A DNA stretch of 64,000 nt, from positions 558,001-622,000 of the forward strand of contig JAIUOC010000001.1 in the NCBI GenBank assembly GCA_020161265.1, given 5' to 3'. The notes under the pieces are model-generated. The model was not told the origin of the DNA. It was given only the letters and a program-made list of their open reading frames with translations, and did not search any database. Positions 1 through 64,000 of this stretch are shown in pieces; position 1 is the stretch's first letter; each line of letters starts with the position of its first letter. Made by a program: the position numbers and the translations under genes. Origin of the DNA: Chloroflexota bacterium (GTDB taxonomy: Bacteria; Chloroflexota; Chloroflexia; Chloroflexales; Herpetosiphonaceae).

Positions 1-629
1 TATCGTTTTGTCCGGCTGGGGGCAACTGTCGCACAGTTGAAAATATTGATATTAGTAGCAGCCGCACCTTTGCTGCAACCTTTGAATTAACCGCTGCTGA
101 AATCGCTGGTTTAGCCAGTCATCACAACTATTTGTATGCCTATAGCAGCGAGTATCAAACACCAGTTGCCACATGGTATCAAATTGCTGGTGGCTTTGGG
201 CCGGCAACTGCCGAAATCCATGCACCATTGGCCGATGGCAATGTTGGCCTAGATCTGCAAGCTGGCGCGGCGGCTGATGTCAATGGTTTTACACTCGAAG
301 TATATCAACCAGCGCCCTTATGTACCAACTACAACAATTTGCCCAACTATACGATCAAACAATGGCCAACCTTGATTCAGCCCTATATGATTCGTGATAA
401 GCGGCTGTTGGCTTGGTATAGCAATCATCCACCACTGTATGCCCAACTCAGCTATGATCCAAGCTTGTATCGCAACGGCATTCCAACCGTGTTGGTCTAT
501 AATCCGGCGAACCCAACCGCTGGCTGGAATGTTGTACCAATTGTGGCTCGCAGCCCTGAATTAGGCTATTTGACCGTCGATCTACGAACCTACACCAGCC
601 AAGGCTTAGTGTACGCATTAGCCCAATAA
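1..629 (+). CDS. C-terminal part of a secreted or surface protein (5' end outside window)
   Basis: The reading frame is open from the first codon of the window (frame starting at base 3) to a stop at 627-629, so the gene enters from the left; a TTG at 132 is not a credible start. The visible ~208 residues are rich in Tyr, Asn, Pro and small residues, with four scattered Cys and no membrane segment. This composition is common in extracellular beta-rich proteins. No family was recognised. The gene converges on the next minus-strand gene, with a structured intergenic region between them. Confidence 0.6.
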   Translation, partial: SFCPAGGNCRTVENIDISSSRTFAATFELTAAEIAGLASHHNYLYAYSSEYQTPVATWYQIAGGFGPATAEIHAPLADGNVGLDLQAGAAADVNGFTLEVYQPAPLCTNYNNLPNYTIKQWPTLIQPYMIRDKRLLAWYSNHPPLYAQLSYDPSLYRNGIPTVLVYNPANPTAGWNVVPIVARSPELGYLTVDLRTYTSQGLVYALAQ

Positions 630-640
630 ATACCAAAAGG

Positions 641-838
641 TGTACCCTCTGCACCGCCCAGGGAACTGAGCAGCCGCTGCGTATAGACGGTGGGCGAGAG
701 TCCATCAAGGTGTGCCCAGCGGGGACACACACGCGGAGTAATCCATACAATTCGTAGGGTCGGTACAATTGCACTGGCTTCATTCTCAGACCCATTGTTC
801 GGTATTTACACCACTATTGAGGCGAGACTGCGGAACTC
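641..838 (+). ncRNA. Candidate structured RNA (possibly HEARO/omega-RNA-like)
   Basis: This GC-rich non-coding stretch follows the stop at 629 and contains nested complementary segments. CGCCCA near 656 can pair with TGGGCG near 691. A tight hairpin with GUGU-CCC against GGG-ACAC arms lies near 711-732. Size (~200 nt) and hairpin density resemble HEARO/IscB omega RNAs, which exist as stand-alone copies in some genomes; no iscB or tnpB gene is visible nearby. The class assignment is an inference from general appearance. A covariance-model search would decide it. Boundaries are approximate. Confidence 0.3.
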
Positions 839-840
839 TG

Positions 841-893
841 CACCAATGCTGATAGATTCTTCTGCTTCTTTCGGTAATCTATCAGCATTGGTG
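841..893. terminator. 18-bp perfect hairpin between convergent genes
   Basis: CACCAATGCTGATAGATT (841-858) is the exact reverse complement of 876-893, with a 17-nt loop. It lies between the stop of the plus-strand gene at 629 and the stop of the minus-strand gene at 907. A bidirectional terminator is the simplest reading. There is no clear T-run, so the 3' end of a structured RNA or a small mobile repeat is also possible. Confidence 0.5.
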
Positions 894-906
894 GTCGGTT
901 ACCACC

Positions 907-2076
907 CTATTGGCTCAACCACGCAGCGTAGGTCTTATAGGGCAGAGTTTCCGTCCATGTCCTGATGCTGCCGCCCGATGTCGTCATATAGAGTTGGTGT
1001 CCAAATCCATGGATGTTCCTGACTGGATCAGTCCATGAGCGCACCGGCTCCATGCCCCACCACCGCCCTGATTGAGGCGACCAACGAACGAATGATCCGA
1101 TGATTTGGCGGTCGCCAACGCTTGTAAATCCCCCAGACATATACACCTGTCCACCAATTAAAGCGACCTCGAGAATGATGGGGAGGCCTCTATTGCGACT
1201 ATCAATCGTAAAATACACCTGGTAGCGATAGGTGGTTCCATTGCGCACAATCGTAACCGTATCGTCCCAAAATCCGGCTTGAATCGTTTCATTACAGGCA
1301 TCCATGATGATGGGGTTGGGCAAGGTGCTCAACGTTGCCGTATCCAAGCTATAGGCATAGGTCGCATTCGTCGTGCCCGTTGTGGTTGTCACATAGAGGG
1401 CATTGCCACAGGGGTCGATGCGGTCGAGACTGGTTGCTGGATCGGACGAAATCCGCGTTGTTGTCCAACGCCGACCATCCCAACGAGCCAGCAATTGACT
1501 GTGATCAATCGCATAGATGGTGTTTGGATTAATCGCCACAAAGGATCTAATCGGGTTACTAAACGGCACATCGATGGTACGATCAACCCATGTTGTCCCA
1601 TTAAATGCGGCAATCCGCCAGCGGGTTGGCGTGCCAATTTTGGTACGAATAGCATAGAGTTCTCCATCGTCGCCTGTCTGCAAACTACTCCACTGATTGG
1701 CCGCCGTGTCTTGAACCAAAATCGTCCATTGCTGCCGATCCCATACCATTAATCGGCTCACCTCATTCAGTTTATCCAGCGCATAGCGTTTCCCATGGGC
1801 GACCGCAATACGCTCGGTATAACTCCCCGTTGCCAGTTCTTCTCCCCATGTTCCCGCAATCAATGGCAATGGATGCAGCGCATCGTCAGGAGAACCCTGC
1901 GGTGGTTCTGCCGCAGCACTCGGTTGGGATGCCAGCACAATGCCCAACAAGAGCAGCAACCCTAGAGATCCAATGAATCGTCTACCACATAGCGCATCAA
2001 GTACTTCTTGGTCGGAATAGAGGCACATTCGCGCTCTACTACCCCAAGTATCGCTGATGACTGTACGGATGACCAT
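907..2076 (-). CDS. Secreted protein of unknown function, probable beta-propeller
   Basis: About 389 residues. The N-terminal part has a short charged stretch and then a hydrophobic core (GSLGLLLLLGIVLA) ending in PSAAAEPP, a typical signal peptide with an AAA-like cleavage site. The mature part has repeated segments of the type W-D-x-x-x-W-T (MVWDRQQWTILV, LARWDGRRWTTTR, FNGTTWVDRT), as in exported propeller-like proteins. No catalytic motif was seen. A start at ATG 2028 would shorten the n-region and is equally plausible. It stands alone, downstream of the NRPS/ABC operon on the same strand, separated by ~110 bp with a weak hairpin (2150-2173). Confidence 0.6.
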   Translation of the reverse strand: MVIRTVISDTWGSRARMCLYSDQEVLDALCGRRFIGSLGLLLLLGIVLASQPSAAAEPPQGSPDDALHPLPLIAGTWGEELATGSYTERIAVAHGKRYALDKLNEVSRLMVWDRQQWTILVQDTAANQWSSLQTGDDGELYAIRTKIGTPTRWRIAAFNGTTWVDRTIDVPFSNPIRSFVAINPNTIYAIDHSQLLARWDGRRWTTTRISSDPATSLDRIDPCGNALYVTTTTGTTNATYAYSLDTATLSTLPNPIIMDACNETIQAGFWDDTVTIVRNGTTYRYQVYFTIDSRNRGLPIILEVALIGGQVYMSGGFTSVGDRQIIGSFVRWSPQSGRWWGMEPVRSWTDPVRNIHGFGHQLYMTTSGGSIRTWTETLPYKTYAAWLSQ

Positions 2077-2189
2077 CAAAAAAGCTCGTGCAATTTATCC
2101 ACTTCTCTGATGGTCTTCCATGATCTATAACCCGATTACTGGGTATTGCTGGTACGCCAACCCGACCGTACCACCGGACACCGATCGGT

Positions 2190-3986
2190 TTATTTGTTGC
2201 CACCAATGGGCAATGCATTGGCTGCCAATGACAGCGTATAGTGATTAATTGGCTCAGCTTGCCAAAGCTCGCGCATAGCTGACGATGTTTCAAGTAGATC
2301 GTTTAGTGGTCCTTGGGCTGCAATCTGACCAGCGTCCATAACAATCACCCAATCGGCAAGCTGAAGGACGGCGCGGCGATGCGAAACAACCAGCCATGTG
2401 GTTGGGCGCTGGCGGAGGCCTTGCCAAAGTTGTTGCTCGGTGGTCACATCTAAGGCACTCGAACAATCATCAACGATCATCAACTCGCTCGAACGCACTA
2501 ACATTCGCGCTAAAGCTGCTCGTTGTAGTTGACCGCCCGATAAGCGCACGCCCCGCGAACCAAGTTCGGTCGCTAGGCCTGCGGGCATATGCTGTAAATC
2601 TGGCGCTAATACACTCGTTTCAAGCGCCTGTTGTAATTCATTAGCACTCAAATTTAGCCCTAGGCTCAAATTATCGTGCAGCGAGCTGCTCAATAAGCGC
2701 GGCACTTGCGCGGTATAAGCACAATTTGGGGGAATGAGTTGCTCGGCAGGTTGTTCGATCGGCTGATCATTCCAGAGAATTGTGCCATGGGCTGGCACTA
2801 AACCAAGCAAGGCCCGCAATACGGTGGTTTTGCCTGAGCCAACTTTGCCGGTAACTACCACAAATTGGCCACGCTCAAGCCTGAAATCAATCGCTTTGAT
2901 ACCAGCTTGGCTGTTGGGGTAGCAATAGCTTAAGTTGCTTATATCAAGCCGTTGCAGTGCTGGTAAGGCGCTGGCTGGGCTAAAATCCAGCTGTTGATCG
3001 GGCCTAATCGAGCCATGTTCAACCAAAGCGCTTGGCGCTGCATCCTTTAATAGCTGTTGCATTCGCTGGAACGAAACTCCAGCCTGTTTGTAGTGGGTCA
3101 ACAATAAGCCAATCAGTGAGGGCAAACGGGTAACCATTGAAAAATAATAGACAAACAGCGAGAAATCACCAACACTAAAATTGCCAGTACGCATTGCCTC
3201 GCCTGCGAGCAACAAAATCATTCCCGTGCCAAGACTAATTGTGTTGGCGTAAACGGAGCTGAGCAAGGCGGTGAACGCCCGATCTTTGACCATAAACTGG
3301 CGACGTTGGTCGTTGAGTTGTTGAAAATGGCCGATTACCGCAGTTTCAGCATTCGCCACTTTGATCGCTTGGGTTGCCCCAAACATTTCGCCCAGAAAAT
3401 CGGAAACTTTACTCGTTGCGGCGCGGCTGGCCTGACGATAGCGCTGAATCCGCTGATTGGCAACGGTAAAGGCCGAAACCACGATCAGCAATGGAACCAA
3501 AATAATCAAGGTTACCTGTTGATTGATTTGTAACAGGATTCCCAGCGCAATCAGGCTGAACAGCACATTACCAAATACATCAAGCAGCCAAATGCTAAAG
3601 GTCAAAATTTCCTCAACATCATCGCGAAAATTGTTGATCGCTGCACTCGATGAGGTATACAAGGCTTGGGCACCTGGCTGAGCCAAAATCCGCTTGAGCA
3701 TATTTTTGCGCAACAACCCTGCAATGTTGTATTGCACCGTAATATCCATCGCGGTTCCAAGTTGGGTCAATAAACGGCGGCTAATCTCAGTGGTGATCAG
3801 GAGGGCTAAGAGCGTCCAGATGCCAAATACCGCTGGAGCCGCGCCACTGAGTTGGTCGAAAATTGCCCGATTGATCAGGCCAGGCAGCAAGGGCGAGATA
3901 AAAAATATGCTCCAAATCAAGACCCCAAAGCCATAGATTGCTGGCCGATAGCGGATCAAACGCAGCATTAATTGCCAAGCTTTCAT
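2190..3986 (-). CDS. ABC exporter half-transporter with degenerate catalytic glutamate
   Basis: A 598-residue membrane domain plus ATPase half-transporter. About six hydrophobic segments fill residues ~15-300. The nucleotide-binding domain has Walker A GKVGSGKT (380-387), signature LSGGQ (482-486), Walker B LMIVDD (502-507) and an H-loop His in VSHR (536). Position 507, normally the catalytic Glu, is Asp, the mark of a degenerate site in heterodimeric type IV exporters. The gene overlaps the preceding exporter gene by 4 nt (ATGA), with GAGGTG as ribosome binding site, so the two probably form a heterodimer. As the last gene of the NRPS operon it most likely exports the peptide product or gives self-protection. 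Confidence 0.85.
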   Translation of the reverse strand: MKAWQLMLRLIRYRPAIYGFGVLIWSIFFISPLLPGLINRAIFDQLSGAAPAVFGIWTLLALLITTEISRRLLTQLGTAMDITVQYNIAGLLRKNMLKRILAQPGAQALYTSSSAAINNFRDDVEEILTFSIWLLDVFGNVLFSLIALGILLQINQQVTLIILVPLLIVVSAFTVANQRIQRYRQASRAATSKVSDFLGEMFGATQAIKVANAETAVIGHFQQLNDQRRQFMVKDRAFTALLSSVYANTISLGTGMILLLAGEAMRTGNFSVGDFSLFVYYFSMVTRLPSLIGLLLTHYKQAGVSFQRMQQLLKDAAPSALVEHGSIRPDQQLDFSPASALPALQRLDISNLSYCYPNSQAGIKAIDFRLERGQFVVVTGKVGSGKTTVLRALLGLVPAHGTILWNDQPIEQPAEQLIPPNCAYTAQVPRLLSSSLHDNLSLGLNLSANELQQALETSVLAPDLQHMPAGLATELGSRGVRLSGGQLQRAALARMLVRSSELMIVDDCSSALDVTTEQQLWQGLRQRPTTWLVVSHRRAVLQLADWVIVMDAGQIAAQGPLNDLLETSSAMRELWQAEPINHYTLSLAANALPIGGNK

Positions 3987-5722
3987 GCGAACACCTCGGT
4001 TAAGTCACGTTGTAGCAGTTGGCTATACTGCGATTGAGGGTTTTGTAACAGGGCTTGACGTGAGCCAAACTCGCGAATTGTGCCAGCATCGAGCACTAAA
4101 ATCGCATCGGCGCGTTGTAAGGTTGCCAAGCGATGGGCGATAATAATCGCGGTGCGGCCTGCCAACAGCCGATCTAAGGCGCGTTCGACAATCGCCTCAC
4201 TCGCTGGGTCAAGCCGTGATGAAGCCTCATCGAGGATAATTAATTGGGGGTCTTTGAGCAAAATTCGTGCAAATGCCAAGAGCTGAGCCTGACCCGCCGA
4301 AAGCCCATTTGGCTTGATCAGTGTGTCGAGGCCATGTTCAAGGCTGTTAAGCCAGTTGGTTAGGCCGAGGGTTTCTAAGGCAGCCAGCAATTGCTGATCA
4401 GCAATGGTCTGATCGAAAAAGCTCAGGTTGTCGCGAACGCTAGCATGAAACAGTTGCACATCTTGGGTCACAAAGCCAATCGAGCGGCGCAAATCGACTA
4501 AACTGGTGTTGCGAATATCGATGCCACCTAAGCGAATTGTGCCTTGATGTGGTTCATACAAGCGTAACAAAAGCCGAATCAGGCTTGTTTTACCACTACC
4601 AGTTCGCCCTAACACGCCTAAAATCTGGTGGGCAGGTAATTCAAACGAAAGCGCTCGCAAGACTGGCGTATCGGCGTTATAGCCAAATGAAACTTGCTCA
4701 AACCGCAGATCAAGTGCTTGTTGCGGGATCGTTGGGCCAGTGCCATCAACGATTGCAGGTTGCTGTTGACGCAATTCATCGATGCGCAAAATGCTGGCGC
4801 TGGCTTTTTGAAACTCCTGAATTTGGCGTAAAATTTGCTCGAGCGGCGTGGTGAGCAAGCCAATATAGGCAGTGATGATATACACGCCGCCGATGGTGGT
4901 TTGTTGCTGTTGATACAGGTAGATACCAATGCCCAAGCCCAAGCCACTAGCAATAATAAACATCGATTGACCAGCGTTATAGAGCCAAGCGGTGGCTAGC
5001 TCAGCTTTACGAGTTTTGCGATAGAGCACGAGCATTTGGCGATAGAGCTGTTGCATCACATAATTGCGTGCGCCGCTTGAGCGAATATCTTCGGTTGCCG
5101 CCAAGCGTTCTTCTAAAAAGCCAAACAGCTCAGCACTAGCCTGGCGTGATTCGCCCCAGAGTGGCACACCAACCCGTTGCATTTTTTGCAACAGGCTGAT
5201 CGCCGCCGCAACACAGACGATCAAGCCAACCGCAACTCGCCAATCTTCCAAAGCCAAGGCCACAATAATCCCCAACAGCAACAAGCCATTGCCCAGCAAT
5301 TGAATAATAAACTGAGTAAAAAAGTTGGCTAAGGTCGTAATATCGCCGTCGATGCGCTCGATTAGCTCGCCTGGTGTTTTTTGATTGTGAAAACTACTAT
5401 CTAAGCGCAGACAATGGGCGGTCAAATCGGCGCGTAAGGCATTCGTTGCGGTCCAGCCAATTTGCTCGCTCAAATAAACCGCACCGAGCGCTAAAAGTTG
5501 TTGTCCAAAGGCGATGCCCATAAAGAGCAATGCCAGTTTGGTCAGTTGCTCCAAAGGTTGAGCAGCGAGCGCCGAATCTAAAAATTGGCGCATAATTTGC
5601 GGATTAAGCAATTGCAAGCCAATGCCCAGAAAAACCAAGCATCCTAAGCCGAGCACCCGCCCACGCTGTGGCTTGAGATAGGTTGCCAGTAAACGACGAT
5701 AACGCGCTAGCGGAAACTGCAT
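3983..5722 (-). CDS. ABC exporter half-transporter (catalytically intact partner)
   Basis: A 579-residue type IV exporter with membrane segments in residues ~25-300. Its nucleotide-binding domain has Walker A GRTGSGKTS (372-380), Q-loop Q420, signature LSAGQ (474-478, Ala replacing the first Gly), Walker B LIILDE with Glu499, and AHR for the H-loop. The start has AAGGA 7 nt upstream and lies 2 nt after the aminotransferase stop. The partner downstream has canonical LSGGQ but Asp for Glu. The pair would thus have one full composite ATP site (this Walker B with the partner's signature) and one weakened site. The substrate is inferred to be the NRPS peptide from operon position only. Confidence 0.87.
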   Translation of the reverse strand: MQFPLARYRRLLATYLKPQRGRVLGLGCLVFLGIGLQLLNPQIMRQFLDSALAAQPLEQLTKLALLFMGIAFGQQLLALGAVYLSEQIGWTATNALRADLTAHCLRLDSSFHNQKTPGELIERIDGDITTLANFFTQFIIQLLGNGLLLLGIIVALALEDWRVAVGLIVCVAAAISLLQKMQRVGVPLWGESRQASAELFGFLEERLAATEDIRSSGARNYVMQQLYRQMLVLYRKTRKAELATAWLYNAGQSMFIIASGLGLGIGIYLYQQQQTTIGGVYIITAYIGLLTTPLEQILRQIQEFQKASASILRIDELRQQQPAIVDGTGPTIPQQALDLRFEQVSFGYNADTPVLRALSFELPAHQILGVLGRTGSGKTSLIRLLLRLYEPHQGTIRLGGIDIRNTSLVDLRRSIGFVTQDVQLFHASVRDNLSFFDQTIADQQLLAALETLGLTNWLNSLEHGLDTLIKPNGLSAGQAQLLAFARILLKDPQLIILDEASSRLDPASEAIVERALDRLLAGRTAIIIAHRLATLQRADAILVLDAGTIREFGSRQALLQNPQSQYSQLLQRDLTEVFA

Positions 5723-5724
5723 GC

Positions 5725-7014
5725 TTATTCCTTTATACTTGCCAAATAGGTTTGAATCGCCTGTTGCAGAATGGCACAGCCTTGAGCAAGCAAGGCTGAA
5801 TCGATGGTCAATGGCGGCATGATTTTCAGCACACTATCGCCACGGCCAACCCGCTCGATAATTAACCCTTGGGCAAAACATTCTTGCATAATCGTTTTCG
5901 AAGCAGTTGGGCCAAGTTCGGCAAAATCAATCCCCCAAACCAAGCCCTTACCACGAATTGCTAAGCGTGGATCGAGCGGCACTATCTGGGTTTGCAAAAA
6001 GCTTTCGAGTTGCTGGGCAAGAGCCTGAATTGAGCTGCTGAAGGCATCAGTTTGCCAATAATCGAGCGCAGCGGTTGCCCCCACAAACGCCAATTGATTA
6101 CCACGAAATGTGCCAGTATGCTCGGCTGGCTGCCATTGATCGTATTCAGACTTGATCAAGACGAGTGCCATGGGCAAGCCATAACCGCTAATCGACTTGG
6201 AAAGCGTCACTAAATCGGGCACAATTCCAGCCGCCTCAAACGAGAAAAAGCTCCCAGTCCGACCACAACCAACCTGAATATCATCGCAGATCAACACAAT
6301 GCCATGGCGATCGCAGAGGTGGCGCAGGCCTTGGAGCCATTCGGTTGGGGCAACGTAAATCCCGCCTTCGGCCTGAATTGTCTCCAAAATGATCGCCGCT
6401 GGTTTATCGAAGCCCGAATGGGTGTCGGTCAAGACGGTTTCGAGATAGTGCAATGAATCGATTACAGCGAGCGGGCCGCGAGGATAGGGCAAAAAGTTGG
6501 TGTGGGCTAATGGCACGCCAGCGGCGGCACGATGTTCGGCATTGCCCGTAACTGCTAACCCACCCAGCGACAAACCATGATAGCCACCCATAAAACTGAT
6601 TACGCTCGTGCGACCCGTGACTTTTCGTGCTAGTTTTAGCGCCGCCTCGACCGCATTTGCGCCAGTTGGCCCGCAAAATTGAACTTTATAGGGCAAGTTG
6701 CGCGGCGCTAAAATAACCTGATTAAAACGCTCTAAAAAGCTGCGTTTGGCACTGGTATACATATCCAAGCCATGGATAATTTGATCGGATTCGAGGTAGT
6801 TGAGCAGGGCTTGTTTAATCTGCGGGTTGTTATGACCATAGTTCAGCGCTCCCGCCCCAGCAAAGAAATCGATATAGGCGCGTTGTTGCTCGTTATACAG
6901 CAGCGAGCCTTGGGCTTGGCAAAACACCGTTGGAAACGAACGGCAATAGGAGCGCACATTGGATTCGTATTGGTCGAACGCGGTGGTATTGATGGTCGTT
7001 ATTTCACGTTGCAT
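5725..7014 (-). CDS. Class III aminotransferase, diaminobutyrate--2-oxoglutarate type
   Basis: A 429-residue PLP enzyme of the class III family, closest in look to EctB/Dat enzymes that make L-2,4-diaminobutyrate from aspartate semialdehyde and glutamate. Visible features are the PLP-phosphate loop GPTGANAVEAALKLAR (115-130), the FMGGYHG aromatic motif (141-147), Asp244 in DDIQVGCGRTG and the Schiff-base Lys273 in LSKSISGYG. The start is ATG with AAGGAA upstream; the stop is 2 nt before the exporter gene. No ectA or ectC is present, so ectoine synthesis is unlikely. Placement between the NRPS genes and the exporter, together with acidic-pocket adenylation domains, argues that it supplies diaminobutyrate as a building block. 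Confidence 0.85.
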   Translation of the reverse strand: MQREITTINTTAFDQYESNVRSYCRSFPTVFCQAQGSLLYNEQQRAYIDFFAGAGALNYGHNNPQIKQALLNYLESDQIIHGLDMYTSAKRSFLERFNQVILAPRNLPYKVQFCGPTGANAVEAALKLARKVTGRTSVISFMGGYHGLSLGGLAVTGNAEHRAAAGVPLAHTNFLPYPRGPLAVIDSLHYLETVLTDTHSGFDKPAAIILETIQAEGGIYVAPTEWLQGLRHLCDRHGIVLICDDIQVGCGRTGSFFSFEAAGIVPDLVTLSKSISGYGLPMALVLIKSEYDQWQPAEHTGTFRGNQLAFVGATAALDYWQTDAFSSSIQALAQQLESFLQTQIVPLDPRLAIRGKGLVWGIDFAELGPTASKTIMQECFAQGLIIERVGRGDSVLKIMPPLTIDSALLAQGCAILQQAIQTYLASIKE

Positions 7015-7100
7015 TGATGATGTTCCTTATATAAGGCAATGGGTAATGGGCAATGGGCTATGGTTCATTGGGTTAATAACTAACGATGAGCTATGAACGA

Positions 7101-7295
7101 TTGAAAATACCAATAATTGCTCCGATAGCCTACAGCCCATTGCCATTATTGCTCTGTGCCTCTGCGTTAAAATTTCTCATTATATAGAGCTATGGGCTTG
7201 GGCTATAGTTCATGGAAGATTGCTTGAAAATAGCAATAATTGCTCCGATAGCCTACAGCCCATTACCATTATTGCTCTGCGCCTCTGCGTTAAAA
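7101..7295. repeat. Two 72-bp direct repeats in a 303-bp gap inside the NRPS operon
   Basis: Bases 7101-7172 and 7224-7295 are identical at 69 of 72 positions (differences C/G, G/A and T/C). Both contain GCTCCGATAGCCTACAGCCC and end in CTCTGCGTTAAAA. The 7030-7070 part is itself built of degenerate (C/T)AATGGG units. No gene is seen in 7015-7317. The repeats separate NRPS4 from the aminotransferase gene, so they may carry a processing, termination or internal promoter signal, or be a dispersed intergenic repeat. Confidence 0.85.
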
Positions 7296-7317
7296 CCTCG
7301 ATTGCGCATTTCCGACC

Positions 7318-10300
7318 CTATGTTCTCTGCTCTATGGCGTTTGCTAAAATGTGTACATGCGGCTGCCGCAGAATGCTGATATGATCGCCGCCGATCACCT
7401 GAACATGCAGATTTGGAATGATTGCTTGCCAGCGTCGAGCTGCTGCTGGGTTGGCTTGAGCTTGGAGCAATTGAGCTTCCCCAAGATATGCAGCAGGCTG
7501 ATAGGCTTGCATGGCATGGGCATGGCTAGTAAAAACCGCATATAACCGTTGCGCCAGATCGAACGGCAGATCAGAATCAATTAGGCCAGCCCTTTGGGCT
7601 TGTTGATAGAGCGCCACCAATTGTTGCTCAGCAGGTAGCACTACAATCGCGGGCCAACCGATCTGTTGAGCAGCCAAGCGATCAACATCGGCAAACAGAT
7701 CGGCGGCGAAGCTCTGAATCAATGGCAATGGATCAGGCGTTGGTTCGGCCAGAAAGCTATCGATCAAACTGAGCATGGATACCTGCTCGCCAGCAAGTTG
7801 CAGTTGTCGCGCCATTTCAAGCGCCACCAAACCACCAAATGACCAACCAGCCAAACGATATGGCCCCTGAGGTTGCAGTTGTCGCAATGCTTGGCAATAG
7901 TCTTGGGCAATTGCTTCAACCTTGGTATGGGTTGTGCCGCCGTCAATCCCGGGCGCTTGCAAGGCATACAGCGGTTGGCTAGGATCAAGCGCTGTGGCTA
8001 GCTCGCTATAACAGCCAACCGTGCCGGCAATCGCATGGACACACATCAATGGCGTGCGTGAGCCGTGGGGTTTAATGGGCACGAGTAGATTAGGGAGCGC
8101 TGATCCTGCTTGTTGCTGTTCCAATAAGGTCGCAAATTCACGAATGGTTGGCGCTTCAAAAATCATGCGTAACGGTAAATCATGGCCATAGTGCTGGCGC
8201 GTGCGCAGCATCACCCGCGTTGCCAAGAGCGAATGACCGCCGCTGCTGAAGAAATTGGCATCAATACTCATTACGTCAAGTTGAAGCATGTCAGCCCAAA
8301 TTTCGGCTAAATCGGCCTCAGTCTGATTGCGTGGTGCAACCAGTGTTGTTTGAAAGCCACGGTTGGCAGGATTTGGCGCTGGCAGTTGTTGGCGATCAAG
8401 CTTGCCATTACGGTTACGCGGCAATTGATCTAAAACCAGATATTGGTTGGGCAGCATATAGCTGGGCAATCGCTGTTGGAGCGCAGGCTGCACAAGGCTG
8501 AGCAACGCAGGAGTATCGACAGCCGGAACCAGATAGGCAACTAATTGTTGCTGCCAAGGGTGCACCGCCGCCTCGCGCAACCAGCTCAATTCGGCCAAGA
8601 CTGACTCGATCTCGCCTAGTTCAATCCGATAGCCACGCACTTTGACTTGCTGATCAGCGCGACCAATGAAGTGCAAAGCTCCATCAGCAGTTTGGCGCAC
8701 CAAATCGCCAGTACGATAGAGCCGACTTCCAGCACCAGCAAATGGGTTGGGTACGAAGGCGCTGGCAGTGCGGGCTGGATCATTCAAATAGCCGCGACCA
8801 ACTCCGATACCACCGATATATAATTCGCCGACTGCGCCCAATGGCAACAATTGCCAGTTTGGATCGAGCACGAACACCTGCATATTGGCGACGGGCTTGC
8901 CGATTGGCATGGAGCTATGGCCTTCGGACGGAGCAGTATCAAGCCGTTGCAAGGTCACATCGTCGGCGCATTCGGCAGGCCCATAGGCATTCAACAACGG
9001 AATCTGCGGATAGGTGGCAAACCATTGGCGAGCCTGAACTGGTTGCAAGGCTTCGCCCGTTGGCAAAACCCAGCGCAAGCGGTGCAGCAAGGCTTGTTCA
9101 GCAGGGGTTTGCAACGTTTCAAGCAAGGCTTGCAACAGGCTTGGCACCGGCTCGAAAATTGTGACTTGTTGCTCAGCCTGAGTTTGGGCTAAGGCCAACG
9201 GGTCACGCATCGTTTGATCATCAATGATTGCTACCGTTGCACCAACCAACAAGCCCGACAGCATCTGCCACACTGAGATATCGAAGCATTGCGAAGCGGT
9301 TTGGGCCACCACATCATGGGCTTGGAGTTCCAACACCTGATTCATCACCAACAGATGGTTGAGCATCCCAGCCTGATCGATCATCACGCCTTTGGGTGTG
9401 CCGGTTGAGCCAGAGGTAAACAGGGTATAGGCCAATTGCTGAGGGTGGGTTTGGATCGCAACAGGTTTGGTTGCTGCATCATTCCATCGTTCGATTAACT
9501 GCGGCTGATTGTGTGGCTCAAGCAACGGCTGAACATGCTCAGCAAACCAACGGGCTAAATTGGGTTCGCAGACTAAGGCTGGAATCGCAAAGCCCTGCAA
9601 AATCTGGGCGATGCGCTGGGCTGGCCAAGCAGGATCAAGCGGCAAATAGGCTGCCCCAGCGTAAAAAACCCCTAAAACCGCAACCACAACATCGCTGGTA
9701 CGTGGCAGCAAAATTGGCACGAGGGTTTCTTGCCTAACGCCATGCTGTTGTAGTTGGGCCGCTAAAGCCATAGCCCGTTGCTGCAAAGCCTGATAGGAAT
9801 AACGCTGATCAACATCGCGCACCGCAGTTGCGTTGGGTGTCGCTGCAACTTGCTTGGCAAAGCGTTCTAAAAAACCAGCAGGGCCAAAATCGTGCTGAGT
9901 TTGATTGCTTAGCTTGAATAAAGCGGTTTGGGTTTGGTCATCAAATACGCTAATTGTGTTAAGTACTTGATCAGGCGTGGCAGCAACCACCCGCAACACC
10001 TGTTGATAATGCCCAAGCATGCGCTGAATCGTGGCCTGATCGTACAAATCGGTGTTGTATTCAAACCAACCTTCCAGCCCAGTTGCGGTTTCAGTCAAGG
10101 TCATGGTCAGGTCATATTTGGTGCCATGCGCCTCGGTATCGAGAAATCGCAGTTGCAAATCGGCGATCTCATAGTTAACCTTGGGCGTATTTTGCAGAAC
10201 AAACATCACCTGAAACAACGAACCATAGCCTGCGCCACGGTCGGGCTGAAGCACCTCGACCAACTGCTCAAACGGCAAATCTTGGTGGGCATAGGCTTCA

Positions 10301-11394
10301 AGCGTGGTTTCGCGCACTTGCGCCAAAAATTCGCGAAAGCTCAGCTGCGGCTGAACATCGCAACGCAGCAGCAGCATATTGACGAAAAAGCCGATCAAAT
10401 GCTCAATTTCAACCCGATCACGATTGGCAATTGGCGAGCCAACCACAAACTCTTGCTGTTGGCTATAGCGAGCCAGCACCAGCTGAAACGCCGCTAATAA
10501 CAGCATAAACATCGTGGCATGTTCGCGTTGGGCGAGGTGTTGCAACTGCTCAATTAATACCTGATCAACACGAAATGGCAAGGCTGCGCCACGACCAGTC
10601 TCGTGTTTTGGGCGTGGTCGATCGGTTGGTAAGGCCAAGGTGGGCAAGCGCCCAGCAAATTGGTTTTGCCAAAAGGCTAATTGTTCGGCCAAAATCTCGC
10701 CCTGCAAATATTCGCGCTGCCAATAACTAAAATCGGCATATTGCAATGTTGCTGGGGCTAAATCGAGCGCTTGACCCGCGAGCAAGGCACTATAGCAATG
10801 GCGTAATTCCTCAATAAAAATTGCCAGCGACCAGCCATCAAAAATCGCATGATGCAGATTGAGAATCAGCACATACTGCTGCTCGGCCAGCCAGAGCAAA
10901 CGCCCATACAACAATGGGCCTTGCGCCAAATTAAAACGATGGGCACTATCGATCAGTAATTGCTGTTCGATAATTGAGCGTTGTTCGATTGTTGATGCTT
11001 GTTCAATTGCTACCAAATAGCGTAGATCGACGATCGTTAAATCAAAATCATGTTTATCTGCAATCGCCTGAATCGGCTGATCGTTGAGCACTGGAAAGCT
11101 GGTACGCAGGCTCTCGTGGCGGGCGATCACCGCATCAAAGCTCTGTTGCAAGTATCCGACATGCAGCGGGCCATCAATCTGCACCGCAAACAAAATATTA
11201 TAGGCTGGATTGCCAGGCTCGAGCTGGTCGATAAACCACAAGCGTTCTTGGGCAAACGATAGCGGAACTGGCTGGTTGGCAGGCCGAGGCCGAATTTGGT
11301 TTGGCACGGCATGATCGATGCCTGCTTCTTCAAGCAAATAGGCCAGCAACTCAAGGTCATCGGTCGAAAAGCCTTGGGGCAAGGTTTGGGTCAT
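7318..11394 (-). CDS. NRPS4: C-A-T-TE terminal module
   Basis: A 1358-residue termination module. A short N-terminal helix (STDDLELLAYLLEEAGI) may be a docking acceptor. The condensation domain (~40-480) has HHAIFDG (181-187). The adenylation domain (~505-1000) has LFTSGSTGTPKG and QVKVRGYRIELGEIE. Specificity positions read by alignment to GrsA are D-I-W-E-L-T-A-D-D-K; the acidic Glu and two Asp suit a basic side chain such as diaminobutyrate, and NRPS1 has the same code. The carrier domain Ser is ~1055 in SSGGHSL. The thioesterase (~1110-1350) has GWSFG with Ser ~1185, Asp ~1212 and His ~1338. It releases the peptide by hydrolysis or cyclisation. The start overlaps the NRPS3 stop by 4 nt. 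Confidence 0.93.
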   Translation of the reverse strand: MTQTLPQGFSTDDLELLAYLLEEAGIDHAVPNQIRPRPANQPVPLSFAQERLWFIDQLEPGNPAYNILFAVQIDGPLHVGYLQQSFDAVIARHESLRTSFPVLNDQPIQAIADKHDFDLTIVDLRYLVAIEQASTIEQRSIIEQQLLIDSAHRFNLAQGPLLYGRLLWLAEQQYVLILNLHHAIFDGWSLAIFIEELRHCYSALLAGQALDLAPATLQYADFSYWQREYLQGEILAEQLAFWQNQFAGRLPTLALPTDRPRPKHETGRGAALPFRVDQVLIEQLQHLAQREHATMFMLLLAAFQLVLARYSQQQEFVVGSPIANRDRVEIEHLIGFFVNMLLLRCDVQPQLSFREFLAQVRETTLEAYAHQDLPFEQLVEVLQPDRGAGYGSLFQVMFVLQNTPKVNYEIADLQLRFLDTEAHGTKYDLTMTLTETATGLEGWFEYNTDLYDQATIQRMLGHYQQVLRVVAATPDQVLNTISVFDDQTQTALFKLSNQTQHDFGPAGFLERFAKQVAATPNATAVRDVDQRYSYQALQQRAMALAAQLQQHGVRQETLVPILLPRTSDVVVAVLGVFYAGAAYLPLDPAWPAQRIAQILQGFAIPALVCEPNLARWFAEHVQPLLEPHNQPQLIERWNDAATKPVAIQTHPQQLAYTLFTSGSTGTPKGVMIDQAGMLNHLLVMNQVLELQAHDVVAQTASQCFDISVWQMLSGLLVGATVAIIDDQTMRDPLALAQTQAEQQVTIFEPVPSLLQALLETLQTPAEQALLHRLRWVLPTGEALQPVQARQWFATYPQIPLLNAYGPAECADDVTLQRLDTAPSEGHSSMPIGKPVANMQVFVLDPNWQLLPLGAVGELYIGGIGVGRGYLNDPARTASAFVPNPFAGAGSRLYRTGDLVRQTADGALHFIGRADQQVKVRGYRIELGEIESVLAELSWLREAAVHPWQQQLVAYLVPAVDTPALLSLVQPALQQRLPSYMLPNQYLVLDQLPRNRNGKLDRQQLPAPNPANRGFQTTLVAPRNQTEADLAEIWADMLQLDVMSIDANFFSSGGHSLLATRVMLRTRQHYGHDLPLRMIFEAPTIREFATLLEQQQAGSALPNLLVPIKPHGSRTPLMCVHAIAGTVGCYSELATALDPSQPLYALQAPGIDGGTTHTKVEAIAQDYCQALRQLQPQGPYRLAGWSFGGLVALEMARQLQLAGEQVSMLSLIDSFLAEPTPDPLPLIQSFAADLFADVDRLAAQQIGWPAIVVLPAEQQLVALYQQAQRAGLIDSDLPFDLAQRLYAVFTSHAHAMQAYQPAAYLGEAQLLQAQANPAAARRWQAIIPNLHVQVIGGDHISILRQPHVHILANAIEQRT

Positions 11395-14300
11395 GATTGG
11401 CTTGTCCTTCCTGCGGCCTTTTGTTGCAAGGCCTGTTTGGTGCTGGCACTCATGCTTTTAATCTGTTGCAGTGCGGTGGCAATTTTATTGATTCGCTCTG
11501 CCTGAGCTTGATTCGCCAGCAAATGCTGGCTTAATTGGGCAATTGTTGGATAATCGAACAACATTCGAATACTTGTGCTTACTTGCAAAAGCTGTTGCAT
11601 GCGCGAGACAACTTGGGTGGCGTTGAGTGAATGGCCACCCATGCGGAAGAAATCGGCGTGAATATTATCAATTGACAAGCCCAAGGCCTCTTGCCACATA
11701 TCGGCGAGGGTTCGCTCGAGCGCTGTTTGCGGTGGGGCGGCCATTGGCTGAAGCGTAGGCAACGGGTTGGAATAGTGCTCCGCCGTCCAATGCCCAACCA
11801 ACTGAACAGCGCTAAGTGTGCTGGTAGGATGCTGCGCCATTTGGCGTAAAACCGCTTGGAAATCGGCGGCCAACGCTTCAATTGATTCAGCGGCGAACAA
11901 TTCGCTAGCATATTCCAGCGTCAATTGATAGCCAGTTGCAGCGGGCTGCACCAACAGCACCAAATCGGTTTTGCTGGCCTGAATTGGTGTAGCTAGGGCT
12001 TGGGCTGGCGCACCCAAAACTAAAGGCTGGCTGGGCGCGTTTTGCAACACCAACAAACTTTGAATCAGCGGAATCTGCGGTTGGTTGTTGCGCTCATGCG
12101 CCACGTTGGCCACAATCTGCTCGAATGGTAAGGCTTGGTGTTGGTATGCTTGTAAGGCAACCATGCGGGTTTGCTGCAATAGATCAAGCCACGTTTGCAC
12201 GGCAGTGCAATGCAGGCGCAAGGGCAAGATATTAATAAAAAAGCCAACGCAACGCTCAAATGCTGCATGCTCACGGCCAGCGCTGAGCGTGCCAATCAGC
12301 AGATCGCTGCGCTGAGTGCGTTGATAGAGCACAGTTGCCCATCCCGCCAGTAACAGCATAAACAAACTAGCATTATTGGCGTTGGCCAAGCCTTGTAATG
12401 CTTGGATAACCTGCTGATCAAGTTGATAGGTTTGGCTGCTGCCCAAGCCCTGCATGTGTGCCGAACGCGGATAATCGGTTGCCAAGGCTGGGAGCGGATC
12501 AAACAGGGCAAACTGGGTTTGCCAGTAGGTTTGCAATTGGGCGAGGCATGCCGAATCAAGCTGCTGGCGTTGCCAAGCCACAAAATCAAGGTAATCGTAG
12601 GCTTGGCTTGGCAGCTGAATTGGTTGGTTTTGCTCTAAGCTGGCATACAGCTGGCTTAATTCAGCCCACAGCACGCCCAACGACCAAGCATCAATAATGC
12701 TATGATGGATAACCACCAGCACGATGGCGTGATCGGGGTGTTGCGCCAAGCCGACTCGTAACAATGGAGCTTGCGTCAAATCGAATGGCCGATCAAGCGA
12801 ACTTAACATCCTGTCCAAGCTTGCATTTGGCAGAAGCTCAAGCTGCCAAACTGGCTTGAGCATAATCACTTGCTGCGGCATTCCCTCGATGAGCTGAATG
12901 CTGCTGCGTAATATTTCATGACGGTCGATAACCTGCAACCAGCTTTGTTCAAGCGCAACCGCATCAAGCTGAGCATCGATGCGCCATGCATGGATGACAT
13001 TGTAGGCGGTGTTTGGGCGTAATTGCTCGGCAAACCACAGGCGTTGTTGGCTAAACGAAAGCTGATGCAATTGCTTGGTACGCTGATAGAATTGAGGTTC
13101 AGCCTGAGCAAAGGTTTGCTGCTGCGGATCGATTAACCGCGCCCAGGCGGCCAAGCTTGGTTGCTCAAACAAGCTCGTAATCGAAAGCTGAAGCTGCCAC
13201 GTGTGCTCAATTCGTTTGAGCACTTGCATCGCATTGAGCGAATGACCACCAAGCTGCAAAAAATTGCTCTCACGCCCAAGCTGTTCCACACCCAAGATTT
13301 CGCGCCAGATTGTCGCCAAACGCTGTTCAGTCAGGCTTTGCAATGGTTGTTTAATCGGGGCATCAGGGCGTGGCAAGGCTGCCCGATCAAGCTTGCCATT
13401 GGGTGTTAATGGTAATTCGGCCAGCTGTACCCAAAAACTTGGCAGCATATAGCTTGGCACATGGTGGGCTAAGCTTGCGCGTAAGGCTTCGCAATCGATT
13501 GGCTGATTAGCAACCAAATAGGCGGTCAACTGCGGATCATCAGCAACCAGCGTAATTGGCTGAACCACAACCGCTTGCAATGGTGCTAAGCGCAGAATCT
13601 GGGCCTCAATCTCACCAAGCTCGATTCGAAAGCCACGAATTTTGACCTGCTGATCGTTACGCCCTAGGTAACAAAGCTCATTTGCCGCATTCCAATGAGC
13701 CAAATCACCAGTTTTATACATTCGTTCGCCAGGCGTGGTAGCCCACGGATTAGGCAAAAAACGTTCGGCAGTTAAATCGGGGCGTTGCAAATAGCCTTGC
13801 GCCACTCCCAGCCCAGCAATAAATAATTCGCCAACATCCTCAGCTGCAATAGGTTGATACTGGGCATCGAGGATAACGCTGGTCGTGCCAGTAAGCGGCT
13901 GGCCAATCGCTGGTGGCTGGCTGGCAGTGCGCTCAACGAGTTGGTAGGTGGCATAGGTCGTGGCCTCGGTTGGCCCATATAAATTGAATACGCGCTGGAT
14001 GTTTGGCTGCTGATAGAGTTGCTGCGCTAATCGCAAGCTCAGCGGCTCACCAGCAAGATTCACCGTGAGCACGCTAGATGGAAGTGCCTTATGTTGCAAC
14101 AACGTTTGCAGCGCTGACGGCACGCTATTGATCAAACGAATCGGGTGCTGCGAGTGAAACAGCGCTGGATCAAGCAGATTTTCCACCAGCACCAACGTAC
14201 CGCCACTAATTAATGGCAGAAAGATCTCAAAAATTGAAAGATCAAAGTTGATCGAGGTTGCTGCTAAAATTCCAGCGCGTTCGGCTGCGCTAAACGTGGT

Positions 14301-14831
14301 TTCAGCCCATGCTAAAAAGGTGAGTGCATTGGCATGGCTAATCAGCACACCCTTGGGTTGTCCGGTTGATCCAGAGGTATAGATGATATAGGCAGGAATT
14401 TGGCTATGATAGCTGAGTTCGCGCCACGCCAAATTCCTCGACCAAGGCTGATCAATCAACATACCCTCAATAGTGTTCAGGGGCAAACCTGCTTGGCATG
14501 CCGTTTCGCTGACCACCAGCATGGCCTTAGCATCGGCCAGCATAAATTGCAACCGCGCGGTTGGATAGGCCGGATCAAGCGGCAGATAGGTCGCGCCAGC
14601 CTTGAGAATCGCCAGCATCCACACGATGAGCTGTGGCGTGCGGCGCAAACAAATGCCCACAACGCTGCTTGGTTGCACGCCCATGTGTTGCAAATAGGCC
14701 GCTGCTTGGTTGGATTGCTGCTCAAGCTCAGCAAACGTTAAGCCATGACCTGCGGGCGTTTGCACCGCCCAAGCGGCAGGCGTTTGGTTGGCTTGAACCG
14801 TCACCAGTTGGGTAATATTCGCATAGCTCAT
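11391..14831 (-). CDS. NRPS3: A-T-C-T protein
   Basis: 1146 residues. The adenylation domain starts almost at the N-terminus (1-490), with YTSGSTGQPKG (151-161) and QVKIRGFRIELGEIE (395-409). Specificity residues read D-L-F-N-N-A-L-T-Y-K, a pattern remembered for Ala (possibly Gly). The carrier Ser is 531 in LGGHS. The condensation domain (~582-1010) has HHSIIDA (709-715), where the usual last Gly is Ala. A second carrier Ser is ~1068 in MGGHS, and a Gln/Lys-rich C-terminal helix may be a docking tail. There is no condensation domain ahead of the A domain and no A domain for the second carrier. Such a layout fits an initiation unit or one needing in-trans loading. ATGA overlap with NRPS2. Confidence 0.92.
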   Translation of the reverse strand: MSYANITQLVTVQANQTPAAWAVQTPAGHGLTFAELEQQSNQAAAYLQHMGVQPSSVVGICLRRTPQLIVWMLAILKAGATYLPLDPAYPTARLQFMLADAKAMLVVSETACQAGLPLNTIEGMLIDQPWSRNLAWRELSYHSQIPAYIIYTSGSTGQPKGVLISHANALTFLAWAETTFSAAERAGILAATSINFDLSIFEIFLPLISGGTLVLVENLLDPALFHSQHPIRLINSVPSALQTLLQHKALPSSVLTVNLAGEPLSLRLAQQLYQQPNIQRVFNLYGPTEATTYATYQLVERTASQPPAIGQPLTGTTSVILDAQYQPIAAEDVGELFIAGLGVAQGYLQRPDLTAERFLPNPWATTPGERMYKTGDLAHWNAANELCYLGRNDQQVKIRGFRIELGEIEAQILRLAPLQAVVVQPITLVADDPQLTAYLVANQPIDCEALRASLAHHVPSYMLPSFWVQLAELPLTPNGKLDRAALPRPDAPIKQPLQSLTEQRLATIWREILGVEQLGRESNFLQLGGHSLNAMQVLKRIEHTWQLQLSITSLFEQPSLAAWARLIDPQQQTFAQAEPQFYQRTKQLHQLSFSQQRLWFAEQLRPNTAYNVIHAWRIDAQLDAVALEQSWLQVIDRHEILRSSIQLIEGMPQQVIMLKPVWQLELLPNASLDRMLSSLDRPFDLTQAPLLRVGLAQHPDHAIVLVVIHHSIIDAWSLGVLWAELSQLYASLEQNQPIQLPSQAYDYLDFVAWQRQQLDSACLAQLQTYWQTQFALFDPLPALATDYPRSAHMQGLGSSQTYQLDQQVIQALQGLANANNASLFMLLLAGWATVLYQRTQRSDLLIGTLSAGREHAAFERCVGFFINILPLRLHCTAVQTWLDLLQQTRMVALQAYQHQALPFEQIVANVAHERNNQPQIPLIQSLLVLQNAPSQPLVLGAPAQALATPIQASKTDLVLLVQPAATGYQLTLEYASELFAAESIEALAADFQAVLRQMAQHPTSTLSAVQLVGHWTAEHYSNPLPTLQPMAAPPQTALERTLADMWQEALGLSIDNIHADFFRMGGHSLNATQVVSRMQQLLQVSTSIRMLFDYPTIAQLSQHLLANQAQAERINKIATALQQIKSMSASTKQALQQKAAGRTSQS

Positions 14832-17800
14832 TCGCCGACCGTCCGTTCTTGGCGCTTGGATGCTAAGGCTTGTTGGCGCTGCTCAGGTGTAGCTTGCTTA
14901 ATTTTTTGCACCAACTCGGCAATTTTGGCAGTTTGGCCAGGCTTGGTTTCTTGTTGTAATAGGGCTTGTTCAACGCCGCGAATGGTTGGTTGGGCAAATA
15001 GGCTGCGCAAACTCAGATTGACCCGTAATAATTCGCGAATGCGGGTTAGCACCAAAACCGCATTCAACGAATTACCGCCAACCTCGAAAAAGTTTTGATC
15101 AATGCTGGCAATTGGTTGCTGCAAAATCTCATGCCAAATTGCTGCAATCAGCGCTTGAATTGGATTACTCGGAGCAATACTTGGTGCTTGCTCAAACGTT
15201 ACGTCAAATTCTGCTAGCAAACGGGCATAATCGCGCTTGCCATTGTTGGTAAGCGGCAAGCGTTCACACAGCAGCCAGAGATTGGGTTGTAGATAATGGG
15301 GCAGCTCAAGAGCCAGCGCTTGGCGCAGTTGTTCAATGCTAAGCGCTGGCTGATTTGGCACAACCCAAACTACTAAGCGCTCGTGTTGATCAAGTTTTTG
15401 CACAAACGCCCAGCAATCGGCAACTCCTACTTGGCGACAAATCGCTTGTTCAAGTTCGCCCAGCTCAATCCGAAAGCCGCGCACTTTGACTTGCTGATCG
15501 CTACGCCCAAGGTATTCTAGCTCGCCAAATTGATTAATCCGAGCCAAATCGCCGCTGCGGTAGAGCCGTGCCCCAGTGCTTGACCATGGATCAGGTACAA
15601 AGCGTTGGGCCGTCAACGCCGCTTGCTTGAGGTAGCCCCGCGCCAAACCTGTCCCGCCCACATAGATCTCGCCGACTGCACCTTGAGGCACAAGTTGGCC
15701 ATGTTGATCGAGCAGATATATGGTTAAATCGGCGATTGGCTGGCCGATTAGACTGGCTTTTGCCTCGATCAAGTCATCAAGCTCCAGCCAACGCTCAGTT
15801 ACATGCACCGTAGTTTCGGTGATGCCATACATATTGAGCAGTTGCGGCGCGGGCGCAGGATAGGCTTGATACCAAGCGGCGAGGCTGGCCAGATCAAGCG
15901 CCTCGCCACCAAAGATGATCAAGCGCAGCGCCAAATTCGCTGCCACCGCTGGCGTGAGTTGGGGCAATAGTTGACGAAAAGCCGAGGGCGTTTGATTAAG
16001 CACAGTTACCGATTCGTCTGCCAACAATTGGCTGAACGCTTCGGGTGAGCGAGTTGTGGTACTTGGCACAACCACTAAACGTCCGCCATACAGCAATGCC
16101 CCCCAAATTTCCCAAACTGAGAAATCAAAGGCATATGAATGGAATAAGCTCCAAACATCATTGGCACTGGGTTTAATCGTAGTAACTGTTGCCGCGAATA
16201 AGCGCAACACATTGGCATGGCTCAACAACGTGCCTTTGGGTTGACCAGTTGAGCCAGAGGTATAAATGATATAGGCAAGTTGATCGGGATGGATAGTTGG
16301 CAAGAGTGATTGATTGTGAATTGGAAGTTGATCAAGGTTGAGAATGGTGGTTGATTGTGAATCAATATTGTGCAACAGACTATTTTGAGTAACAATTAAA
16401 TTAACGTGGGCATCGGCCAGCATCCATTCGATTCGGCTGGTGGGCAACTGAGGATCGAGCGGCAGATAGGCTGCTCCAGCCTTGAGAATCCCCAAAATGC
16501 CGATGATTAATTGCAGCGAACGCTCACACAACAAGCCGATTGGTTGTTCAGGTTGTACACCTTGGGCCAATAGCGCATAGGCCAATTGATTGGCAGCTTC
16601 GGCCAATTGTTGATAGCTGATCGCTTGCTCGGCATAACTCAGGGCAATTGCCTGGGGTGTTGCCAGTGCTTGTTGAGTAAAATGCGCAACTAAACTGCTG
16701 TTGATCGGGTAAACTTGCCGATTTGAATTCAGCAGATTGAGCATAGTGGCCTGTTCAGGTTGCTGCAATAATTTCAGCTGAGCGATTGGGGTATCTGGTT
16801 CTGCCAACAACTGCGCCAAGAATTGGCCATAGTGCGCGGCAAATTGGCTGGCAAACTGCTGCGATAGCTGTTGTGGATCATAATTCAGCTCGCCCGTAAT
16901 CTGCCCCGCTTGCTCAAACAAGATTAGGCTAAGCGGAAATTGCGGTGCTTGTTGGGCAAAGGCATAGGGTTTGATCACCAGATTTGGGGCTTCGAGCTGG
17001 CCGGTTGGCATATTTTGCAAGGCAAATAGCGCTTGAAATAGGGGTTGTTGATCAAGTTTGCGCTCAGGCTGCAAGGCTTCAACCAGCAATTCAAACGGCA
17101 ATTCTTGGTGGGCATAGGCTGCCAAGCTAGTTTGGCGTACCCGCTCCAACAATTGGCGAAAGCTGGGTTGGCCACTTAAATCGGCTCGTAGCACTAAACT
17201 ATTGATAAAACAACCGATTAAAGGCTCAGCTTCAGGCCGCAAACGCCCAGCAATCGGCGAACCAACCGCAAAATCGTGTTGCTGCGTATAACGGCTTAAC
17301 AGTGCAAAACAGCCCGCCAACAAGCTCATAAACATGGTCGTGCCATGAGTTTGGTTCAAGCTGGTTAAGCGTTCGACCAAGGCGCGATCAAGTTGGACAG
17401 GAATGCTCGTTAACACCGTTTGGGCGGGCTTTTGGGCTTCGTAAGGCAACGCCAAATTAGGCAAATCGGCCAACTGTTGTCGCCAGTACGTCAGCAATTG
17501 CTCTAACATAGTGCCCTGTAATTGTTGGCGCTGCCAGACCGCTAAATCACGATATTGCACTGGTAAGGCTGGCAGCTGATGCGGTTGTTGGTTTAATGTT
17601 GCTCGATAGATGTGGGCTAGCTCGTCGATCATGATCCCAATCGACCAGCCATCGCTAATCCAATGGTGTTGTACAACTAAGAGAATATGTTGTCTTTCTG
17701 CTAAGCAGACTAAAACGCAACGCAGCGATGGCGCAATTGTGAGATCAAACGGTGCTTCAAAGGCGGCCAATAACACGTGCTGGCATTCGGCCGCAGGATC

Positions 17801-18265
17801 GTTGGCCGAATGCAAATCATAAAAAGCCCAAGGCAACTGCCAATTGGCGGCGACCTGTTGCAATGGCTGGCCATCCTGCCACAGCACATGGCTGCGTAAA
17901 ATGGTATGGCGTTCGATCAGTTGCTCGAAACTCAGGCGCAAGACTTCACGATCTAACTCGCCGTTGAGTTCAATCGCTGCCGGAAGATGATAAGCCGTGC
18001 TAGTTGGGGCAAATTCATACAAAAACCACAACCGTTGCTGGGCAAAGCTTAGCGCCACAGGCTGATCATCTTCGAGCCTTGGAATCGGTGCAAATAGATT
18101 GGGCTGAGTTCGCGCCAAAAATTGGCATAGCTCAGCCTTATGCTGGCGTAATTGGCTTAATAGTTGCTCACTCAGTGCGCCTGGCGGGGCATCGTAGCAT
18201 AAACGCTCGCCTTCAAGCCAAATCCGAATATCGGCTGCCCGTAATTGGGCCAACAATTGCCACAT
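14828..18265 (-). CDS. NRPS2: docking-C-A-T module, predicted threonine
   Basis: 1145 residues. Residues 1-50 resemble a TubC-type docking domain (LLAQLRAADIRIWLEGERL and a following helix). The condensation domain (~68-500) has HHWISDG (200-206). The adenylation domain has YTSGSTGQPKG, and its ten specificity residues read D-F-W-N-I-G-M-V-H-K, the classical threonine code. The carrier Ser is ~1066 in VGGNS. The C-terminal tail (AELVQKIKQATPEQRQQAL) is a charged helix much like the NRPS3 tail, suggesting equivalent docking donors. AAGGAG precedes the ATG; the gene starts 2 nt after the NRPS1 stop, so the two are translated as one operon. Confidence 0.93.
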   Translation of the reverse strand: MWQLLAQLRAADIRIWLEGERLCYDAPPGALSEQLLSQLRQHKAELCQFLARTQPNLFAPIPRLEDDQPVALSFAQQRLWFLYEFAPTSTAYHLPAAIELNGELDREVLRLSFEQLIERHTILRSHVLWQDGQPLQQVAANWQLPWAFYDLHSANDPAAECQHVLLAAFEAPFDLTIAPSLRCVLVCLAERQHILLVVQHHWISDGWSIGIMIDELAHIYRATLNQQPHQLPALPVQYRDLAVWQRQQLQGTMLEQLLTYWRQQLADLPNLALPYEAQKPAQTVLTSIPVQLDRALVERLTSLNQTHGTTMFMSLLAGCFALLSRYTQQHDFAVGSPIAGRLRPEAEPLIGCFINSLVLRADLSGQPSFRQLLERVRQTSLAAYAHQELPFELLVEALQPERKLDQQPLFQALFALQNMPTGQLEAPNLVIKPYAFAQQAPQFPLSLILFEQAGQITGELNYDPQQLSQQFASQFAAHYGQFLAQLLAEPDTPIAQLKLLQQPEQATMLNLLNSNRQVYPINSSLVAHFTQQALATPQAIALSYAEQAISYQQLAEAANQLAYALLAQGVQPEQPIGLLCERSLQLIIGILGILKAGAAYLPLDPQLPTSRIEWMLADAHVNLIVTQNSLLHNIDSQSTTILNLDQLPIHNQSLLPTIHPDQLAYIIYTSGSTGQPKGTLLSHANVLRLFAATVTTIKPSANDVWSLFHSYAFDFSVWEIWGALLYGGRLVVVPSTTTRSPEAFSQLLADESVTVLNQTPSAFRQLLPQLTPAVAANLALRLIIFGGEALDLASLAAWYQAYPAPAPQLLNMYGITETTVHVTERWLELDDLIEAKASLIGQPIADLTIYLLDQHGQLVPQGAVGEIYVGGTGLARGYLKQAALTAQRFVPDPWSSTGARLYRSGDLARINQFGELEYLGRSDQQVKVRGFRIELGELEQAICRQVGVADCWAFVQKLDQHERLVVWVVPNQPALSIEQLRQALALELPHYLQPNLWLLCERLPLTNNGKRDYARLLAEFDVTFEQAPSIAPSNPIQALIAAIWHEILQQPIASIDQNFFEVGGNSLNAVLVLTRIRELLRVNLSLRSLFAQPTIRGVEQALLQQETKPGQTAKIAELVQKIKQATPEQRQQALASKRQERTVGE

Positions 18266-18267
18266 GA

Positions 18268-21200
18268 TTAAATTGCTCCTTGTTCGCGGGCTTGAGCTGG
18301 AGCTTGATTAGCCTGTTGCGCCCAGCGTAGGAGATCAAGCACATGAGCCAGTTGTTCAATCGTCGGAGCCTCAAATACGCTGCGAATCGGCAAATCAAGC
18401 TGCCAATGCTGACGAATTTGGCTGACCAGGCGGGTTGCCAACAATGAATGACCACCAAGTTCAAAGAAATTTTGGTTGATGCCAATCTGCTCGCGTTGCA
18501 AGATTGCCGCCCAAAGCTCGGCTAATTTGGCTTGATCAGCGTTTTGGGGAGCAATAATCAGCTGCTCAGCGGCTTGTAGCTCGGGAATTGGCAGGCGCTG
18601 ACGGTCTAATTTGCCATTGGCATTGAGCGGCAATTGGCTCAACCAACAATAGCCGCTTGGTTGCAGATAATGCGGCAACCGCGCTTGAACAAAATCACGC
18701 AGCGTTTGATCGGATACTGGTTCAGCTTTCGCCACCAGATAGGCAATCAAACGTGCTTGCTCAGCTGCGCCAACCACAGCAACCGCGACCGAATGCAGCG
18801 CCGGATGCTGCAATAAACAGGCTTCAATCTCGCCTAGCTCAATTCGGAAGCCACGAATTTTGACTTGCTGATCGCTACGCCCAAGGAAGCTCAACACACC
18901 TGCTTGGTTGTAACGCGCTAAATCGCCAGTGCGATACATTCGCGCCCCTGGCTCGCCCCAAGGATCGGGCAAAAACAGGCTAGCGGTGCGTTGGGGATCG
19001 GCCAAATAACCCCGACCAACCGCAATTCCAGCGATATATAACCCGCCCGCCACACCAATCGGCACTGGCCGCAAGCTGGCATCAAGCACATACGCTCGCA
19101 CATTGGCTACTGGTCGGCCAATTGGAATGGCGTTTTGAGGTAGCTCAGCCGCACTCATAATCGGCCAAAGCGTCACATCGTCGGCGCATTCAGCCGGACC
19201 ATAGGCATTCAGCAAGGGAATATAAGGATAGTGGGCAAACCATTGTTGGGCCAGCTCACGCGGCAAATGTTCGCCTGTTGGTAGCACCCAACGCAAATCA
19301 GCCAAACTAGGGGTTTGCTCAAGGCTAGCGATCGTTTCGAGCAGGGCTTGAATCAGGCTTGGCACTGGCTCGAAGATAGAGACGTTGGCCGCTGCCAATT
19401 CAGCCAACAAGGCTCGCGGGTCGCGCATCGTTTGATCATCGATGATCTGCATACGAGCGCCAACCACCAGCGCCGTCAGCAACTGCCAGACCGAAATATC
19501 AAACGATTGGGCGGCACTTTGGGCAATACAATCGGTTTGGGTTAGCGCCAAACGCTCGATCATTACGTCAATATGATTCAGCATGCCTGCATGGTCGATC
19601 ATCACGCCCTTGGGTGTGCCAGTCGAGCCAGAGGTAAACAGCACATAGGCTAAATCACGATCATGCAGTTGGGCAAAGTCGGATGCAGGTTGCTCATAGC
19701 CCAACGCCTGAGCCAAATCAAGCTGTTGTGGATGCGCTTCAGCTAAGGCATCAGTCAATAACCAATCGACATGCTGAGCAAGTTGCTGTTGGCGCTGCAC
19801 TGGATGCTGAGGATCAATCGGCAAATACACCGCGCCCAATTGCAAGATCGCCAACAACGCTGCGACAAACTGCGGGTTGCGCTCAGCTCGTAGGCCGATA
19901 ATTTGCTGGCGTTGTACTCCGTGATCGCGCAAATAGCCGGCAATTGTTTGGCTGGCCTGCGCCAAATCGAAGTAACTCCAGCGTTGCTCACGCCATGCAA
20001 CGGCGATGCTGGTAGGCTGCGTCGTCACATGGTGGTAAAAACGTTCAAACAACGAACTCGTTTGGCGCGGTGCTGCGGTTGTATTCCAATCAGCCAAGGC
20101 TTGGATTTCGCTTGGATGTACAATCTTGAGTTGACCAAGCCTTGCCTTAGGCTGAACCATGATTGCAGCAAGACTCAATTGGAGATAATCGAGCATGCGC
20201 TGGCTGGTAAGCTGGTTGATATAGCCGTGTTCATACATCAACTTAAAGGCCAACCCATCACCAGGCACAGCAACCAGCGTCAAAGGATAGTTGGTTTGCT
20301 CGCGCGAAGGCACCAAACGTAACTCTAAATCGCTCAAACCAGTTAAATCACTACTGCTCACTGGATAGTTTTCAAAGACCAAGATACTTTCAAACAACGG
20401 GCTATTGCGTGGCAGTTCGCTGCATGCCTGAATTTCAATGAGCGAACTGGCCTCGTAACTGCGCACAGCGCTCTCTTGAGCCTGCAAGGCTTGCAACCAA
20501 TCCACCACTGGCTGCTGCAAATCAAGCTTGATTCTGGTGGGCAGCGTATTCACGAACATCCCGACAATCTGCTCAACTCCCGCCAAATCGGTTGGGCGGC
20601 CAGCCGTCGTTGTACCAAACACGATATCAGTTTGATGACTGTAGCGTGCCAAAACCAAGGCCCACGCTGCTTGTAAGAGGCTATTCACGGTTAGGCCATG
20701 ATCGCGGGCAAACTGTTGAAGCTGCCGAGTTATCGCAGGATCAAGCTGGAGCCAACTCGTGCCATAGTGCCGTTCATGATGCTTAGCGCCAACCCGTTCA
20801 AGCGCCAAGCTCGTTGGCGCAGTAAAACCGCGCAATAATTCGCGCCAAAATGTCGGAGCTTGTTGATCATTATGTTGAGCCAGCCACTGAATGTAGCGTT
20901 GATAAGGAATTTCTGGGGCAAGCTCCAGTGGTTGCTGGTTGATTTCAGCCTGATAATAGCGAAACAATGTATCAAGAATCAGTGGCAAGCTCCAACCGTC
21001 GATGATCAAATGATGATTCGTCCAGATACAGCAATAGCGTTGCGGCGCACGCTCGAACAAGGCCACGCGCATCAACGGCGCTTGGGTTGGCTCAAAACCG
21101 CAGATACGATCAGCCTGCAAATAGGCTTCAAGCACCTGTTCTTGTTCAAAGCTATGCGTGGGTAACTGTTGATAATCGATCGTAATTGCAGCTTGGCGTA

Positions 21201-23253
21201 GCACCAATTGCAGCGGCTCAGCTAAATCTTGCCAAACAAACGCGGTTCGCAGCATTCTATAATGGCCAATTGTTCGATTCCACGCAGCACTAAATGCCGC
21301 ATGATTGAGCTGGCCCGTGATTTCAAACTGCATTTGGGTAATGTAATCGCCAGCGTCCGGCGCATACAAGCGATGGAACAAAATGCCCTGTTGCAGCGAT
21401 GAAAGAGGGTACAATTGCTCAAACGGCGGATATGTTTGCTCAATCTGGTCAAGTTGGGCTTGGGTAATGTGCGTCAAAGGAAAATCGGCGGGAGTAAAGC
21501 TTGGTTGGGTTTGTTGGCAACAATGCTCAATCAACTCAACTAAATCAGCACAATACGCCTCAGCCAAACGCTCGATCGTTGCTACCGCATGCACATGGCG
21601 ACTATGCGACCATTCGATCTGTAATTGGCCCGCCAAAACTTGGCAGTTGATCGCTAGCAGTTGTTCACGATGCCGCTGCGGCAACACGGCGCTTCCGGTC
21701 GATTCGGGCGCAACGCTGAATAATTCGCTTGCTTGAAGCGTTTGATCAAGTTGACCAAAATAGTTAAAACTGATTGCTGGGGTCGGCATAGCTTGCAACG
21801 CCACATCAATCGAGCGCAACAAGCCATAGCCGATGCCACGCTGTGGAATTGCGCGAATCTGTTCTTTAATTTGTTTGATCAGGTTTTTGGGGCTTTGTTG
21901 TTGCGGCAGACTTAACTTTATTGGAAACAGCGTAGTAAACCACCCAACGGTTTGCGAAAGATCGAGCGGCAGATCCAGTTCCTCGCGACCATGGCCTTCG
22001 AGTTGCAGCACCAAATCGGCGTGGCCGCTCCAAGCGGTGATGGTTTGGATCAAGGCTGCTAGCAATAGTTCGTTGATCTGGGTTTGATAGGCCTGGGATG
22101 CTTGTTGAATTAAGGCTGTAGTGTGGACCTGGCTCAATTGCTTAGTGATTGTGGCAACACTCGCATAATCATTATGTCCAGTTTTGTCATCGACTGGCAA
22201 GGGAGCAGTGTTGGTTTGGGCGAGCCAATATGCACGTTGCTGCTGCAATTCGGTGCGTTGGGCATAGCGTTCTAAAGCAATAGCCCATTGGGCAAAATCG
22301 ACAGCTGGTTTGGTTAATGGCTGGTTTTGCAAGGCATGGGCGAGATCTTGAATGATAATTCGCCACGAAACCCCATCGACCACCAAGTGATGCATGACCA
22401 ACAGCAAGCGAGCGGGCTGAGCATCAGGCATGGTGATGTAGGCAATTCGCCACAGCGCAGCCTGCGCCAAATCAAAGGGCCGTTGCAGTCGTTCAGTTGT
22501 GGCCTCAAAAAGCGCAGCAAGCTCAGTTGGATCGAGGTTTTGAGCATTAATTTGCTCAAATTCAACCAGTGGTGCATCAGCAGCAGCCACAAATTGTTGC
22601 CAACCATCAGCAGTACGGCGATAGCGCAAACGCAAACTAGTATGCACCTGTACAACTTGCGCGACCGCCGCTGCTACCAGCGTTGGATCAATAGCCTGAG
22701 TAAGTTGCAAAAAGAGCGCTTGATTAAACTGGCTGGGATCAGTTGGATTAGCGAGGAGCCAGCGCTGAATTGGGGTCAGTGGTATGCTCTGTCCAGCAGC
22801 CAATTCGCTTTGAGCAACTTCAATTGTTGCGGTTTGCGCCAAACTTGCTAGTTGGGTAATCGTTGGCTGCTCAAACAATTGGCGTGTAGTCAATCGTATG
22901 CCCGCTCGATTAGCACGAGCAATCACCTGAATGCTCAAAATTGAATCGCCGCCCAATTGAAAAAAATTATCGTGAATGCCCACACTTGATACTTGCAAGG
23001 TTTGCTGCCAAATTGCCGCGAGCTGCTGCTCAAGCGGGTTACGTGGGGCCGTTTGGGCTTGCTGTTCATGCTGGGCGGTAAAATCGACGACCGGCAAGGC
23101 CGCACGGTCAATTTTGCCATTCGGCAAGCGCGGAAGCTGCCCAAGCGTCACAAACGCCGCTGGCAGCATATAATCCGGCAGATACGCTTGCAAATACTGG
23201 CGCAACGTTTCGCTGAGCGCATCAGGCGTTATTGGCTCTAACACAGTTAGCAT
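18268..23253 (-). CDS. NRPS1: (A-remnant)-T-E-C-A-T, starts inside an adenylation domain
   Basis: 1661 residues, first gene of the operon. Residues 1-~60 hold only the last adenylation motifs (LPDYMLP; PNGKIDR at 45-50); motifs A1-A8 are absent. Then come a carrier domain (GGDS, Ser104) and an epimerization domain (~155-590) with HHLVVDG (288-294), EGHGRE (419-424) and NYFGQLDQ (497-504). A condensation domain of post-epimerization look follows (YPLSSLQQGILFH; HHLIIDG 747-753). Next are an adenylation domain (~1070-1555; LFTSGSTGTPKG; code D-I-W-E-L-T-A-D-D-K, diaminobutyrate-like) and a carrier domain (Ser1603). A stop lies in frame 11 codons upstream of the ATG (at 23284-23286), so the N-terminus is not just mis-called unless a frameshift is present. 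Confidence 0.92.
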   Translation of the reverse strand: MLTVLEPITPDALSETLRQYLQAYLPDYMLPAAFVTLGQLPRLPNGKIDRAALPVVDFTAQHEQQAQTAPRNPLEQQLAAIWQQTLQVSSVGIHDNFFQLGGDSILSIQVIARANRAGIRLTTRQLFEQPTITQLASLAQTATIEVAQSELAAGQSIPLTPIQRWLLANPTDPSQFNQALFLQLTQAIDPTLVAAAVAQVVQVHTSLRLRYRRTADGWQQFVAAADAPLVEFEQINAQNLDPTELAALFEATTERLQRPFDLAQAALWRIAYITMPDAQPARLLLVMHHLVVDGVSWRIIIQDLAHALQNQPLTKPAVDFAQWAIALERYAQRTELQQQRAYWLAQTNTAPLPVDDKTGHNDYASVATITKQLSQVHTTALIQQASQAYQTQINELLLAALIQTITAWSGHADLVLQLEGHGREELDLPLDLSQTVGWFTTLFPIKLSLPQQQSPKNLIKQIKEQIRAIPQRGIGYGLLRSIDVALQAMPTPAISFNYFGQLDQTLQASELFSVAPESTGSAVLPQRHREQLLAINCQVLAGQLQIEWSHSRHVHAVATIERLAEAYCADLVELIEHCCQQTQPSFTPADFPLTHITQAQLDQIEQTYPPFEQLYPLSSLQQGILFHRLYAPDAGDYITQMQFEITGQLNHAAFSAAWNRTIGHYRMLRTAFVWQDLAEPLQLVLRQAAITIDYQQLPTHSFEQEQVLEAYLQADRICGFEPTQAPLMRVALFERAPQRYCCIWTNHHLIIDGWSLPLILDTLFRYYQAEINQQPLELAPEIPYQRYIQWLAQHNDQQAPTFWRELLRGFTAPTSLALERVGAKHHERHYGTSWLQLDPAITRQLQQFARDHGLTVNSLLQAAWALVLARYSHQTDIVFGTTTAGRPTDLAGVEQIVGMFVNTLPTRIKLDLQQPVVDWLQALQAQESAVRSYEASSLIEIQACSELPRNSPLFESILVFENYPVSSSDLTGLSDLELRLVPSREQTNYPLTLVAVPGDGLAFKLMYEHGYINQLTSQRMLDYLQLSLAAIMVQPKARLGQLKIVHPSEIQALADWNTTAAPRQTSSLFERFYHHVTTQPTSIAVAWREQRWSYFDLAQASQTIAGYLRDHGVQRQQIIGLRAERNPQFVAALLAILQLGAVYLPIDPQHPVQRQQQLAQHVDWLLTDALAEAHPQQLDLAQALGYEQPASDFAQLHDRDLAYVLFTSGSTGTPKGVMIDHAGMLNHIDVMIERLALTQTDCIAQSAAQSFDISVWQLLTALVVGARMQIIDDQTMRDPRALLAELAAANVSIFEPVPSLIQALLETIASLEQTPSLADLRWVLPTGEHLPRELAQQWFAHYPYIPLLNAYGPAECADDVTLWPIMSAAELPQNAIPIGRPVANVRAYVLDASLRPVPIGVAGGLYIAGIAVGRGYLADPQRTASLFLPDPWGEPGARMYRTGDLARYNQAGVLSFLGRSDQQVKIRGFRIELGEIEACLLQHPALHSVAVAVVGAAEQARLIAYLVAKAEPVSDQTLRDFVQARLPHYLQPSGYCWLSQLPLNANGKLDRQRLPIPELQAAEQLIIAPQNADQAKLAELWAAILQREQIGINQNFFELGGHSLLATRLVSQIRQHWQLDLPIRSVFEAPTIEQLAHVLDLLRWAQQANQAPAQAREQGAI

Positions 23254-23486
23254 CGCTTTCTGAAATCTATCTATGCGGGAAGCCTAGAGGGGCAGCTTCC
23301 ACAAAAACACACCTCGTCCAAGCGATTATTCTAGTGCGGCCTTGCCCAAAAATCGGTATCGAATCACGCAGCATTCATGTCAAATTCAACACCAAAATCA
23401 AGGCTTGAATGCAGCAATAAGCTCGTGGTATAGTGGCCTACTCACATCATTTGGCGCTGTAGGAGTTCAATAGAGGAGCAATATGG

Positions 23487-23573
23487 ATGAATAATAATCC
23501 CGCACTCAAGCAGCTCTTAGGCTTGCCCGAAGCCATCGCCGCCAACCCTCGTGACGAATACTACCTCGATTAG
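23487..23573 (+). pseudogene. 28-codon ORF, probable remnant of a larger gene
   Basis: ATG at 23487 is preceded by AGAGGAG about 7 nt upstream and encodes a peptide beginning MNNNPALKQLLGLPEAI and ending DEYYLD before a TAG. Reading through the TAG stays protein-like for a few codons (IDGRAKRWSV), which suggests the start of a real gene cut by a stop and then decayed. A true small peptide gene cannot be excluded. It lies between smpB and the NRPS operon on the opposite strand. Confidence 0.35.
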
Positions 23574-23693
23574 ATCGATGGTCGCGCAAAAAGATGGAGT
23601 GTATGCCAAGTATGACCTTAGATATTGACCAAGGTCATAAATTAACAACTGCACGGCATAGCGGTCACAGGCGGTTTGGGTAAAGGGCAGTTG

Positions 23694-23751
23694 AAAAATC
23701 GATTGTGCTCTGCATAGCATAATTCTAGTTGCATAGGAATACAGAGCACAA
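23694..23751 (-). terminator. Probable Rho-independent terminator of smpB
   Basis: TTGTGCTCTG (23703-23712) pairs exactly with 23742-23751. On the minus strand the stem is followed after 4 nt by five T (23698-23694). It lies 24 bp downstream of the smpB stop. The 29-nt loop is long for a terminator. Confidence 0.55.
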
Positions 23752-23774
23752 CCATTACTTGTCTTTAATTCCCG

Positions 23775-24251
23775 CTATTCATAACGATTCTTCATTGCGC
23801 GTTCAATTTGGCGTTTAGCATCGCGATCGGCGATCGAATCACGTTTATCGTAGAGCTTTTTACCTTGGGCTAGCCCTAGCTCAACTTTGGCTAAGCGGCC
23901 ACGCAGATAAATTCTTAAGGGCACTAAAGTTAAGCCCTTGGTCGCCAATTTTTGGTGTAGCTTCAAAATTTCGCGGCGGTGCAATAACAGCTTACGTGGA
24001 CGCATTGGCTCATGGTTAAACAATTCACCAGTTTCAGCATAGGGGGCAATATGGGCATCGTAGAGCCAAATTTCGCCATTTTGCACCCGCGCATACGAGC
24101 CACGCAATTGCACATGGCCGCGCCGAATCGACTTAATTTCGGTGCCGCGCAAAACGATGCCCGCCTCATAGGTTTCTTGAATAAAATAATCATGGCGAGC
24201 TTTGCGATTATCGCCCATGACCTCGATTGAATCTTTACTCTCTTTAGCCAC
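23775..24251 (-). CDS. smpB: SsrA-binding protein SmpB
   Basis: The 158-residue tmRNA-binding protein needed for trans-translation, the rescue of stalled ribosomes. Family hallmarks are NRKARHDYFIQETYEAGIVL, GTEIKSIRRG, the FNHEPMRPRKLLLH segment and the basic C-terminal tail (KKLYDKRDSIADRDAKRQIERAM). GTG 24251 is chosen because GGAGG sits 8 nt upstream; an upstream TTG at 24275 would add eight residues encoded over that ribosome binding site. The ssrA gene itself was not seen in the window. Cytoplasmic housekeeping gene. Confidence 0.95.
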   Translation of the reverse strand: MAKESKDSIEVMGDNRKARHDYFIQETYEAGIVLRGTEIKSIRRGHVQLRGSYARVQNGEIWLYDAHIAPYAETGELFNHEPMRPRKLLLHRREILKLHQKLATKGLTLVPLRIYLRGRLAKVELGLAQGKKLYDKRDSIADRDAKRQIERAMKNRYE

Positions 24252-24278
24252 GCTTCGTTCCTCCAAAAATACCAAATC

Positions 24279-24301
24279 GGGTAGGACAGCCTGCCCTACC
24301 C
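24279..24301. terminator. Short hairpin between the zinc-ribbon gene and smpB
   Basis: GGGTAGG (24279-24285) pairs with CCTACCC (24295-24301) across a 9-nt loop. It sits just after the stop of the small zinc-ribbon gene and before the smpB ribosome binding site. It may be a weak terminator or an attenuating hairpin in the smpB 5' region. Confidence 0.4.
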
Positions 24302-24323
24302 TAGAGCGATCTGTGGGTGTGGG

Positions 24324-24482
24324 TTATTTCTTTTTTTCGCTGGGCAAAAAGCGGGTCAAGTTGGTGCCGCATTCGGGGCATTTGCCCTTGGCTGCTCGCC
24401 GCCCATTTTCCATCTGAATTACTTCAGCATTGTCCACGGTGCGTTTTTGTTTGCATTTGACACAGTACGCTTCAACCGTCAT
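24324..24482 (-). CDS. 52-residue zinc-ribbon protein (DUF5679-like)
   Basis: A short gene with an excellent ribosome binding site (GGAGGT 7-8 nt before the ATG). The protein has two CxxC knuckles, CVKC (residues 7-10) and CPEC (35-38), in the arrangement of small zinc-ribbon proteins, and a Lys-rich tail. The intervening VDNAEVIQMENGRRA segment matches the DUF5679 pattern as remembered. Function unknown; a nucleic-acid or RNA-polymerase-associated role is only a guess. It lies between pyrF and smpB on the same strand. Confidence 0.8.
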   Translation of the reverse strand: MTVEAYCVKCKQKRTVDNAEVIQMENGRRAAKGKCPECGTNLTRFLPSEKKK

Positions 24483-24568
24483 CGGTTGTACCTCCTAGCA
24501 ACTAAGGAACGAATTGAGCGTTACTATATCACGAACAATGCCAGTACACTAGCCAAAAGGCATCCCTA

Positions 24569-25372
24569 CTACGGGTGATTTAAGGCTTGTTTAGGCACTA
24601 AAAAGCCTTGGGCTACCTTGCGGGCAGCTTCAGCGAAGCTACTACCACCACTAGCATACAATACCGAGCGCGAAACGTTGATAATCGCCTGTTCGCCTGC
24701 GGCTGCCAGCACTGCTTCAATATCACCACCTTGGCTGCCAACTCCAGGCACCAATAGCGGCAATTCCGGGTAGCGCTGATGAATCGTGGCAATTTCAGCG
24801 GGATAGGTTGCGCCAACCACTAGCCCACAATTGTGGTTACTATTCCAGCGTTTGGCCACCAGTTCGGCAATTTTCAAAAAGAGCGGCTCGCCGTCAGCTA
24901 ACATCAAATTTTGTACATCATCGCCACCTGGGTTAGATGTGCGGCATAAAATGAAGCAGGTTTTATCGGCTCGCTCCAAAAATGGCTGGAGCGAATCGTA
25001 GCCCATATACGGGCTAAGCGTAATCGCATCAACGCCTAGCTCATCAAAGGCTGCGCTCGCATAAGCTTGGGCAGTCGAGCCAATATCACCACGCTTAGCA
25101 TCAAGCAAGATTGGAATATGGCTAGGAATGCTGGCGATGGTTTGTTTTAAGGCTTGCCAGCCAGCACTGCCCAAGGCTTCGTAAAAGGCAATATTTGGTT
25201 TATAAGCACAAACCAGATCGCTGGTTGCCTCAATAATGGCTTGGTTGAACTGGACAATTCCAGTGGCATCACGGGGTAAATGTTCCGGCAAACGCGCCAA
25301 ATCGGGGTCAAGCCCAATACACAAGGTTGAACGATTGCTGGTCGCTGCCGCACGGAATTTTTGCATAAACAT
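24569..25372 (-). CDS. pyrF: Orotidine 5'-phosphate decarboxylase (type 2)
   Basis: Last step of de novo UMP synthesis: OMP to UMP plus CO2. The sequence has CIGLDPDLARLP near the N-terminus, the catalytic LLDAKRGDIGST (Asp/Lys/Asp network), the TLSPYMGYDSL loop and VPGVGSQGGD in the phosphate-binding region. Start ATG 25372 is chosen because GGGAG lies 7 nt upstream; it gives 267 residues, normal for the longer type 2 subfamily. A longer ORF reaching 25486 has no ribosome binding site. Cytoplasmic. Confidence 0.95.
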   Translation of the reverse strand: MFMQKFRAAATSNRSTLCIGLDPDLARLPEHLPRDATGIVQFNQAIIEATSDLVCAYKPNIAFYEALGSAGWQALKQTIASIPSHIPILLDAKRGDIGSTAQAYASAAFDELGVDAITLSPYMGYDSLQPFLERADKTCFILCRTSNPGGDDVQNLMLADGEPLFLKIAELVAKRWNSNHNCGLVVGATYPAEIATIHQRYPELPLLVPGVGSQGGDIEAVLAAAGEQAIINVSRSVLYASGGSSFAEAARKVAQGFLVPKQALNHP

Positions 25373-25525
25373 GGGTTTGCTCCCACTAAATTGCTGCCCG
25401 TGCCTTATGATACTCGGATTTTGCCAAAACTTCGCAACGCTTGGGATTAAATTGAGGCTGAAGTTGCATCGTACACCATGCATCAAGCATGCGCCGATAC
25501 AATGTCTATATGAGGATCAACAGTT

Positions 25526-25549
25526 TGAGGCTGGCCAGCACCAGCCTCA
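25526..25549 (-). terminator. Hairpin at the 3' end of rnc
   Basis: TGAGGCTGG (25526-25534) and CCAGCCTCA (25541-25549) form a 9-bp stem with a 6-nt loop, 2 nt beyond the rnc stop. No T-run follows, so termination may be inefficient. Confidence 0.55.
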
Positions 25550-25551
25550 GA

Positions 25552-26256
25552 TTAGCGTTGTTCAGGTAAGGTAGTTTGTTCGCTTTGGAGCGCTTCCAGC
25601 GCTGCCCGTGCTGCCGCCTGTGAAGCCATAGTTTTTGAAGTTCCGACCCCAACTCCCAACAGCGCATCACCCGCCCAAACCTCAATCGTCCACGTCCGTT
25701 CATGGTCGGGGCCAGTCACATTAACTTCGCGGTAACTAGGCGTTAGGTTAATTCGGCCTTGGACATATTGTTGCAAATCGGTCTTGTAATCTTGGTTTTG
25801 CACACCGCTGGCCTTGACCGACTTCAGCAACGGCAAGACAAAATTACGGGCAGCTTCCCAACCACCATCAAGCGCGATTGCCGCCAACAAGGCCTCAAAG
25901 GCATCGGCCAGCAAATTATCGCGTTCACGAGCTTTGGCACGTTCCTCGCCGCGGCTAATTTGCACATAACTGCCCAAATTGAAACGGCGTGCCAAACCTG
26001 CCAAGGTTCGGGTTTGCACCAACATCGCGCGAGTTTTAGTTAAATCGCCTTCGCCAAGCTCAGGAAACTCGTGAAATAAAAAAGAGCCACAAATAAAATT
26101 TAAAAGTGCATCGCCCAAAAATTCTAGGCGTTCGTTCGATTCCGAGCCAGCTTCCGGGTGTTCGTGTACATACGAGCGATGCAGCATTGCCGCTCGCAAA
26201 AAATTCAAGTCGTTGAATGTGTAACCAAGTTCAGCTTGTAGTTTGTTTAAATCCAT
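25552..26256 (-). CDS. rnc: Ribonuclease III
   Basis: A 234-residue double-strand-specific endoribonuclease for rRNA and mRNA processing. The catalytic signature NERLEFLGDALL is at ~41-52, and the second acidic cluster DNLLADAFEALLAAI is at ~113-127. A C-terminal dsRNA-binding domain (~155-225) has TDLQQYVQGR and a TSKTMASQAAARAALE end. Length and order are standard. The start has little ribosome binding site sequence; the gene follows fabF with a strong hairpin between them. Bacteria with CRISPR-type RNAs can use RNase III, but the type I system here has its own Cas6. Confidence 0.95.
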   Translation of the reverse strand: MDLNKLQAELGYTFNDLNFLRAAMLHRSYVHEHPEAGSESNERLEFLGDALLNFICGSFLFHEFPELGEGDLTKTRAMLVQTRTLAGLARRFNLGSYVQISRGEERAKARERDNLLADAFEALLAAIALDGGWEAARNFVLPLLKSVKASGVQNQDYKTDLQQYVQGRINLTPSYREVNVTGPDHERTWTIEVWAGDALLGVGVGTSKTMASQAAARAALEALQSEQTTLPEQR

Positions 26257-26275
26257 AGCAGCAATGTTAAGCTAA

Positions 26276-26312
26276 GCAAGCTAGGTAGATCCCAAGAATC
26301 TACCTAGCTTGC
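26276..26312 (-). terminator. 15-bp hairpin between fabF and rnc
   Basis: GCAAGCTAGGTAGAT (26276-26290) pairs perfectly with 26298-26312 around a 7-nt loop (CCCAAGA), just past the fabF stop. A T-run on the plus strand (from 26317) matches an A-run before the stem on the minus strand, the look of a bidirectional terminator. Confidence 0.8.
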
Positions 26313-26320
26313 GCGGTTTT

Positions 26321-27562
26321 TTAGGCTTCAAAAGCCTTGAACAACAGACTAACGTTATGGCCACCAAAGCCAAATGAATTGCTCATAAAGCTGGAGAATT
26401 GGGCTGGCCGTGGTGTATTCGGCACACAATCGATCTCACACTCAGGGTCGGGAGTATGATAGTTGATCGTGGCGGGGAGCAGGCCTTCGCGCATTGCACA
26501 AATGCCGATCACGGCTTCAATTGCACCGCCAGCCCCGAGGGTATGGCCAATTTGCGATTTGTTCGAGCTAATTGGCAGTTTGGCAGTATAATCGCCAAAC
26601 ACTTTTTTAACCGCCAAGGTTTCAGTGCGATCATTGACCGGAGTTGAAGTGCCATGGGCATTCAAATAGCCCAATTGGTGTGGCTCTAAGCCTGCTTGGC
26701 GCAACGCCATCCGCATAGCTTTGACCGCGCCTGAGCCATCTTCGGCAGGCATGGTAATGTGATAGGCATCGGTGCTGACTCCATAGCCAACCAATTCGGC
26801 CAAAATGGTTGCGCCACGGCCGACCGCATGCTCATAGTCTTCAAGCACCAAAACCCCTGAACCTTCGCCCATGACAAAGCCATCGCGATCTTTATCGAAG
26901 GGACGCGAGGCGGTGGCTGGATCATCGTTGCGGGTTGAGAGTGCTCGGGCACTCGCAAAAGCACCGATTCCAATTTCGGTAATTGATGCTTCTGTACCAC
27001 CGGCTAAAATAACTTTGGCCTCGCCCCGTCGAATCACATGCCAAGCTTCGCCGATAGCATTGCCCGAAGTTGCACAGGCCGAAACTGGACAAAAATTCGG
27101 GCCGCGTGCGCCAATTTCAATTGCCACAACCCCACCTGCCATATCCACAATCATCATTGGAATCAAAAATGGTGTGATTCGATCGGGACCCTTGGCATCC
27201 ATCACCCGCAGATAGGTTGTAAAATTATCGAGACCACCAACGCCACAGCCAATGATGACCCCTACATCATCAGCATTTTCGTCGGTAATCGTGAAATCGG
27301 CGCTGCGTAAGGCTTCCTTGGCTGCTGCTACCGCAAAATGCACAAAGCGCGAGTTGCGCCGTGCCTCTTTTTTATCCATATAGTTGGCAGCATCAAAGCC
27401 ATGGACTTCTGCGGCAATCTGAGCACTAAACTTCGTTGGATCGAATTGGGTAATTCGCCCAACCGCCGAACGTGCTTGGACAATGCCCTCCCACAAAGAT
27501 GGCACGTCGAGGCCCAATGGGCTAATCGCGCCCAATCCTGTGACGACGACACGTCGATTCAT
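26321..27562 (-). CDS. fabF: 3-oxoacyl-[acyl-carrier-protein] synthase II
   Basis: A 413-residue KAS II condensing enzyme of fatty-acid elongation. The catalytic Cys is in PVSACATSGNAIGEA, the His pair in NAHGTSTPVND and NKSQIGHTLGAGGA, and the C-terminal Gly-rich SNSFGFGGHN is present. ATG 27562 is supported by GGAGGT 9-10 nt upstream; the open frame extends further but lacks a ribosome binding site. No acpP or other fab gene is adjacent, so in this stretch it stands alone between ribH and rnc. A lone KAS could serve the NRPS product only if that product were acylated, for which there is no direct evidence. Confidence 0.95.
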   Translation of the reverse strand: MNRRVVVTGLGAISPLGLDVPSLWEGIVQARSAVGRITQFDPTKFSAQIAAEVHGFDAANYMDKKEARRNSRFVHFAVAAAKEALRSADFTITDENADDVGVIIGCGVGGLDNFTTYLRVMDAKGPDRITPFLIPMMIVDMAGGVVAIEIGARGPNFCPVSACATSGNAIGEAWHVIRRGEAKVILAGGTEASITEIGIGAFASARALSTRNDDPATASRPFDKDRDGFVMGEGSGVLVLEDYEHAVGRGATILAELVGYGVSTDAYHITMPAEDGSGAVKAMRMALRQAGLEPHQLGYLNAHGTSTPVNDRTETLAVKKVFGDYTAKLPISSNKSQIGHTLGAGGAIEAVIGICAMREGLLPATINYHTPDPECEIDCVPNTPRPAQFSSFMSNSFGFGGHNVSLLFKAFEA

Positions 27563-27625
27563 AGCAAAACCTCCTAGTGCATAGCAAAGTGCCGCACCAT
27601 TATAGCAGCAACTACCTAAACATAC

Positions 27626-27660
27626 CGAGAGGCCAACCAGCAAATTTGGTTGACCTCTCG
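27626..27660 (-). terminator. Hairpin downstream of ribH
   Basis: CGAGAGGCCAACCA (27626-27639) pairs with 27647-27660 with one C-A mismatch and a 7-nt loop, 28 bp after the ribH stop and before the fabF ribosome binding site. Likely terminator separating ribH from fabF. Confidence 0.65.
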
Positions 27661-27687
27661 CGTCAGTTTCAAAACCCCATGTTCAAG

Positions 27688-28149
27688 CTAGAGTTGTTTG
27701 AGCAAATTGGCCATTTCGATCGCGGCAACTGCACACTCTGAGCCTTTGTTGCCAGCCTTCGTGCCAGCTCGTTCAATCGCTTGCTCAATCGTGTCGGTGG
27801 TCAGCACGCCCAACAATACTGGAATTCCAGTGTCGTGCATCACTTTGGTCACGCCACTGGAAACAGCATTGACCACAACTTCGTAATGCGAGGTTGCGCC
27901 ACGAATAACTGCGCCAAGCGTGATAATTGCATCGTGTTGGCCACGCTCAGCAATTTTCTTCACCACGAGCGGAATCTCATACGAGCCAGGACACCATGCG
28001 ACGCTAATATCATCGTCGCTAACCCCATGGCGTTTGAGTGTATTGACCGCGCCTTCGAGCAAATTTCCGCCGATAAAATCATTCCAGCGGGCAATCACAA
28101 TCGCCACTCGTAGGCCTGTGCCGATCAAATTTCCTTCAATCACATTCAT
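27688..28149 (-). CDS. ribH: 6,7-dimethyl-8-ribityllumazine synthase
   Basis: Penultimate enzyme of riboflavin synthesis, usually forming 60-mers or pentamers. Visible motifs are the substrate-binding [30 protein letters not shown] (with the conserved His), [13 protein letters not shown] and the C-terminal [14 protein letters not shown]. The second ATG (28149) is chosen because GAGG is 7-8 nt upstream of it; the first ATG at 28155 is too close to that site. Other rib biosynthetic genes are not adjacent and no FMN riboswitch precedes this gene, unlike ribXY at 34 kb. Confidence 0.95.
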
Positions 28150-28170
28150 GCCCATTCCTCAAAAACCAAA

Positions 28171-29037
28171 TTAGCCGTTGATCTCCAGCAGGGTTTCGCC
28201 ATCAAGCACCTCGACGTTTGGTCGCGATTTAGCCGATTTGCGTGCGCCATCTTGCACCTTCAATGAGGTGACGATTACGCCTTTGTGCCACTCGGGGTTA
28301 TCGCGCAAGTCTTGATACAACTCTTGAACTTGGCCAGGTTTGAGCGATTCGCTGATGGTACAGCGGACCAGCCAAAGCTCAGCGGTTTCGTTGCGTTCAA
28401 GATAAAGATCAATCACATCTTTATTGAATTTATAGTTTTTGAGTTTGAAGTTATTGTTGCGAAACAATTGGGCGACCCATGAGCCAAATTTTGGCAACGG
28501 CAACGATTCAAGGTCTTCGATGCTAACGACGCGGCCTGGACGTTCGAGTTGGCCACCACGAGCACTCATTTCATCGCGCATGGCTTGGGTACGTTCTTGG
28601 CCCCGTCGCGCCATCACCGTGCCATAGGCAGGGAAGGGCAGCAAGGTCATACCAACCATCATGGCCAAGGTCAAAAAGTTGCCTTGAGCGGTCGGTACAG
28701 GCTGGTTAGGGTCATTCAAGGCTGGTTTGGCGCTAACGCTAAAAATTAAAATTGAGCCAAGCAGCAAGGCTGTGGCGCTAGCAATCAGCGAAAAAATCAC
28801 CCCATGAACCAACGCGCGGCCCTGAATCTTACGACCCAGATAAATCCCACCGCCAATTGGAATCACCCCAGCCAAATAGATCATGTAGGAGAATGGGGCA
28901 AAAATTACCAAACACCAGACCAAGCCAGTTAGCAAGCCAGCGATCCACAACTGCCGCCAGAGCAACGGAACTGCCGGAGCTTGAGGCTTCACGTCTTTCA
29001 GATCAGTTTTGGTTTCTTGAGATACGGGAGTTGCCAT
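28171..29037 (-). CDS. Membrane protein with C-terminal Mrr/restriction-endonuclease-like domain
   Basis: 288 residues. Residues ~27-160 contain four hydrophobic helices in two pairs (LWIAGLLTGLVWCLVIFA, MIYLAGVIPIGGGIYLG, VIFSLIASATALLLGSILIF, FLTLAMMVGMTLLPFPAYG). The cytoplasmic part (~185-285) has the order of an Mrr-type fold: VIDLYLER, ELWLVRCT, a VQELYQDL helix, KGVIVTSLKVQDGARKSAK and VEVLDGETLL. The strand that normally carries Glu-x-Lys reads ELWLVRC without the Lys, so cleavage activity is doubtful. AAGGAA precedes the ATG. It sits between nrdR and ribH on the same strand. Role unknown; membrane-tethered nucleic-acid binding is one possibility. Confidence 0.65.
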   Translation of the reverse strand: MATPVSQETKTDLKDVKPQAPAVPLLWRQLWIAGLLTGLVWCLVIFAPFSYMIYLAGVIPIGGGIYLGRKIQGRALVHGVIFSLIASATALLLGSILIFSVSAKPALNDPNQPVPTAQGNFLTLAMMVGMTLLPFPAYGTVMARRGQERTQAMRDEMSARGGQLERPGRVVSIEDLESLPLPKFGSWVAQLFRNNNFKLKNYKFNKDVIDLYLERNETAELWLVRCTISESLKPGQVQELYQDLRDNPEWHKGVIVTSLKVQDGARKSAKSRPNVEVLDGETLLEING

Positions 29038-29046
29038 TGCAGCTAC

Positions 29047-29499
29047 TTATTCCTTTTCCATAAGTTCTTCGACAGCTTCACGCAGCTTGCCAAGATCGCT
29101 AAATGAACGATAAACCGAGGCAAAGCGGATGTAGGCTACCTCATCGAGTGAGCGTAGGCGTTCCATCACCTGTTCGCCAATCACCGAGCTAGGAACTTCC
29201 AAGGCATCGTAGGCGATCAGGGCAGCCTCGACTTCAGTGACCAACGTTTCAATTACATCGGCTGAGATAGGCCGTTTATAGGCCGCAACCCGTAAACCGC
29301 GCAATAATTTCTCGCGGTCATATGGCTCACGGTCGCCATTTTTCTTAACGACCATGACATTAACAGATTCAACCCGTTCATAGGTTGTGAAGCGGCGATC
29401 ACAGTGTTTGCAGCGACGGCGACGACGGATGGTTTCACCATTATCAAGTTCGCGAGTATCGATCACTGCACTTTCGCCAGTGCAATACGGGCAGCGCAT
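29047..29499 (-). CDS. nrdR: Transcriptional repressor NrdR
   Basis: A 150-residue zinc-ribbon plus ATP-cone regulator of ribonucleotide reductase genes. The N-terminus MRCPYC with a second CKHC gives the four-Cys zinc ribbon; RRRRRC and RRFTTYER are family signatures; the ATP-cone ([27 protein letters not shown] segment) follows. Start ATG 29499 begins exactly at the conserved MRCPYC; the longer upstream frame is not family-like. No nrd genes are in the window. It lies 9 bp before the membrane/Mrr-like gene. Confidence 0.95.
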
Positions 29500-29565
29500 A
29501 GTTCCTCTTCGGCCTAGCTTAGTAGATTCATTATACCATGGCCCCATGACGCGCAGTATTGGCGC

Positions 29566-29946
29566 TTAGTTAATCGGCTCGACCAAATGCTGCCGATTGG
29601 CTGGGGCTGGGTAGGGTTCTGGCCAATATTCAACCTGCTTGATAATCAACCCATCACAAATTGTAAAAAAGCTAATCACCCGCGCCTCGACGTGGCCATC
29701 AGTAACCGAAACATCGCTACATGCCTCAGTCTCGCTGGCAATCAAACGATTGATCGTAAATTGCCAAGCGCCAGTAGCAGGATATTCTTGATTCATTTGG
29801 GCAAAGGCCGTTCTACCGCGAATCCGTTCATTTGATTGTGGCCAATCTAAAATATATTCATCGTGTAATACGCTGCCAACCGCCACAAAATCATTGGTTT
29901 GCATCAATTGCCAAAATTGGGTCACCAGTGCATGGGCATTGCTCAT
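29566..29946 (-). CDS. SnoaL-like / NTF2-fold protein
   Basis: A 126-residue single-domain protein with an NTF2-like cone fold pattern: a helical start (MSNAHALVTQFWQLMQTNDF), LHDEYILDWPQSNERIRGRTAF (typical SnoaL region) and beta strands ending in GLIIKQVEYWPEPY. Such proteins are small-molecule-binding or isomerase-like domains; the substrate cannot be deduced. ATG 29946 has TGGAG about 9 nt upstream; the frame reaches 29961 without better signals. It is 17 nt downstream of a glycosyltransferase gene and likely co-transcribed. Confidence 0.7.
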   Translation of the reverse strand: MSNAHALVTQFWQLMQTNDFVAVGSVLHDEYILDWPQSNERIRGRTAFAQMNQEYPATGAWQFTINRLIASETEACSDVSVTDGHVEARVISFFTICDGLIIKQVEYWPEPYPAPANRQHLVEPIN

Positions 29947-29963
29947 CTTTATAATCTCCACAA

Positions 29964-31148
29964 TTAAAGGGCTGCCAAGGTACGCTGAGCAACTTCATTC
30001 CAACGGCACTCGCGGAGCACAAACTCGCGGCCAGCAGCACCCATGGCGGCGCTCAGCTCAGGCCGATCCAGCAAATAGCTCAAACTACTGGCCCACTCGC
30101 GATAGCCTTGGCATGGAATCCCACCGCCGCTGCGCAATACAAAATCAGTCGTCACCGGACAATCGGCATTGACCAAGGCTGGGCGGCCTTGCAACCAGCT
30201 TTCCATCAACACAATCGAAAAGCTTTCAATCGTCGAAAGTTGGCAAAAAACGCTGGCCGCTGCGTAGGCATCATACTTGGTTTGCGGCTCGACGAAGCCC
30301 AAATCGAGTACCCACGGCGCTAAAATACTTGGGGCATTCAATTCGCCAGCGCCGATTCGCACAAAGCGCAACGGGCGACCAGTTTCAGCCTTCCATTCAC
30401 GAAAATAGGCTAGCAACTGTGGCACATGCTTACCCCAATCGGCTCGCCCAACATAGAGCAGAATTGGCTCAGCACCTAGCCCATAGTGTTGGCGAAACCG
30501 CGCCGCATCACCAACCCGATTCAGATCGATACCCTCACCCGCGACACTCGTTTTAGCCGGATCAAGCTCATACAACCGCAAGGCTAAATCGCGCTCAGGC
30601 CGACTATTGAAAATCGTGCCTTGCGCACGCCGCAACATTTCACGATAGGTCGAATAGTAGGCATATGGCTCATCATGCAAGCAAGGAATATGATAAGCCC
30701 GACCTTGCGCCAAAAAACTACCCCAATACGACAAGCCCATCGGGTAGGGCATAAAAATGCAGCGCCGCTCAGGATGTGCTAACAAATGTTCATATAAACC
30801 ATCGCTATTTGGCAAGCTACCCAATAAATTAATTTCATGGGCTGGATGGTCGGGCAAGCGCCGCCCAGAACGAGCTGCTAAACGCCGCACCACTGGCGGA
30901 ATACCCATCGCTGGCGCGGCCATCGGCCAACGCCGAATTGGCAGACCATTCCAATCGCTCAAGCCAGCGGGATAGTGCTCAGCCGTCCGTTCAGTAAATG
31001 AATCACGGCCTGTCGTCGTCCAAACTTCAATATCCGCGCCTTGAGCATGGATGGCCTGGGCCAGATCGCGGGCTTGATCTTCGGCTCCACCACGAGTATC
31101 GGGGCCAAACCATGGCGTTACCAGCGCTACAGGACGTTGCGATCTCAT
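29964..31148 (-). CDS. Glycosyltransferase family 4 protein
   Basis: 394 residues, two Rossmann-like halves (GT-B). The N-terminal VTPWFGPDTRGGAEDQARDLA is the acceptor-side Gly-Gly-Ala loop of GT4 enzymes. The C-terminal half has LLYVGRADWGKH and the ESFSIVLME motif (Glu-x7-Glu) that binds the nucleotide sugar. No membrane segment, so cytoplasmic or peripheral. Its start overlaps the stop of an upstream coiled-coil protein by 4 nt, and that protein may be a partner. The sugar and acceptor are unknown; cell-surface polysaccharide or glycolipid is the usual role. Confidence 0.85.
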   Translation of the reverse strand: MRSQRPVALVTPWFGPDTRGGAEDQARDLAQAIHAQGADIEVWTTTGRDSFTERTAEHYPAGLSDWNGLPIRRWPMAAPAMGIPPVVRRLAARSGRRLPDHPAHEINLLGSLPNSDGLYEHLLAHPERRCIFMPYPMGLSYWGSFLAQGRAYHIPCLHDEPYAYYSTYREMLRRAQGTIFNSRPERDLALRLYELDPAKTSVAGEGIDLNRVGDAARFRQHYGLGAEPILLYVGRADWGKHVPQLLAYFREWKAETGRPLRFVRIGAGELNAPSILAPWVLDLGFVEPQTKYDAYAAASVFCQLSTIESFSIVLMESWLQGRPALVNADCPVTTDFVLRSGGGIPCQGYREWASSLSYLLDRPELSAAMGAAGREFVLRECRWNEVAQRTLAAL

Positions 31149-31552
31149 GCTTGGCGCTCACGTTCAAGTTCAACCACCCGCGCTCGGAGCAACGCAATCT
31201 CAGCCCGTTGCTCATCGATTGTGGTAACTAAGCCATGCAAGGTACGCACAATTGCATCGTTGGCGGCATTTTGTTGCTCAGCAATCGGGTTGATATACCA
31301 ACGCAGATAGCGCCGCACAACTTTATTCAATGTCGCAATGACTTTTTGGGGCAAGGTTTCGCCATGCAACGGCCAATGCACGCTGACCACGCGCGTAGCC
31401 TCGACCTCGGCTAATAAGCGCTTGAGATCAACATCGCTTAGTTGGGGTTCATTGGATTGGTCGATTAAACCATTTGCGCGACGTTGGCGAATTCCATCAC
31501 GGATTTCGGCCAAAATCGCGCCAACATCGATTGGGGCTGGGTGCTCTGCCAT
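31145..31552 (-). CDS. Small coiled-coil protein coupled to glycosyltransferase
   Basis: 135 residues. It has a charged N-terminal half (LAEIRDGIRQRRA; VDLKRLLAEVEATRVV), a basic middle (KVVRRYLRWYINPIAEQQN) and a C-terminal heptad-rich helix (TIDEQRAEIALLRARVVELERERQA). The RYLRWYINPI region is met in proteins next to glycosyltransferases in several bacteria, as remembered. GAGGCAG precedes the ATG. Translationally coupled to the GT4 gene (ATGA overlap), so it probably assists or scaffolds that enzyme. Function otherwise unknown. Confidence 0.7.
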   Translation of the reverse strand: MAEHPAPIDVGAILAEIRDGIRQRRANGLIDQSNEPQLSDVDLKRLLAEVEATRVVSVHWPLHGETLPQKVIATLNKVVRRYLRWYINPIAEQQNAANDAIVRTLHGLVTTIDEQRAEIALLRARVVELERERQA

Positions 31553-31617
31553 TGGTCTGCCTCATGCGCTAATCATTTCTGCGGGCAGTATAGCAGCAAA
31601 TTTAACCGAAGCTGGCA

Positions 31618-32199
31618 TTACAAGGTTTCACCGCGTTCGAGCAAAGCTACAAATTCTTGAATGCGCTTCGTGCGGGTTTCGGGCTTTTTAGCAGTTTGGA
31701 TGCGAAACAAAAACGAATAGCGCTGTGATGATTTGAGTGTAGCAAAAAAACTAGCGGCAGTTGGGCTAGCATCGAGTGCGGCCTGAAAATCCTCAGGAAT
31801 CGTGGCATTCTTCTGTGAATCGTAGGCAGCATCCCAACGGCCATCAGCTTTAGCGCGTGCAACTTCGGCCTCGCCAGCGGGTTGCATCAAGCCAGCAGCG
31901 GTTAAGCGTTCAATATGGCCGCGATTAACGTTTGACCAGATGCTTTTTTTGCCGCGCGGCGTAAACTTTTGCAACCAAGCTTGCGCATCAAAACTCTTTT
32001 TTTGGCCGTCAATCCAGCCATAGCACAATGCCACATCGAGCGCCTCGGCATAATTAATTGAAGCAATGCCCGTAGCTTTTTTGGCCATTTTAAGCCAGAT
32101 GCCCTTGCTGGTGGCATGTTCAGAGTCGAGCCATTCACGCCATGCCGCTTGATCAACAAAACTAAGCGTTGGTAATTCAGCTTTTGGTTTTTCACTCAT
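31618..32199 (-). CDS. YdeI/OmdA-family protein
   Basis: 193 residues matching the YdeI / OmpD-associated (bacteriocin-protection) family. Recognisable segments are WREWLDSEHATSKGIWLKMAKK, SINYAEALDVALCYGWIDGQKK, the FTPRGKKSIWSNVNRGHIERL motif and the C-terminal YSFLFRIQTAKKPETRTKRI. The biochemical function of the family is not established. ATG 32199 is chosen (ACGGAG upstream, family-like N-terminus); the frame extends to 32232. Single gene, cytoplasmic. Confidence 0.85.
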   Translation of the reverse strand: MSEKPKAELPTLSFVDQAAWREWLDSEHATSKGIWLKMAKKATGIASINYAEALDVALCYGWIDGQKKSFDAQAWLQKFTPRGKKSIWSNVNRGHIERLTAAGLMQPAGEAEVARAKADGRWDAAYDSQKNATIPEDFQAALDASPTAASFFATLKSSQRYSFLFRIQTAKKPETRTKRIQEFVALLERGETL

Positions 32200-32277
32200 C
32201 ACACACTCCGTTAAAAAAACTGACGTGTTCATGGAATCCCCAAAACCATGAACACGCCACCCAAGATACTATTAAAT

Positions 32278-33306
32278 TTAGGGTGTAGCAATAAATCCAT
32301 TCACAAACGACTCGCCCACTGCAACATCTTGTTTGAGAATATTTTGTTGGCGCAAGAAATCGTGAGTCGCTTGCCAAGTGGCCTGATCAGTAAACCCAAG
32401 GCCGTATTTAGCGGTCGAATCGCTTTGCCAATAGCCAATTGTTTCAGCTAAAACTTTTTGCTGCAAGGCTTTTGTTACATCATCAGCCGCTTGCAGCTCG
32501 GGAATTTCACGCAAACTATTATTAAAGGCCTGCGTTGGATCAGCAATCGTCTCGCTCATGCCTTTTAATGTGGCTTTGACAAAGCCCATAACCACCGTGG
32601 GTTGCTCTTTAATTAAGCTTTCATTAACAATAAGGCCATCAGAGGTCAAGGCAAACGAATCTGACACCCGAATAATATTTAATTTAACCCCAGCCTCGGC
32701 CAACTGAATTGGCTCATTATTGCCATAGCCACTGGCAACCTGGACTTTATCTTCGCTCAGCGCTTGAACTTGGGCAAAGCCAATTTCTTGAATATTCAAA
32801 TCGCTCTCTTGCAAGGAATTTGAATACATCAACGCCAACAAACCAATATACGAAGCCCCAAAGCGGCCTGGAATCCCAACACTTTTGCCTTTGAGATCGG
32901 CTGGAGTTTTGATATTCAGCTCAGCTTTGCTATAAAAAACAATCGGCGAGCGTTGGCTTATCGTTGCAACGGTCATAATCGGCAAGCCTTGCGCTCGTGC
33001 TAGCAGCACCGAATCGCCGCCAGCCATGCCAAATTGAACTGAGCCATTGGCCACCCGCTGGACTGAATCAGTTTCATATTGATAATCGAAGGTTACATCT
33101 AAGCCTTCAGCTTCGTAGTAGCCTTGGGTTTTGGCTAAATAAAACGGGGCAAATTGAATATTTGGCACATAGGGCATGGCAATCGTTACTTTGGTTAGCG
33201 GTTTTGCTTGATCATTGCCCGTAACGGCGGTTGGCGTGGCAGTTTGCCCACCACACGCCGCCAAAAAGAAAAGCCCAGCCACGGCTAAGATACGACGATA
33301 ACGCAT
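32278..33306 (-). CDS. ribY: RibY-type riboflavin-binding lipoprotein (NMT1/ThiY-like)
   Basis: A 342-residue substrate-binding lipoprotein. The signal sequence ends in the lipobox LAAC (near residues 15-18). The NMT1/THI5-like fold is shown by VPNIQFAPFYLAKTQGYYEAEGLDV, GSVQFGMAGGDSVLLARAQG and DLKGKSVGIPGRFGASY. By sequence alone it could be a thiamine-precursor or nitrate/taurine-type binding protein. The FMN riboswitch upstream of its permease partner points to riboflavin, as in RibXY systems described from Chloroflexi. ATG 33306 has TGGAG 6 nt upstream. No ATPase gene is adjacent, also typical of ribXY. Confidence 0.8.
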   Translation of the reverse strand: MRYRRILAVAGLFFLAACGGQTATPTAVTGNDQAKPLTKVTIAMPYVPNIQFAPFYLAKTQGYYEAEGLDVTFDYQYETDSVQRVANGSVQFGMAGGDSVLLARAQGLPIMTVATISQRSPIVFYSKAELNIKTPADLKGKSVGIPGRFGASYIGLLALMYSNSLQESDLNIQEIGFAQVQALSEDKVQVASGYGNNEPIQLAEAGVKLNIIRVSDSFALTSDGLIVNESLIKEQPTVVMGFVKATLKGMSETIADPTQAFNNSLREIPELQAADDVTKALQQKVLAETIGYWQSDSTAKYGLGFTDQATWQATHDFLRQQNILKQDVAVGESFVNGFIATP

Positions 33307-33327
33307 TGAAAACTCCATCCAAAAAAA

Positions 33328-34152
33328 TTATTCCCAGGTGACCAAACGTCGTTCTAGCCACATTGCTAGCTGATAAAACCCAAATGTCAGCAAACCGAGG
33401 GTCAACAAAGCCGCAAAAATCAGCGGCGTATCGAATAAACCACGAGCGATATTAATCAGCGCTCCCAGCCCTTCGCGGCCACCAATAAACTCAGCGACAA
33501 CCGCGCCAGTCGTGGCCAAGGCCAGGCCTGTTTTGATCCCACCGAAAATCCCCGGCAAGGCCAAGGGCAATTCAATCTGCCACAAACTTTGCCAGCGATT
33601 GGCTCCGCTGATCGCCGCCATTTCACGAATATCGCGAGGCACGCTGCGCAAAGCCACAATCACGCTGCTGAGCATCGGAAAGAAGGTAACCAAGGCGGCA
33701 ACCAACAATTTAGCCCGCAAATCAGCACCAACCCAAATCAAAATCAACGGCGCAACCGCGACGATTGGAATCGCTTGAACAATCGCCAGTTGCGGCGAGA
33801 CAATCCGATCGAGCCAATGCCAATGGGCCAAGATATAGCCCAAAACCAAGCTTGCACCAAAGGCCAAGCCAAAACCGCCCAGTGCCTCGATTAAGGTGCG
33901 AGAGGTGTGTTGCAGCAACGCACCTTGGGTTAATTCCTGCCACCAGCGGCTAGCAACGGCTTCAGGCGTTGGCAAAACAAAGGCTGGGTATTGCTGCCAA
34001 GCAACTAACCCGCGCCATGCCAACAGCAAGCCCAGCAACGAAAGCCCAACCCACAACCGACTCGAACCCAACCAAGCACGGCGTTGCTTGCGGCGCACCG
34101 TGGTTTGAGGATATTCAGCAACATAGGCCATGTGGCCATAATCTTGAAGCAT
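33328..34152 (-). CDS. ribX: RibX-type riboflavin ABC transporter permease
   Basis: A 274-residue permease of the SsuC/ThiX family with about six membrane helices and the ATPase-contact EAA-like loop (MAAISGANRWQSLWQIELPLALPGIFGG). First gene after the FMN riboswitch and 21 nt upstream of ribY. ATG 34152 is preceded by an AGG Shine-Dalgarno lying in a 10-nt segment that can pair with RNA just 3' of the riboswitch, suggesting control of translation by FMN. An upstream in-frame ATG would lie in that leader and is not used here. It needs an ATPase encoded elsewhere. Confidence 0.82.
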   Translation of the reverse strand: MLQDYGHMAYVAEYPQTTVRRKQRRAWLGSSRLWVGLSLLGLLLAWRGLVAWQQYPAFVLPTPEAVASRWWQELTQGALLQHTSRTLIEALGGFGLAFGASLVLGYILAHWHWLDRIVSPQLAIVQAIPIVAVAPLILIWVGADLRAKLLVAALVTFFPMLSSVIVALRSVPRDIREMAAISGANRWQSLWQIELPLALPGIFGGIKTGLALATTGAVVAEFIGGREGLGALINIARGLFDTPLIFAALLTLGLLTFGFYQLAMWLERRLVTWE

Positions 34153-34155
34153 AAG

Positions 34156-34296
34156 TGTGTACCTAAAAACAAAAAACCCCAAAAGAATCAATCATCTCAG
34201 GGTCAATCAAAACGTAACTGCAAGCAACCCAAGCGCCGCTGCAACCAAACAGCACGCCTGAATTACGCAAATAACCCACACCATTGTAGGTACACA
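34156..34296 (-). promoter_or_regulatory. Possible Shine-Dalgarno-sequestering helix of the FMN riboswitch leader
   Basis: In the mRNA (minus strand) UGUGUACCUA, from 34296-34287 just 3' of the aptamer, is exactly complementary to UAGGUACACA from 34165-34156. The latter contains the AGG ribosome binding site 9 nt before the ribX ATG. A T-rich tract (around 34167-34176) lies just upstream. This 10-bp pairing would hide the start site in one state. Confidence 0.55.
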
Positions 34297-34308
34297 TACG
34301 TTGATCGA

Positions 34309-34434
34309 TCTTCTTCCATCCGGACTTTAACCGTCGGCTCTGGATTCGCACCAGCATCCTACCTTGCGGCTCGCGGGCTTATGTGGCTGAACCACCATCA
34401 CCGCCGATAAGGAATTTCACCTAACCCTGAAGAC
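34309..34434 (-). promoter_or_regulatory. FMN riboswitch (RFN element)
   Basis: Read on the minus strand, the leader has the RFN landmarks in order: UCUUCAGGGUUAGGUGAAAU at the 5' side, UCGGCGGUGAU, AGCCCGCGAGC, GCUGGUGCGAAUCCAGAGCC, and finally GACGGUUAAAGUCCGGAUGG followed by AAGAAGA. P1 closes between GUCUUC and GAAGA. It senses flavin mononucleotide and should reduce ribXY expression when FMN is plentiful. The downstream RNA (34308-34153) is 156 nt with no convincing gene. Confidence 0.95.
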
Positions 34435-34454
34435 CAAAGTATTTAGTTATCTCT

Positions 34455-34483
34455 ACGATAGCACTGTGTTTTGTAGCTGTCAA
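34455..34483 (-). promoter_or_regulatory. Promoter of the riboswitch-ribXY transcript
   Basis: On the minus strand TTGACA (34483-34478) is followed after exactly 17 nt by TATCGT (34460-34455). Transcription would start near 34448, about 14 nt before the riboswitch. The -35 box is a perfect consensus. Confidence 0.7.
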
Positions 34484-34573
34484 TACACTATCAGCCCGAT
34501 TAGCCGAATGCGGGATCAGGGGGTTCGTGTCATTCGTACAATTCGTGGCTACAAATTCCACGTTCTTCGCCAA

Positions 34574-34605
34574 CAAAAAAGCAACTGCCACAATTGACAG
34601 TTGCT
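34574..34605 (-). terminator. Rho-independent terminator of the roadblock gene
   Basis: On the minus strand AGCAACTGTCA - ATTG - TGGCAGTTGCT (one mismatch) is followed directly by six T. It lies 26 bp after the stop at 34632. Stem, tight loop and U-run are textbook. Confidence 0.9.
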
Positions 34606-34631
34606 GTGTATCTAGCTGAAATCAGGCAAGT

Positions 34632-34997
34632 TTAGAACTCGATTTTTTCTTCGATCTCGCTCAGCATAATTCGGGCAAGCGCCAAATTGGCGGTAGGTTT
34701 GTTCAACGCTAGGTACAAGAAAATACTGGGTTTCTTTTGCAAAATCCGAATCAGGTGATACTGAGAACCCAAGGTAATCAAAATATCTTCAATCTGATCC
34801 TTCAAACCAAGCCGACTCATAACTTTCATTTTAGCACGTACTACTTCAGTGTTGCCCGCCGCAGCCAACTCTAGGTTCAAGGCGCTATTTCCGCCAGCAG
34901 TGCCAAGGGTCATGCCACTGGTATAATCGACCAACGCAACGCCTAACGCACCATCGATGTTCATCGCCGCTTCGAGTGACTGTTTAATGTTATTCAT
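34632..34997 (-). CDS. Roadblock/LC7-domain protein
   Basis: A 121-residue single roadblock fold: helix (MNNIKQSLEAAMNIDGALGVALVDYTSGMTLG), central strands and the VRAKMKVMSRLGLKDQIEDILITLGSQYHLIR segment. Bacterial roadblock proteins often bind or regulate small Ras-like GTPases (MglA/MglB type). No GTPase gene is adjacent, so its partner is unknown. ATG 34997 has AAAGGACG upstream; an upstream frame to 35030 is rejected. Monocistronic, with its own terminator. Confidence 0.8.
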   Translation of the reverse strand: MNNIKQSLEAAMNIDGALGVALVDYTSGMTLGTAGGNSALNLELAAAGNTEVVRAKMKVMSRLGLKDQIEDILITLGSQYHLIRILQKKPSIFLYLALNKPTANLALARIMLSEIEEKIEF

Positions 34998-35121
34998 ACA
35001 ACGTCCTTTTGTTCTACACTCCAGACACACACCGCTATCATAGAAGGATTAAACTAGCCCGTCAAGAGTTAGCAGCAAATTGGCTAACTATTAATTTAGC
35101 CCGCTATTCAGGTTGATCGCC

Positions 35122-35760
35122 TTAGGTAAAGCGCTCGATGACCTTCAAACTTCCTGATTGATCAATCCAGACTTCTAGCCATGGCTCAGCTTCAGCATAG
35201 GTACAGACGAGCAGGTGGTGCGTCAACAACTCAGCCCAATCGCCATCAGGCCAAACCATATGCCAACCGCCAATTGCAGCGATCGCATCTTCACGATAGA
35301 GCGGGTGGTGCGCTTGATATACAGCTTCATAGGCATCAACCAATGATCGATCTGGAATATCGTCGGCACAAATCCAGGCACGATCTTCGCGAAATGGCGC
35401 AATCCATGCCTGAATTGCCGCTGACCCAAAACGTAATACTGCATCTAATGGCGGTAAGCTGGTTGTTGTTTGCGCATACAGCGCAATCATGGTTGCATCG
35501 CCAGCGCAATCAGATGGCTGGGTTTTAATCGTGGCAGAGTAATACCCCTGCTCAGGATCAATCAGATCTATGTGCAAACAGCCTTGCCGATTGATCATTG
35601 GTAGGTAATAACAATCAAGCATTAATATCGGAGTTTGCTGCGGATCTAGACCGCCCCAATAGCCTACAATCGGCTGCTCAGGGTTGGTTGGTTCTGCGGT
35701 GAGCATTGCCCATGGACGAACCAACTCGTGGGCTTCGATAAGTAAGGTTGCTAAATCCAC
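35122..35760 (-). CDS. Unknown cytoplasmic protein, 212 aa
   Basis: The start is GTG at 35760 with GAGGAG 8 nt upstream. The protein is acidic and Trp-rich (IVGYWGGLD, GWHMVWPDGDW, AEPWLEVWIDQSG), with no signal peptide, membrane helix or recognised motif. Composition and compact length suggest a folded soluble protein, perhaps an immunity- or SMI1-like domain, but no defining motif supports that. It is followed downstream by the roadblock gene on the same strand with a ~124-bp gap. Confidence 0.6.
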   Translation of the reverse strand: MDLATLLIEAHELVRPWAMLTAEPTNPEQPIVGYWGGLDPQQTPILMLDCYYLPMINRQGCLHIDLIDPEQGYYSATIKTQPSDCAGDATMIALYAQTTTSLPPLDAVLRFGSAAIQAWIAPFREDRAWICADDIPDRSLVDAYEAVYQAHHPLYREDAIAAIGGWHMVWPDGDWAELLTHHLLVCTYAEAEPWLEVWIDQSGSLKVIERFT

Positions 35761-35933
35761 TCAAAAATCTCCTCGTTCACATAGTTCTATAGCCCATAGC
35801 GTAGCGCAAAAGCCTATTTATTTACAAGCTGGATATCGAGGCCAGTAAACGCGCTTAAAACATAGGATCGGCTGGCTTGAAATTAGCTAGATTTGGCATA
35901 GAATAAACTGAATCATCGTGCTAGAGAGAAGTT

Positions 35934-36878
35934 ATGTCAAATCAATTAACCAAATCTGAGACTTATGCTGTATTACAAGTACTAGAACTCGGCGCAGATT
36001 ATCGGCACTTGACCAAGCCCTTGCAATGGCATCAATTGATGTTGCACTGGAATTGGGATGGTAATTTAGAACCACTTTGGTGGATTATCCAACAACCACA
36101 TTGCGACTTTGGCACAGCATTATTGATTTTTTGGCGAGCTTGCGCCGGTTATTACTATCAATATCCTAATCGTGAAGCCCTTGTGGCAGATAAGGTCAAT
36201 CCAGCTATCTACGATTTAATTAAGCAGATTGAAATCAATTATCGTAATGGATTCTATCAACAACAGATATTTGGCTATGATCCCACCAATGAAGATGGCG
36301 ATGATTTTACGCAAGATTATCTTGAAAAACGAAGGCAAGCCATTCCTGAGCCAATGTTACGGCCTAGCCCTGGGGCAATAATCGAGCGCCAATCGTTAAT
36401 CCAGCCAGTAATTCGCCCACTATCCAACCACGAAGCCAGCAAGGTTGCCAAGCAGCTCAACCAAGCTTGGCAAGTTCTTACAACCAACAATCCCAAACTT
36501 ACGCCTGAATCAACCAGCCCTATCATCGTTCAAGCCATTGCCGAATTAATTGAGCAAGTTCGCCAAACGCTAGCAATCACTCAACAGATTGCTGATCAAC
36601 ATCCAATGCAAGCGCTCGGTTGGCTTTGGGCTGAGCAGCTCTGCCGTCGCTATGGTTGGCAATGGGCTTGCCATTCCTCACGGGCAGCCCGAGTACTTGG
36701 CGTAATCTGCCCAAATACAACTCATATCCATTTTCCACCGCGATTAATTAACTATAGCTTAAACGTGCGTAGAGAAAAAAACCAAATCTACGCATTCTTT
36801 GAGCGTTTGGCAGATCTTCAAGCCACAACCGATTTACGTGATGCCTATAGTTCGGGCTGGATTCATCGGGCCGAGTAG
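35934..36878 (+). CDS. DUF4274-domain protein
   Basis: 314 residues. Residues ~30-80 (QLMLHWNWDGNLEPLWWIIQQPHCDFGTALLIFWRACAGYYYQ) match the DUF4274 pattern of a W-N-W-D motif followed by C-D-x-G-T-A-L and F-W-R. The rest (~80-314) is helical, with an unrecognised C-terminal part. DUF4274 proteins are found near polymorphic-toxin-type genes in other bacteria, but no toxin gene is visible here. AGAGAAG precedes the ATG. The next gene follows in the same direction after ~70 bp. Confidence 0.7.
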   Translation: MSNQLTKSETYAVLQVLELGADYRHLTKPLQWHQLMLHWNWDGNLEPLWWIIQQPHCDFGTALLIFWRACAGYYYQYPNREALVADKVNPAIYDLIKQIEINYRNGFYQQQIFGYDPTNEDGDDFTQDYLEKRRQAIPEPMLRPSPGAIIERQSLIQPVIRPLSNHEASKVAKQLNQAWQVLTTNNPKLTPESTSPIIVQAIAELIEQVRQTLAITQQIADQHPMQALGWLWAEQLCRRYGWQWACHSSRAARVLGVICPNTTHIHFPPRLINYSLNVRREKNQIYAFFERLADLQATTDLRDAYSSGWIHRAE

Positions 36879-36949
36879 GTTGGCTAGCTTGAATTGATTA
36901 ACCGATGCTATCCTCAAACCTGAGTAGTTTAAAATTGGGAGTTGAGTCA

Positions 36950-37639
36950 ATGAGAAGTTTTATATTGAAGCTGTTTGGAAAGAACAATAACCCTAGCAAT
37001 CCTGTTCTGCCCAAACCAATTCCAATCCCGATGCCGCCAACTCCAGCAGTCCTCGGCAAATGGCCAGCAAATTCTAATGGTATCTTGCCAACTGATGCTC
37101 GCTTTCGTTGGGATGCAACGTGGCACTGGATTAATAGCTTGCCCAAACCTCGCCAACATATGCTCATGCATTTAGGTGTAGGCCTGATTTTCCCAAGCTT
37201 TATGTTGCGACATTTTGCCTATACCACTCGTTGGTATGAATCTCCGATGGATTGGCTGATTTATGGACGGGGGTTATATGCTTTTTTTCAGCAGCCTGAT
37301 CGTTTGCGCAACTATCTGTATGGAGCCACTATCAGCCCAGCTGAGCGTACCCAACTTGTCGAGTTAAGTTCCAGCAAGCTGTTTATTGGCCAACAGGATG
37401 CTTGGGACTACATCGATTCGCTTGAATGCCCAATTACCCGTGCCTTATTAGCTGCAACTCTGAGCTATGCCCTGCCGTTCTTGCGAGACGACCCAGATTA
37501 TCAAACCCGCTATCCAACCAACCCGCTTGATCTTTACTTATTCGTGGTCGCGGCTAGCGATTTGTTGTGGCGCATCGACAAAATTCAGCAGATTGTTGAT
37601 GGTGAAGTCAATTCACTTGAAGATTTTGGTTTTTTCTAA
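36950..37639 (+). CDS. Unknown protein, 229 aa, Pro-rich N-terminus
   Basis: ATG 36950 is chosen because GGGAG lies 8 nt upstream; the frame is open from 36905. After a short basic segment (MRSFILKLFGKNN) comes a Pro-rich linker (LPKPIPIPMPPTPAVLGKWP), then a helical domain rich in aromatic residues (TRWYESPMDWLIYGRGLYAFF; ECPITRALLAATLSYALPF). No family was recognised. It ends at a strong hairpin shared with the convergent sialidase-like gene, and is probably co-transcribed with the DUF4274 gene. Confidence 0.6.
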   Translation: MRSFILKLFGKNNNPSNPVLPKPIPIPMPPTPAVLGKWPANSNGILPTDARFRWDATWHWINSLPKPRQHMLMHLGVGLIFPSFMLRHFAYTTRWYESPMDWLIYGRGLYAFFQQPDRLRNYLYGATISPAERTQLVELSSSKLFIGQQDAWDYIDSLECPITRALLAATLSYALPFLRDDPDYQTRYPTNPLDLYLFVVAASDLLWRIDKIQQIVDGEVNSLEDFGFF

Positions 37640-37647
37640 AGCAAAAG

Positions 37648-37681
37648 CCCATCCAGATCACACAGCTACGATCTGGATGGG
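37648..37681. terminator. 12-bp bidirectional terminator hairpin
   Basis: CCCATCCAGATC (37648-37659) is the exact complement of 37670-37681, with a 10-nt loop. It lies between the stop of the plus-strand gene (37639) and the stop of the minus-strand gene (37690). Confidence 0.8.
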
Positions 37682-37689
37682 TAGTAAAC

Positions 37690-39306
37690 CTATTGAACGC
37701 GATCCAAGCGCCATTTCTGGCAATCGTTATCGAACGGCTGATAGAGCTGCACTTTGCCCAGATTGACGGCATTGCAACCATCGACATCTAAACGAAATGT
37801 GCCATTACCGGCCTTGGAAGTAATCGTATAAAAGCCCGCTCCCACCGCTTGAATCTGCCATTTCTGACAATCGTTATCGAATGGTTGATAGAGCTGCACT
37901 TTGGCTAGATTAACCGCATTACAGCCATCAACATCTAAGCGAAATGTGCCATTGCCGGCCAATGATGTGAGCGTATAGTAGCCACCAGTTACCTCGACCC
38001 GCCATTTTTGGCAGTTATTGTTGAATGGTTGATAGAGCTGCACTTTGCCCAGATTAACAGCATTACAGCCATCAACATCAAGCCGAAACGTGCCATTGCC
38101 AGCCTTGGATGTAATGGTATAGACCCCATTACTGAGGTTTGTTGCACTCGCGCCGCTAGGGCCACTGGCATAGTAGGGCTTGCAAACACCAGCATCATAA
38201 TCGGTGGCAATTTCGAGCATGCTCGCACCATCAGCCGAGGGCAGCAAGCTTGAGCTATAGTTGGGGCAATAATTGTTGAAGGCACTTGGAATCGCAACTG
38301 GAGCTTGGATGGTTTGCCATACCCCAGCTCCATTTTGGGTATTGGTCATAATCGTTTGACCATTGCCAGCCGCGAGCGTGCCATTGGCGTTATACAGCAG
38401 CTGACCAATCAAATATAAGCGTCCATTGCTGCTATTGGCATCTGGCCCCCACGCAATGGTTGGGGCATGTTTGAAATAGCGCCCATCGGCGGTTTCTGGA
38501 CGAATACCTAAGCCGCTGGCTACGCCCCAATCCCAGCCATCAACTGAGCTGCGATAATGCACGACACATTGAAATTGCCCACCAGGCGTACAAATTTCAA
38601 AAACCATGATGTAGCTGCCATTGGGCAATTTGCGCACAACCGCCATACCAGGCCGATCCGATTGCAAACCGCTGGCGATTGTATCACGTCGATCGGTCCA
38701 AGTAATGCCATCGCGTGAGCGCACTTGCACTAATTTTTGGCTATAGCGGCCATCTGTTTCATCAGAATAATAGCAAACCAATTGGCCATCACGGGCTATG
38801 CTAAACTCTGGCTCCCACAGACCGCCAGTATTGCCAGCTACTGCACAGCTTGAAAGGTAGCTCCACGAACGCCCAAGATCGTTGCTTTTCCAAATTCGCA
38901 AGGCCATACGCCGATTGGCAAGATCTTGACCAGCCGAATTGGCCCAGAGCAAGGTTCCGGCGGGCATTGCGCCAATTTGCTGTGGCAATTCATACAGCGT
39001 ACTGCAACACATACCCCGGCCAGGCGCAGTTTCGGGATCAGCGACCGTGCCAACTTGGGCAAAATTCTGGCCATTATCAAGGCTTTCATAAATTGCTCCA
39101 ACCCCACCTTGGTTGGTAAAAGTCACGACGCTAGCCAAAATCCGACCATTTGCATTGCCATTATGGCTTAAACGAATTGCCCGTGGATACAAACCTGTAT
39201 CATTGCGCAATAAACGGCCAGTAGCCGCCTCAACCCGCTGCGGTGCAGTCACTCCAAAGCCCAAAAGCAGCATAATCAACAATCTGAAATATTTGCCGAA
39301 ATCCAT
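37690..39306 (-). CDS. Secreted sialidase-like (BNR) protein with three ricin-type lectin repeats
   Basis: 538 residues: signal peptide (FRLLIMLLLGFGVTAPQRVEAA), then a propeller-like region with Asp-box-like pieces (SLDNGQNF, SNDLGRSW, SRDGITW, SSVDGWDW), as in exo-sialidase-like proteins. A C-terminal tail of three ~48-residue repeats follows, each with GTFRLDVDGCNAVNL, VQLYQPF and a terminal C-Q-K-W (the QxW lectin motif). At DNA level the repeats start near 37706, 37853 and 37997. Secreted glycan-binding enzyme or lectin; substrate unknown. ATG 39306 has AGGAGA 6-7 nt upstream. Fits a lifestyle of degrading other cells or polymers (inference). Confidence 0.8.
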   Translation of the reverse strand: MDFGKYFRLLIMLLLGFGVTAPQRVEAATGRLLRNDTGLYPRAIRLSHNGNANGRILASVVTFTNQGGVGAIYESLDNGQNFAQVGTVADPETAPGRGMCCSTLYELPQQIGAMPAGTLLWANSAGQDLANRRMALRIWKSNDLGRSWSYLSSCAVAGNTGGLWEPEFSIARDGQLVCYYSDETDGRYSQKLVQVRSRDGITWTDRRDTIASGLQSDRPGMAVVRKLPNGSYIMVFEICTPGGQFQCVVHYRSSVDGWDWGVASGLGIRPETADGRYFKHAPTIAWGPDANSSNGRLYLIGQLLYNANGTLAAGNGQTIMTNTQNGAGVWQTIQAPVAIPSAFNNYCPNYSSSLLPSADGASMLEIATDYDAGVCKPYYASGPSGASATNLSNGVYTITSKAGNGTFRLDVDGCNAVNLGKVQLYQPFNNNCQKWRVEVTGGYYTLTSLAGNGTFRLDVDGCNAVNLAKVQLYQPFDNDCQKWQIQAVGAGFYTITSKAGNGTFRLDVDGCNAVNLGKVQLYQPFDNDCQKWRLDRVQ

Positions 39307-39533
39307 CGAAAGTCTCCTATCCAAGCATTGTGAGCAATTGCTAGAGTGATGTTAACTATTCTTAATAGTTATAGCTTGTGAGAAACGGCCAGCCATTTGG
39401 TAAAAACGGCCACTATTTATTAATATCCTTAACTTATTCAATTGATTGTACAAAGTCAAGCCAAGGCCACAAAAATAGCTGATTAACATCATTTACTTAA
39501 CCAAAATCCCAAATAAACTCGAACAAGCGTGCT

Positions 39534-39563
39534 TTGACAAGAGCCTAAACCATCGGCTAAACT
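39534..39563 (+). promoter_or_regulatory. Putative promoter of the tyrosine recombinase gene
   Basis: TTGACA (39534-39539) and TAAACT (39558-39563) are separated by 18 nt and lie 27 nt before the ATG at 39590. The rest of the 283-bp divergent gap (39307-39589) shows only AT-rich sequence and a short repeated ACGGCCA motif. Confidence 0.5.
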
Positions 39564-39589
39564 GAACCAAATACAACGAGGCAGATCAT

Positions 39590-40720
39590 ATGGATGAATT
39601 AGAGTTAATTCCACCGCAGCGCAACAATCCACTTGCGCCCGATTTTACGACGGTGATGAAGCAGCGCAGCGCCGTGGCTGATCAGATTTCGGCCCAACAT
39701 AGCTTTATCGAATATCGCTTGCGTCAACGCCCCCAAACGATTCGCCGCCATAACACCGATCTGAAAATTTTTGCCGATTTTTTGGCCTCAATTGGCATTG
39801 TGATTCCGGTCGATGAACAAGAAGTGCCAATTCTGGCGACCGAACCCGATGCTTGGGCCGAGATGAGCGTGGGCATCGTCACAACTTTTCGTACTTGGAT
39901 GCTAAATGAAGGTTATGCGCTTGGTTCAATTAACATTCGGCTTGGCACGGTGCGTTTGTATTGTCGCTTGGCACATCAAGCTGGCGTGCTGAGCCTTGAG
40001 GCCTGGAGCCGAATTCACACGGTTGAAGGTTATCGCCGCCGCGAAGGCGATGGGATTGATGCTCAACGTGAAGCCACCGAAACACCCACCCGGCTCTCGA
40101 CTAAAAAAGCTGCACCGCATATTTTGGATCAAAGCCAAATTCGCGAACTCAAACGGGCGGCCCGCAATAATCCGATCAACCGCACACCTGAGGTTGGTTG
40201 GCGCGATTACCTGATCGTTTGTTTGTTGGTCGATTTGGGCATGCGTTGTGGCGAGGTGGTGGTGCTCAAGTGGGAACATGTCCAAGGCAAAATCTTGCTG
40301 GTAGATCGCCCAAAAGTTGATAAAGTACAAAAACATCGCTTGATTGGCGATACTGCCAAGGCCTTGCGTGAATACCAAAAAGTTATCACCCAACCGCTTG
40401 AGCTCAAAACGCCGTTGTTGGCAGCCTTTGATCACAAGGGCAATCATGTTGGCTTTGGCATTTCCGAGCGGGCAATTCATAAACGGATCGTGCAGCTTGG
40501 CAAATTAATTGGCATCAACAATCTTGCACCGCATGATTTGCGCCATTCATGGGCTACCCGCGTTGCCCAAACCAACATTCCGGTGCAAGCCTTGCGCGAT
40601 GCAGGCGGCTGGACGAACCTCAACACCCCCAACCGCTACATTGCCCAACAAGCGGTTGCCAATGATGGCGTGACCTTGCACAGCGATGATCGGCTGATTG
40701 AGGATGATGACGAAGCCTAA
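39590..40720 (+). CDS. Tyrosine recombinase / phage-integrase family protein
   Basis: 376 residues. The N-terminal SAM-like domain (~35-150; HSFIEYRLRQRPQTIRRHNTDLKIFADFL) is followed by the catalytic domain. Catalytic residues visible are Arg in LGMRCGEVVVLKW, the H-x-x-R box in HDLRHSWATR, Trp in GGWTNLNT, and Tyr in PNRYIAQQ. All the main residues are present, so it should be active. No attachment site or cargo boundary was detected and neighbours are chromosomal, so a XerC/D-like or solitary role is as likely as a mobile-element integrase. GAGGCAG precedes the ATG. Confidence 0.85.
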   Translation: MDELELIPPQRNNPLAPDFTTVMKQRSAVADQISAQHSFIEYRLRQRPQTIRRHNTDLKIFADFLASIGIVIPVDEQEVPILATEPDAWAEMSVGIVTTFRTWMLNEGYALGSINIRLGTVRLYCRLAHQAGVLSLEAWSRIHTVEGYRRREGDGIDAQREATETPTRLSTKKAAPHILDQSQIRELKRAARNNPINRTPEVGWRDYLIVCLLVDLGMRCGEVVVLKWEHVQGKILLVDRPKVDKVQKHRLIGDTAKALREYQKVITQPLELKTPLLAAFDHKGNHVGFGISERAIHKRIVQLGKLIGINNLAPHDLRHSWATRVAQTNIPVQALRDAGGWTNLNTPNRYIAQQAVANDGVTLHSDDRLIEDDDEA

Positions 40721-40794
40721 TTGCTACTTGCAGCTTTGCCTGTTTGCGTTATGATGAACAACAATTGAATTTGGCTTGTGGAGTACCATGCAGC

Positions 40795-41484
40795 GTGGAT
40801 AGCTTAATTCTGGCCTCGGCCTCGCCCCGACGGCATGATTTGTTAAGTAGTTTGGGGCTGTCGTTTATAATTGAGGCTAATGATGGGGAAGAGCGCCAAG
40901 ATCAAGTACCCTCAGCGATTGTGGAGTTGCTCCCAGCTTTCGATTTAGGCCTTGCCAATCACCCAACCTTATTAGCGTGGCGTAAAGCGCAAGCTGCCCG
41001 CGAAACAGGTAGTTCAGCAGCGATTTTGGCCGCTGATACGATTGTGGTGATTGATTCGTTGATCTTGGGCAAGCCACGTGATCCGGCTCATGCCTATGAA
41101 TTGCTGCGCCGCCTCGCCGGACGTTGGCATACTGTTTATACCGGAGTTGTGGTGCTGCCCGCCGCCTCAGACCAACCGTTATGCGAGTTGGCTGCTGCCC
41201 AAGTGCGTTTAAGCCCGCTCAGCGATGCTGAAATTTGGGACTACATTGCAACTGGCGAGCCAATGGATAAAGCCGGAGCCTATGGCGTACAGGGCATCGG
41301 CGGACGCTTGGTCGAAGAGGTTCAAGGCAGTTTTACAACCGTTGTTGGGCTACCGCTTCCAACGACTGCTAGTTTATTGACCCAAGCAGGAATCTATGTT
41401 CCCTACTCGGTCGAGCAAGCTTGGCAGCGTTGGCGTGCTACATTAGCAAAGGAACCACTATGTATGCAACAGTCAAAGTGCTGA
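40795..41484 (+). CDS. maf: Maf-like nucleoside-triphosphate pyrophosphatase
   Basis: 229 residues from a GTG start placed at the family N-terminus (VDSLILASASPRRHDLL); GGAG lies about 11 nt upstream, and an earlier TTG at 40744 has no ribosome binding site. Motifs: ASASPRR, AADTIVVID with LGKP, HTVYTGV, and EPMDKAGAYGVQGIG. Maf proteins hydrolyse non-canonical or pyrimidine NTPs in house-cleaning. The spacing between ASASPRR and AADTIVV is longer than usual (an ~20-residue insertion around IVELLPAFDLG). Its 3' end overlaps the response-regulator start by 25 nt. Confidence 0.88.
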   Translation: MDSLILASASPRRHDLLSSLGLSFIIEANDGEERQDQVPSAIVELLPAFDLGLANHPTLLAWRKAQAARETGSSAAILAADTIVVIDSLILGKPRDPAHAYELLRRLAGRWHTVYTGVVVLPAASDQPLCELAAAQVRLSPLSDAEIWDYIATGEPMDKAGAYGVQGIGGRLVEEVQGSFTTVVGLPLPTTASLLTQAGIYVPYSVEQAWQRWRATLAKEPLCMQQSKC

Positions 41485-42233
41485 TGGTCGATGATCACCC
41501 GTTGTTTCGGCAAGGGGTTCGTTGGGCGCTTTCGAGCGAACGCGATATCAAGATCATTGGAGAAGGTTCTAGTGCCGAAGAAGGCTTAGTCTTAATTTCC
41601 GAGCATGAGCCAGATGTAGTCCTCACCGATTTGAATTTACCCAACATGGATGGCTTGGAGTTTACCCGCACGATTCGCCGCCAATATCCCAACATCGGCG
41701 TGGTGATGTTGAGCGTGTACGAAAGCGATGAACATGCTTTCAATGCCTTGCGAGCCGGAGCCGCCGCCTATTACTCCAAGGAAATTAGCCCCAAAACCTT
41801 GGCAACCGTCCTGCGGCGCGTCGCTCGTGGCGAATATGTGATTAACGATGTGATGTTCGAAGATCCACGGGTCGCTGATCGGATTCTGACCCAGTTCCGT
41901 GGTTTGCAAACTGGCATCGTGGCCGAGCCAGATCTTGATATTAGTTTGTTCTCGCCGTTGAGCGACCGTGAAATTGAGGTGCTAGAGCATATTGCCAGCG
42001 GTGCAACCAACAAAGATATCGCCGATGCCCTCAAAATTAGCACCCAAACCGTCAAAAACCATATTTCATCGATTTTGCGCAAGCTTTCGCTGAATGATCG
42101 GACTCAGGCGGTACTCTACGCCCTGCGCCGTGGCTGGATCGAAACTCCAGCAACTTTGCTTGAAAGCATCGAACGCCGCGGAGCACAGGCAGCACTGAAT
42201 TTTAATAATGATGATGATAACGACGACGAATGA
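41460..42233 (+). CDS. NarL/FixJ-family response regulator
   Basis: 257 residues. The receiver domain (5-122) has the Asp11-Asp12 acidic pair, phospho-acceptor Asp57 in LTDLNLP and Lys in YYSKEIS. The LuxR-type helix-turn-helix (~170-230) has LSDREIEVLEHIASGATNKDIADALKIS and TVKNHISSILRKL. The C-terminus is an acidic Asn/Asp run (NFNNDDDNDDE), unusual for the family. ATG 41460 has AAAGGA upstream and begins inside the maf gene. No histidine kinase is in the window, so it is an orphan regulator; the targets are unknown. Confidence 0.92.
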   Translation: MYATVKVLMVDDHPLFRQGVRWALSSERDIKIIGEGSSAEEGLVLISEHEPDVVLTDLNLPNMDGLEFTRTIRRQYPNIGVVMLSVYESDEHAFNALRAGAAAYYSKEISPKTLATVLRRVARGEYVINDVMFEDPRVADRILTQFRGLQTGIVAEPDLDISLFSPLSDREIEVLEHIASGATNKDIADALKISTQTVKNHISSILRKLSLNDRTQAVLYALRRGWIETPATLLESIERRGAQAALNFNNDDDNDDE

Positions 42234-43123
42234 AACGTGTAACAGTCATTCTTAATCCAAATGCTGGCAATGCCCACCAACGCCGTGCCATCGCCCAAGG
42301 CATCACCGAATGGCGCAGTAACCAAGGCTGGCAAGTGCGGCTGCGCGAAACCCGCAAGGCTGGCGATGCTACCAGTTTTGCCCGCGAAGAAGCCAAGCGC
42401 AACGATTTAATTGTGGCGGCTGGCGGCGATGGCACGATCAACGAGGTCATGAATGGCCTCGTTGGCACCGATACCGCGCTAGGAGCGTTACCAGTTGGCA
42501 CAGGCAATGTATGGGTTCGCGAACTACAACAATCGCTCAATCCATTGCATGCAGCTCGCCAATTGGCTGATGGTCATGTCGAGCTGGTTGATGTTGGTCA
42601 AGCTAACGAGCGCTATTTTTTGCTAATGGCAGGCGTTGGCTTAGATGCAGCAATTACCCGCGAAGTCCATTCGGCTGATAAAAAACGCTTAGGCCGCTTA
42701 GCCTATGTGATCAAAAGCTTGCCAGTGCTCTGGCGCTTGAGGGGCACGCGCACCCGCATCAGCCTTGACGGCCAGCCGCTCAAGGGCAATGCCCTGTTTG
42801 TATTAATTAGCAACTCACGGCTGTATGGTGGTGTGTTGAATATTGCTTATCGCGCGGCCATGCGCGATGGCATGCTCGATGTTTGTACTATGATGGGCGA
42901 TAGTGCCCTTGATGCCCCTAAATTGCTAGCTGGAATTTTGTTCCGTGGCTATGGCGTGATCCAAGGCTTAGAGTATGTGCAAGCTCGTGAGATTGAGATT
43001 GCCTGCTCCAAGCCGTTGCCAATTCAAGTCGATGGCGATGCGATTGGCACAACACCCATGACCTTTCGGGTGGTTCCGCAAGCGCTGCGCGTACTCTTAC
43101 CGCGTACCACTGAAATCAACTAA
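42230..43123 (+). CDS. Diacylglycerol kinase-family lipid kinase
   Basis: 297 residues of the DagK/YegS/sphingosine-kinase family. Nucleotide-binding signature AAGGDGTINEVMNGL (~62-76), N-terminal LNPNAGNAHQRR, GALPVGTGNVWVREL, and the C-terminal acidic QVDGDAIGTTP. It would phosphorylate a membrane lipid such as diacylglycerol or a related lipid at the inner membrane surface. It overlaps the response-regulator stop by 4 nt, so the two are co-translated. Confidence 0.88.
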   Translation: MKRVTVILNPNAGNAHQRRAIAQGITEWRSNQGWQVRLRETRKAGDATSFAREEAKRNDLIVAAGGDGTINEVMNGLVGTDTALGALPVGTGNVWVRELQQSLNPLHAARQLADGHVELVDVGQANERYFLLMAGVGLDAAITREVHSADKKRLGRLAYVIKSLPVLWRLRGTRTRISLDGQPLKGNALFVLISNSRLYGGVLNIAYRAAMRDGMLDVCTMMGDSALDAPKLLAGILFRGYGVIQGLEYVQAREIEIACSKPLPIQVDGDAIGTTPMTFRVVPQALRVLLPRTTEIN

Positions 43124-43148
43124 CCCTATAGCCAGATTGAGGTTCTGT

Positions 43149-44276
43149 GTGAGACGTTCGTTCTATTTGTTGATCCTACTATGTTTGTTAGCCGCCTGTA
43201 GCGAAGCAGGCTCAGCCCTGCCAACGATGCAGCCACTCCCCACGAATCAAGCCCAACCAGCGGTCGATGAAACCCAAGCCACCCAGATTGTGGTCGAAGA
43301 TCAGCGCGATATTCCCGGCAAATTGCTGTTCGTGCGGGTCGAAAATGGCTCAGGTGATATTTGGGTGCACGAAGGCACTGAGGCTCGACGCATCACCACA
43401 TCGCACAAAAAATACCAGCCCAGTTGGTCGCCCGATGGGAGTAAAATCGCCTATATTCAGCGCGAAGAGAGTTTCGCCGATATTTGGGTGATGAATGCCA
43501 ATGGCTCCAACAAACAGCAGGTCACCAATAACGAACCAACCAATATCGCTGCCCGCTCGGAAGATCATATTCAAACGCTGCGTTGGGCATTTTATCCACG
43601 TTGGTCGCCTGATGGGCAGTTTCTCAGTTATGTTTCGCAAGCCCAAACGCCACGCGATGTTGGCGGCGGCTACCAAGAATATCCGCTTTCGCTGTATATC
43701 TATGGCACTCGTCGGATCGGTACTGGTCAATTTCCTGAGGCTAGTTTCCAACGCTTTGTTCAAGCAGATACCGATTTGAGCCACCCAACATGGTCTGATG
43801 ATGGCTCGATGATTGTCTATAGCCAAGCCGAACGCTGCTTTGGCTGCGAGGCTGCTGAGATCCAGCTGGGCTACACTGTGCTTGATCTGCCTGGTGGCAA
43901 CGATGAGTATGGAGTGCTGCAAGGGCCAAGCGAAGATACCTTTAAAGGTGCGATTGATCCGGCCTTCTCGCCTGATGGCAAATGGCTGACCTTCACCAAA
44001 AGCGAAAATGGCTATAGTGATGTGTTTATCGTGCCTGCCCCCGATGCCAACGGCAAAGTACGCAGCGCTCCCATTAAGCTCACCAGCACCGGACGTTCGC
44101 GCCAAGCCACATGGGCGCCTGATGGCACCAAAATAGCCTTTTTCACGATCAGCGATCAAGTCACGCTCTCGATTGCCGATCTCACGATTGAGGGCAGCAC
44201 GCCAAGCCTCAGCCAACCAGTCGATATTCGGCGCGACTTGTTTGATGTCGATTCAGGGATGTCGTGGGCCAAATAA
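43149..44276 (+). CDS. TolB-like WD40/PD40 beta-propeller lipoprotein
   Basis: 375 residues from a GTG with GAGG 6-7 nt upstream. A lipoprotein signal (RRSFYLLILLCLLAAC) puts the Cys near residue 17. After a Pro/Gln-rich linker come PD40-type blades with W-S-P-D-G (QPSWSPDGSKIAYI, YPRWSPDGQFLSY, HPTWSDDGSMIVY, DPAFSPDGKWLTF, QATWAPDGTKIAF). Exported and lipid-anchored, probably a protein-interaction or sensor domain; no Tol-Pal genes are nearby. 25 nt after the lipid-kinase gene, same operon. Confidence 0.85.
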   Translation: MRRSFYLLILLCLLAACSEAGSALPTMQPLPTNQAQPAVDETQATQIVVEDQRDIPGKLLFVRVENGSGDIWVHEGTEARRITTSHKKYQPSWSPDGSKIAYIQREESFADIWVMNANGSNKQQVTNNEPTNIAARSEDHIQTLRWAFYPRWSPDGQFLSYVSQAQTPRDVGGGYQEYPLSLYIYGTRRIGTGQFPEASFQRFVQADTDLSHPTWSDDGSMIVYSQAERCFGCEAAEIQLGYTVLDLPGGNDEYGVLQGPSEDTFKGAIDPAFSPDGKWLTFTKSENGYSDVFIVPAPDANGKVRSAPIKLTSTGRSRQATWAPDGTKIAFFTISDQVTLSIADLTIEGSTPSLSQPVDIRRDLFDVDSGMSWAK

Positions 44277-44306
44277 GGCTCACTCCACCAAGGAGCAACG
44301 AAGCCC

Positions 44307-45524
44307 ATGGATTTTGCAATTCCCAGTCAGATTGCGGCAATGCGCGAACAAATTAGCCAATTTTTGCGCGAAAAGGTCTATCCCAACGAGCAAGCATGGT
44401 TCGATTACGACGAAAAAGCCTATCCTGCTTGTTCCGAGGATCACCCTGAGATCAAGCAGTTACAAGCTGAAGTTAAAGAATTGGGCTTGTGGGCTGGCCA
44501 TTTGCCACGCGAGGCAGGCGGCATGGGCCTCTCAATTATGGAATATGGGCTGCTCAACGAAATTATTGGGCGCTCGTATTTTGCGCCGCGTATTTTTGGC
44601 TCGAACGCGCCTGATAGTGGCAATGCCGAAATTCTCTGGCACTATGGTACAGCGGCTCAGCATGAGCACTATTTTTGGCCCTTGCAACAGGGTGCTGTGC
44701 GCTCATTTTTCAGCATGACCGAGCCAGATGTCAGCGGAGCCGACCCAACCTTACTCCAGACAACCGCCGAATTAATTGACGATCAGTGGGTGATTAACGG
44801 GCGCAAGTGGTATAGCACCAATGCCAATGGCGCAGGCTTTGGCATCGTTATGGCCATGACCGACCCCGATGCTCCGACCCATTTGCGCTATAGCCAAATT
44901 ATTGTGCCAGCCGAAACCCCTGGCTTAACCTTGGTGCGGCCAATTTCGGTGATGGGCCATACAACTGGTGGCGGCCACTGGGAAATCGAATATACCGATG
45001 TGCGTGTACCCGCCGAAAATCTGCTTGGCAAGCGTGGCCATGGCTTTGCTATCGCCCAAACTCGACTTGGCCCAGGCCGCATTCACCATTGTATGCGCTG
45101 GCTTGGGCAGGCTCAACGTGCTTTCGATTTGATGTGCGAGTATAGCACCAAGCGCGTGGCATTCGGCGGGCCGTTGGCCGACAAACAAATGGTGCAACAT
45201 TGGATCGCCGAAAGTGCTGCTGAAATTCAAGCTGCTCGCTTGAGTGTGTTGCATGCTGCATGGCAAATTGATCAAGCTGGCGCTAAATCAGCCCGCATCG
45301 ATATCTCATTAATTAAATTTAGCGTCGCCGCCATGTTGATGAACGTGCTTGATCGGGCAATTCAAGTTCATGGTGGTTTGGGTGTTTCTGATGATACGCC
45401 GCTAGCATTTATGTGGCGGCAAGGGCGGGCATCACGCATTTATGATGGGCCAGATGAAGTGCATAAAATGGTCGTAGCCCGTGAAATCTTGAAGCGTTAC
45501 GGTTATCCTGAGCGCAAAGTCTAG
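44307..45524 (+). CDS. Acyl-CoA dehydrogenase (ACAD11-like)
   Basis: A 405-residue flavin enzyme. FSMTEPDVSGADPTLLQTTAE and GRKWYSTNANGA are the FAD/substrate loops; GPGRIHHCMRWLGQAQRAFD and IQVHGGLGVSDDTPLAFMWRQGRASRIYDGPDEVHK form the C-terminal domain. These features match the long-chain/ACAD10-11-like branch. AAGGAG precedes the ATG; 30 nt after the lipoprotein stop. An APH-like kinase follows 29 nt downstream. In animals these two activities are fused in ACAD10/ACAD11, which act on 4-hydroxy acyl-CoAs through a phosphorylated intermediate, so the pair may do the same. Confidence 0.92.
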   Translation: MDFAIPSQIAAMREQISQFLREKVYPNEQAWFDYDEKAYPACSEDHPEIKQLQAEVKELGLWAGHLPREAGGMGLSIMEYGLLNEIIGRSYFAPRIFGSNAPDSGNAEILWHYGTAAQHEHYFWPLQQGAVRSFFSMTEPDVSGADPTLLQTTAELIDDQWVINGRKWYSTNANGAGFGIVMAMTDPDAPTHLRYSQIIVPAETPGLTLVRPISVMGHTTGGGHWEIEYTDVRVPAENLLGKRGHGFAIAQTRLGPGRIHHCMRWLGQAQRAFDLMCEYSTKRVAFGGPLADKQMVQHWIAESAAEIQAARLSVLHAAWQIDQAGAKSARIDISLIKFSVAAMLMNVLDRAIQVHGGLGVSDDTPLAFMWRQGRASRIYDGPDEVHKMVVAREILKRYGYPERKV

Positions 45525-45553
45525 TTTGCGTGTAGTGTCCCGAGGTACAACCC

Positions 45554-46588
45554 ATGGATACGATTCAAGTTCGGCCTGATGAACAGTTGAATGAATCAGC
45601 TTTAGCCGATTATTTATACGATAAGTTGCCTGGTGCTAGCCAATCATTAACCGTGCGCCAGTTTGGTGGTGGCGCTGCCAATTTGACCTATCTGCTGGAT
45701 TATGGTCATTATGAATATGTACTGCGTCGCCCGCCCCTAGGCCCAGTTGCTCCTTCAGCCCACGATATGGGCCGTGAATATCGGGTCTTATCGCAATTAC
45801 ATCCGGCCTTTGCTCAGGCTCCCCAAACCTTTTTATTCTGCAACGAACCTGAAATCATTGGTGCACCATTTTTTATTATGGAGCGCCGCCATGGTACGGT
45901 TGTTCGGCGTGAATTGCCACATCAATTTAATACTCCCGAAGCACCGCGTGCCCTCAGTTTGGCACTCGTCGATACCCTCGCTGATCTCCATGCTGTCGAT
46001 TATTCAATGATTGGCTTGAGCCATATCGGCAAACCCGACGGTTTTATATTACGTCAAGTTGTCGGTTGGTATGAGCGTTGGAACAAAGCCAAACCTGATG
46101 ATCTGCCAGCGATGGAGAATGTTTACGCTTGGCTTTGCGAGCAACAACCGCCAGCCTCAGCCCCAACCCTCGTCCACAACGACTACAAACTTGATAATGT
46201 GATGTTTCGCCAAAACGATCCCAGCCAATTGATCGCAGTATTCGATTGGGATATGTGTACCTTGGGCGAGCCATTGGCCGATTTGGGTACGTTACTGTGT
46301 TATTGGAGCCAGCCTGATGATCCGCCAGCCTTGCAAGCAGTAGCGATGATGCCAACAGATGGGCGTTTTGCAACCCGTGACGAATTGGTTGCGCGGTATG
46401 CTGAGCGTTCAGGCCGCGATGTGAGCCATATCCGCTATTATCATGTGCTTGGCCTCTATCGTTTAGTCGTGATTTTGGCCCAGATTTATGCCCGCTATCA
46501 ACGCGGCCAAACCAAAGATGCCCGTTTTGCCCAATTTGGGGCAGTTATTCCGATTATGGCCCAGGCTGCCGCTGATCTCACTAAATAA
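45554..46588 (+). CDS. APH-family phosphotransferase (ACAD10/11 kinase-domain-like)
   Basis: A 344-residue aminoglycoside-phosphotransferase-fold kinase. The N-lobe has FGGGAANLTYLLDYGHYEYVLRRPPLG, the catalytic loop VHNDYKLDNVMF and the metal-binding VFDWDMCTLGEPLADLG. This variant, with long N-terminal RQFGGGAANLTYLL, is typical of kinases paired with acyl-CoA dehydrogenases rather than of antibiotic resistance. Predicted to phosphorylate 4-hydroxyacyl-CoA for the neighbouring dehydrogenase (inference from the ACAD11/LvaA model). GAGGT precedes the ATG; a terminator follows. Confidence 0.88.
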   Translation: MDTIQVRPDEQLNESALADYLYDKLPGASQSLTVRQFGGGAANLTYLLDYGHYEYVLRRPPLGPVAPSAHDMGREYRVLSQLHPAFAQAPQTFLFCNEPEIIGAPFFIMERRHGTVVRRELPHQFNTPEAPRALSLALVDTLADLHAVDYSMIGLSHIGKPDGFILRQVVGWYERWNKAKPDDLPAMENVYAWLCEQQPPASAPTLVHNDYKLDNVMFRQNDPSQLIAVFDWDMCTLGEPLADLGTLLCYWSQPDDPPALQAVAMMPTDGRFATRDELVARYAERSGRDVSHIRYYHVLGLYRLVVILAQIYARYQRGQTKDARFAQFGAVIPIMAQAAADLTK

Positions 46589-46602
46589 CTCCCGTACCCC
46601 AA

Positions 46603-46629
46603 CCCTTCTCCCAACTGCTGGGAGAAGGG
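46603..46629 (+). terminator. Terminator after the kinase gene
   Basis: CCCTTCTCCCA (46603-46613) and TGGGAGAAGGG (46619-46629) form an 11-bp stem with a 5-nt loop, 14 bp beyond the stop at 46588. A T-containing tract (CATTTATTG) follows. Confidence 0.75.
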
Positions 46630-46720
46630 CATTTATTGATACCTCTCACCTATATTTCAATCTTCTAAATCTATCGAGCTAAAGTTGCTTGATTATTAAC
46701 ACCATAGTTTGATAGTTGTA

Positions 46721-46854
46721 GGCTCTGTCTAATAATTCCATGGTAGACTCTGCGGCAGGAGGTGGGTATGGCTCGCCATAAATTGACCGATGCCCAGTTT
46801 GCGGTATTACACCGCTCTTGCCAGCCGGAACCGCCGTGGCCGCCCGTGGAATGA
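46721..46854 (+). pseudogene. IS5-like transposase remnant at the CRISPR trailer end
   Basis: ATG 46768, with AGGAGGT upstream, starts MARHKLTDAQFAVLHR, the usual N-terminus of IS5-type transposases. A +1 shift then gives NRRGRPWND, the expected continuation, so the ORF is frameshifted and stops at 46854. The sequence ends abruptly where a partial CRISPR repeat begins (46855). GGCTCTGTCTAATAATTCC at 46721 may be the left terminal repeat. Only about 130 bp of the element remains; the rest of the transposase is missing. The gap 46630-46720 shows nothing else. Confidence 0.7.
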
Positions 46855-49800
46855 CCTCTGGGCGGATCGAATTATTGAAATATCTTATTGCCTGGACGTA
46901 AACGCAGGAACAAGATTGTTTCAGTATCCTCTGGGCGGATCGAATTATTGAAATGCTCGCGCTGATACTGCCGTTCGGCGCTCGTGATCTGTTTCAGTAT
47001 CCTCTGGGCGGATCGAATTATTGAAATTTGCAAGCGTTTCTTGTCGCATCAAGTCAAGAAGCGTTTCAGTATCCTCTGGGCGGATCGAATTATTGAAATT
47101 CGCCATGGCTGCGGCCTACGAATTGACCTACGTGTTTCAGTATCCTCTGGGCGGATCGAATTATTGAAATCAGCGTGTTGGGCCATGCGTTCGTCATGTA
47201 TCGCTAGTTTCAGTATCCTCTGGGCGGATCGAATTTTTGAAATAAACACGCCATTGATAATAGCGCGAGGTGGATACGTTTCAGTATCCTCTGGGCGGAT
47301 CGAATTTTTGAAATCTGTGCCCTTGCCGGTGGTCAATCGCCGATGCTCACAGTTTCAGTATCCTCTGGGCGGATCGAATTATTGAAATGGCTAGCAAATT
47401 ACTCTATATTGTGTCGGATAAGACGGTTTCAGTATCCTCTGGGCGGATCGAATTATTGAAATTCTGGATTGTGCGAAATATTCTAGGTCTATCGACTTGT
47501 TTCAGTATCCTCTGGGCGGATCGAATTATTGAAATACGCCCACCCGCAAGGCCGAGCGCCAAGCCCGCATAGTTTCAGTATCCTCTGGGCGGATCGAATT
47601 ATTGAAATCACCACCAGCGATCATCATAGCTTGCTGATTCCGATGTTTCAGTATCCTCTGGGCGGATCGAATTATTGAAATAGGAGCCTGCTCGGCTATC
47701 GGTGGTCTTGGCTGGATTGTTTCAGTATCCTCTGGGCGGATCGAATTATTGAAATGCTGCCAACTTAACTCATATGTATGTAGGAGGTAAGTTTCAGTAT
47801 CCTCTGGGCGGATCGAATTATTGAAATATTAAACCTTGTGAAGTTAAATTTAAAGTAAACATAGTTTCAGTATCCTCTGGGCGGATCGAATTATTGAAAT
47901 ATGGGCTTGCTAAGCAGCGTTCAGAGGCCTATGCACGTTTCAGTATCCTCTGGGCGGATCGAATTATTGAAATCAGTTAGGTAATTTGCTAGCTGGATTT
48001 GATGCTAGTTTCAGTATCCTCTGGGCGGATCGAATTATTGAAATTGCAATACAGATTATACCAATAACACGCATGGTTAAGTTTCAGTATCCTCTGGGCG
48101 GATCGAATTATTGAAATCAACCCGTAAACCCATTCGCTGTATTGGCGTTGAACGTTTCAGTATCCTCTGGGCGGATCGAATTATTGAAATTTCGCTAAAA
48201 GCATGGCGGCAACTGATGCAAACGTTTCAGTATCCTCTGGGCGGATCGAATTATTGAAATGTGCGGGCGGGTCGTTGTTGCCCGCTGCGGGCCAATGTTT
48301 CAGTATCCTCTGGGCGGATCGAATTATTGAAATTGCAACACGCCAACAAATCCTTAGCTATGGCCGACAGTTTCAGTATCCTCTGGGCGGATCGAATTAT
48401 TGAAATAAATTATCAGCGGGTGGGGCGATGCTCGACCAGGTGTTTCAGTATCCTCTGGGCGGATCGAATTATTGAAATATGGAGTAGTTATGGCAGGTAA
48501 CACCGAAGTCGATTGTTTCAGTATCCTCTGGGCGGATCGAATTATTGAAATTTTGGTTGATACCGCCCTCTAGCATGCGACCCTCATGTTTCAGTATCCT
48601 CTGGGCGGATCGAATTATTGAAATTGCCTTGTACCGACCACCCCACCCGACGGTTGAGATTTGTTTCAGTATCCTCTGGGCGGATCGAATTATTGAAATG
48701 ATTTTGAGCGCCACACAGCGCCAACGCTGATGATGTTTCAGTATCCTCTGGGCGGATCGAATTATTGAAATCGGAATGAATCAAGCTTGGTTTTGACCTC
48801 ATCAATGTTTCAGTATCCTCTGGGCGGATCGAATTATTGAAATTTCATCATTATCATGGTTGCGTAATCCAATGAAATGTTTCAGTATCCTCTGGGCGGA
48901 TCGAATTATTGAAATGACCAGATCGCGCATTGCCGAAAATACCATGACATGTTTCAGTATCCTCTGGGCGGATCGAATTATTGAAATATTTGACCGCCAG
49001 CGCAGCGCGTAGACCACAACGAGTTTCAGTATCCTCTGGGCGGATCGAATTATTGAAATTTACCAGTAAACGACTTAGTAGGCTGTTATCCAAGAGTTTC
49101 AGTATCCTCTGGGCGGATCGAATTATTGAAATAATCAATCAAGCACGATTCGATCTTTCTATGGCAAGTTTCAGTATCCTCTGGGCGGATCGAATTATTG
49201 AAATGGCCCACGATCCCAATGCTCTATGACCATACCCTTGTTTCAGTATCCTCTGGGCGGATCGAATTATTGAAATATGCTCTTGATCTGGCTGGTGTTG
49301 TGGATCGCCAATGTTTCAGTATCCTCTGGGCGGATCGAATTATTGAAATCTTTATGGCAGGCAGAGGATACTAACGGCAAGTTATGTTTCAGTATCCTCT
49401 GGGCGGATCGAATTATTGAAATCCCGTGGCGCTGGCCTTTAGTATCACCGTTGAAGGTCGTTTCAGTATCCTCTGGGCGGATCGAATTATTGAAATTGCC
49501 GCCAAGCTGGCGCTTTGTGGCCTCGATGGTGCGTTTCAGTATCCTCTGGGCGGATCGAATTATTGAAATATCAAAAGAAGGCATTACGTGAAACCCCGCA
49601 AGCGTTTCAGTATCCTCTGGGCGGATCGAATTATTGAAATGGCAACGGTAACACCTCCATACAATTGTCAAATATCGTTTCAGTATCCTCTGGGCGGATC
49701 GAATTATTGAAATAGTTTGTAAACTATCTAGTCATTATCGGCATATTTATGTTTCAGTATCCTCTGGGCGGATCGAATTATTGAAATGCTGCCAACTTAA

Positions 49801-52800
49801 CTCATATGTATGTAGGAGGTAAGTTTCAGTATCCTCTGGGCGGATCGAATTATTGAAATACTGTCTATAGTGCAACCTATTTTAAAACTGGTTGGTTTCA
49901 GTATCCTCTGGGCGGATCGAATTATTGAAATTTGTGTTTTAGCTGCTATTTGCTCCTCGGATAAATCGTTTCAGTATCCTCTGGGCGGATCGAATTATTG
50001 AAATAGAATCGGCCACGGCAATGCCCAATACTCACCTTGTTTCAGTATCCTCTGGGCGGATCGAATTATTGAAATACTTGAGGTCAATTGCCAGCTCGCG
50101 CTCCAAGCAGAGTTTCAGTATCCTCTGGGCGGATCGAATTATTGAAATGAAGATGTCACAGCATGCTTACTAGGCCTTAATATGTTTCAGTATCCTCTGG
50201 GCGGATCGAATTATTGAAATTGCTATCAATTCAGGCGGAGGATACCACCTATATTGTTTCAGTATCCTCTGGGCGGATCGAATTATTGAAATCCACCGAA
50301 TCACACGCCGCTGCTGGCGTAGCCGTTTGTTTCAGTATCCTCTGGGCGGATCGAATTATTGAAATCGGCGGCTTGCTCACGAATCCGGCGCTGTCCATTG
50401 CTGTTTCAGTATCCTCTGGGCGGATCGAATTATTGAAATTGATATTATCAGTCGCTTGTCGGCGCTGAATGGTACGTTTCAGTATCCTCTGGGCGGATCG
50501 AATTATTGAAATATGCCGTGAGTTTCTTTCAACATCTCTTGGAAGTTGTTTCAGTATCCTCTGGGCGGATCGAATTATTGAAATACGCTTGGCAGCCGTC
50601 ACCACTAGCGATGCAACGTGTTTCAGTATCCTCTGGGCGGATCGAATTATTGAAATTTTCTTAGGAGTTTGATATGAGATGGATAGTAGGCGGTTTCAGT
50701 ATCCTCTGGGCGGATCGAATTATTGAAATGCTTTGACCCGATTGATCGGATTCCTAAGCTGCGCACGTTTCAGTATCCTCTGGGCGGATCGAATTATTGA
50801 AATCGCGCCGAAGCACGCTTAAGAGAGGCGATGCACCACGTTTCAGTATCCTCTGGGCGGATCGAATTATTGAAATCTCGCAAGTATGAGTATGTGGTGC
50901 ATGAGGCGACATGTTTCAGTATCCTCTGGGCGGATCGAATTATTGAAATAGGTACTCTCTCGCTAAGCGTCTAAGCATGTACTAGTTTCAGTATCCTCTG
51001 GGCGGATCGAATTATTGAAATTCGCGTGCATCACCATAGCAACTTTGCGTTTCCGTTGGTTTCAGTATCCTCTGGGCGGATCGAATTATTGAAATAACCA
51101 TTGCAGTACGTTTAAACCCTTCCCAAAGTTGGTTTCAGTATCCTCTGGGCGGATCGAATTATTGAAATCTGTATTAGATACTTATGCCGTGCTTAAAAGT
51201 TTTGGTTTCAGTATCCTCTGGGCGGATCGAATTATTGAAATTTACCTCGTAGATACTAGTAAAGTATTTACACTGCTGTTTCAGTATCCTCTGGGCGGAT
51301 CGAATTATTGAAATTCCTCTAATATATGGTACGGTTCGATGCGTGCAATTGGTTTCAGTATCCTCTGGGCGGATCGAATTATTGAAATCGATTGCCACCG
51401 CAGGCCCAGCCCCCGCCGATCCGTAGTTTCAGTATCCTCTGGGCGGATCGAATTATTGAAATGGCTCCTAAACAGTATTATATCGAGCCGTTTGTAGGGG
51501 GTTTCAGTATCCTCTGGGCGGATCGAATTATTGAAATCTAAAGGCTTTAACACTGAGGTGAAACCAGACAAGGTTTCAGTATCCTCTGGGCGGATCGAAT
51601 TATTGAAATCAATAAATACCTTATTGCTATGTGGAAAGCTTTGAGTTTCAGTATCCTCTGGGCGGATCGAATTATTGAAATTTAATGATCTTTTGGTAAA
51701 AGCTGGAGGCTTCAAGTTTCAGTATCCTCTGGGCGGATCGAATTATTGAAATATATACAGTTTTATTAGTCAAGAGTCAAAAAGGTACGTTTCAGTATCC
51801 TCTGGGCGGATCGAATTATTGAAATGCGCTGCGAGACGATCAAAAAGCGGCTCGTGTCCTTGTTTCAGTATCCTCTGGGCGGATCGAATTATTGAAATGC
51901 AATAAATACCTTATTGCTATGTGGAAAGCTTTGAGTTTCAGTATCCTCTGGGCGGATCGAATTATTGAAATTACCAGTTACGACCATTATGCCCGTGTAC
52001 ATCATACGTTTCAGTATCCTCTGGGCGGATCGAATTATTGAAATATAGGTTTGTTTTTGATCGGGAGGCTAAAGTTAATGTTTCAGTATCCTCTGGGCGG
52101 ATCGAATTATTGAAATCGCTCGGATACTTCCGTAGCACTGCCATCTTTATTAGTTTCAGTATCCTCTGGGCGGATCGAATTATTGAAATTATAATTGCAG
52201 CGAAGGAACAACCCTCGAAACCGGAGTTTCAGTATCCTCTGGGCGGATCGAATTATTGAAATCCTACCTACTCATACCTTGATAAAAACAATTTCAAGTT
52301 TCAGTATCCTCTGGGCGGATCGAATTATTGAAATGAACAACCTAAACCAAAAGCAAAAAGAACTAAGAAGTTTCAGTATCCTCTGGGCGGATCGAATTAT
52401 TGAAATGTCTCAAGCAACTATCGCTCTAGATGCTGACATGTTTCAGTATCCTCTGGGCGGATCGAATTATTGAAATCAGAGGCAATAGACATATATGTAA
52501 GGATTGTTGGGTTTCAGTATCCTCTGGGCGGATCGAATTATTGAAATCTTATTAGATAAGGTTATCGGCTCGTTTATTTTGTTTCAGTATCCTCTGGGCG
52601 GATCGAATTATTGAAATTCGATTAGCCATATGTTTATACTCCTTAGTTTAAAAGAGTTTCAGTATCCTCTGGGCGGATCGAATTATTGAAATCGGATCTT
52701 CTAAGTATTTGGCTTTACGTCCGTTTGTTTCAGTATCCTCTGGGCGGATCGAATTATTGAAATAGAAAGCAGGCCTAGTAGCAGAGCAGTTTAAGGAGTG

Positions 52801-53195
52801 TTTCAGTATCCTCTGGGCGGATCGAATTATTGAAATGTGAGTTCAGTATCTTAAGTGGTGTAAATCCCCTAGTTTCAGTATCCTCTGGGCGGATCGAATT
52901 ATTGAAATATCCCCAACAAATGCCGCCGTGTGCGTTCACGTTGGTTTCAGTATCCTCTGGGCGGATCGAATTATTGAAATAGCTCTTTGCCGTATTCCAT
53001 GGCGACCTCGCAGTGTTTCAGTATCCTCTGGGCGGATCGAATTATTGAAATTCGCCGCTGATCAAATTGACCGATGTTTCAGCCAGTTTCAGTATCCTCT
53101 GGGCGGATCGAATTATTGAAATGAAAGATGATCCAATCACCACCCACAATCAGCGGATGTTTCAGTATCCTCTGGGCGGATCGAATTATTGAAAT
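46855..53195 (-). CRISPR. CRISPR array, 87 complete 37-nt repeats plus one truncated repeat
   Basis: The repeat on the minus strand starts ATTTCAATAATTCG and ends GAGGATACTGAAAC (37 nt), the usual ...GAAAC handle of type I repeats, so transcription runs from the leader at 53.2 kb leftwards. Complete repeats run from 46918-46954 to 53159-53195; the trailer-end copy (46855-46881) lacks 10 nt and abuts an IS remnant. The period is 70-75 bp, giving 87 spacers of about 33-38 nt. Repeats at 47207-47243 and 47278-47314 share one A-to-T change (plus strand). Two spacers occur twice (47756-47790 = 49788-49822; 51610-51644 within 51899-51934). Open frames across the array are artefacts of the repeat. 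Confidence 0.99.
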
Positions 53196-53489
53196 CGCCG
53201 ATTTGGGATGGATTTGATGCTATTTGGATGTTGCGCATGCGGCCTTTCGCGAAGCAGCAGCGTTTGTAGCGAATCAGTTTTAGCATCATCATAAGTCATA
53301 TCATACTCGATCCCCGCACAATTTCGCAACTCTATTTTTGTCCTAAAATGGGGGAGAGTTGCGAAACGAAGCTAGGGCTTTGGAATGGGCTAAATCGGTT
53401 ATTCAGCATGATTAGTAATCTAAAATCGAATCAACATTAGCCCACGATCAATCGAGTTGCGAATTCAGGCTGGCTATGGCTAAAAAAAA
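53196..53489 (-). promoter_or_regulatory. CRISPR leader with three GAGTTGCGAA motifs
   Basis: A 294-bp non-coding region between the first (newest) repeat and cas4. It contains a 12-bp perfect inverted repeat, TTTCGCAACTCT (53322-53333) against 53355-53366, and another GAGTTGCGAA at 53454-53463, so the 10-mer occurs three times in 141 bp. AT-rich stretches near 53395-53435 may hold the array promoter. No ORF of note. Confidence 0.75.
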
Positions 53490-54083
53490 CTAAAGCACAT
53501 CATTACAAAAGCGCCGAAATTCGCAATTGACACAAATTGCTTGTTGTTTAGGTGGCTCCGGCATAGTTTCATGGGCAATCATCTGGTGAATTTGCTCGAT
53601 GCTGCGTTGAACATCGTTAAGCTGGCGTTGACCCAACGGAATTTCAATCGCTTTACGCAACGGGAGCAAATAGCTAAATGCACGGCGAACCGGTTTTTGC
53701 CATTGCTCCATCACTAATAACGCATACGCCGCTAATTGGGCTTTGACATGGCTGCCTGGCATGCGCTCCGAAAGTTTATATTCAATCGGAATACACTCGG
53801 TTTCAGTCATAATAATTAAATCGAGCATCCCAACTAATCGATAGCGCTCTGAGCGAAGCAAAATATCAAAATGACGCTCGCCAGTTGTCAGCCCATAAGA
53901 GCGCAACGATCGCCGTTCTTCGCGACCAATTTCTTCGCGATGGCGCTCGATTCCAAGTTCCATTTTGCCAGTTATTGGTCGAACCCGCGGTAAACAGTAA
54001 CGATAAAAAACGACTCTCGGGCAAATTCGTGCCTGTTTGATGTCGGTAACTTCGAGAAAATAGTTGGGTTCATTGGTCGCCAT
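53490..54083 (-). CDS. cas4: Cas4 exonuclease
   Basis: A 197-residue RecB-like nuclease. An N-terminal Cys in ARICPRVVFYRY and a C-terminal CVNCEFRRFC provide the four iron-sulfur ligands. The nuclease core has GMLDLIIMTETECIPIEYKLS (Asp and Glu-x-Lys) and the helix AQLAAYALLVMEQ (QxxxY). It trims and selects PAM-containing prespacers for Cas1-Cas2. ATG 54083 is chosen (AAGGAG upstream); the gene overlaps cas2 by 14 nt. It is the last cas gene before the leader. Confidence 0.93.
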   Translation of the reverse strand: MATNEPNYFLEVTDIKQARICPRVVFYRYCLPRVRPITGKMELGIERHREEIGREERRSLRSYGLTTGERHFDILLRSERYRLVGMLDLIIMTETECIPIEYKLSERMPGSHVKAQLAAYALLVMEQWQKPVRRAFSYLLPLRKAIEIPLGQRQLNDVQRSIEQIHQMIAHETMPEPPKQQAICVNCEFRRFCNDVL

Positions 54084-54384
54084 CATCACTCCTTTCGCCC
54101 CAGCCATCGTCATCATCGGCTAAGATTGGGGCTGATTTGGGCTTGCCTGATGAACTGCGATGCTCAGCCCAATCTTTGGCACAAATCGGAATCATTTCAA
54201 TTGAATGTTCTTGATTGAGCACCAATTTGCTGATTTTGAGCCACAATTCTTCGCTCAGCGTGCGTGGAATATCGCCCATAAACGCACTATATTGAATCCG
54301 TTTTAGCGCATAATCAAGGCATAAATCGGCAACTTTACTACGAATGCGATCATCCACAATATCGTAAATCAGGAGTGTGCGCAT
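54070..54384 (-). CDS. cas2: Cas2
   Basis: 104 residues. A ferredoxin-like fold begins RTLLIYDIVDDRIRSKVADLCLDY with the conserved Asp after strand 1, then IQYSAFMGDIP. The C-terminal ~28 residues (after KDWAEHRSS) form an acidic, Asp/Gly-rich tail (ILADDDDGWGERSDDGDQ) longer than in many Cas2 proteins. Forms the Cas1-Cas2 integrase core. It starts 3 nt after the cas1 stop. Confidence 0.93.
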   Translation of the reverse strand: MRTLLIYDIVDDRIRSKVADLCLDYALKRIQYSAFMGDIPRTLSEELWLKISKLVLNQEHSIEMIPICAKDWAEHRSSSGKPKSAPILADDDDGWGERSDDGDQ

Positions 54385-54387
54385 AGA

Positions 54388-55401
54388 CTACCACGAGGCA
54401 ATAAATGGTGTGTAGGTTTCGCGATCGCCGCGCACAAATGTTGCGAGATGGCGAGCTTGGGATTGCATAATTACCCGCAAACTCACCCGTTTGGCCTCGT
54501 ATGGCTCGCTTGCTTCCAACCTTTTAAATAAGCGTTCGCGAATCATCTCGCGCGTATGGTCGCTTAATCGGCCAGTTTCATCTTGCTCGATCGTCATTTT
54601 GCGATTCACCAAACCCAAAATCGTGCGATCAACCACGGTTTGACGAAATTCTTCAATTAAATCAAGGACTAATGATGGTTTACCAGGCCGATCAGTGTGC
54701 ATAAAACCACCATATGGATCAAGCCCAGCCAGAACGAGACAACGCTCGATTTGGCTATACAAAATGCCATAGCCATAATTCAAGGCACTATTGAGCGGAT
54801 CACGTGCTCCTTGGGTTTCACGCCCAGGCCAATCTAAATCACAGAGCAATAATTCACGCACGCCAAACCAATAACGAGCTGCGCCGCGACCTTCGATACT
54901 CAACAGTGAAGGCCGAATTTGCTCAAGCTGCTGCGGCATAACCCGCTCAGCTTCAATAATATGATCACGCATTTCGGCGATAATTGGCTGAACCCGTTGA
55001 AAACAAGCAGGATCAGCCGTTTTGCGATATTTGGCCATCATTCGAAGTAAATTATGCTGATTTTCTAATTTGCCACAGACAAATGCGCGAGCTAGCCATG
55101 CACCGCGCTCATTTTCAAAAGCCTGCAATTGGGCACGTCGTGTTTGCACCGTACCCGTTAATCCGGCGCTATAGAGCGAAGCATAGGCAGTACCTGTGCT
55201 ACTCAAAAAATGAATGGGAATGCCATGCTCGGCGCAAGCTCGCACTGCATCGGATGAAATTCCAACGCCATACGATTCGATAATAACGTGATCAAGAATT
55301 AATAATGGAACTTCAGCCAAACGCTCTTTTTCACGCATGACCCGCAAACGACCTTGATGTTTTTGAATAAATGTGCCCCGTTCATGGACAATTAATTCCA
55401 T
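54388..55401 (-). CDS. cas1: Cas1 integrase
   Basis: 337 residues from the ATG at 55401 (GGAG 8 nt upstream). The N-terminal beta domain (ELIVHERGTFIQKHQGRLRV) is followed by the all-alpha catalytic domain. Metal ligands are Glu in LSIEGRGAARYW (~170), His in GFMHTDRPGKPSL (~235) and Asp/Glu in LVLDLIEEFR (~247-250). NSALNYGYGILYS is the family Asn-Tyr signature. All active-site residues are present, in line with the long array. Six-gene spacing in this operon is tight throughout. Confidence 0.97.
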   Translation of the reverse strand: MELIVHERGTFIQKHQGRLRVMREKERLAEVPLLILDHVIIESYGVGISSDAVRACAEHGIPIHFLSSTGTAYASLYSAGLTGTVQTRRAQLQAFENERGAWLARAFVCGKLENQHNLLRMMAKYRKTADPACFQRVQPIIAEMRDHIIEAERVMPQQLEQIRPSLLSIEGRGAARYWFGVRELLLCDLDWPGRETQGARDPLNSALNYGYGILYSQIERCLVLAGLDPYGGFMHTDRPGKPSLVLDLIEEFRQTVVDRTILGLVNRKMTIEQDETGRLSDHTREMIRERLFKRLEASEPYEAKRVSLRVIMQSQARHLATFVRGDRETYTPFIASW

Positions 55402-55419
55402 CATATGCTCCAAGTTTGG

Positions 55420-56379
55420 TTATGAAATTCGATAAACCCCATTGCCTTTGGTGGTATCTTTGCCAACTTGAATCACGCTGCCCCAGACCAATAGTGGCAA
55501 CAGTGGCCCTAAATCGCCCGCATAATGGGCAGTACCAACCAAGCCCCCAATTGGAGTTTTACGCCGTTGCCGCGATGAATAACTATCAAGATCAACCCAA
55601 TGCGTATCGTTTTGCACAAGTTTGATAGTGGCAGCGGCGTTAAGTAAGGCCAAGCGTTGCTCATAGGCAAATGGTTCGCCACCATGTTCGCGAGCTAATC
55701 CATCATGGCGCTCGGTTAAACGTTGCACAATTGGGCGAAGCTGTGGCACTTTGAGCAAAATTTTCTGCTCAATAATCCGCAGCGGAGTCATAAAATGCAA
55801 CGTCAGCAGATCGTGTGGTAATGATTGAGCAATGTGTTCAGCATCAGCCCAAGTCATCGGCAAGTTCGGCACTTGAATCCGTTGGCTACCAGCAGTTTGA
55901 ATCGGCTGAATGTGATCATGGAGTAATTGCACCGCATCAACTTGCTCGACCACAAACCGCCCGCGCTCCCAATCATTTTCAGCAACCCGTTTGCCCACCC
56001 CATTTTGGCCCATCATATGTAAAGCCATCGCCACATACGGAAATAAATTGGTTGATTGGCCAATCAAGGTCAAGCCCCACGAAAACTGCTCATTTGGCTG
56101 AAACGAACCAGCATGATGAATTGGCGGACGGATAGCGAATGGTCGGGGTATATCATTGCCGCGCGGCGAAGCATCGCGATGTGGAGCCATTAAACTGCTG
56201 ACGGGGCAAGCCTGCAATAATGGGCATTCCACACAGGTTTTGGCGGCATGGTTGGTGCAAAAACGCTCCCAGAGCGCAGTGAAAAACGCCCCGCGCAGGG
56301 CCGCCCCAGTGTGCACATGCAACTGGAGCGGCGCAGTGGCCTTGGCTTGAACGCGAATATGGTGAACAGCAAGAGTCAT
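55420..56379 (-). CDS. cas6: Cas6 endoribonuclease
   Basis: 319 residues of the RAMP-type Cas6 family, predicted to cut the pre-crRNA in each repeat. The C-terminus has the Gly-rich loop GSVIQVGKDTTKGNGVYRI. Near the N-terminus four Cys (41, 49, 52, 58 in CTNHAAKTCVECPLLQAC) could bind a metal. GTAHYAGDLGPLLPLLVWG is the second-fold core. The catalytic His cannot be chosen by eye. GAGGAG precedes the ATG, which overlaps the cas5 stop by 4 nt. Confidence 0.85.
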   Translation of the reverse strand: MTLAVHHIRVQAKATAPLQLHVHTGAALRGAFFTALWERFCTNHAAKTCVECPLLQACPVSSLMAPHRDASPRGNDIPRPFAIRPPIHHAGSFQPNEQFSWGLTLIGQSTNLFPYVAMALHMMGQNGVGKRVAENDWERGRFVVEQVDAVQLLHDHIQPIQTAGSQRIQVPNLPMTWADAEHIAQSLPHDLLTLHFMTPLRIIEQKILLKVPQLRPIVQRLTERHDGLAREHGGEPFAYEQRLALLNAAATIKLVQNDTHWVDLDSYSSRQRRKTPIGGLVGTAHYAGDLGPLLPLLVWGSVIQVGKDTTKGNGVYRIS

Positions 56380-57116
56380 GTCAGCTCCTCAACAATCCGT
56401 GTGTATAACGTATAGCGATAACTAGAACGGGTTAATGCATATGGTAGAACAACCGGGCGTAAAATACGCTCATCGCTACTAATTTTGATGGATTTATCAG
56501 AATAAATATTAATGTGCTCCCAAGAGAGTTTCACTCCACAATCATCGAGTAATTGAAGCGTACCTTGAGTTAAGATACTAGTTTGGGTACTTGTTAAATT
56601 TGTCCAAGCATGGTTTAATTCCTCAATCCATACAATTTGGCTTTGACGTTGCCAAAATCCACCACGCTTACCAAAATATGAAATATGTTTAAAAGCTGCT
56701 GAAATTATCTCATCATATTGATTATCAAGTATTTTGATAGCAACACCAAGCTTATTTTCAAATTGCACAAACTCACGAAACGCTATTGTAGGATTAAATG
56801 GGTACAAACCGTCATTTAAAACCTGATTGAATTCATCAATATTTTTTTGATTAAACCGTGTTGGCCGTTGGATTTTAATAAAGGTTTTATTAACAATCAC
56901 AACCTCAGGCAAATCTAAGGCAATCTCTGCATCACGGATCGTTGGCCATACTTGACTACCAAGTTCAAGCCCAAAAAGCTGGATCGCATTACTGACCAAG
57001 GCCATTTTGATCGCAAATGGCGTTGGCACAAGCAGACTCTGAGCGCCCGACGCTGTAGCCAGCGCCGGACGCAAACTAAATAAACTTGTCGGCAAAAATG
57101 AAGCGGTCATCCACAT
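56376..57116 (-). CDS. cas5: Cas5-family protein
   Basis: 246 residues. The N-terminal strand and following loop (ASFLPTSLFSLRPALATASGAQSLLVPTPFAIKMALVSNAI) have the shape of Cas5 proteins, with a P-T-P-F-A-I-K-x-A-L segment where others have P-P-P-S-x-x-x-G-A. Sequence support is moderate; position between cas7 and cas6 makes the call. It would cap the 5' handle of the crRNA in Cascade. GAGGAG 8 nt before the ATG. Confidence 0.75.
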   Translation of the reverse strand: MWMTASFLPTSLFSLRPALATASGAQSLLVPTPFAIKMALVSNAIQLFGLELGSQVWPTIRDAEIALDLPEVVIVNKTFIKIQRPTRFNQKNIDEFNQVLNDGLYPFNPTIAFREFVQFENKLGVAIKILDNQYDEIISAAFKHISYFGKRGGFWQRQSQIVWIEELNHAWTNLTSTQTSILTQGTLQLLDDCGVKLSWEHINIYSDKSIKISSDERILRPVVLPYALTRSSYRYTLYTRIVEELT

Positions 57117-57132
57117 ACGTTATACTCCTCGT

Positions 57133-58125
57133 TTAACGTCCAGTTTGCAATCCAAATTGAAGTGGTCCACTATTAGTAATTAAGTTGGCAAGGATTGTGC
57201 TTAAACTGGCAAAGTCGTGAAATTCTTCCACCACGACAGACTCAACTGCTTCACCAGCATTCAACGCAGCCTTTACTTGGGTACTTTGGTTGATAAATTG
57301 AGGATTAATGGCACTGAATGTTGGGGCAGGAATGGTACTTGTGCTATAACTAACTACCCCACGAATATCAACAAGGTGCGGCAATTGAGCACTACGCATT
57401 GCTCCTGCTGGGCGAATTAAGGTATATAGCACACTTTTAAGTAAAGCCTGATAGCGTGCAAGTCGTTCTGATTCATTTAAAACATAGCGTTGACTTAGAT
57501 CGTTATAACCAATCCGTCCCAATTCTAAATTACAAACAAGCGCATATACACCGCTACTCGCAGGCCGATGGAAAATAGCCTGACCTTGGTTGCCAGACCG
57601 ATCATCACCTTCTTGGCCTGGTTTTTCGGGATTATATTTGACATGGAAATATTGTCCAGTACGCGTACTTTCAGGCCTCCCAACAACCCAACCAAATTCC
57701 ACGACGCTCTTGCGTGGAACAGATTGTTTACCTTCGGTAATCAAAATACCTTCAAGATCATCAATCATACATGCCTGGATGAGATAATCTAAGACTTGGG
57801 CAGGGCTAGGTTTTTTCTTATTGATAAATTCGATAAATGCAGGATCTCCCGAGATTCGATTAGCATTAAACCGTTTACAGGCATTACATAATTGGAGTGA
57901 TTCATTTGACTGGGCAATACGAAATAAATGTTCGGCCTGAATATGCTTAAACATATCACCAGAAATTGCATTAACGCTCTCAATCCGTGGGTTATTATCT
58001 TGATCGCGCACAACAACATCAACCATACGAGTTTGAATTTGATTACCCTCACCACCTTCATTATTAAGTGAGTGCATATCAATAATTGCTTCAGCGGAAA
58101 TTGATAATGATCCAAGTGTTTTCAT
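57133..58125 (-). CDS. cas7: Cas7 backbone protein, DevR/Csa2 family
   Basis: 330 residues. The N-terminal signature SAEAIIDMHSLNNEGGEGNQIQTRMVDV matches the DevR (Cas7) pattern A-L-N-x-E-G-x-x-G-N-x-x-x-T-R, followed by VNAISGDMFKHIQAEHL (S-G-x-x-x-[RK]-H). Later parts include GVYALVCNLELGRIGYND and LPHLVDIRGVVSYS. It coats the spacer part of crRNA in multiple copies. DevR-type Cas7 occurs in subtypes I-A, I-B and the Myxococcus dev locus. AGGAG before the ATG. Confidence 0.9.
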   Translation of the reverse strand: MKTLGSLSISAEAIIDMHSLNNEGGEGNQIQTRMVDVVVRDQDNNPRIESVNAISGDMFKHIQAEHLFRIAQSNESLQLCNACKRFNANRISGDPAFIEFINKKKPSPAQVLDYLIQACMIDDLEGILITEGKQSVPRKSVVEFGWVVGRPESTRTGQYFHVKYNPEKPGQEGDDRSGNQGQAIFHRPASSGVYALVCNLELGRIGYNDLSQRYVLNESERLARYQALLKSVLYTLIRPAGAMRSAQLPHLVDIRGVVSYSTSTIPAPTFSAINPQFINQSTQVKAALNAGEAVESVVVEEFHDFASLSTILANLITNSGPLQFGLQTGR

Positions 58126-58154
58126 GGTAATTAGCTCCTATATTGATAATAATT

Positions 58155-59900
58155 TTATACTTCTTCCGTTTTTGAATCTATTTCATTCGATTTACGTTCC
58201 TTGCGGGCACTACCATAAGCTACAAGCATCCGAGCAATAACTGAGGGCTTATAGCCATTGTCAAGCAAGGTAATAATATCATCAAGGTCGTCTTGGGCAA
58301 CGCGTGAACGCTTATCAACTCCTTTCGATGTTTCAAATTTTTGAGCGCTTTCAGTATTATATTTAGCAATAAAATCAGTCAATGCTGCAATAAAATCATC
58401 GATATGATTAGATCGGCGAATAATTTCTTGCGTTAGTCCATAGCGAATTTCGAATGGAACTCTTTCTCCTTTCGCTTTTTTATATTGAAGATTTACCGTG
58501 CAATTTCGAATTGCATTCGCAATCCGCTGAAACCCTTCTGACTCAATAATTGAAGTAAGTGGTTTTTGCATTGAAAAGACCTCCGTAAGGGTGTGAACAG
58601 AGAAACGTTGTGGATATTCACCACGTTCGATTTTTTGGCCAACATATGGTGCATATAAAGCGCAAAAATCTAAAAGTGGCTCAACTGTACGGCTTGAAAG
58701 AAAATCACGATAGCGAGCTAATAGGGTATATTCTTCACTACGTTCACCTCCATCATAGGCACGAATACTCTGAACAACTGCAAGATGTTCCTTGATCACT
58801 AGCTCAATTTCATGAGCCTGCTCCAAGGATTCAATTGCTGGAACCCATTCAGGAATATTAAGAGCTGCAATGTTCATTACGGCAAAAGCGCTGCCCATAT
58901 CTTTATAGAATGTTACCTCACAACCATGAATTAGGTCGCTTGGTCGTTTATATTTGCGTTTCGATTGCATTTGAGTATTACTCAAAGCATTCCGCTGATT
59001 ATTTACTAGAACTTGAAGCAATCGCAAAAGATTTTGAACATCCATTTTAACAGGGCTATTACTCCAAGCAACTTCACGAAATAGATGGACAATTCTGCTT
59101 AATTCACGAAAATAGATTGCTTGTGGTTTAATAATATAGGTTTTGCGATCTTTACTATCGCGAATTACTTGAGGATGTGCCAGACGAAAGAATCCAATAA
59201 ATTTAATCCATTCTAAAATCCACCATTCTTCCATATTTCCAATATCAAGCATATTGGATTTAGGTCGATTAGCACCTTTCCCAGCTGTTGGATTCGTTAC
59301 TTGAAGCATAGTCATTGTTTGATCAAGCTTATATTGTTTGGCAAAAACCTGCCATTGTTTAAATACATCCATATATGGGTTAGGTGTAACACTAAATAGT
59401 TTCATGAGCAATTCTAAAATATAATTTTTTTGTTGAATTGCTAGATTTTTCCAGTTAATAACAGGGGGATTAAAAGAAACTGCTACCTTCATCTGATTAA
59501 TAATCAAATAAAGCGGTAATGCAGAGGCAGGTTTTTGATCTGCAATAGCAATTAAGCCAGGTTCTTGATTAAGAATTGCATCAGAATTTCGCAATTTTGG
59601 CGGCAATTCATTTAATAATTTACGATAGACATCTCGTTGTGATTTTTGTTGCTCATAAGGAAAACCATCAATAATTGGTTGCTTATCAGTACTAATCGGT
59701 TGGATTAAGTTAAGATTCTCGGTATTATCAGCCAGCATCACTGGATCAAATCGTGATCTGAGTTGATAATACGAACCTCGATCATGAATTTCGACATCCT
59801 CATTACTAAGGGCATCAAGAATTTCAGCAAAGCCGACTGCTAATAAGGTATCAGCAGACGTTCCCGAGCGTTTATCAATATAGAAGTCATATAACGGCAT
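58155..59900 (-). CDS. Divergent large subunit in the Cas8 position
   Basis: A 581-residue, mostly helical, Lys/Arg-rich protein between cas3 and cas7, where the Cascade large subunit is usually encoded. No CxxC zinc finger, HD motif or polymerase-like GGDD was seen, so neither Cas10d nor a zinc-finger Cas8b/Cst1 type is supported. Recognisable features are an N-terminal MPLYDFYIDKRSGTSADTLLAVGFAEIL segment, a Trp-rich centre (NMEEWWILEWIKFIGFF) and a C-terminal Lys-rich tail with DDLDDIITLLDNGYKPSVIARML. Function (PAM recognition, Cas3 recruitment) is inferred from position only. AAGGAG before the ATG. Confidence 0.65.
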   Translation of the reverse strand: MPLYDFYIDKRSGTSADTLLAVGFAEILDALSNEDVEIHDRGSYYQLRSRFDPVMLADNTENLNLIQPISTDKQPIIDGFPYEQQKSQRDVYRKLLNELPPKLRNSDAILNQEPGLIAIADQKPASALPLYLIINQMKVAVSFNPPVINWKNLAIQQKNYILELLMKLFSVTPNPYMDVFKQWQVFAKQYKLDQTMTMLQVTNPTAGKGANRPKSNMLDIGNMEEWWILEWIKFIGFFRLAHPQVIRDSKDRKTYIIKPQAIYFRELSRIVHLFREVAWSNSPVKMDVQNLLRLLQVLVNNQRNALSNTQMQSKRKYKRPSDLIHGCEVTFYKDMGSAFAVMNIAALNIPEWVPAIESLEQAHEIELVIKEHLAVVQSIRAYDGGERSEEYTLLARYRDFLSSRTVEPLLDFCALYAPYVGQKIERGEYPQRFSVHTLTEVFSMQKPLTSIIESEGFQRIANAIRNCTVNLQYKKAKGERVPFEIRYGLTQEIIRRSNHIDDFIAALTDFIAKYNTESAQKFETSKGVDKRSRVAQDDLDDIITLLDNGYKPSVIARMLVAYGSARKERKSNEIDSKTEEV

Positions 59901-59910
59901 ACACTACTCC

Positions 59911-62511
59911 TTAATACGTATGTGCATAAAAGAATGAACGCCAATCGCAAAGTCGTAATACTCGCACGATGAGAAAATAACAAAAGGCTTCATGTAAATT
60001 TGCTTGCAACTTCGTATCATCAGCAATTGAAGTCATCTTTTGGCTCGTTAAGCTACCAGCAAATGGAATTTGTTCGACCAATAAATCAAGCTCAAATTGC
60101 CAATCTTGCCCTTGCGAGACCAACGCTAATACATCGTTGAGTGTCGTTTGTGCCTCTTCGATCAAACGAATAGCTTGATATTCTCGCGAAAACGAGGAAT
60201 GATGCCGCGCTATTGCGGCAATCGTTGCCCGCGCAAGTTTAGCAATTTGAGGATCTTCATCTTCATAAAATCCTAGGCTGGATTCAATTAATTCATGGGC
60301 TAAGAAAGCACTTTCACAGGCATGATGTGGAGGTTTAGCAATAAGCTTGCGTAATGGTCGATGCTCTTTTTCACTATTTGTATGAGCAAAAGGATATTTC
60401 TGTGGAGCATATGTTTCATGCTTTTTAGGATATGTTTTAATCAATAGATTTTGCCAGTTCTTAGCAAAATCCTGCCAACCCTCGCCTAATTTACCAAGAT
60501 CATGGCAAGCAATCGCTAAACGAATAGCTCGGTCAATCAAACCTTTTGGTAAACGCATTATTTGCTCTAGTCTTTTAGCCGAATAATCAATCTCCTCGAT
60601 TAAACGAGATTGATATGCGCGATAGAGACCACTGATATGCTCAAAATAACTTTCTTGTTGGTATTCAATGGTATTAAATTGTTTCCGCCGAGAAACCCGT
60701 ATATCACTCTGGAAAGTACTATTCCAGTCTATTTCTAGCTGTGGAAAAGAGCCATCGCGAAAGATAATTCCAAGTTCGGAATTATATTGGACATAGCGGC
60801 GTGGGAAAGCAAGAACTAAGCTAGCAACAATTTCGGCTGAGTTATTAATAGGTTGCCAAGTATAGGTTGGCTCAATTCGCTCATCTTCGCTGGATTGCTC
60901 AACATTCAGTAATTTAGCACTATAGGCAATCACATGTTGATCATCATTTTCAAGCCAATCTGTTGTTTGCGGTAAGCTTTGGGCGGTAAGCTGTAACCTT
61001 TTCCATATTCCTAAGAGACTGCTTGGTCGTAATCCAAAGGTTTGATATTCCCAAGGCTTCGTCGTAATTGCACTATTTGGGTCATCGTGAATAACAAAAT
61101 TAACTTGGGCTACGTTACGAATTAACGTTGATGCAATTCCTCGTTCTGCACTAGCCCAACCTGAAGCAATCGATTTATCGATAGTGTCACAATTTTGAGC
61201 ATATGATTCCAATAATTTAAGATCATTTTCGGTATGAACGGCATCAATCAATGCTTGTTCTTGTAAAAACCCGACATGCTGTTGATGATACGGTTGACAT
61301 GCCTGTAAGGTATTGAGACATTCCTCGCGTTCATACGGTAGATAAGCACCTGCTTGCTCACTATCGGCAACCGGATAAATATGAACAAATCCAGTTTGCC
61401 CCGCAAATCGAGCACAACGCCCTGCTCGCTGAATCAAACTATTAGCTGGTGCAATCTCGCTATGAAGGTGAGGTATCGAAATATCAACCCCAACTTCAAT
61501 AACTTGGGTTGTAACAATAATCAAATTTTGCTGGGATGCCAAGCCGCTCGACCAAGCATCTTTGCCAGCCTTTGCAGCAATATATTGCTGCTTAAAAGCT
61601 CGATCTGGATCAGTGAATCGGCTATGAAGCAATACTATTTCGATTGTGCCTTGGGTATGTTCCTGCAACTCTAAATAGATTTGTTGCGAACGTTTGACCG
61701 TATTACAAATTACGATTGAGATAGTCTCATGACAGGCTAAGACGCTTTTAGCCGTCAATGGTTGTTCTTGCAGATCGTAGATGCGCTGACGCTGAGCATT
61801 TAGTTGATCCAACTCATTAGATTCAGCTTCTGGATCGACTTCTGGAAGCACACTCACCACTGAAGCGTTCAATATTTGTGCCAACTCTTGTATCAACTTA
61901 CTGGAAAATGTTGCGGTCATTAATGTGAATGGGCTAAGCTGTATTTGGCGCTGGTGGAGCAGCTGTAACATGCGTAGTGTAGTTGTGCGTGCCCCAAAAC
62001 TATTGCGATTTTCCTGATCAATTGGATAGAGATGAAACTCATCTAGCACTAAGTAACTGCTAATTACAGCCGCCGGATTGATATTCGCGTTTTTGCTGCC
62101 AATACCATAGGGAATACCTAAAAAGCTGGCAAGCAATTGGTCGATAGTACAAAATGTAAGTGCCGATTCAAAATGAGGGTCATTAGGCTGATCACCGGTT
62201 TGTTTGGCAATTGGCTCACGTTGAAATTCGGCAAATTGCTGACGCAGTTTTTGAGCATAATTGCGATCAATTCGTTGGGCCAAATCGGCATACTCAACAA
62301 AAAATTGTTCGGTTAACACGCGGGTTGGGACAGTGTAAATACAACGCAGCGGAAAATCTACCGCTAATTGGCCTGCCAGTTTTTGCACATAAGCCGCCAA
62401 AGCTGCCCGAGTTTTCCCAGCACCAGTTGGAGCTTGTAAAATGACATTTTGTTGTTGAGTTAAGCGATTGAAGACACGCTGTTGAAATTGGCGTAAATAG
62501 CTTTGCATCAT
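59911..62511 (-). CDS. cas3: Cas3 with helicase-HD domain order
   Basis: 866 residues. The helicase is N-terminal: Walker A APTGAGKT (27-34), DEFH box (157-160), MTATF (198-202), then VTTQVIEVGVDIS and QRAGRCARFAG in the second RecA domain. The HD nuclease domain is C-terminal (~620-860): FEHISG, ACHDLGK with His670-Asp671, HH at 729-730, ARHH at 770-771 and LCDWRS near 856. Canonical Cas3 has HD first; helicase-HD is known for subtype I-G and could also come from fusion of split I-A Cas3' and Cas3''. It unwinds and degrades target DNA. Its ATG directly follows the WYL-gene stop. Confidence 0.92.
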   Translation of the reverse strand: MMQSYLRQFQQRVFNRLTQQQNVILQAPTGAGKTRAALAAYVQKLAGQLAVDFPLRCIYTVPTRVLTEQFFVEYADLAQRIDRNYAQKLRQQFAEFQREPIAKQTGDQPNDPHFESALTFCTIDQLLASFLGIPYGIGSKNANINPAAVISSYLVLDEFHLYPIDQENRNSFGARTTTLRMLQLLHQRQIQLSPFTLMTATFSSKLIQELAQILNASVVSVLPEVDPEAESNELDQLNAQRQRIYDLQEQPLTAKSVLACHETISIVICNTVKRSQQIYLELQEHTQGTIEIVLLHSRFTDPDRAFKQQYIAAKAGKDAWSSGLASQQNLIIVTTQVIEVGVDISIPHLHSEIAPANSLIQRAGRCARFAGQTGFVHIYPVADSEQAGAYLPYEREECLNTLQACQPYHQQHVGFLQEQALIDAVHTENDLKLLESYAQNCDTIDKSIASGWASAERGIASTLIRNVAQVNFVIHDDPNSAITTKPWEYQTFGLRPSSLLGIWKRLQLTAQSLPQTTDWLENDDQHVIAYSAKLLNVEQSSEDERIEPTYTWQPINNSAEIVASLVLAFPRRYVQYNSELGIIFRDGSFPQLEIDWNSTFQSDIRVSRRKQFNTIEYQQESYFEHISGLYRAYQSRLIEEIDYSAKRLEQIMRLPKGLIDRAIRLAIACHDLGKLGEGWQDFAKNWQNLLIKTYPKKHETYAPQKYPFAHTNSEKEHRPLRKLIAKPPHHACESAFLAHELIESSLGFYEDEDPQIAKLARATIAAIARHHSSFSREYQAIRLIEEAQTTLNDVLALVSQGQDWQFELDLLVEQIPFAGSLTSQKMTSIADDTKLQANLHEAFCYFLIVRVLRLCDWRSFFYAHTY

Positions 62512-63573
62512 TTATTCTCCAAATAATGTGCGGAGAACATCATCATTCGGCATGGCACTTGGACGATTGCCCGATAATTTATAGAGTGTTCGTGCTCGTT
62601 CTAGATTGGTAATAATTGCTTGGCGTAATTCACTTGGTTCAAGGACTTCACAATCCGCCCCCCAACCTCGAATCCAAGGGACAATCGGAGTCCAATCATC
62701 AATCATAGCTTGCCAAATAAGATTGCCATAATCATCTTCTTGAATTGTTTGTGAAGGGTGCCAACGAGTTTCATAAACACGTTGACGAACCGACTGCTGG
62801 AATTTTATAACAATCTTAATTGGCTGATCATCTTGGGAAAACCAAATACCCCAAGCCCCCTCAAATAATTGAATTGGATCAAAGGTTGGATGAATTTCAA
62901 AAAGCTCATCTTCAACGACTGGAATCGAAATAATACGTTCAATTTTTCGAGCCCGCAACGCTTGGGCTTGCTCGGAAAATCCCACCACATAGGTTGAGCC
63001 ACCAAGGGCAATCGGCTCAATCATATAAGGATGAAATACTTCATTAAAAGCTTGCGATCCGCGTAGTGGTTGATAACGCCAACTTATTTTGTGCCCTGAT
63101 AGCCAAGCCTCACCAATTTTTTCTAATGCCCGTTGGGGACTGCTTTTGGCTATTGTTAATTCGGCTCGTTGGTGTGCGGTTTGTTGCAGAATATGCTCAC
63201 CTGCAAGTTTAGCAACTCCTCGACTCAGCGTAAGTCCCAGCTTATGCATCACCTCAAGTCCATGCAAGTTCGATTGTTGAAGGTGTTGTTGCATCAAACG
63301 TAGGGCAATCATGGTAATTAGGCTTTCATCACGCGATAGCCGCAGATAGGTCAAATAACTATTATGATCAATATAGATTTGGCGATCATCAGTTTGGCAA
63401 ATTGGAACCCCATCAAGGTCTAATTCCCTTAACCATCGTCGAATGGTAGCCCGATCACAATTAAATATTGCCGCTAATTCTGATTGGCGTATGGGAGTCC
63501 GACGCTCAAGCAGGAATCGCTCTAGCTTACGAACTCCCTCGATCTTGGTATAATCATGGATTTTCTTGGGCAT
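62512..63573 (-). CDS. WYL-domain transcriptional regulator of the cas operon
   Basis: 353 residues. An N-terminal winged helix (KIEGVRKLERFLLERRTPIRQSELAAIFNCDRATIRRWLRELD) is followed by a WYL-type domain (~150-240; ISWRYQPLRG, FHPYMIEPIALGGSTYVVGFSE, RKIERIISI) and a C-terminal WCX-like part. In WYL domains the ligand is thought to be nucleotide- or nucleic-acid-like. CAGGAG precedes the ATG. Its stop codon abuts the cas3 ATG, so it is co-expressed with the effector and probably regulates it; WYL regulators of CRISPR loci are known, for example in Synechocystis. Confidence 0.9.
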   Translation of the reverse strand: MPKKIHDYTKIEGVRKLERFLLERRTPIRQSELAAIFNCDRATIRRWLRELDLDGVPICQTDDRQIYIDHNSYLTYLRLSRDESLITMIALRLMQQHLQQSNLHGLEVMHKLGLTLSRGVAKLAGEHILQQTAHQRAELTIAKSSPQRALEKIGEAWLSGHKISWRYQPLRGSQAFNEVFHPYMIEPIALGGSTYVVGFSEQAQALRARKIERIISIPVVEDELFEIHPTFDPIQLFEGAWGIWFSQDDQPIKIVIKFQQSVRQRVYETRWHPSQTIQEDDYGNLIWQAMIDDWTPIVPWIRGWGADCEVLEPSELRQAIITNLERARTLYKLSGNRPSAMPNDDVLRTLFGE

Positions 63574-63634
63574 TTGTTTGATCTCCTGATACGACGGCTA
63601 TAGCTTAGCATGGGCATGGAGAAAAAACAGTAAT

Positions 63635-63853
63635 TTAATGAGGAGCAATTTTAAAAATTGCTAAACGATTGCGTTCATCCTGCCAAAGATAGATCCCATG
63701 ATCTTCAAGGCGTTGTAAATCTTCCATAACCATTTTTGCTGGATAGTTGAGTATGCGGGCAATATCGGCTTGTGTTAGGCCATTGGGTGATTGCTTGAGT
63801 AGCGTGATAATCGCCGTTTCGCGGGTTTTAGAATCGGGGTAGCGTCGAAACAT
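63635..63853 (-). CDS. Small winged-helix DNA-binding protein
   Basis: 72 residues forming a single winged helix-turn-helix: RETAIITLLKQSPNGLTQADIARILNYPAKMVMEDLQRLEDHGIYLWQDERNRLAIF, with a recognition-helix pattern like DeoR/HTH_11 proteins. There is no effector domain. CAGGAG 9 nt before the ATG. First gene of the cas operon, 62 bp before the WYL gene, and preceded by a large palindrome. A likely autoregulator of the cas operon, possibly acting with the WYL protein, whose N-terminal domain is of the same kind. Confidence 0.8.
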   Translation of the reverse strand: MFRRYPDSKTRETAIITLLKQSPNGLTQADIARILNYPAKMVMEDLQRLEDHGIYLWQDERNRLAIFKIAPH

Positions 63854-63904
63854 TGGTTGTTACTCCTGAAATCATGATTATTTATCGATGACTTCAGGAT
63901 ATCG

Positions 63905-63935
63905 ATGTAATGTTGCAAAACCTGCAACATTACAT
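63905..63935 (-). promoter_or_regulatory. 13-bp palindromic operator upstream of the cas operon
   Basis: ATGTAATGTTGCA (63905-63917) is the exact reverse complement of 63923-63935, with a 5-nt centre (AAACC). It lies 52 bp upstream of the first ATG. The internal GTTGCAAAAC resembles GTTGCGAAAC in the CRISPR leader. No confident -35/-10 was assigned in 63854-64000. Confidence 0.75.
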
Positions 63936-64000
63936 TACCCAAAAAGTTTTATCTATTTAATATATCCAAAGGGGAATTAAATAATAACGCCGCAGCTTTG

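Follow-up and report, generated by a model that had tools for sequence, protein, structure and literature searches.

A type I-A CRISPR-Cas operon of the Chloroflexota with a one-chain helicase-HD Cas3 and a probable internal Cas11 start

The window, as we call the whole 64,000-nucleotide stretch of Chloroflexota DNA analysed here, contains a CRISPR-Cas operon with the gene order WYL-cas3-cas8-cas7-cas5-cas6-cas1-cas2-cas4, which lies beside an array of 87 repeats. Operon and array are made up of the following features:

62512-63573, minus strand: wHTH-WYL regulator, which heads the operon in most relatives (profile matches)
59911-62511, minus strand: cas3, a single chain of 866 aa with helicase followed by HD nuclease (open reading frame, profiles, alignment)
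61072-62511, minus strand: helicase part of Cas3, residues about 1-480 (Walker A 28-34, DEFH 157-160, QRAGRCAR 361-368; Pfam, alignment, PDB match)
59911-60714, minus strand: C-terminal HD nuclease of Cas3, residues about 600-866 (H625, H670, D671, H730, H770, H771, D856; PDB match)
58155-59900, minus strand: cas8, a Cas8a-type large subunit of 581 aa with a Csa5/Cas11-like C-terminus (PADLOC Cas8a CAS-I-A, 181 bits)
58155-58571, minus strand: predicted internally translated Cas11, Cas8 residues 444-581 (ATG 7 nt after GGAGGT)
57133-58125, minus strand: cas7, DevR/Csa2 type (PF01905, 240 bits; best PDB match Cas7a 7r21)
56376-57116, minus strand: cas5, Cas5a type (PADLOC Cas5a CAS-I-A, 204.7 bits)
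55420-56379, minus strand: cas6 (profile matches)
54388-55413, minus strand: cas1 (profile matches)
54070-54384, minus strand: cas2 (profile matches)
53490-54116, minus strand: cas4 (profile matches)
46918-53195, no strand assigned: CRISPR array, 87 repeats of 37 nt and 86 spacers of 33-38 nt (repeat search)

An earlier note on this DNA had described an operon with a DevR-type Cas7 and with separate Cas5 and Cas6 proteins, and the profile matches agree, the PF01905 match of Cas7 among them; Cas1, Cas2 and Cas4 are present as well. The WYL protein (62512-63573, minus strand) matches the first 319 of the 1009 positions of the Cas3c profile PADLOC PDLC01766 with 282 bits, which suggests that WYL-Cas3 fusions exist elsewhere. 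Some spacers of the array (46918-53195) are duplicated, and a truncated repeat immediately precedes the array's left end; a comparison of its spacers with phages gave no protospacer match. A second cas1 gene is found elsewhere in the same genome (G000:C5:333710-334573).

The Cas3 protein (59911-62511, minus strand) carries a complete helicase in its N-terminal part, and in its C-terminal part an HD nuclease that is likewise complete and has its motifs in the correct order. The helicase motifs are P28-TGAGK-T34 (Walker A), D157-EF-H160 (Walker B) and Q361-RAGRCAR-368 (motif VI), and the HD residues are H625, H670-D671, K674, H730, H770-H771 and D856; Pfam places DEAD at 8-206, the Cas3-like helicase C domain at 264-369 and Cas3_HD at 647-785. 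In a 24-sequence alignment of relatives, the helicase residues P28-G30, G32-T34, D157, E158, H160, Q361-R365, A367 and R368 are invariant, as are the HD residues H625, H670, D671, K674, H730, H770, H771 and D856; of the helicase-motif residues, A31, F159 and C366 vary. From active sites so intact and conserved, both nuclease and motor activity would be expected. A single-sequence AlphaFold model of the protein was unusable (mean pLDDT 35).

In canonical Cas3 the HD domain lies N-terminal to the helicase, and the 866-aa protein departs from this layout. Because its HD motifs follow one another in the normal order, the HD domain has been moved and not permuted. Moreover, 28 further full-length homologues, each encoded in one open frame, have the same domain order, so that an artefact of assembly or reading frame does not account for it. 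The reversed order that the earlier note had pointed out is thus confirmed by Pfam, by the motif alignment and by the homologues alike.

The same note took the combination of this Cas3 with its operon as a sign of an unclassified or rare type I variant. We find instead that the system is type I-A, a branch best known from archaea: Cas8 and Cas5 match I-A models, and Cas7 and the two halves of Cas3 resemble those of archaeal I-A. Cas8 matches the PADLOC profile PDLC01417 (Cas8a, CAS-I-A) with 181 bits, and 22 of 22 relatives match it too, so the lineage is already filed as I-A. This profile is essentially made from the Deinococcus gobiensis member of the lineage (1332 bits over positions 1-555), and the Cas8 match therefore repeats the existing filing and is not an independent test. 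Cas5 matches PDLC01390 (CAS-I-A) with 204.7 bits, and a comparison with the PDB gave no match for it. Both I-A models were built from this lineage or close to it, and no library profile with a label other than CAS-I-A matches Cas8 or Cas5.

Independent support for the I-A assignment comes from Cas7, from the two parts of Cas3 and, weakly, from the C-terminus of Cas8. The best PDB matches of Cas7 are archaeal Cas7a (7r21) and Csa2, and the I-A-specific Cas7 model TIGR02583 gives 127.5 bits, below its cut-off of 212.6. The helicase profile finds its best PDB match in Pyrococcus furiosus I-A Cas3' (7tr8), with 171.6 bits as against 114 for I-E and 77 for I-C. For the HD profile, all of whose matches are weak, the best are Methanocaldococcus jannaschii Cas3'' (E 1e-4) and P. 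furiosus Cas3-HD (E 0.001-0.004), with fused N-terminal HDs trailing at E 0.03 and worse. The Cas8 C-terminus matches Csa5/Cas11a weakly; in a comparison with the bacterial I-A locus L111 (see below), the Cas8 alignment with Cas8a was limited to the C-terminal Csa5 part (E=5e-4), and the Cas5 proteins did not align.

The earlier note had named, as evidence that would count against it, Cas proteins that all point to one described subtype in which a C-terminal HD domain of Cas3 is already known. The first part holds, but I-A Cas3 is described in open-access papers as the product of two genes (PMC10482374, PMC11640852, PMC4005679) and not as a chain with a C-terminal HD domain. Reports exist of bacterial I-A loci that have a single cas3 gene, for example in Microcystis, in passages that do not comment on domain order (PMC4428289). 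No statement on a C-terminal HD in I-A was found in the open-access literature.

As for rarity, the earlier note overstated the case. Homologues were sought in 301 sampled genomes of the Chloroflexota, and about 30 of them have the same Cas3; all 29 full-length lineage members of the phylum, the one in the window included, show the helicase-HD order. Their loci mostly read WYL-cas3-cas8-cas7-cas5-cas6-cas1-cas2-cas4 or a rearranged version of this. Lineage members also occur in the phylum of Thermodesulfobacterium, the Thermodesulfobacteriota (L108, L109), on Deinococcus gobiensis plasmid P2 (NC_017791) and on cyanobacterial plasmids. A second I-A family, recognised by the Cas8a model PDLC01569 (Allomeiothermus silvanus, L071, L113, L115, L119), likewise has Cas3 in helicase-HD order. 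The viral contigs searched contained no relative of Cas8 or Cas3, and the phages searched no relative of Cas8; in a scan of genome contigs, the sole Cas3 found was of the canonical HD-helicase form (L003). One genome (G393) has both an I-A locus of the lineage (L109) and an I-G locus (L112), with a helicase-HD Cas3 in each. At another locus (L110, 6921-17788), cas6, a WYL gene and a 743-aa helicase-HD Cas3 lie directly upstream of what appear, by eye, to be type III genes, namely RAMP proteins and a 1033-aa Cas10-like protein, with no recognisable Cas8.

Six cyanobacterial plasmids encode their Cas3 in two genes, cut between RecA1 and RecA2; the gene pairs lie at the following positions:

L068, 8941-11602: split cyanobacterial Cas3
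L070, 8956-11614: split cyanobacterial Cas3
L128, 8959-11617: split cyanobacterial Cas3
L129, 8959-11611: split cyanobacterial Cas3
L130, 8959-11612: split cyanobacterial Cas3
L069, 8956-11928: split cyanobacterial Cas3

One gene encodes RecA1 (about 200-240 aa), and the other encodes RecA2 together with the HD domain (about 680-735 aa). Since both the overlap or gap between the halves and the reading frame vary from member to member, this is a true gene split and not an error; programmed frameshifting is rejected on the differing frames. It is unusual for a helicase to be split between its two RecA domains.

A further feature of the operon concerns the small subunit of Cascade. No separate csa5/cas11 gene lies between cas8 and cas7. 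Across Cas8 residues 381-480, the ATG at 444 is the sole in-frame ATG, GTG or TTG, and it lies close to where the Csa5-like part begins. In the aligned stretch, 26 of 31 relatives have a start whose Shine-Dalgarno match covers at least 4 bases. When cas8 is divided into a grid, stretch 437-483 has such a start in 26 relatives (23 by ATG), and the other stretches have one in 5-13 (1-8 by ATG). With a stricter motif and ATG alone, half of the relatives (12 of 24) have the internal start; of eleven 47-residue stretches along cas8 scored in this way, nine give zero and the neighbouring stretch gives one, and shuffling of synonymous codons yields a mean of 2.6 and a maximum of 7 in 500 trials, against the 12 observed. 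Five cyanobacterial members keep the start and have no Shine-Dalgarno match. Internal translation of Cas11 has been published for I-B, I-C and I-D, and I-A has been described with a separate gene (PMC11899642). The conserved start in cas8 would probably yield Cas11, which suggests that internal Cas11 translation extends to I-A.

How did the helicase-HD order arise? The earlier note had raised the fusion of adjacent split I-A genes, cas3' and cas3'', and this is the best account. In L111, a bacterial I-A locus from the phylum of Thermodesulfobacterium, cas3' (569 aa) and cas3'' (255 aa) share a 29-bp overlap and are followed by a cas8a-csa5 fusion and then by cas7 and cas5; the I-A operon of Thermoproteus tenax has the order csa5-cas7-cas5a-cas3'-cas3''-cas8a2 (PMC4005679). 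Joining neighbours so arranged gives the order seen in the window. With this collinear split locus, the archaeal operon order and the I-A matches of both halves, the fusion idea is well supported. That the direction was fusion rather than fission would be the simplest story, although an ancestral fusion that later underwent fission would fit equally well, since the helicase tree does not star the place of the split I-A forms among the fused ones.

In that tree, all HD-helicase Cas3s form one clade (100/99) and the I-G Cas3s another (100/99), with the fused and split forms of I-A making up the rest (75/90, not starred), and a single change of order suffices. The HD tree places the fused HDs of I-A (92) apart from those of I-G (99) and needs two changes of position. 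Taken at face value, the HD tree would mean that two independent fusions gave the I-A and I-G orders and that the likeness to I-G is convergence, a history to which we give a little less than an even chance. Against it, the AU test of one origin for all C-terminal HDs is not significant (p-AU 0.33 and 0.52), and long branches meet in the HD tree, where the L111 HD is itself a long branch. Constraining the split HD to group with the fused I-A HDs improves the likelihood, and a tree that groups the fused I-A helicases to the exclusion of the split ones is not rejected (p-AU 0.36).

The same unrejected common origin, together with the single order change on the helicase tree and the position of both I-G and I-A outside the HD-helicase clade, favours one ancestral helicase-HD Cas3 for the two subtypes, from which the split cas3'/cas3'' of archaea and thermophiles came by later fission. 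The predicted structure of Cas8g resembles Cas8a2 (PMC9638904), and related Cas3s have demonstrably split again in cyanobacteria. The free HD tree, however, parts I-A from I-G HDs, and hhalign scores the I-G HD profile higher against N-terminal HDs (112) than against the fused I-A HD (65). We regard this ancestry as a serious possibility that falls well short of even; it would alter the history alone and leave the mechanism in the cell unchanged.

With regard to that mechanism, we hold with good confidence that this is an I-A system with a Cas3 fused from cas3' and cas3'', probably bound to Cascade beforehand, and with a Cas11 that is probably internal. The array transcript would be cut by Cas6, and Cas7, Cas5, Cas8 and the probably internally translated Cas11 would assemble Cascade on the crRNA. 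As in I-G and archaeal I-A, Cas3 would already sit on Cascade before a target is recognised; formation of the R-loop would then switch on the HD site, into which the motor would feed the non-target strand. The expected outcome is ordinary RNA-guided DNA destruction. Considering that the Cas3 proteins of I-A and I-G are integral Cascade subunits (PMC4005679, PMC10482374, PMC9638904), the Cas3 of the window can be expected to be pre-bound and activated by the R-loop, and such pre-loading is, by analogy, probable.

Perhaps, instead, Cas3 joins Cascade only once the target is bound, as in ordinary type I interference, and its domain order is functionally neutral. Canonical HD-helicase Cas3s work in this way, and by our own reasoning a flexible linker could put the HD domain at the same spot on RecA1. 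On the other hand, both non-canonical subtypes, split I-A and reversed I-G, carry Cas3 constitutively (PMC10482374, PMC4005679), and we lean clearly, though by no means decisively, away from late recruitment. That the system is a divergent I-G one, or an I-A operon with a borrowed I-G Cas3, is highly improbable, since the shared domain order and the 178.6 bits of the I-G Cas3 model TIGR02621 on the helicase part are outweighed by its cut-off of 400, by profile searches that found no Cas8g, Csb1 or Csb2 in the operon, by separate Cas5 and Cas6 proteins and by a helicase outside the I-G clade (100/99); I-G membership is rejected on gene content and the helicase tree, as the earlier note had held from the lack of Csb1/Csb2-like genes.

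The I-A system of the window departs from the textbook in two respects, the one-chain helicase-HD Cas3 and a conserved internal start in cas8 in place of a separate cas11. Cas3 layout has been proposed to track the mode of activation, with split I-A and reversed I-G forms on Cascade and canonical HD-helicase forms recruited (PMC10482374). A naturally occurring I-A system whose Cas3 has the I-G layout directly tests that link, and its one-chain helicase-HD Cas3 is a testable connection between the two subtypes thought to carry Cas3 pre-loaded; expressing a single chain would also be easier than expressing the archaeal form with its two proteins. More speculatively, and in our judgement rather doubtfully, the lineage could be a living remnant of an intermediate stage that links split I-A with reversed I-G Cas3, with a constitutively Cascade-bound single chain, an ancient fusion of cas3' and cas3'' shared with I-G and an internal Cas11.

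Among known systems, archaeal I-A (P. furiosus, T. tenax) shares the Csa2/DevR-type Cas7, Cas5a, Cas8a and Cas4 with the window, together with the order cas3'-cas3''-cas8a, and its Cas3' and Cas3'' are the best matches for the two halves of the one-chain protein. The window differs in having Cas3 as one chain, a probable internal start in cas8 and no separate csa5/cas11, a WYL regulator and its own Cas6. D. gobiensis plasmid P2 (NC_017791) and the cyanobacterial plasmids belong to the same lineage by Cas8 (PDLC01417), Cas7, Cas5 and a helicase-HD Cas3, but D. gobiensis has its cas6 and WYL genes divergently placed, and the six cyanobacterial plasmids have their Cas3 divided between RecA1 and RecA2. 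The I-A system of A. silvanus (PDLC01569) has the helicase-HD Cas3, WYL, Cas7, Cas5 and Cas6 in common with the window, and differs in its Cas8a family and in the tree branch of its Cas3. Finally, I-G of Thioalkalivibrio sulfidiphilus shares the helicase-HD order of Cas3, whereas its other components are Csb2 (Cas5-Cas6), Csb1 and Cas8g, and its Cas3 helicase falls in a clade of its own.
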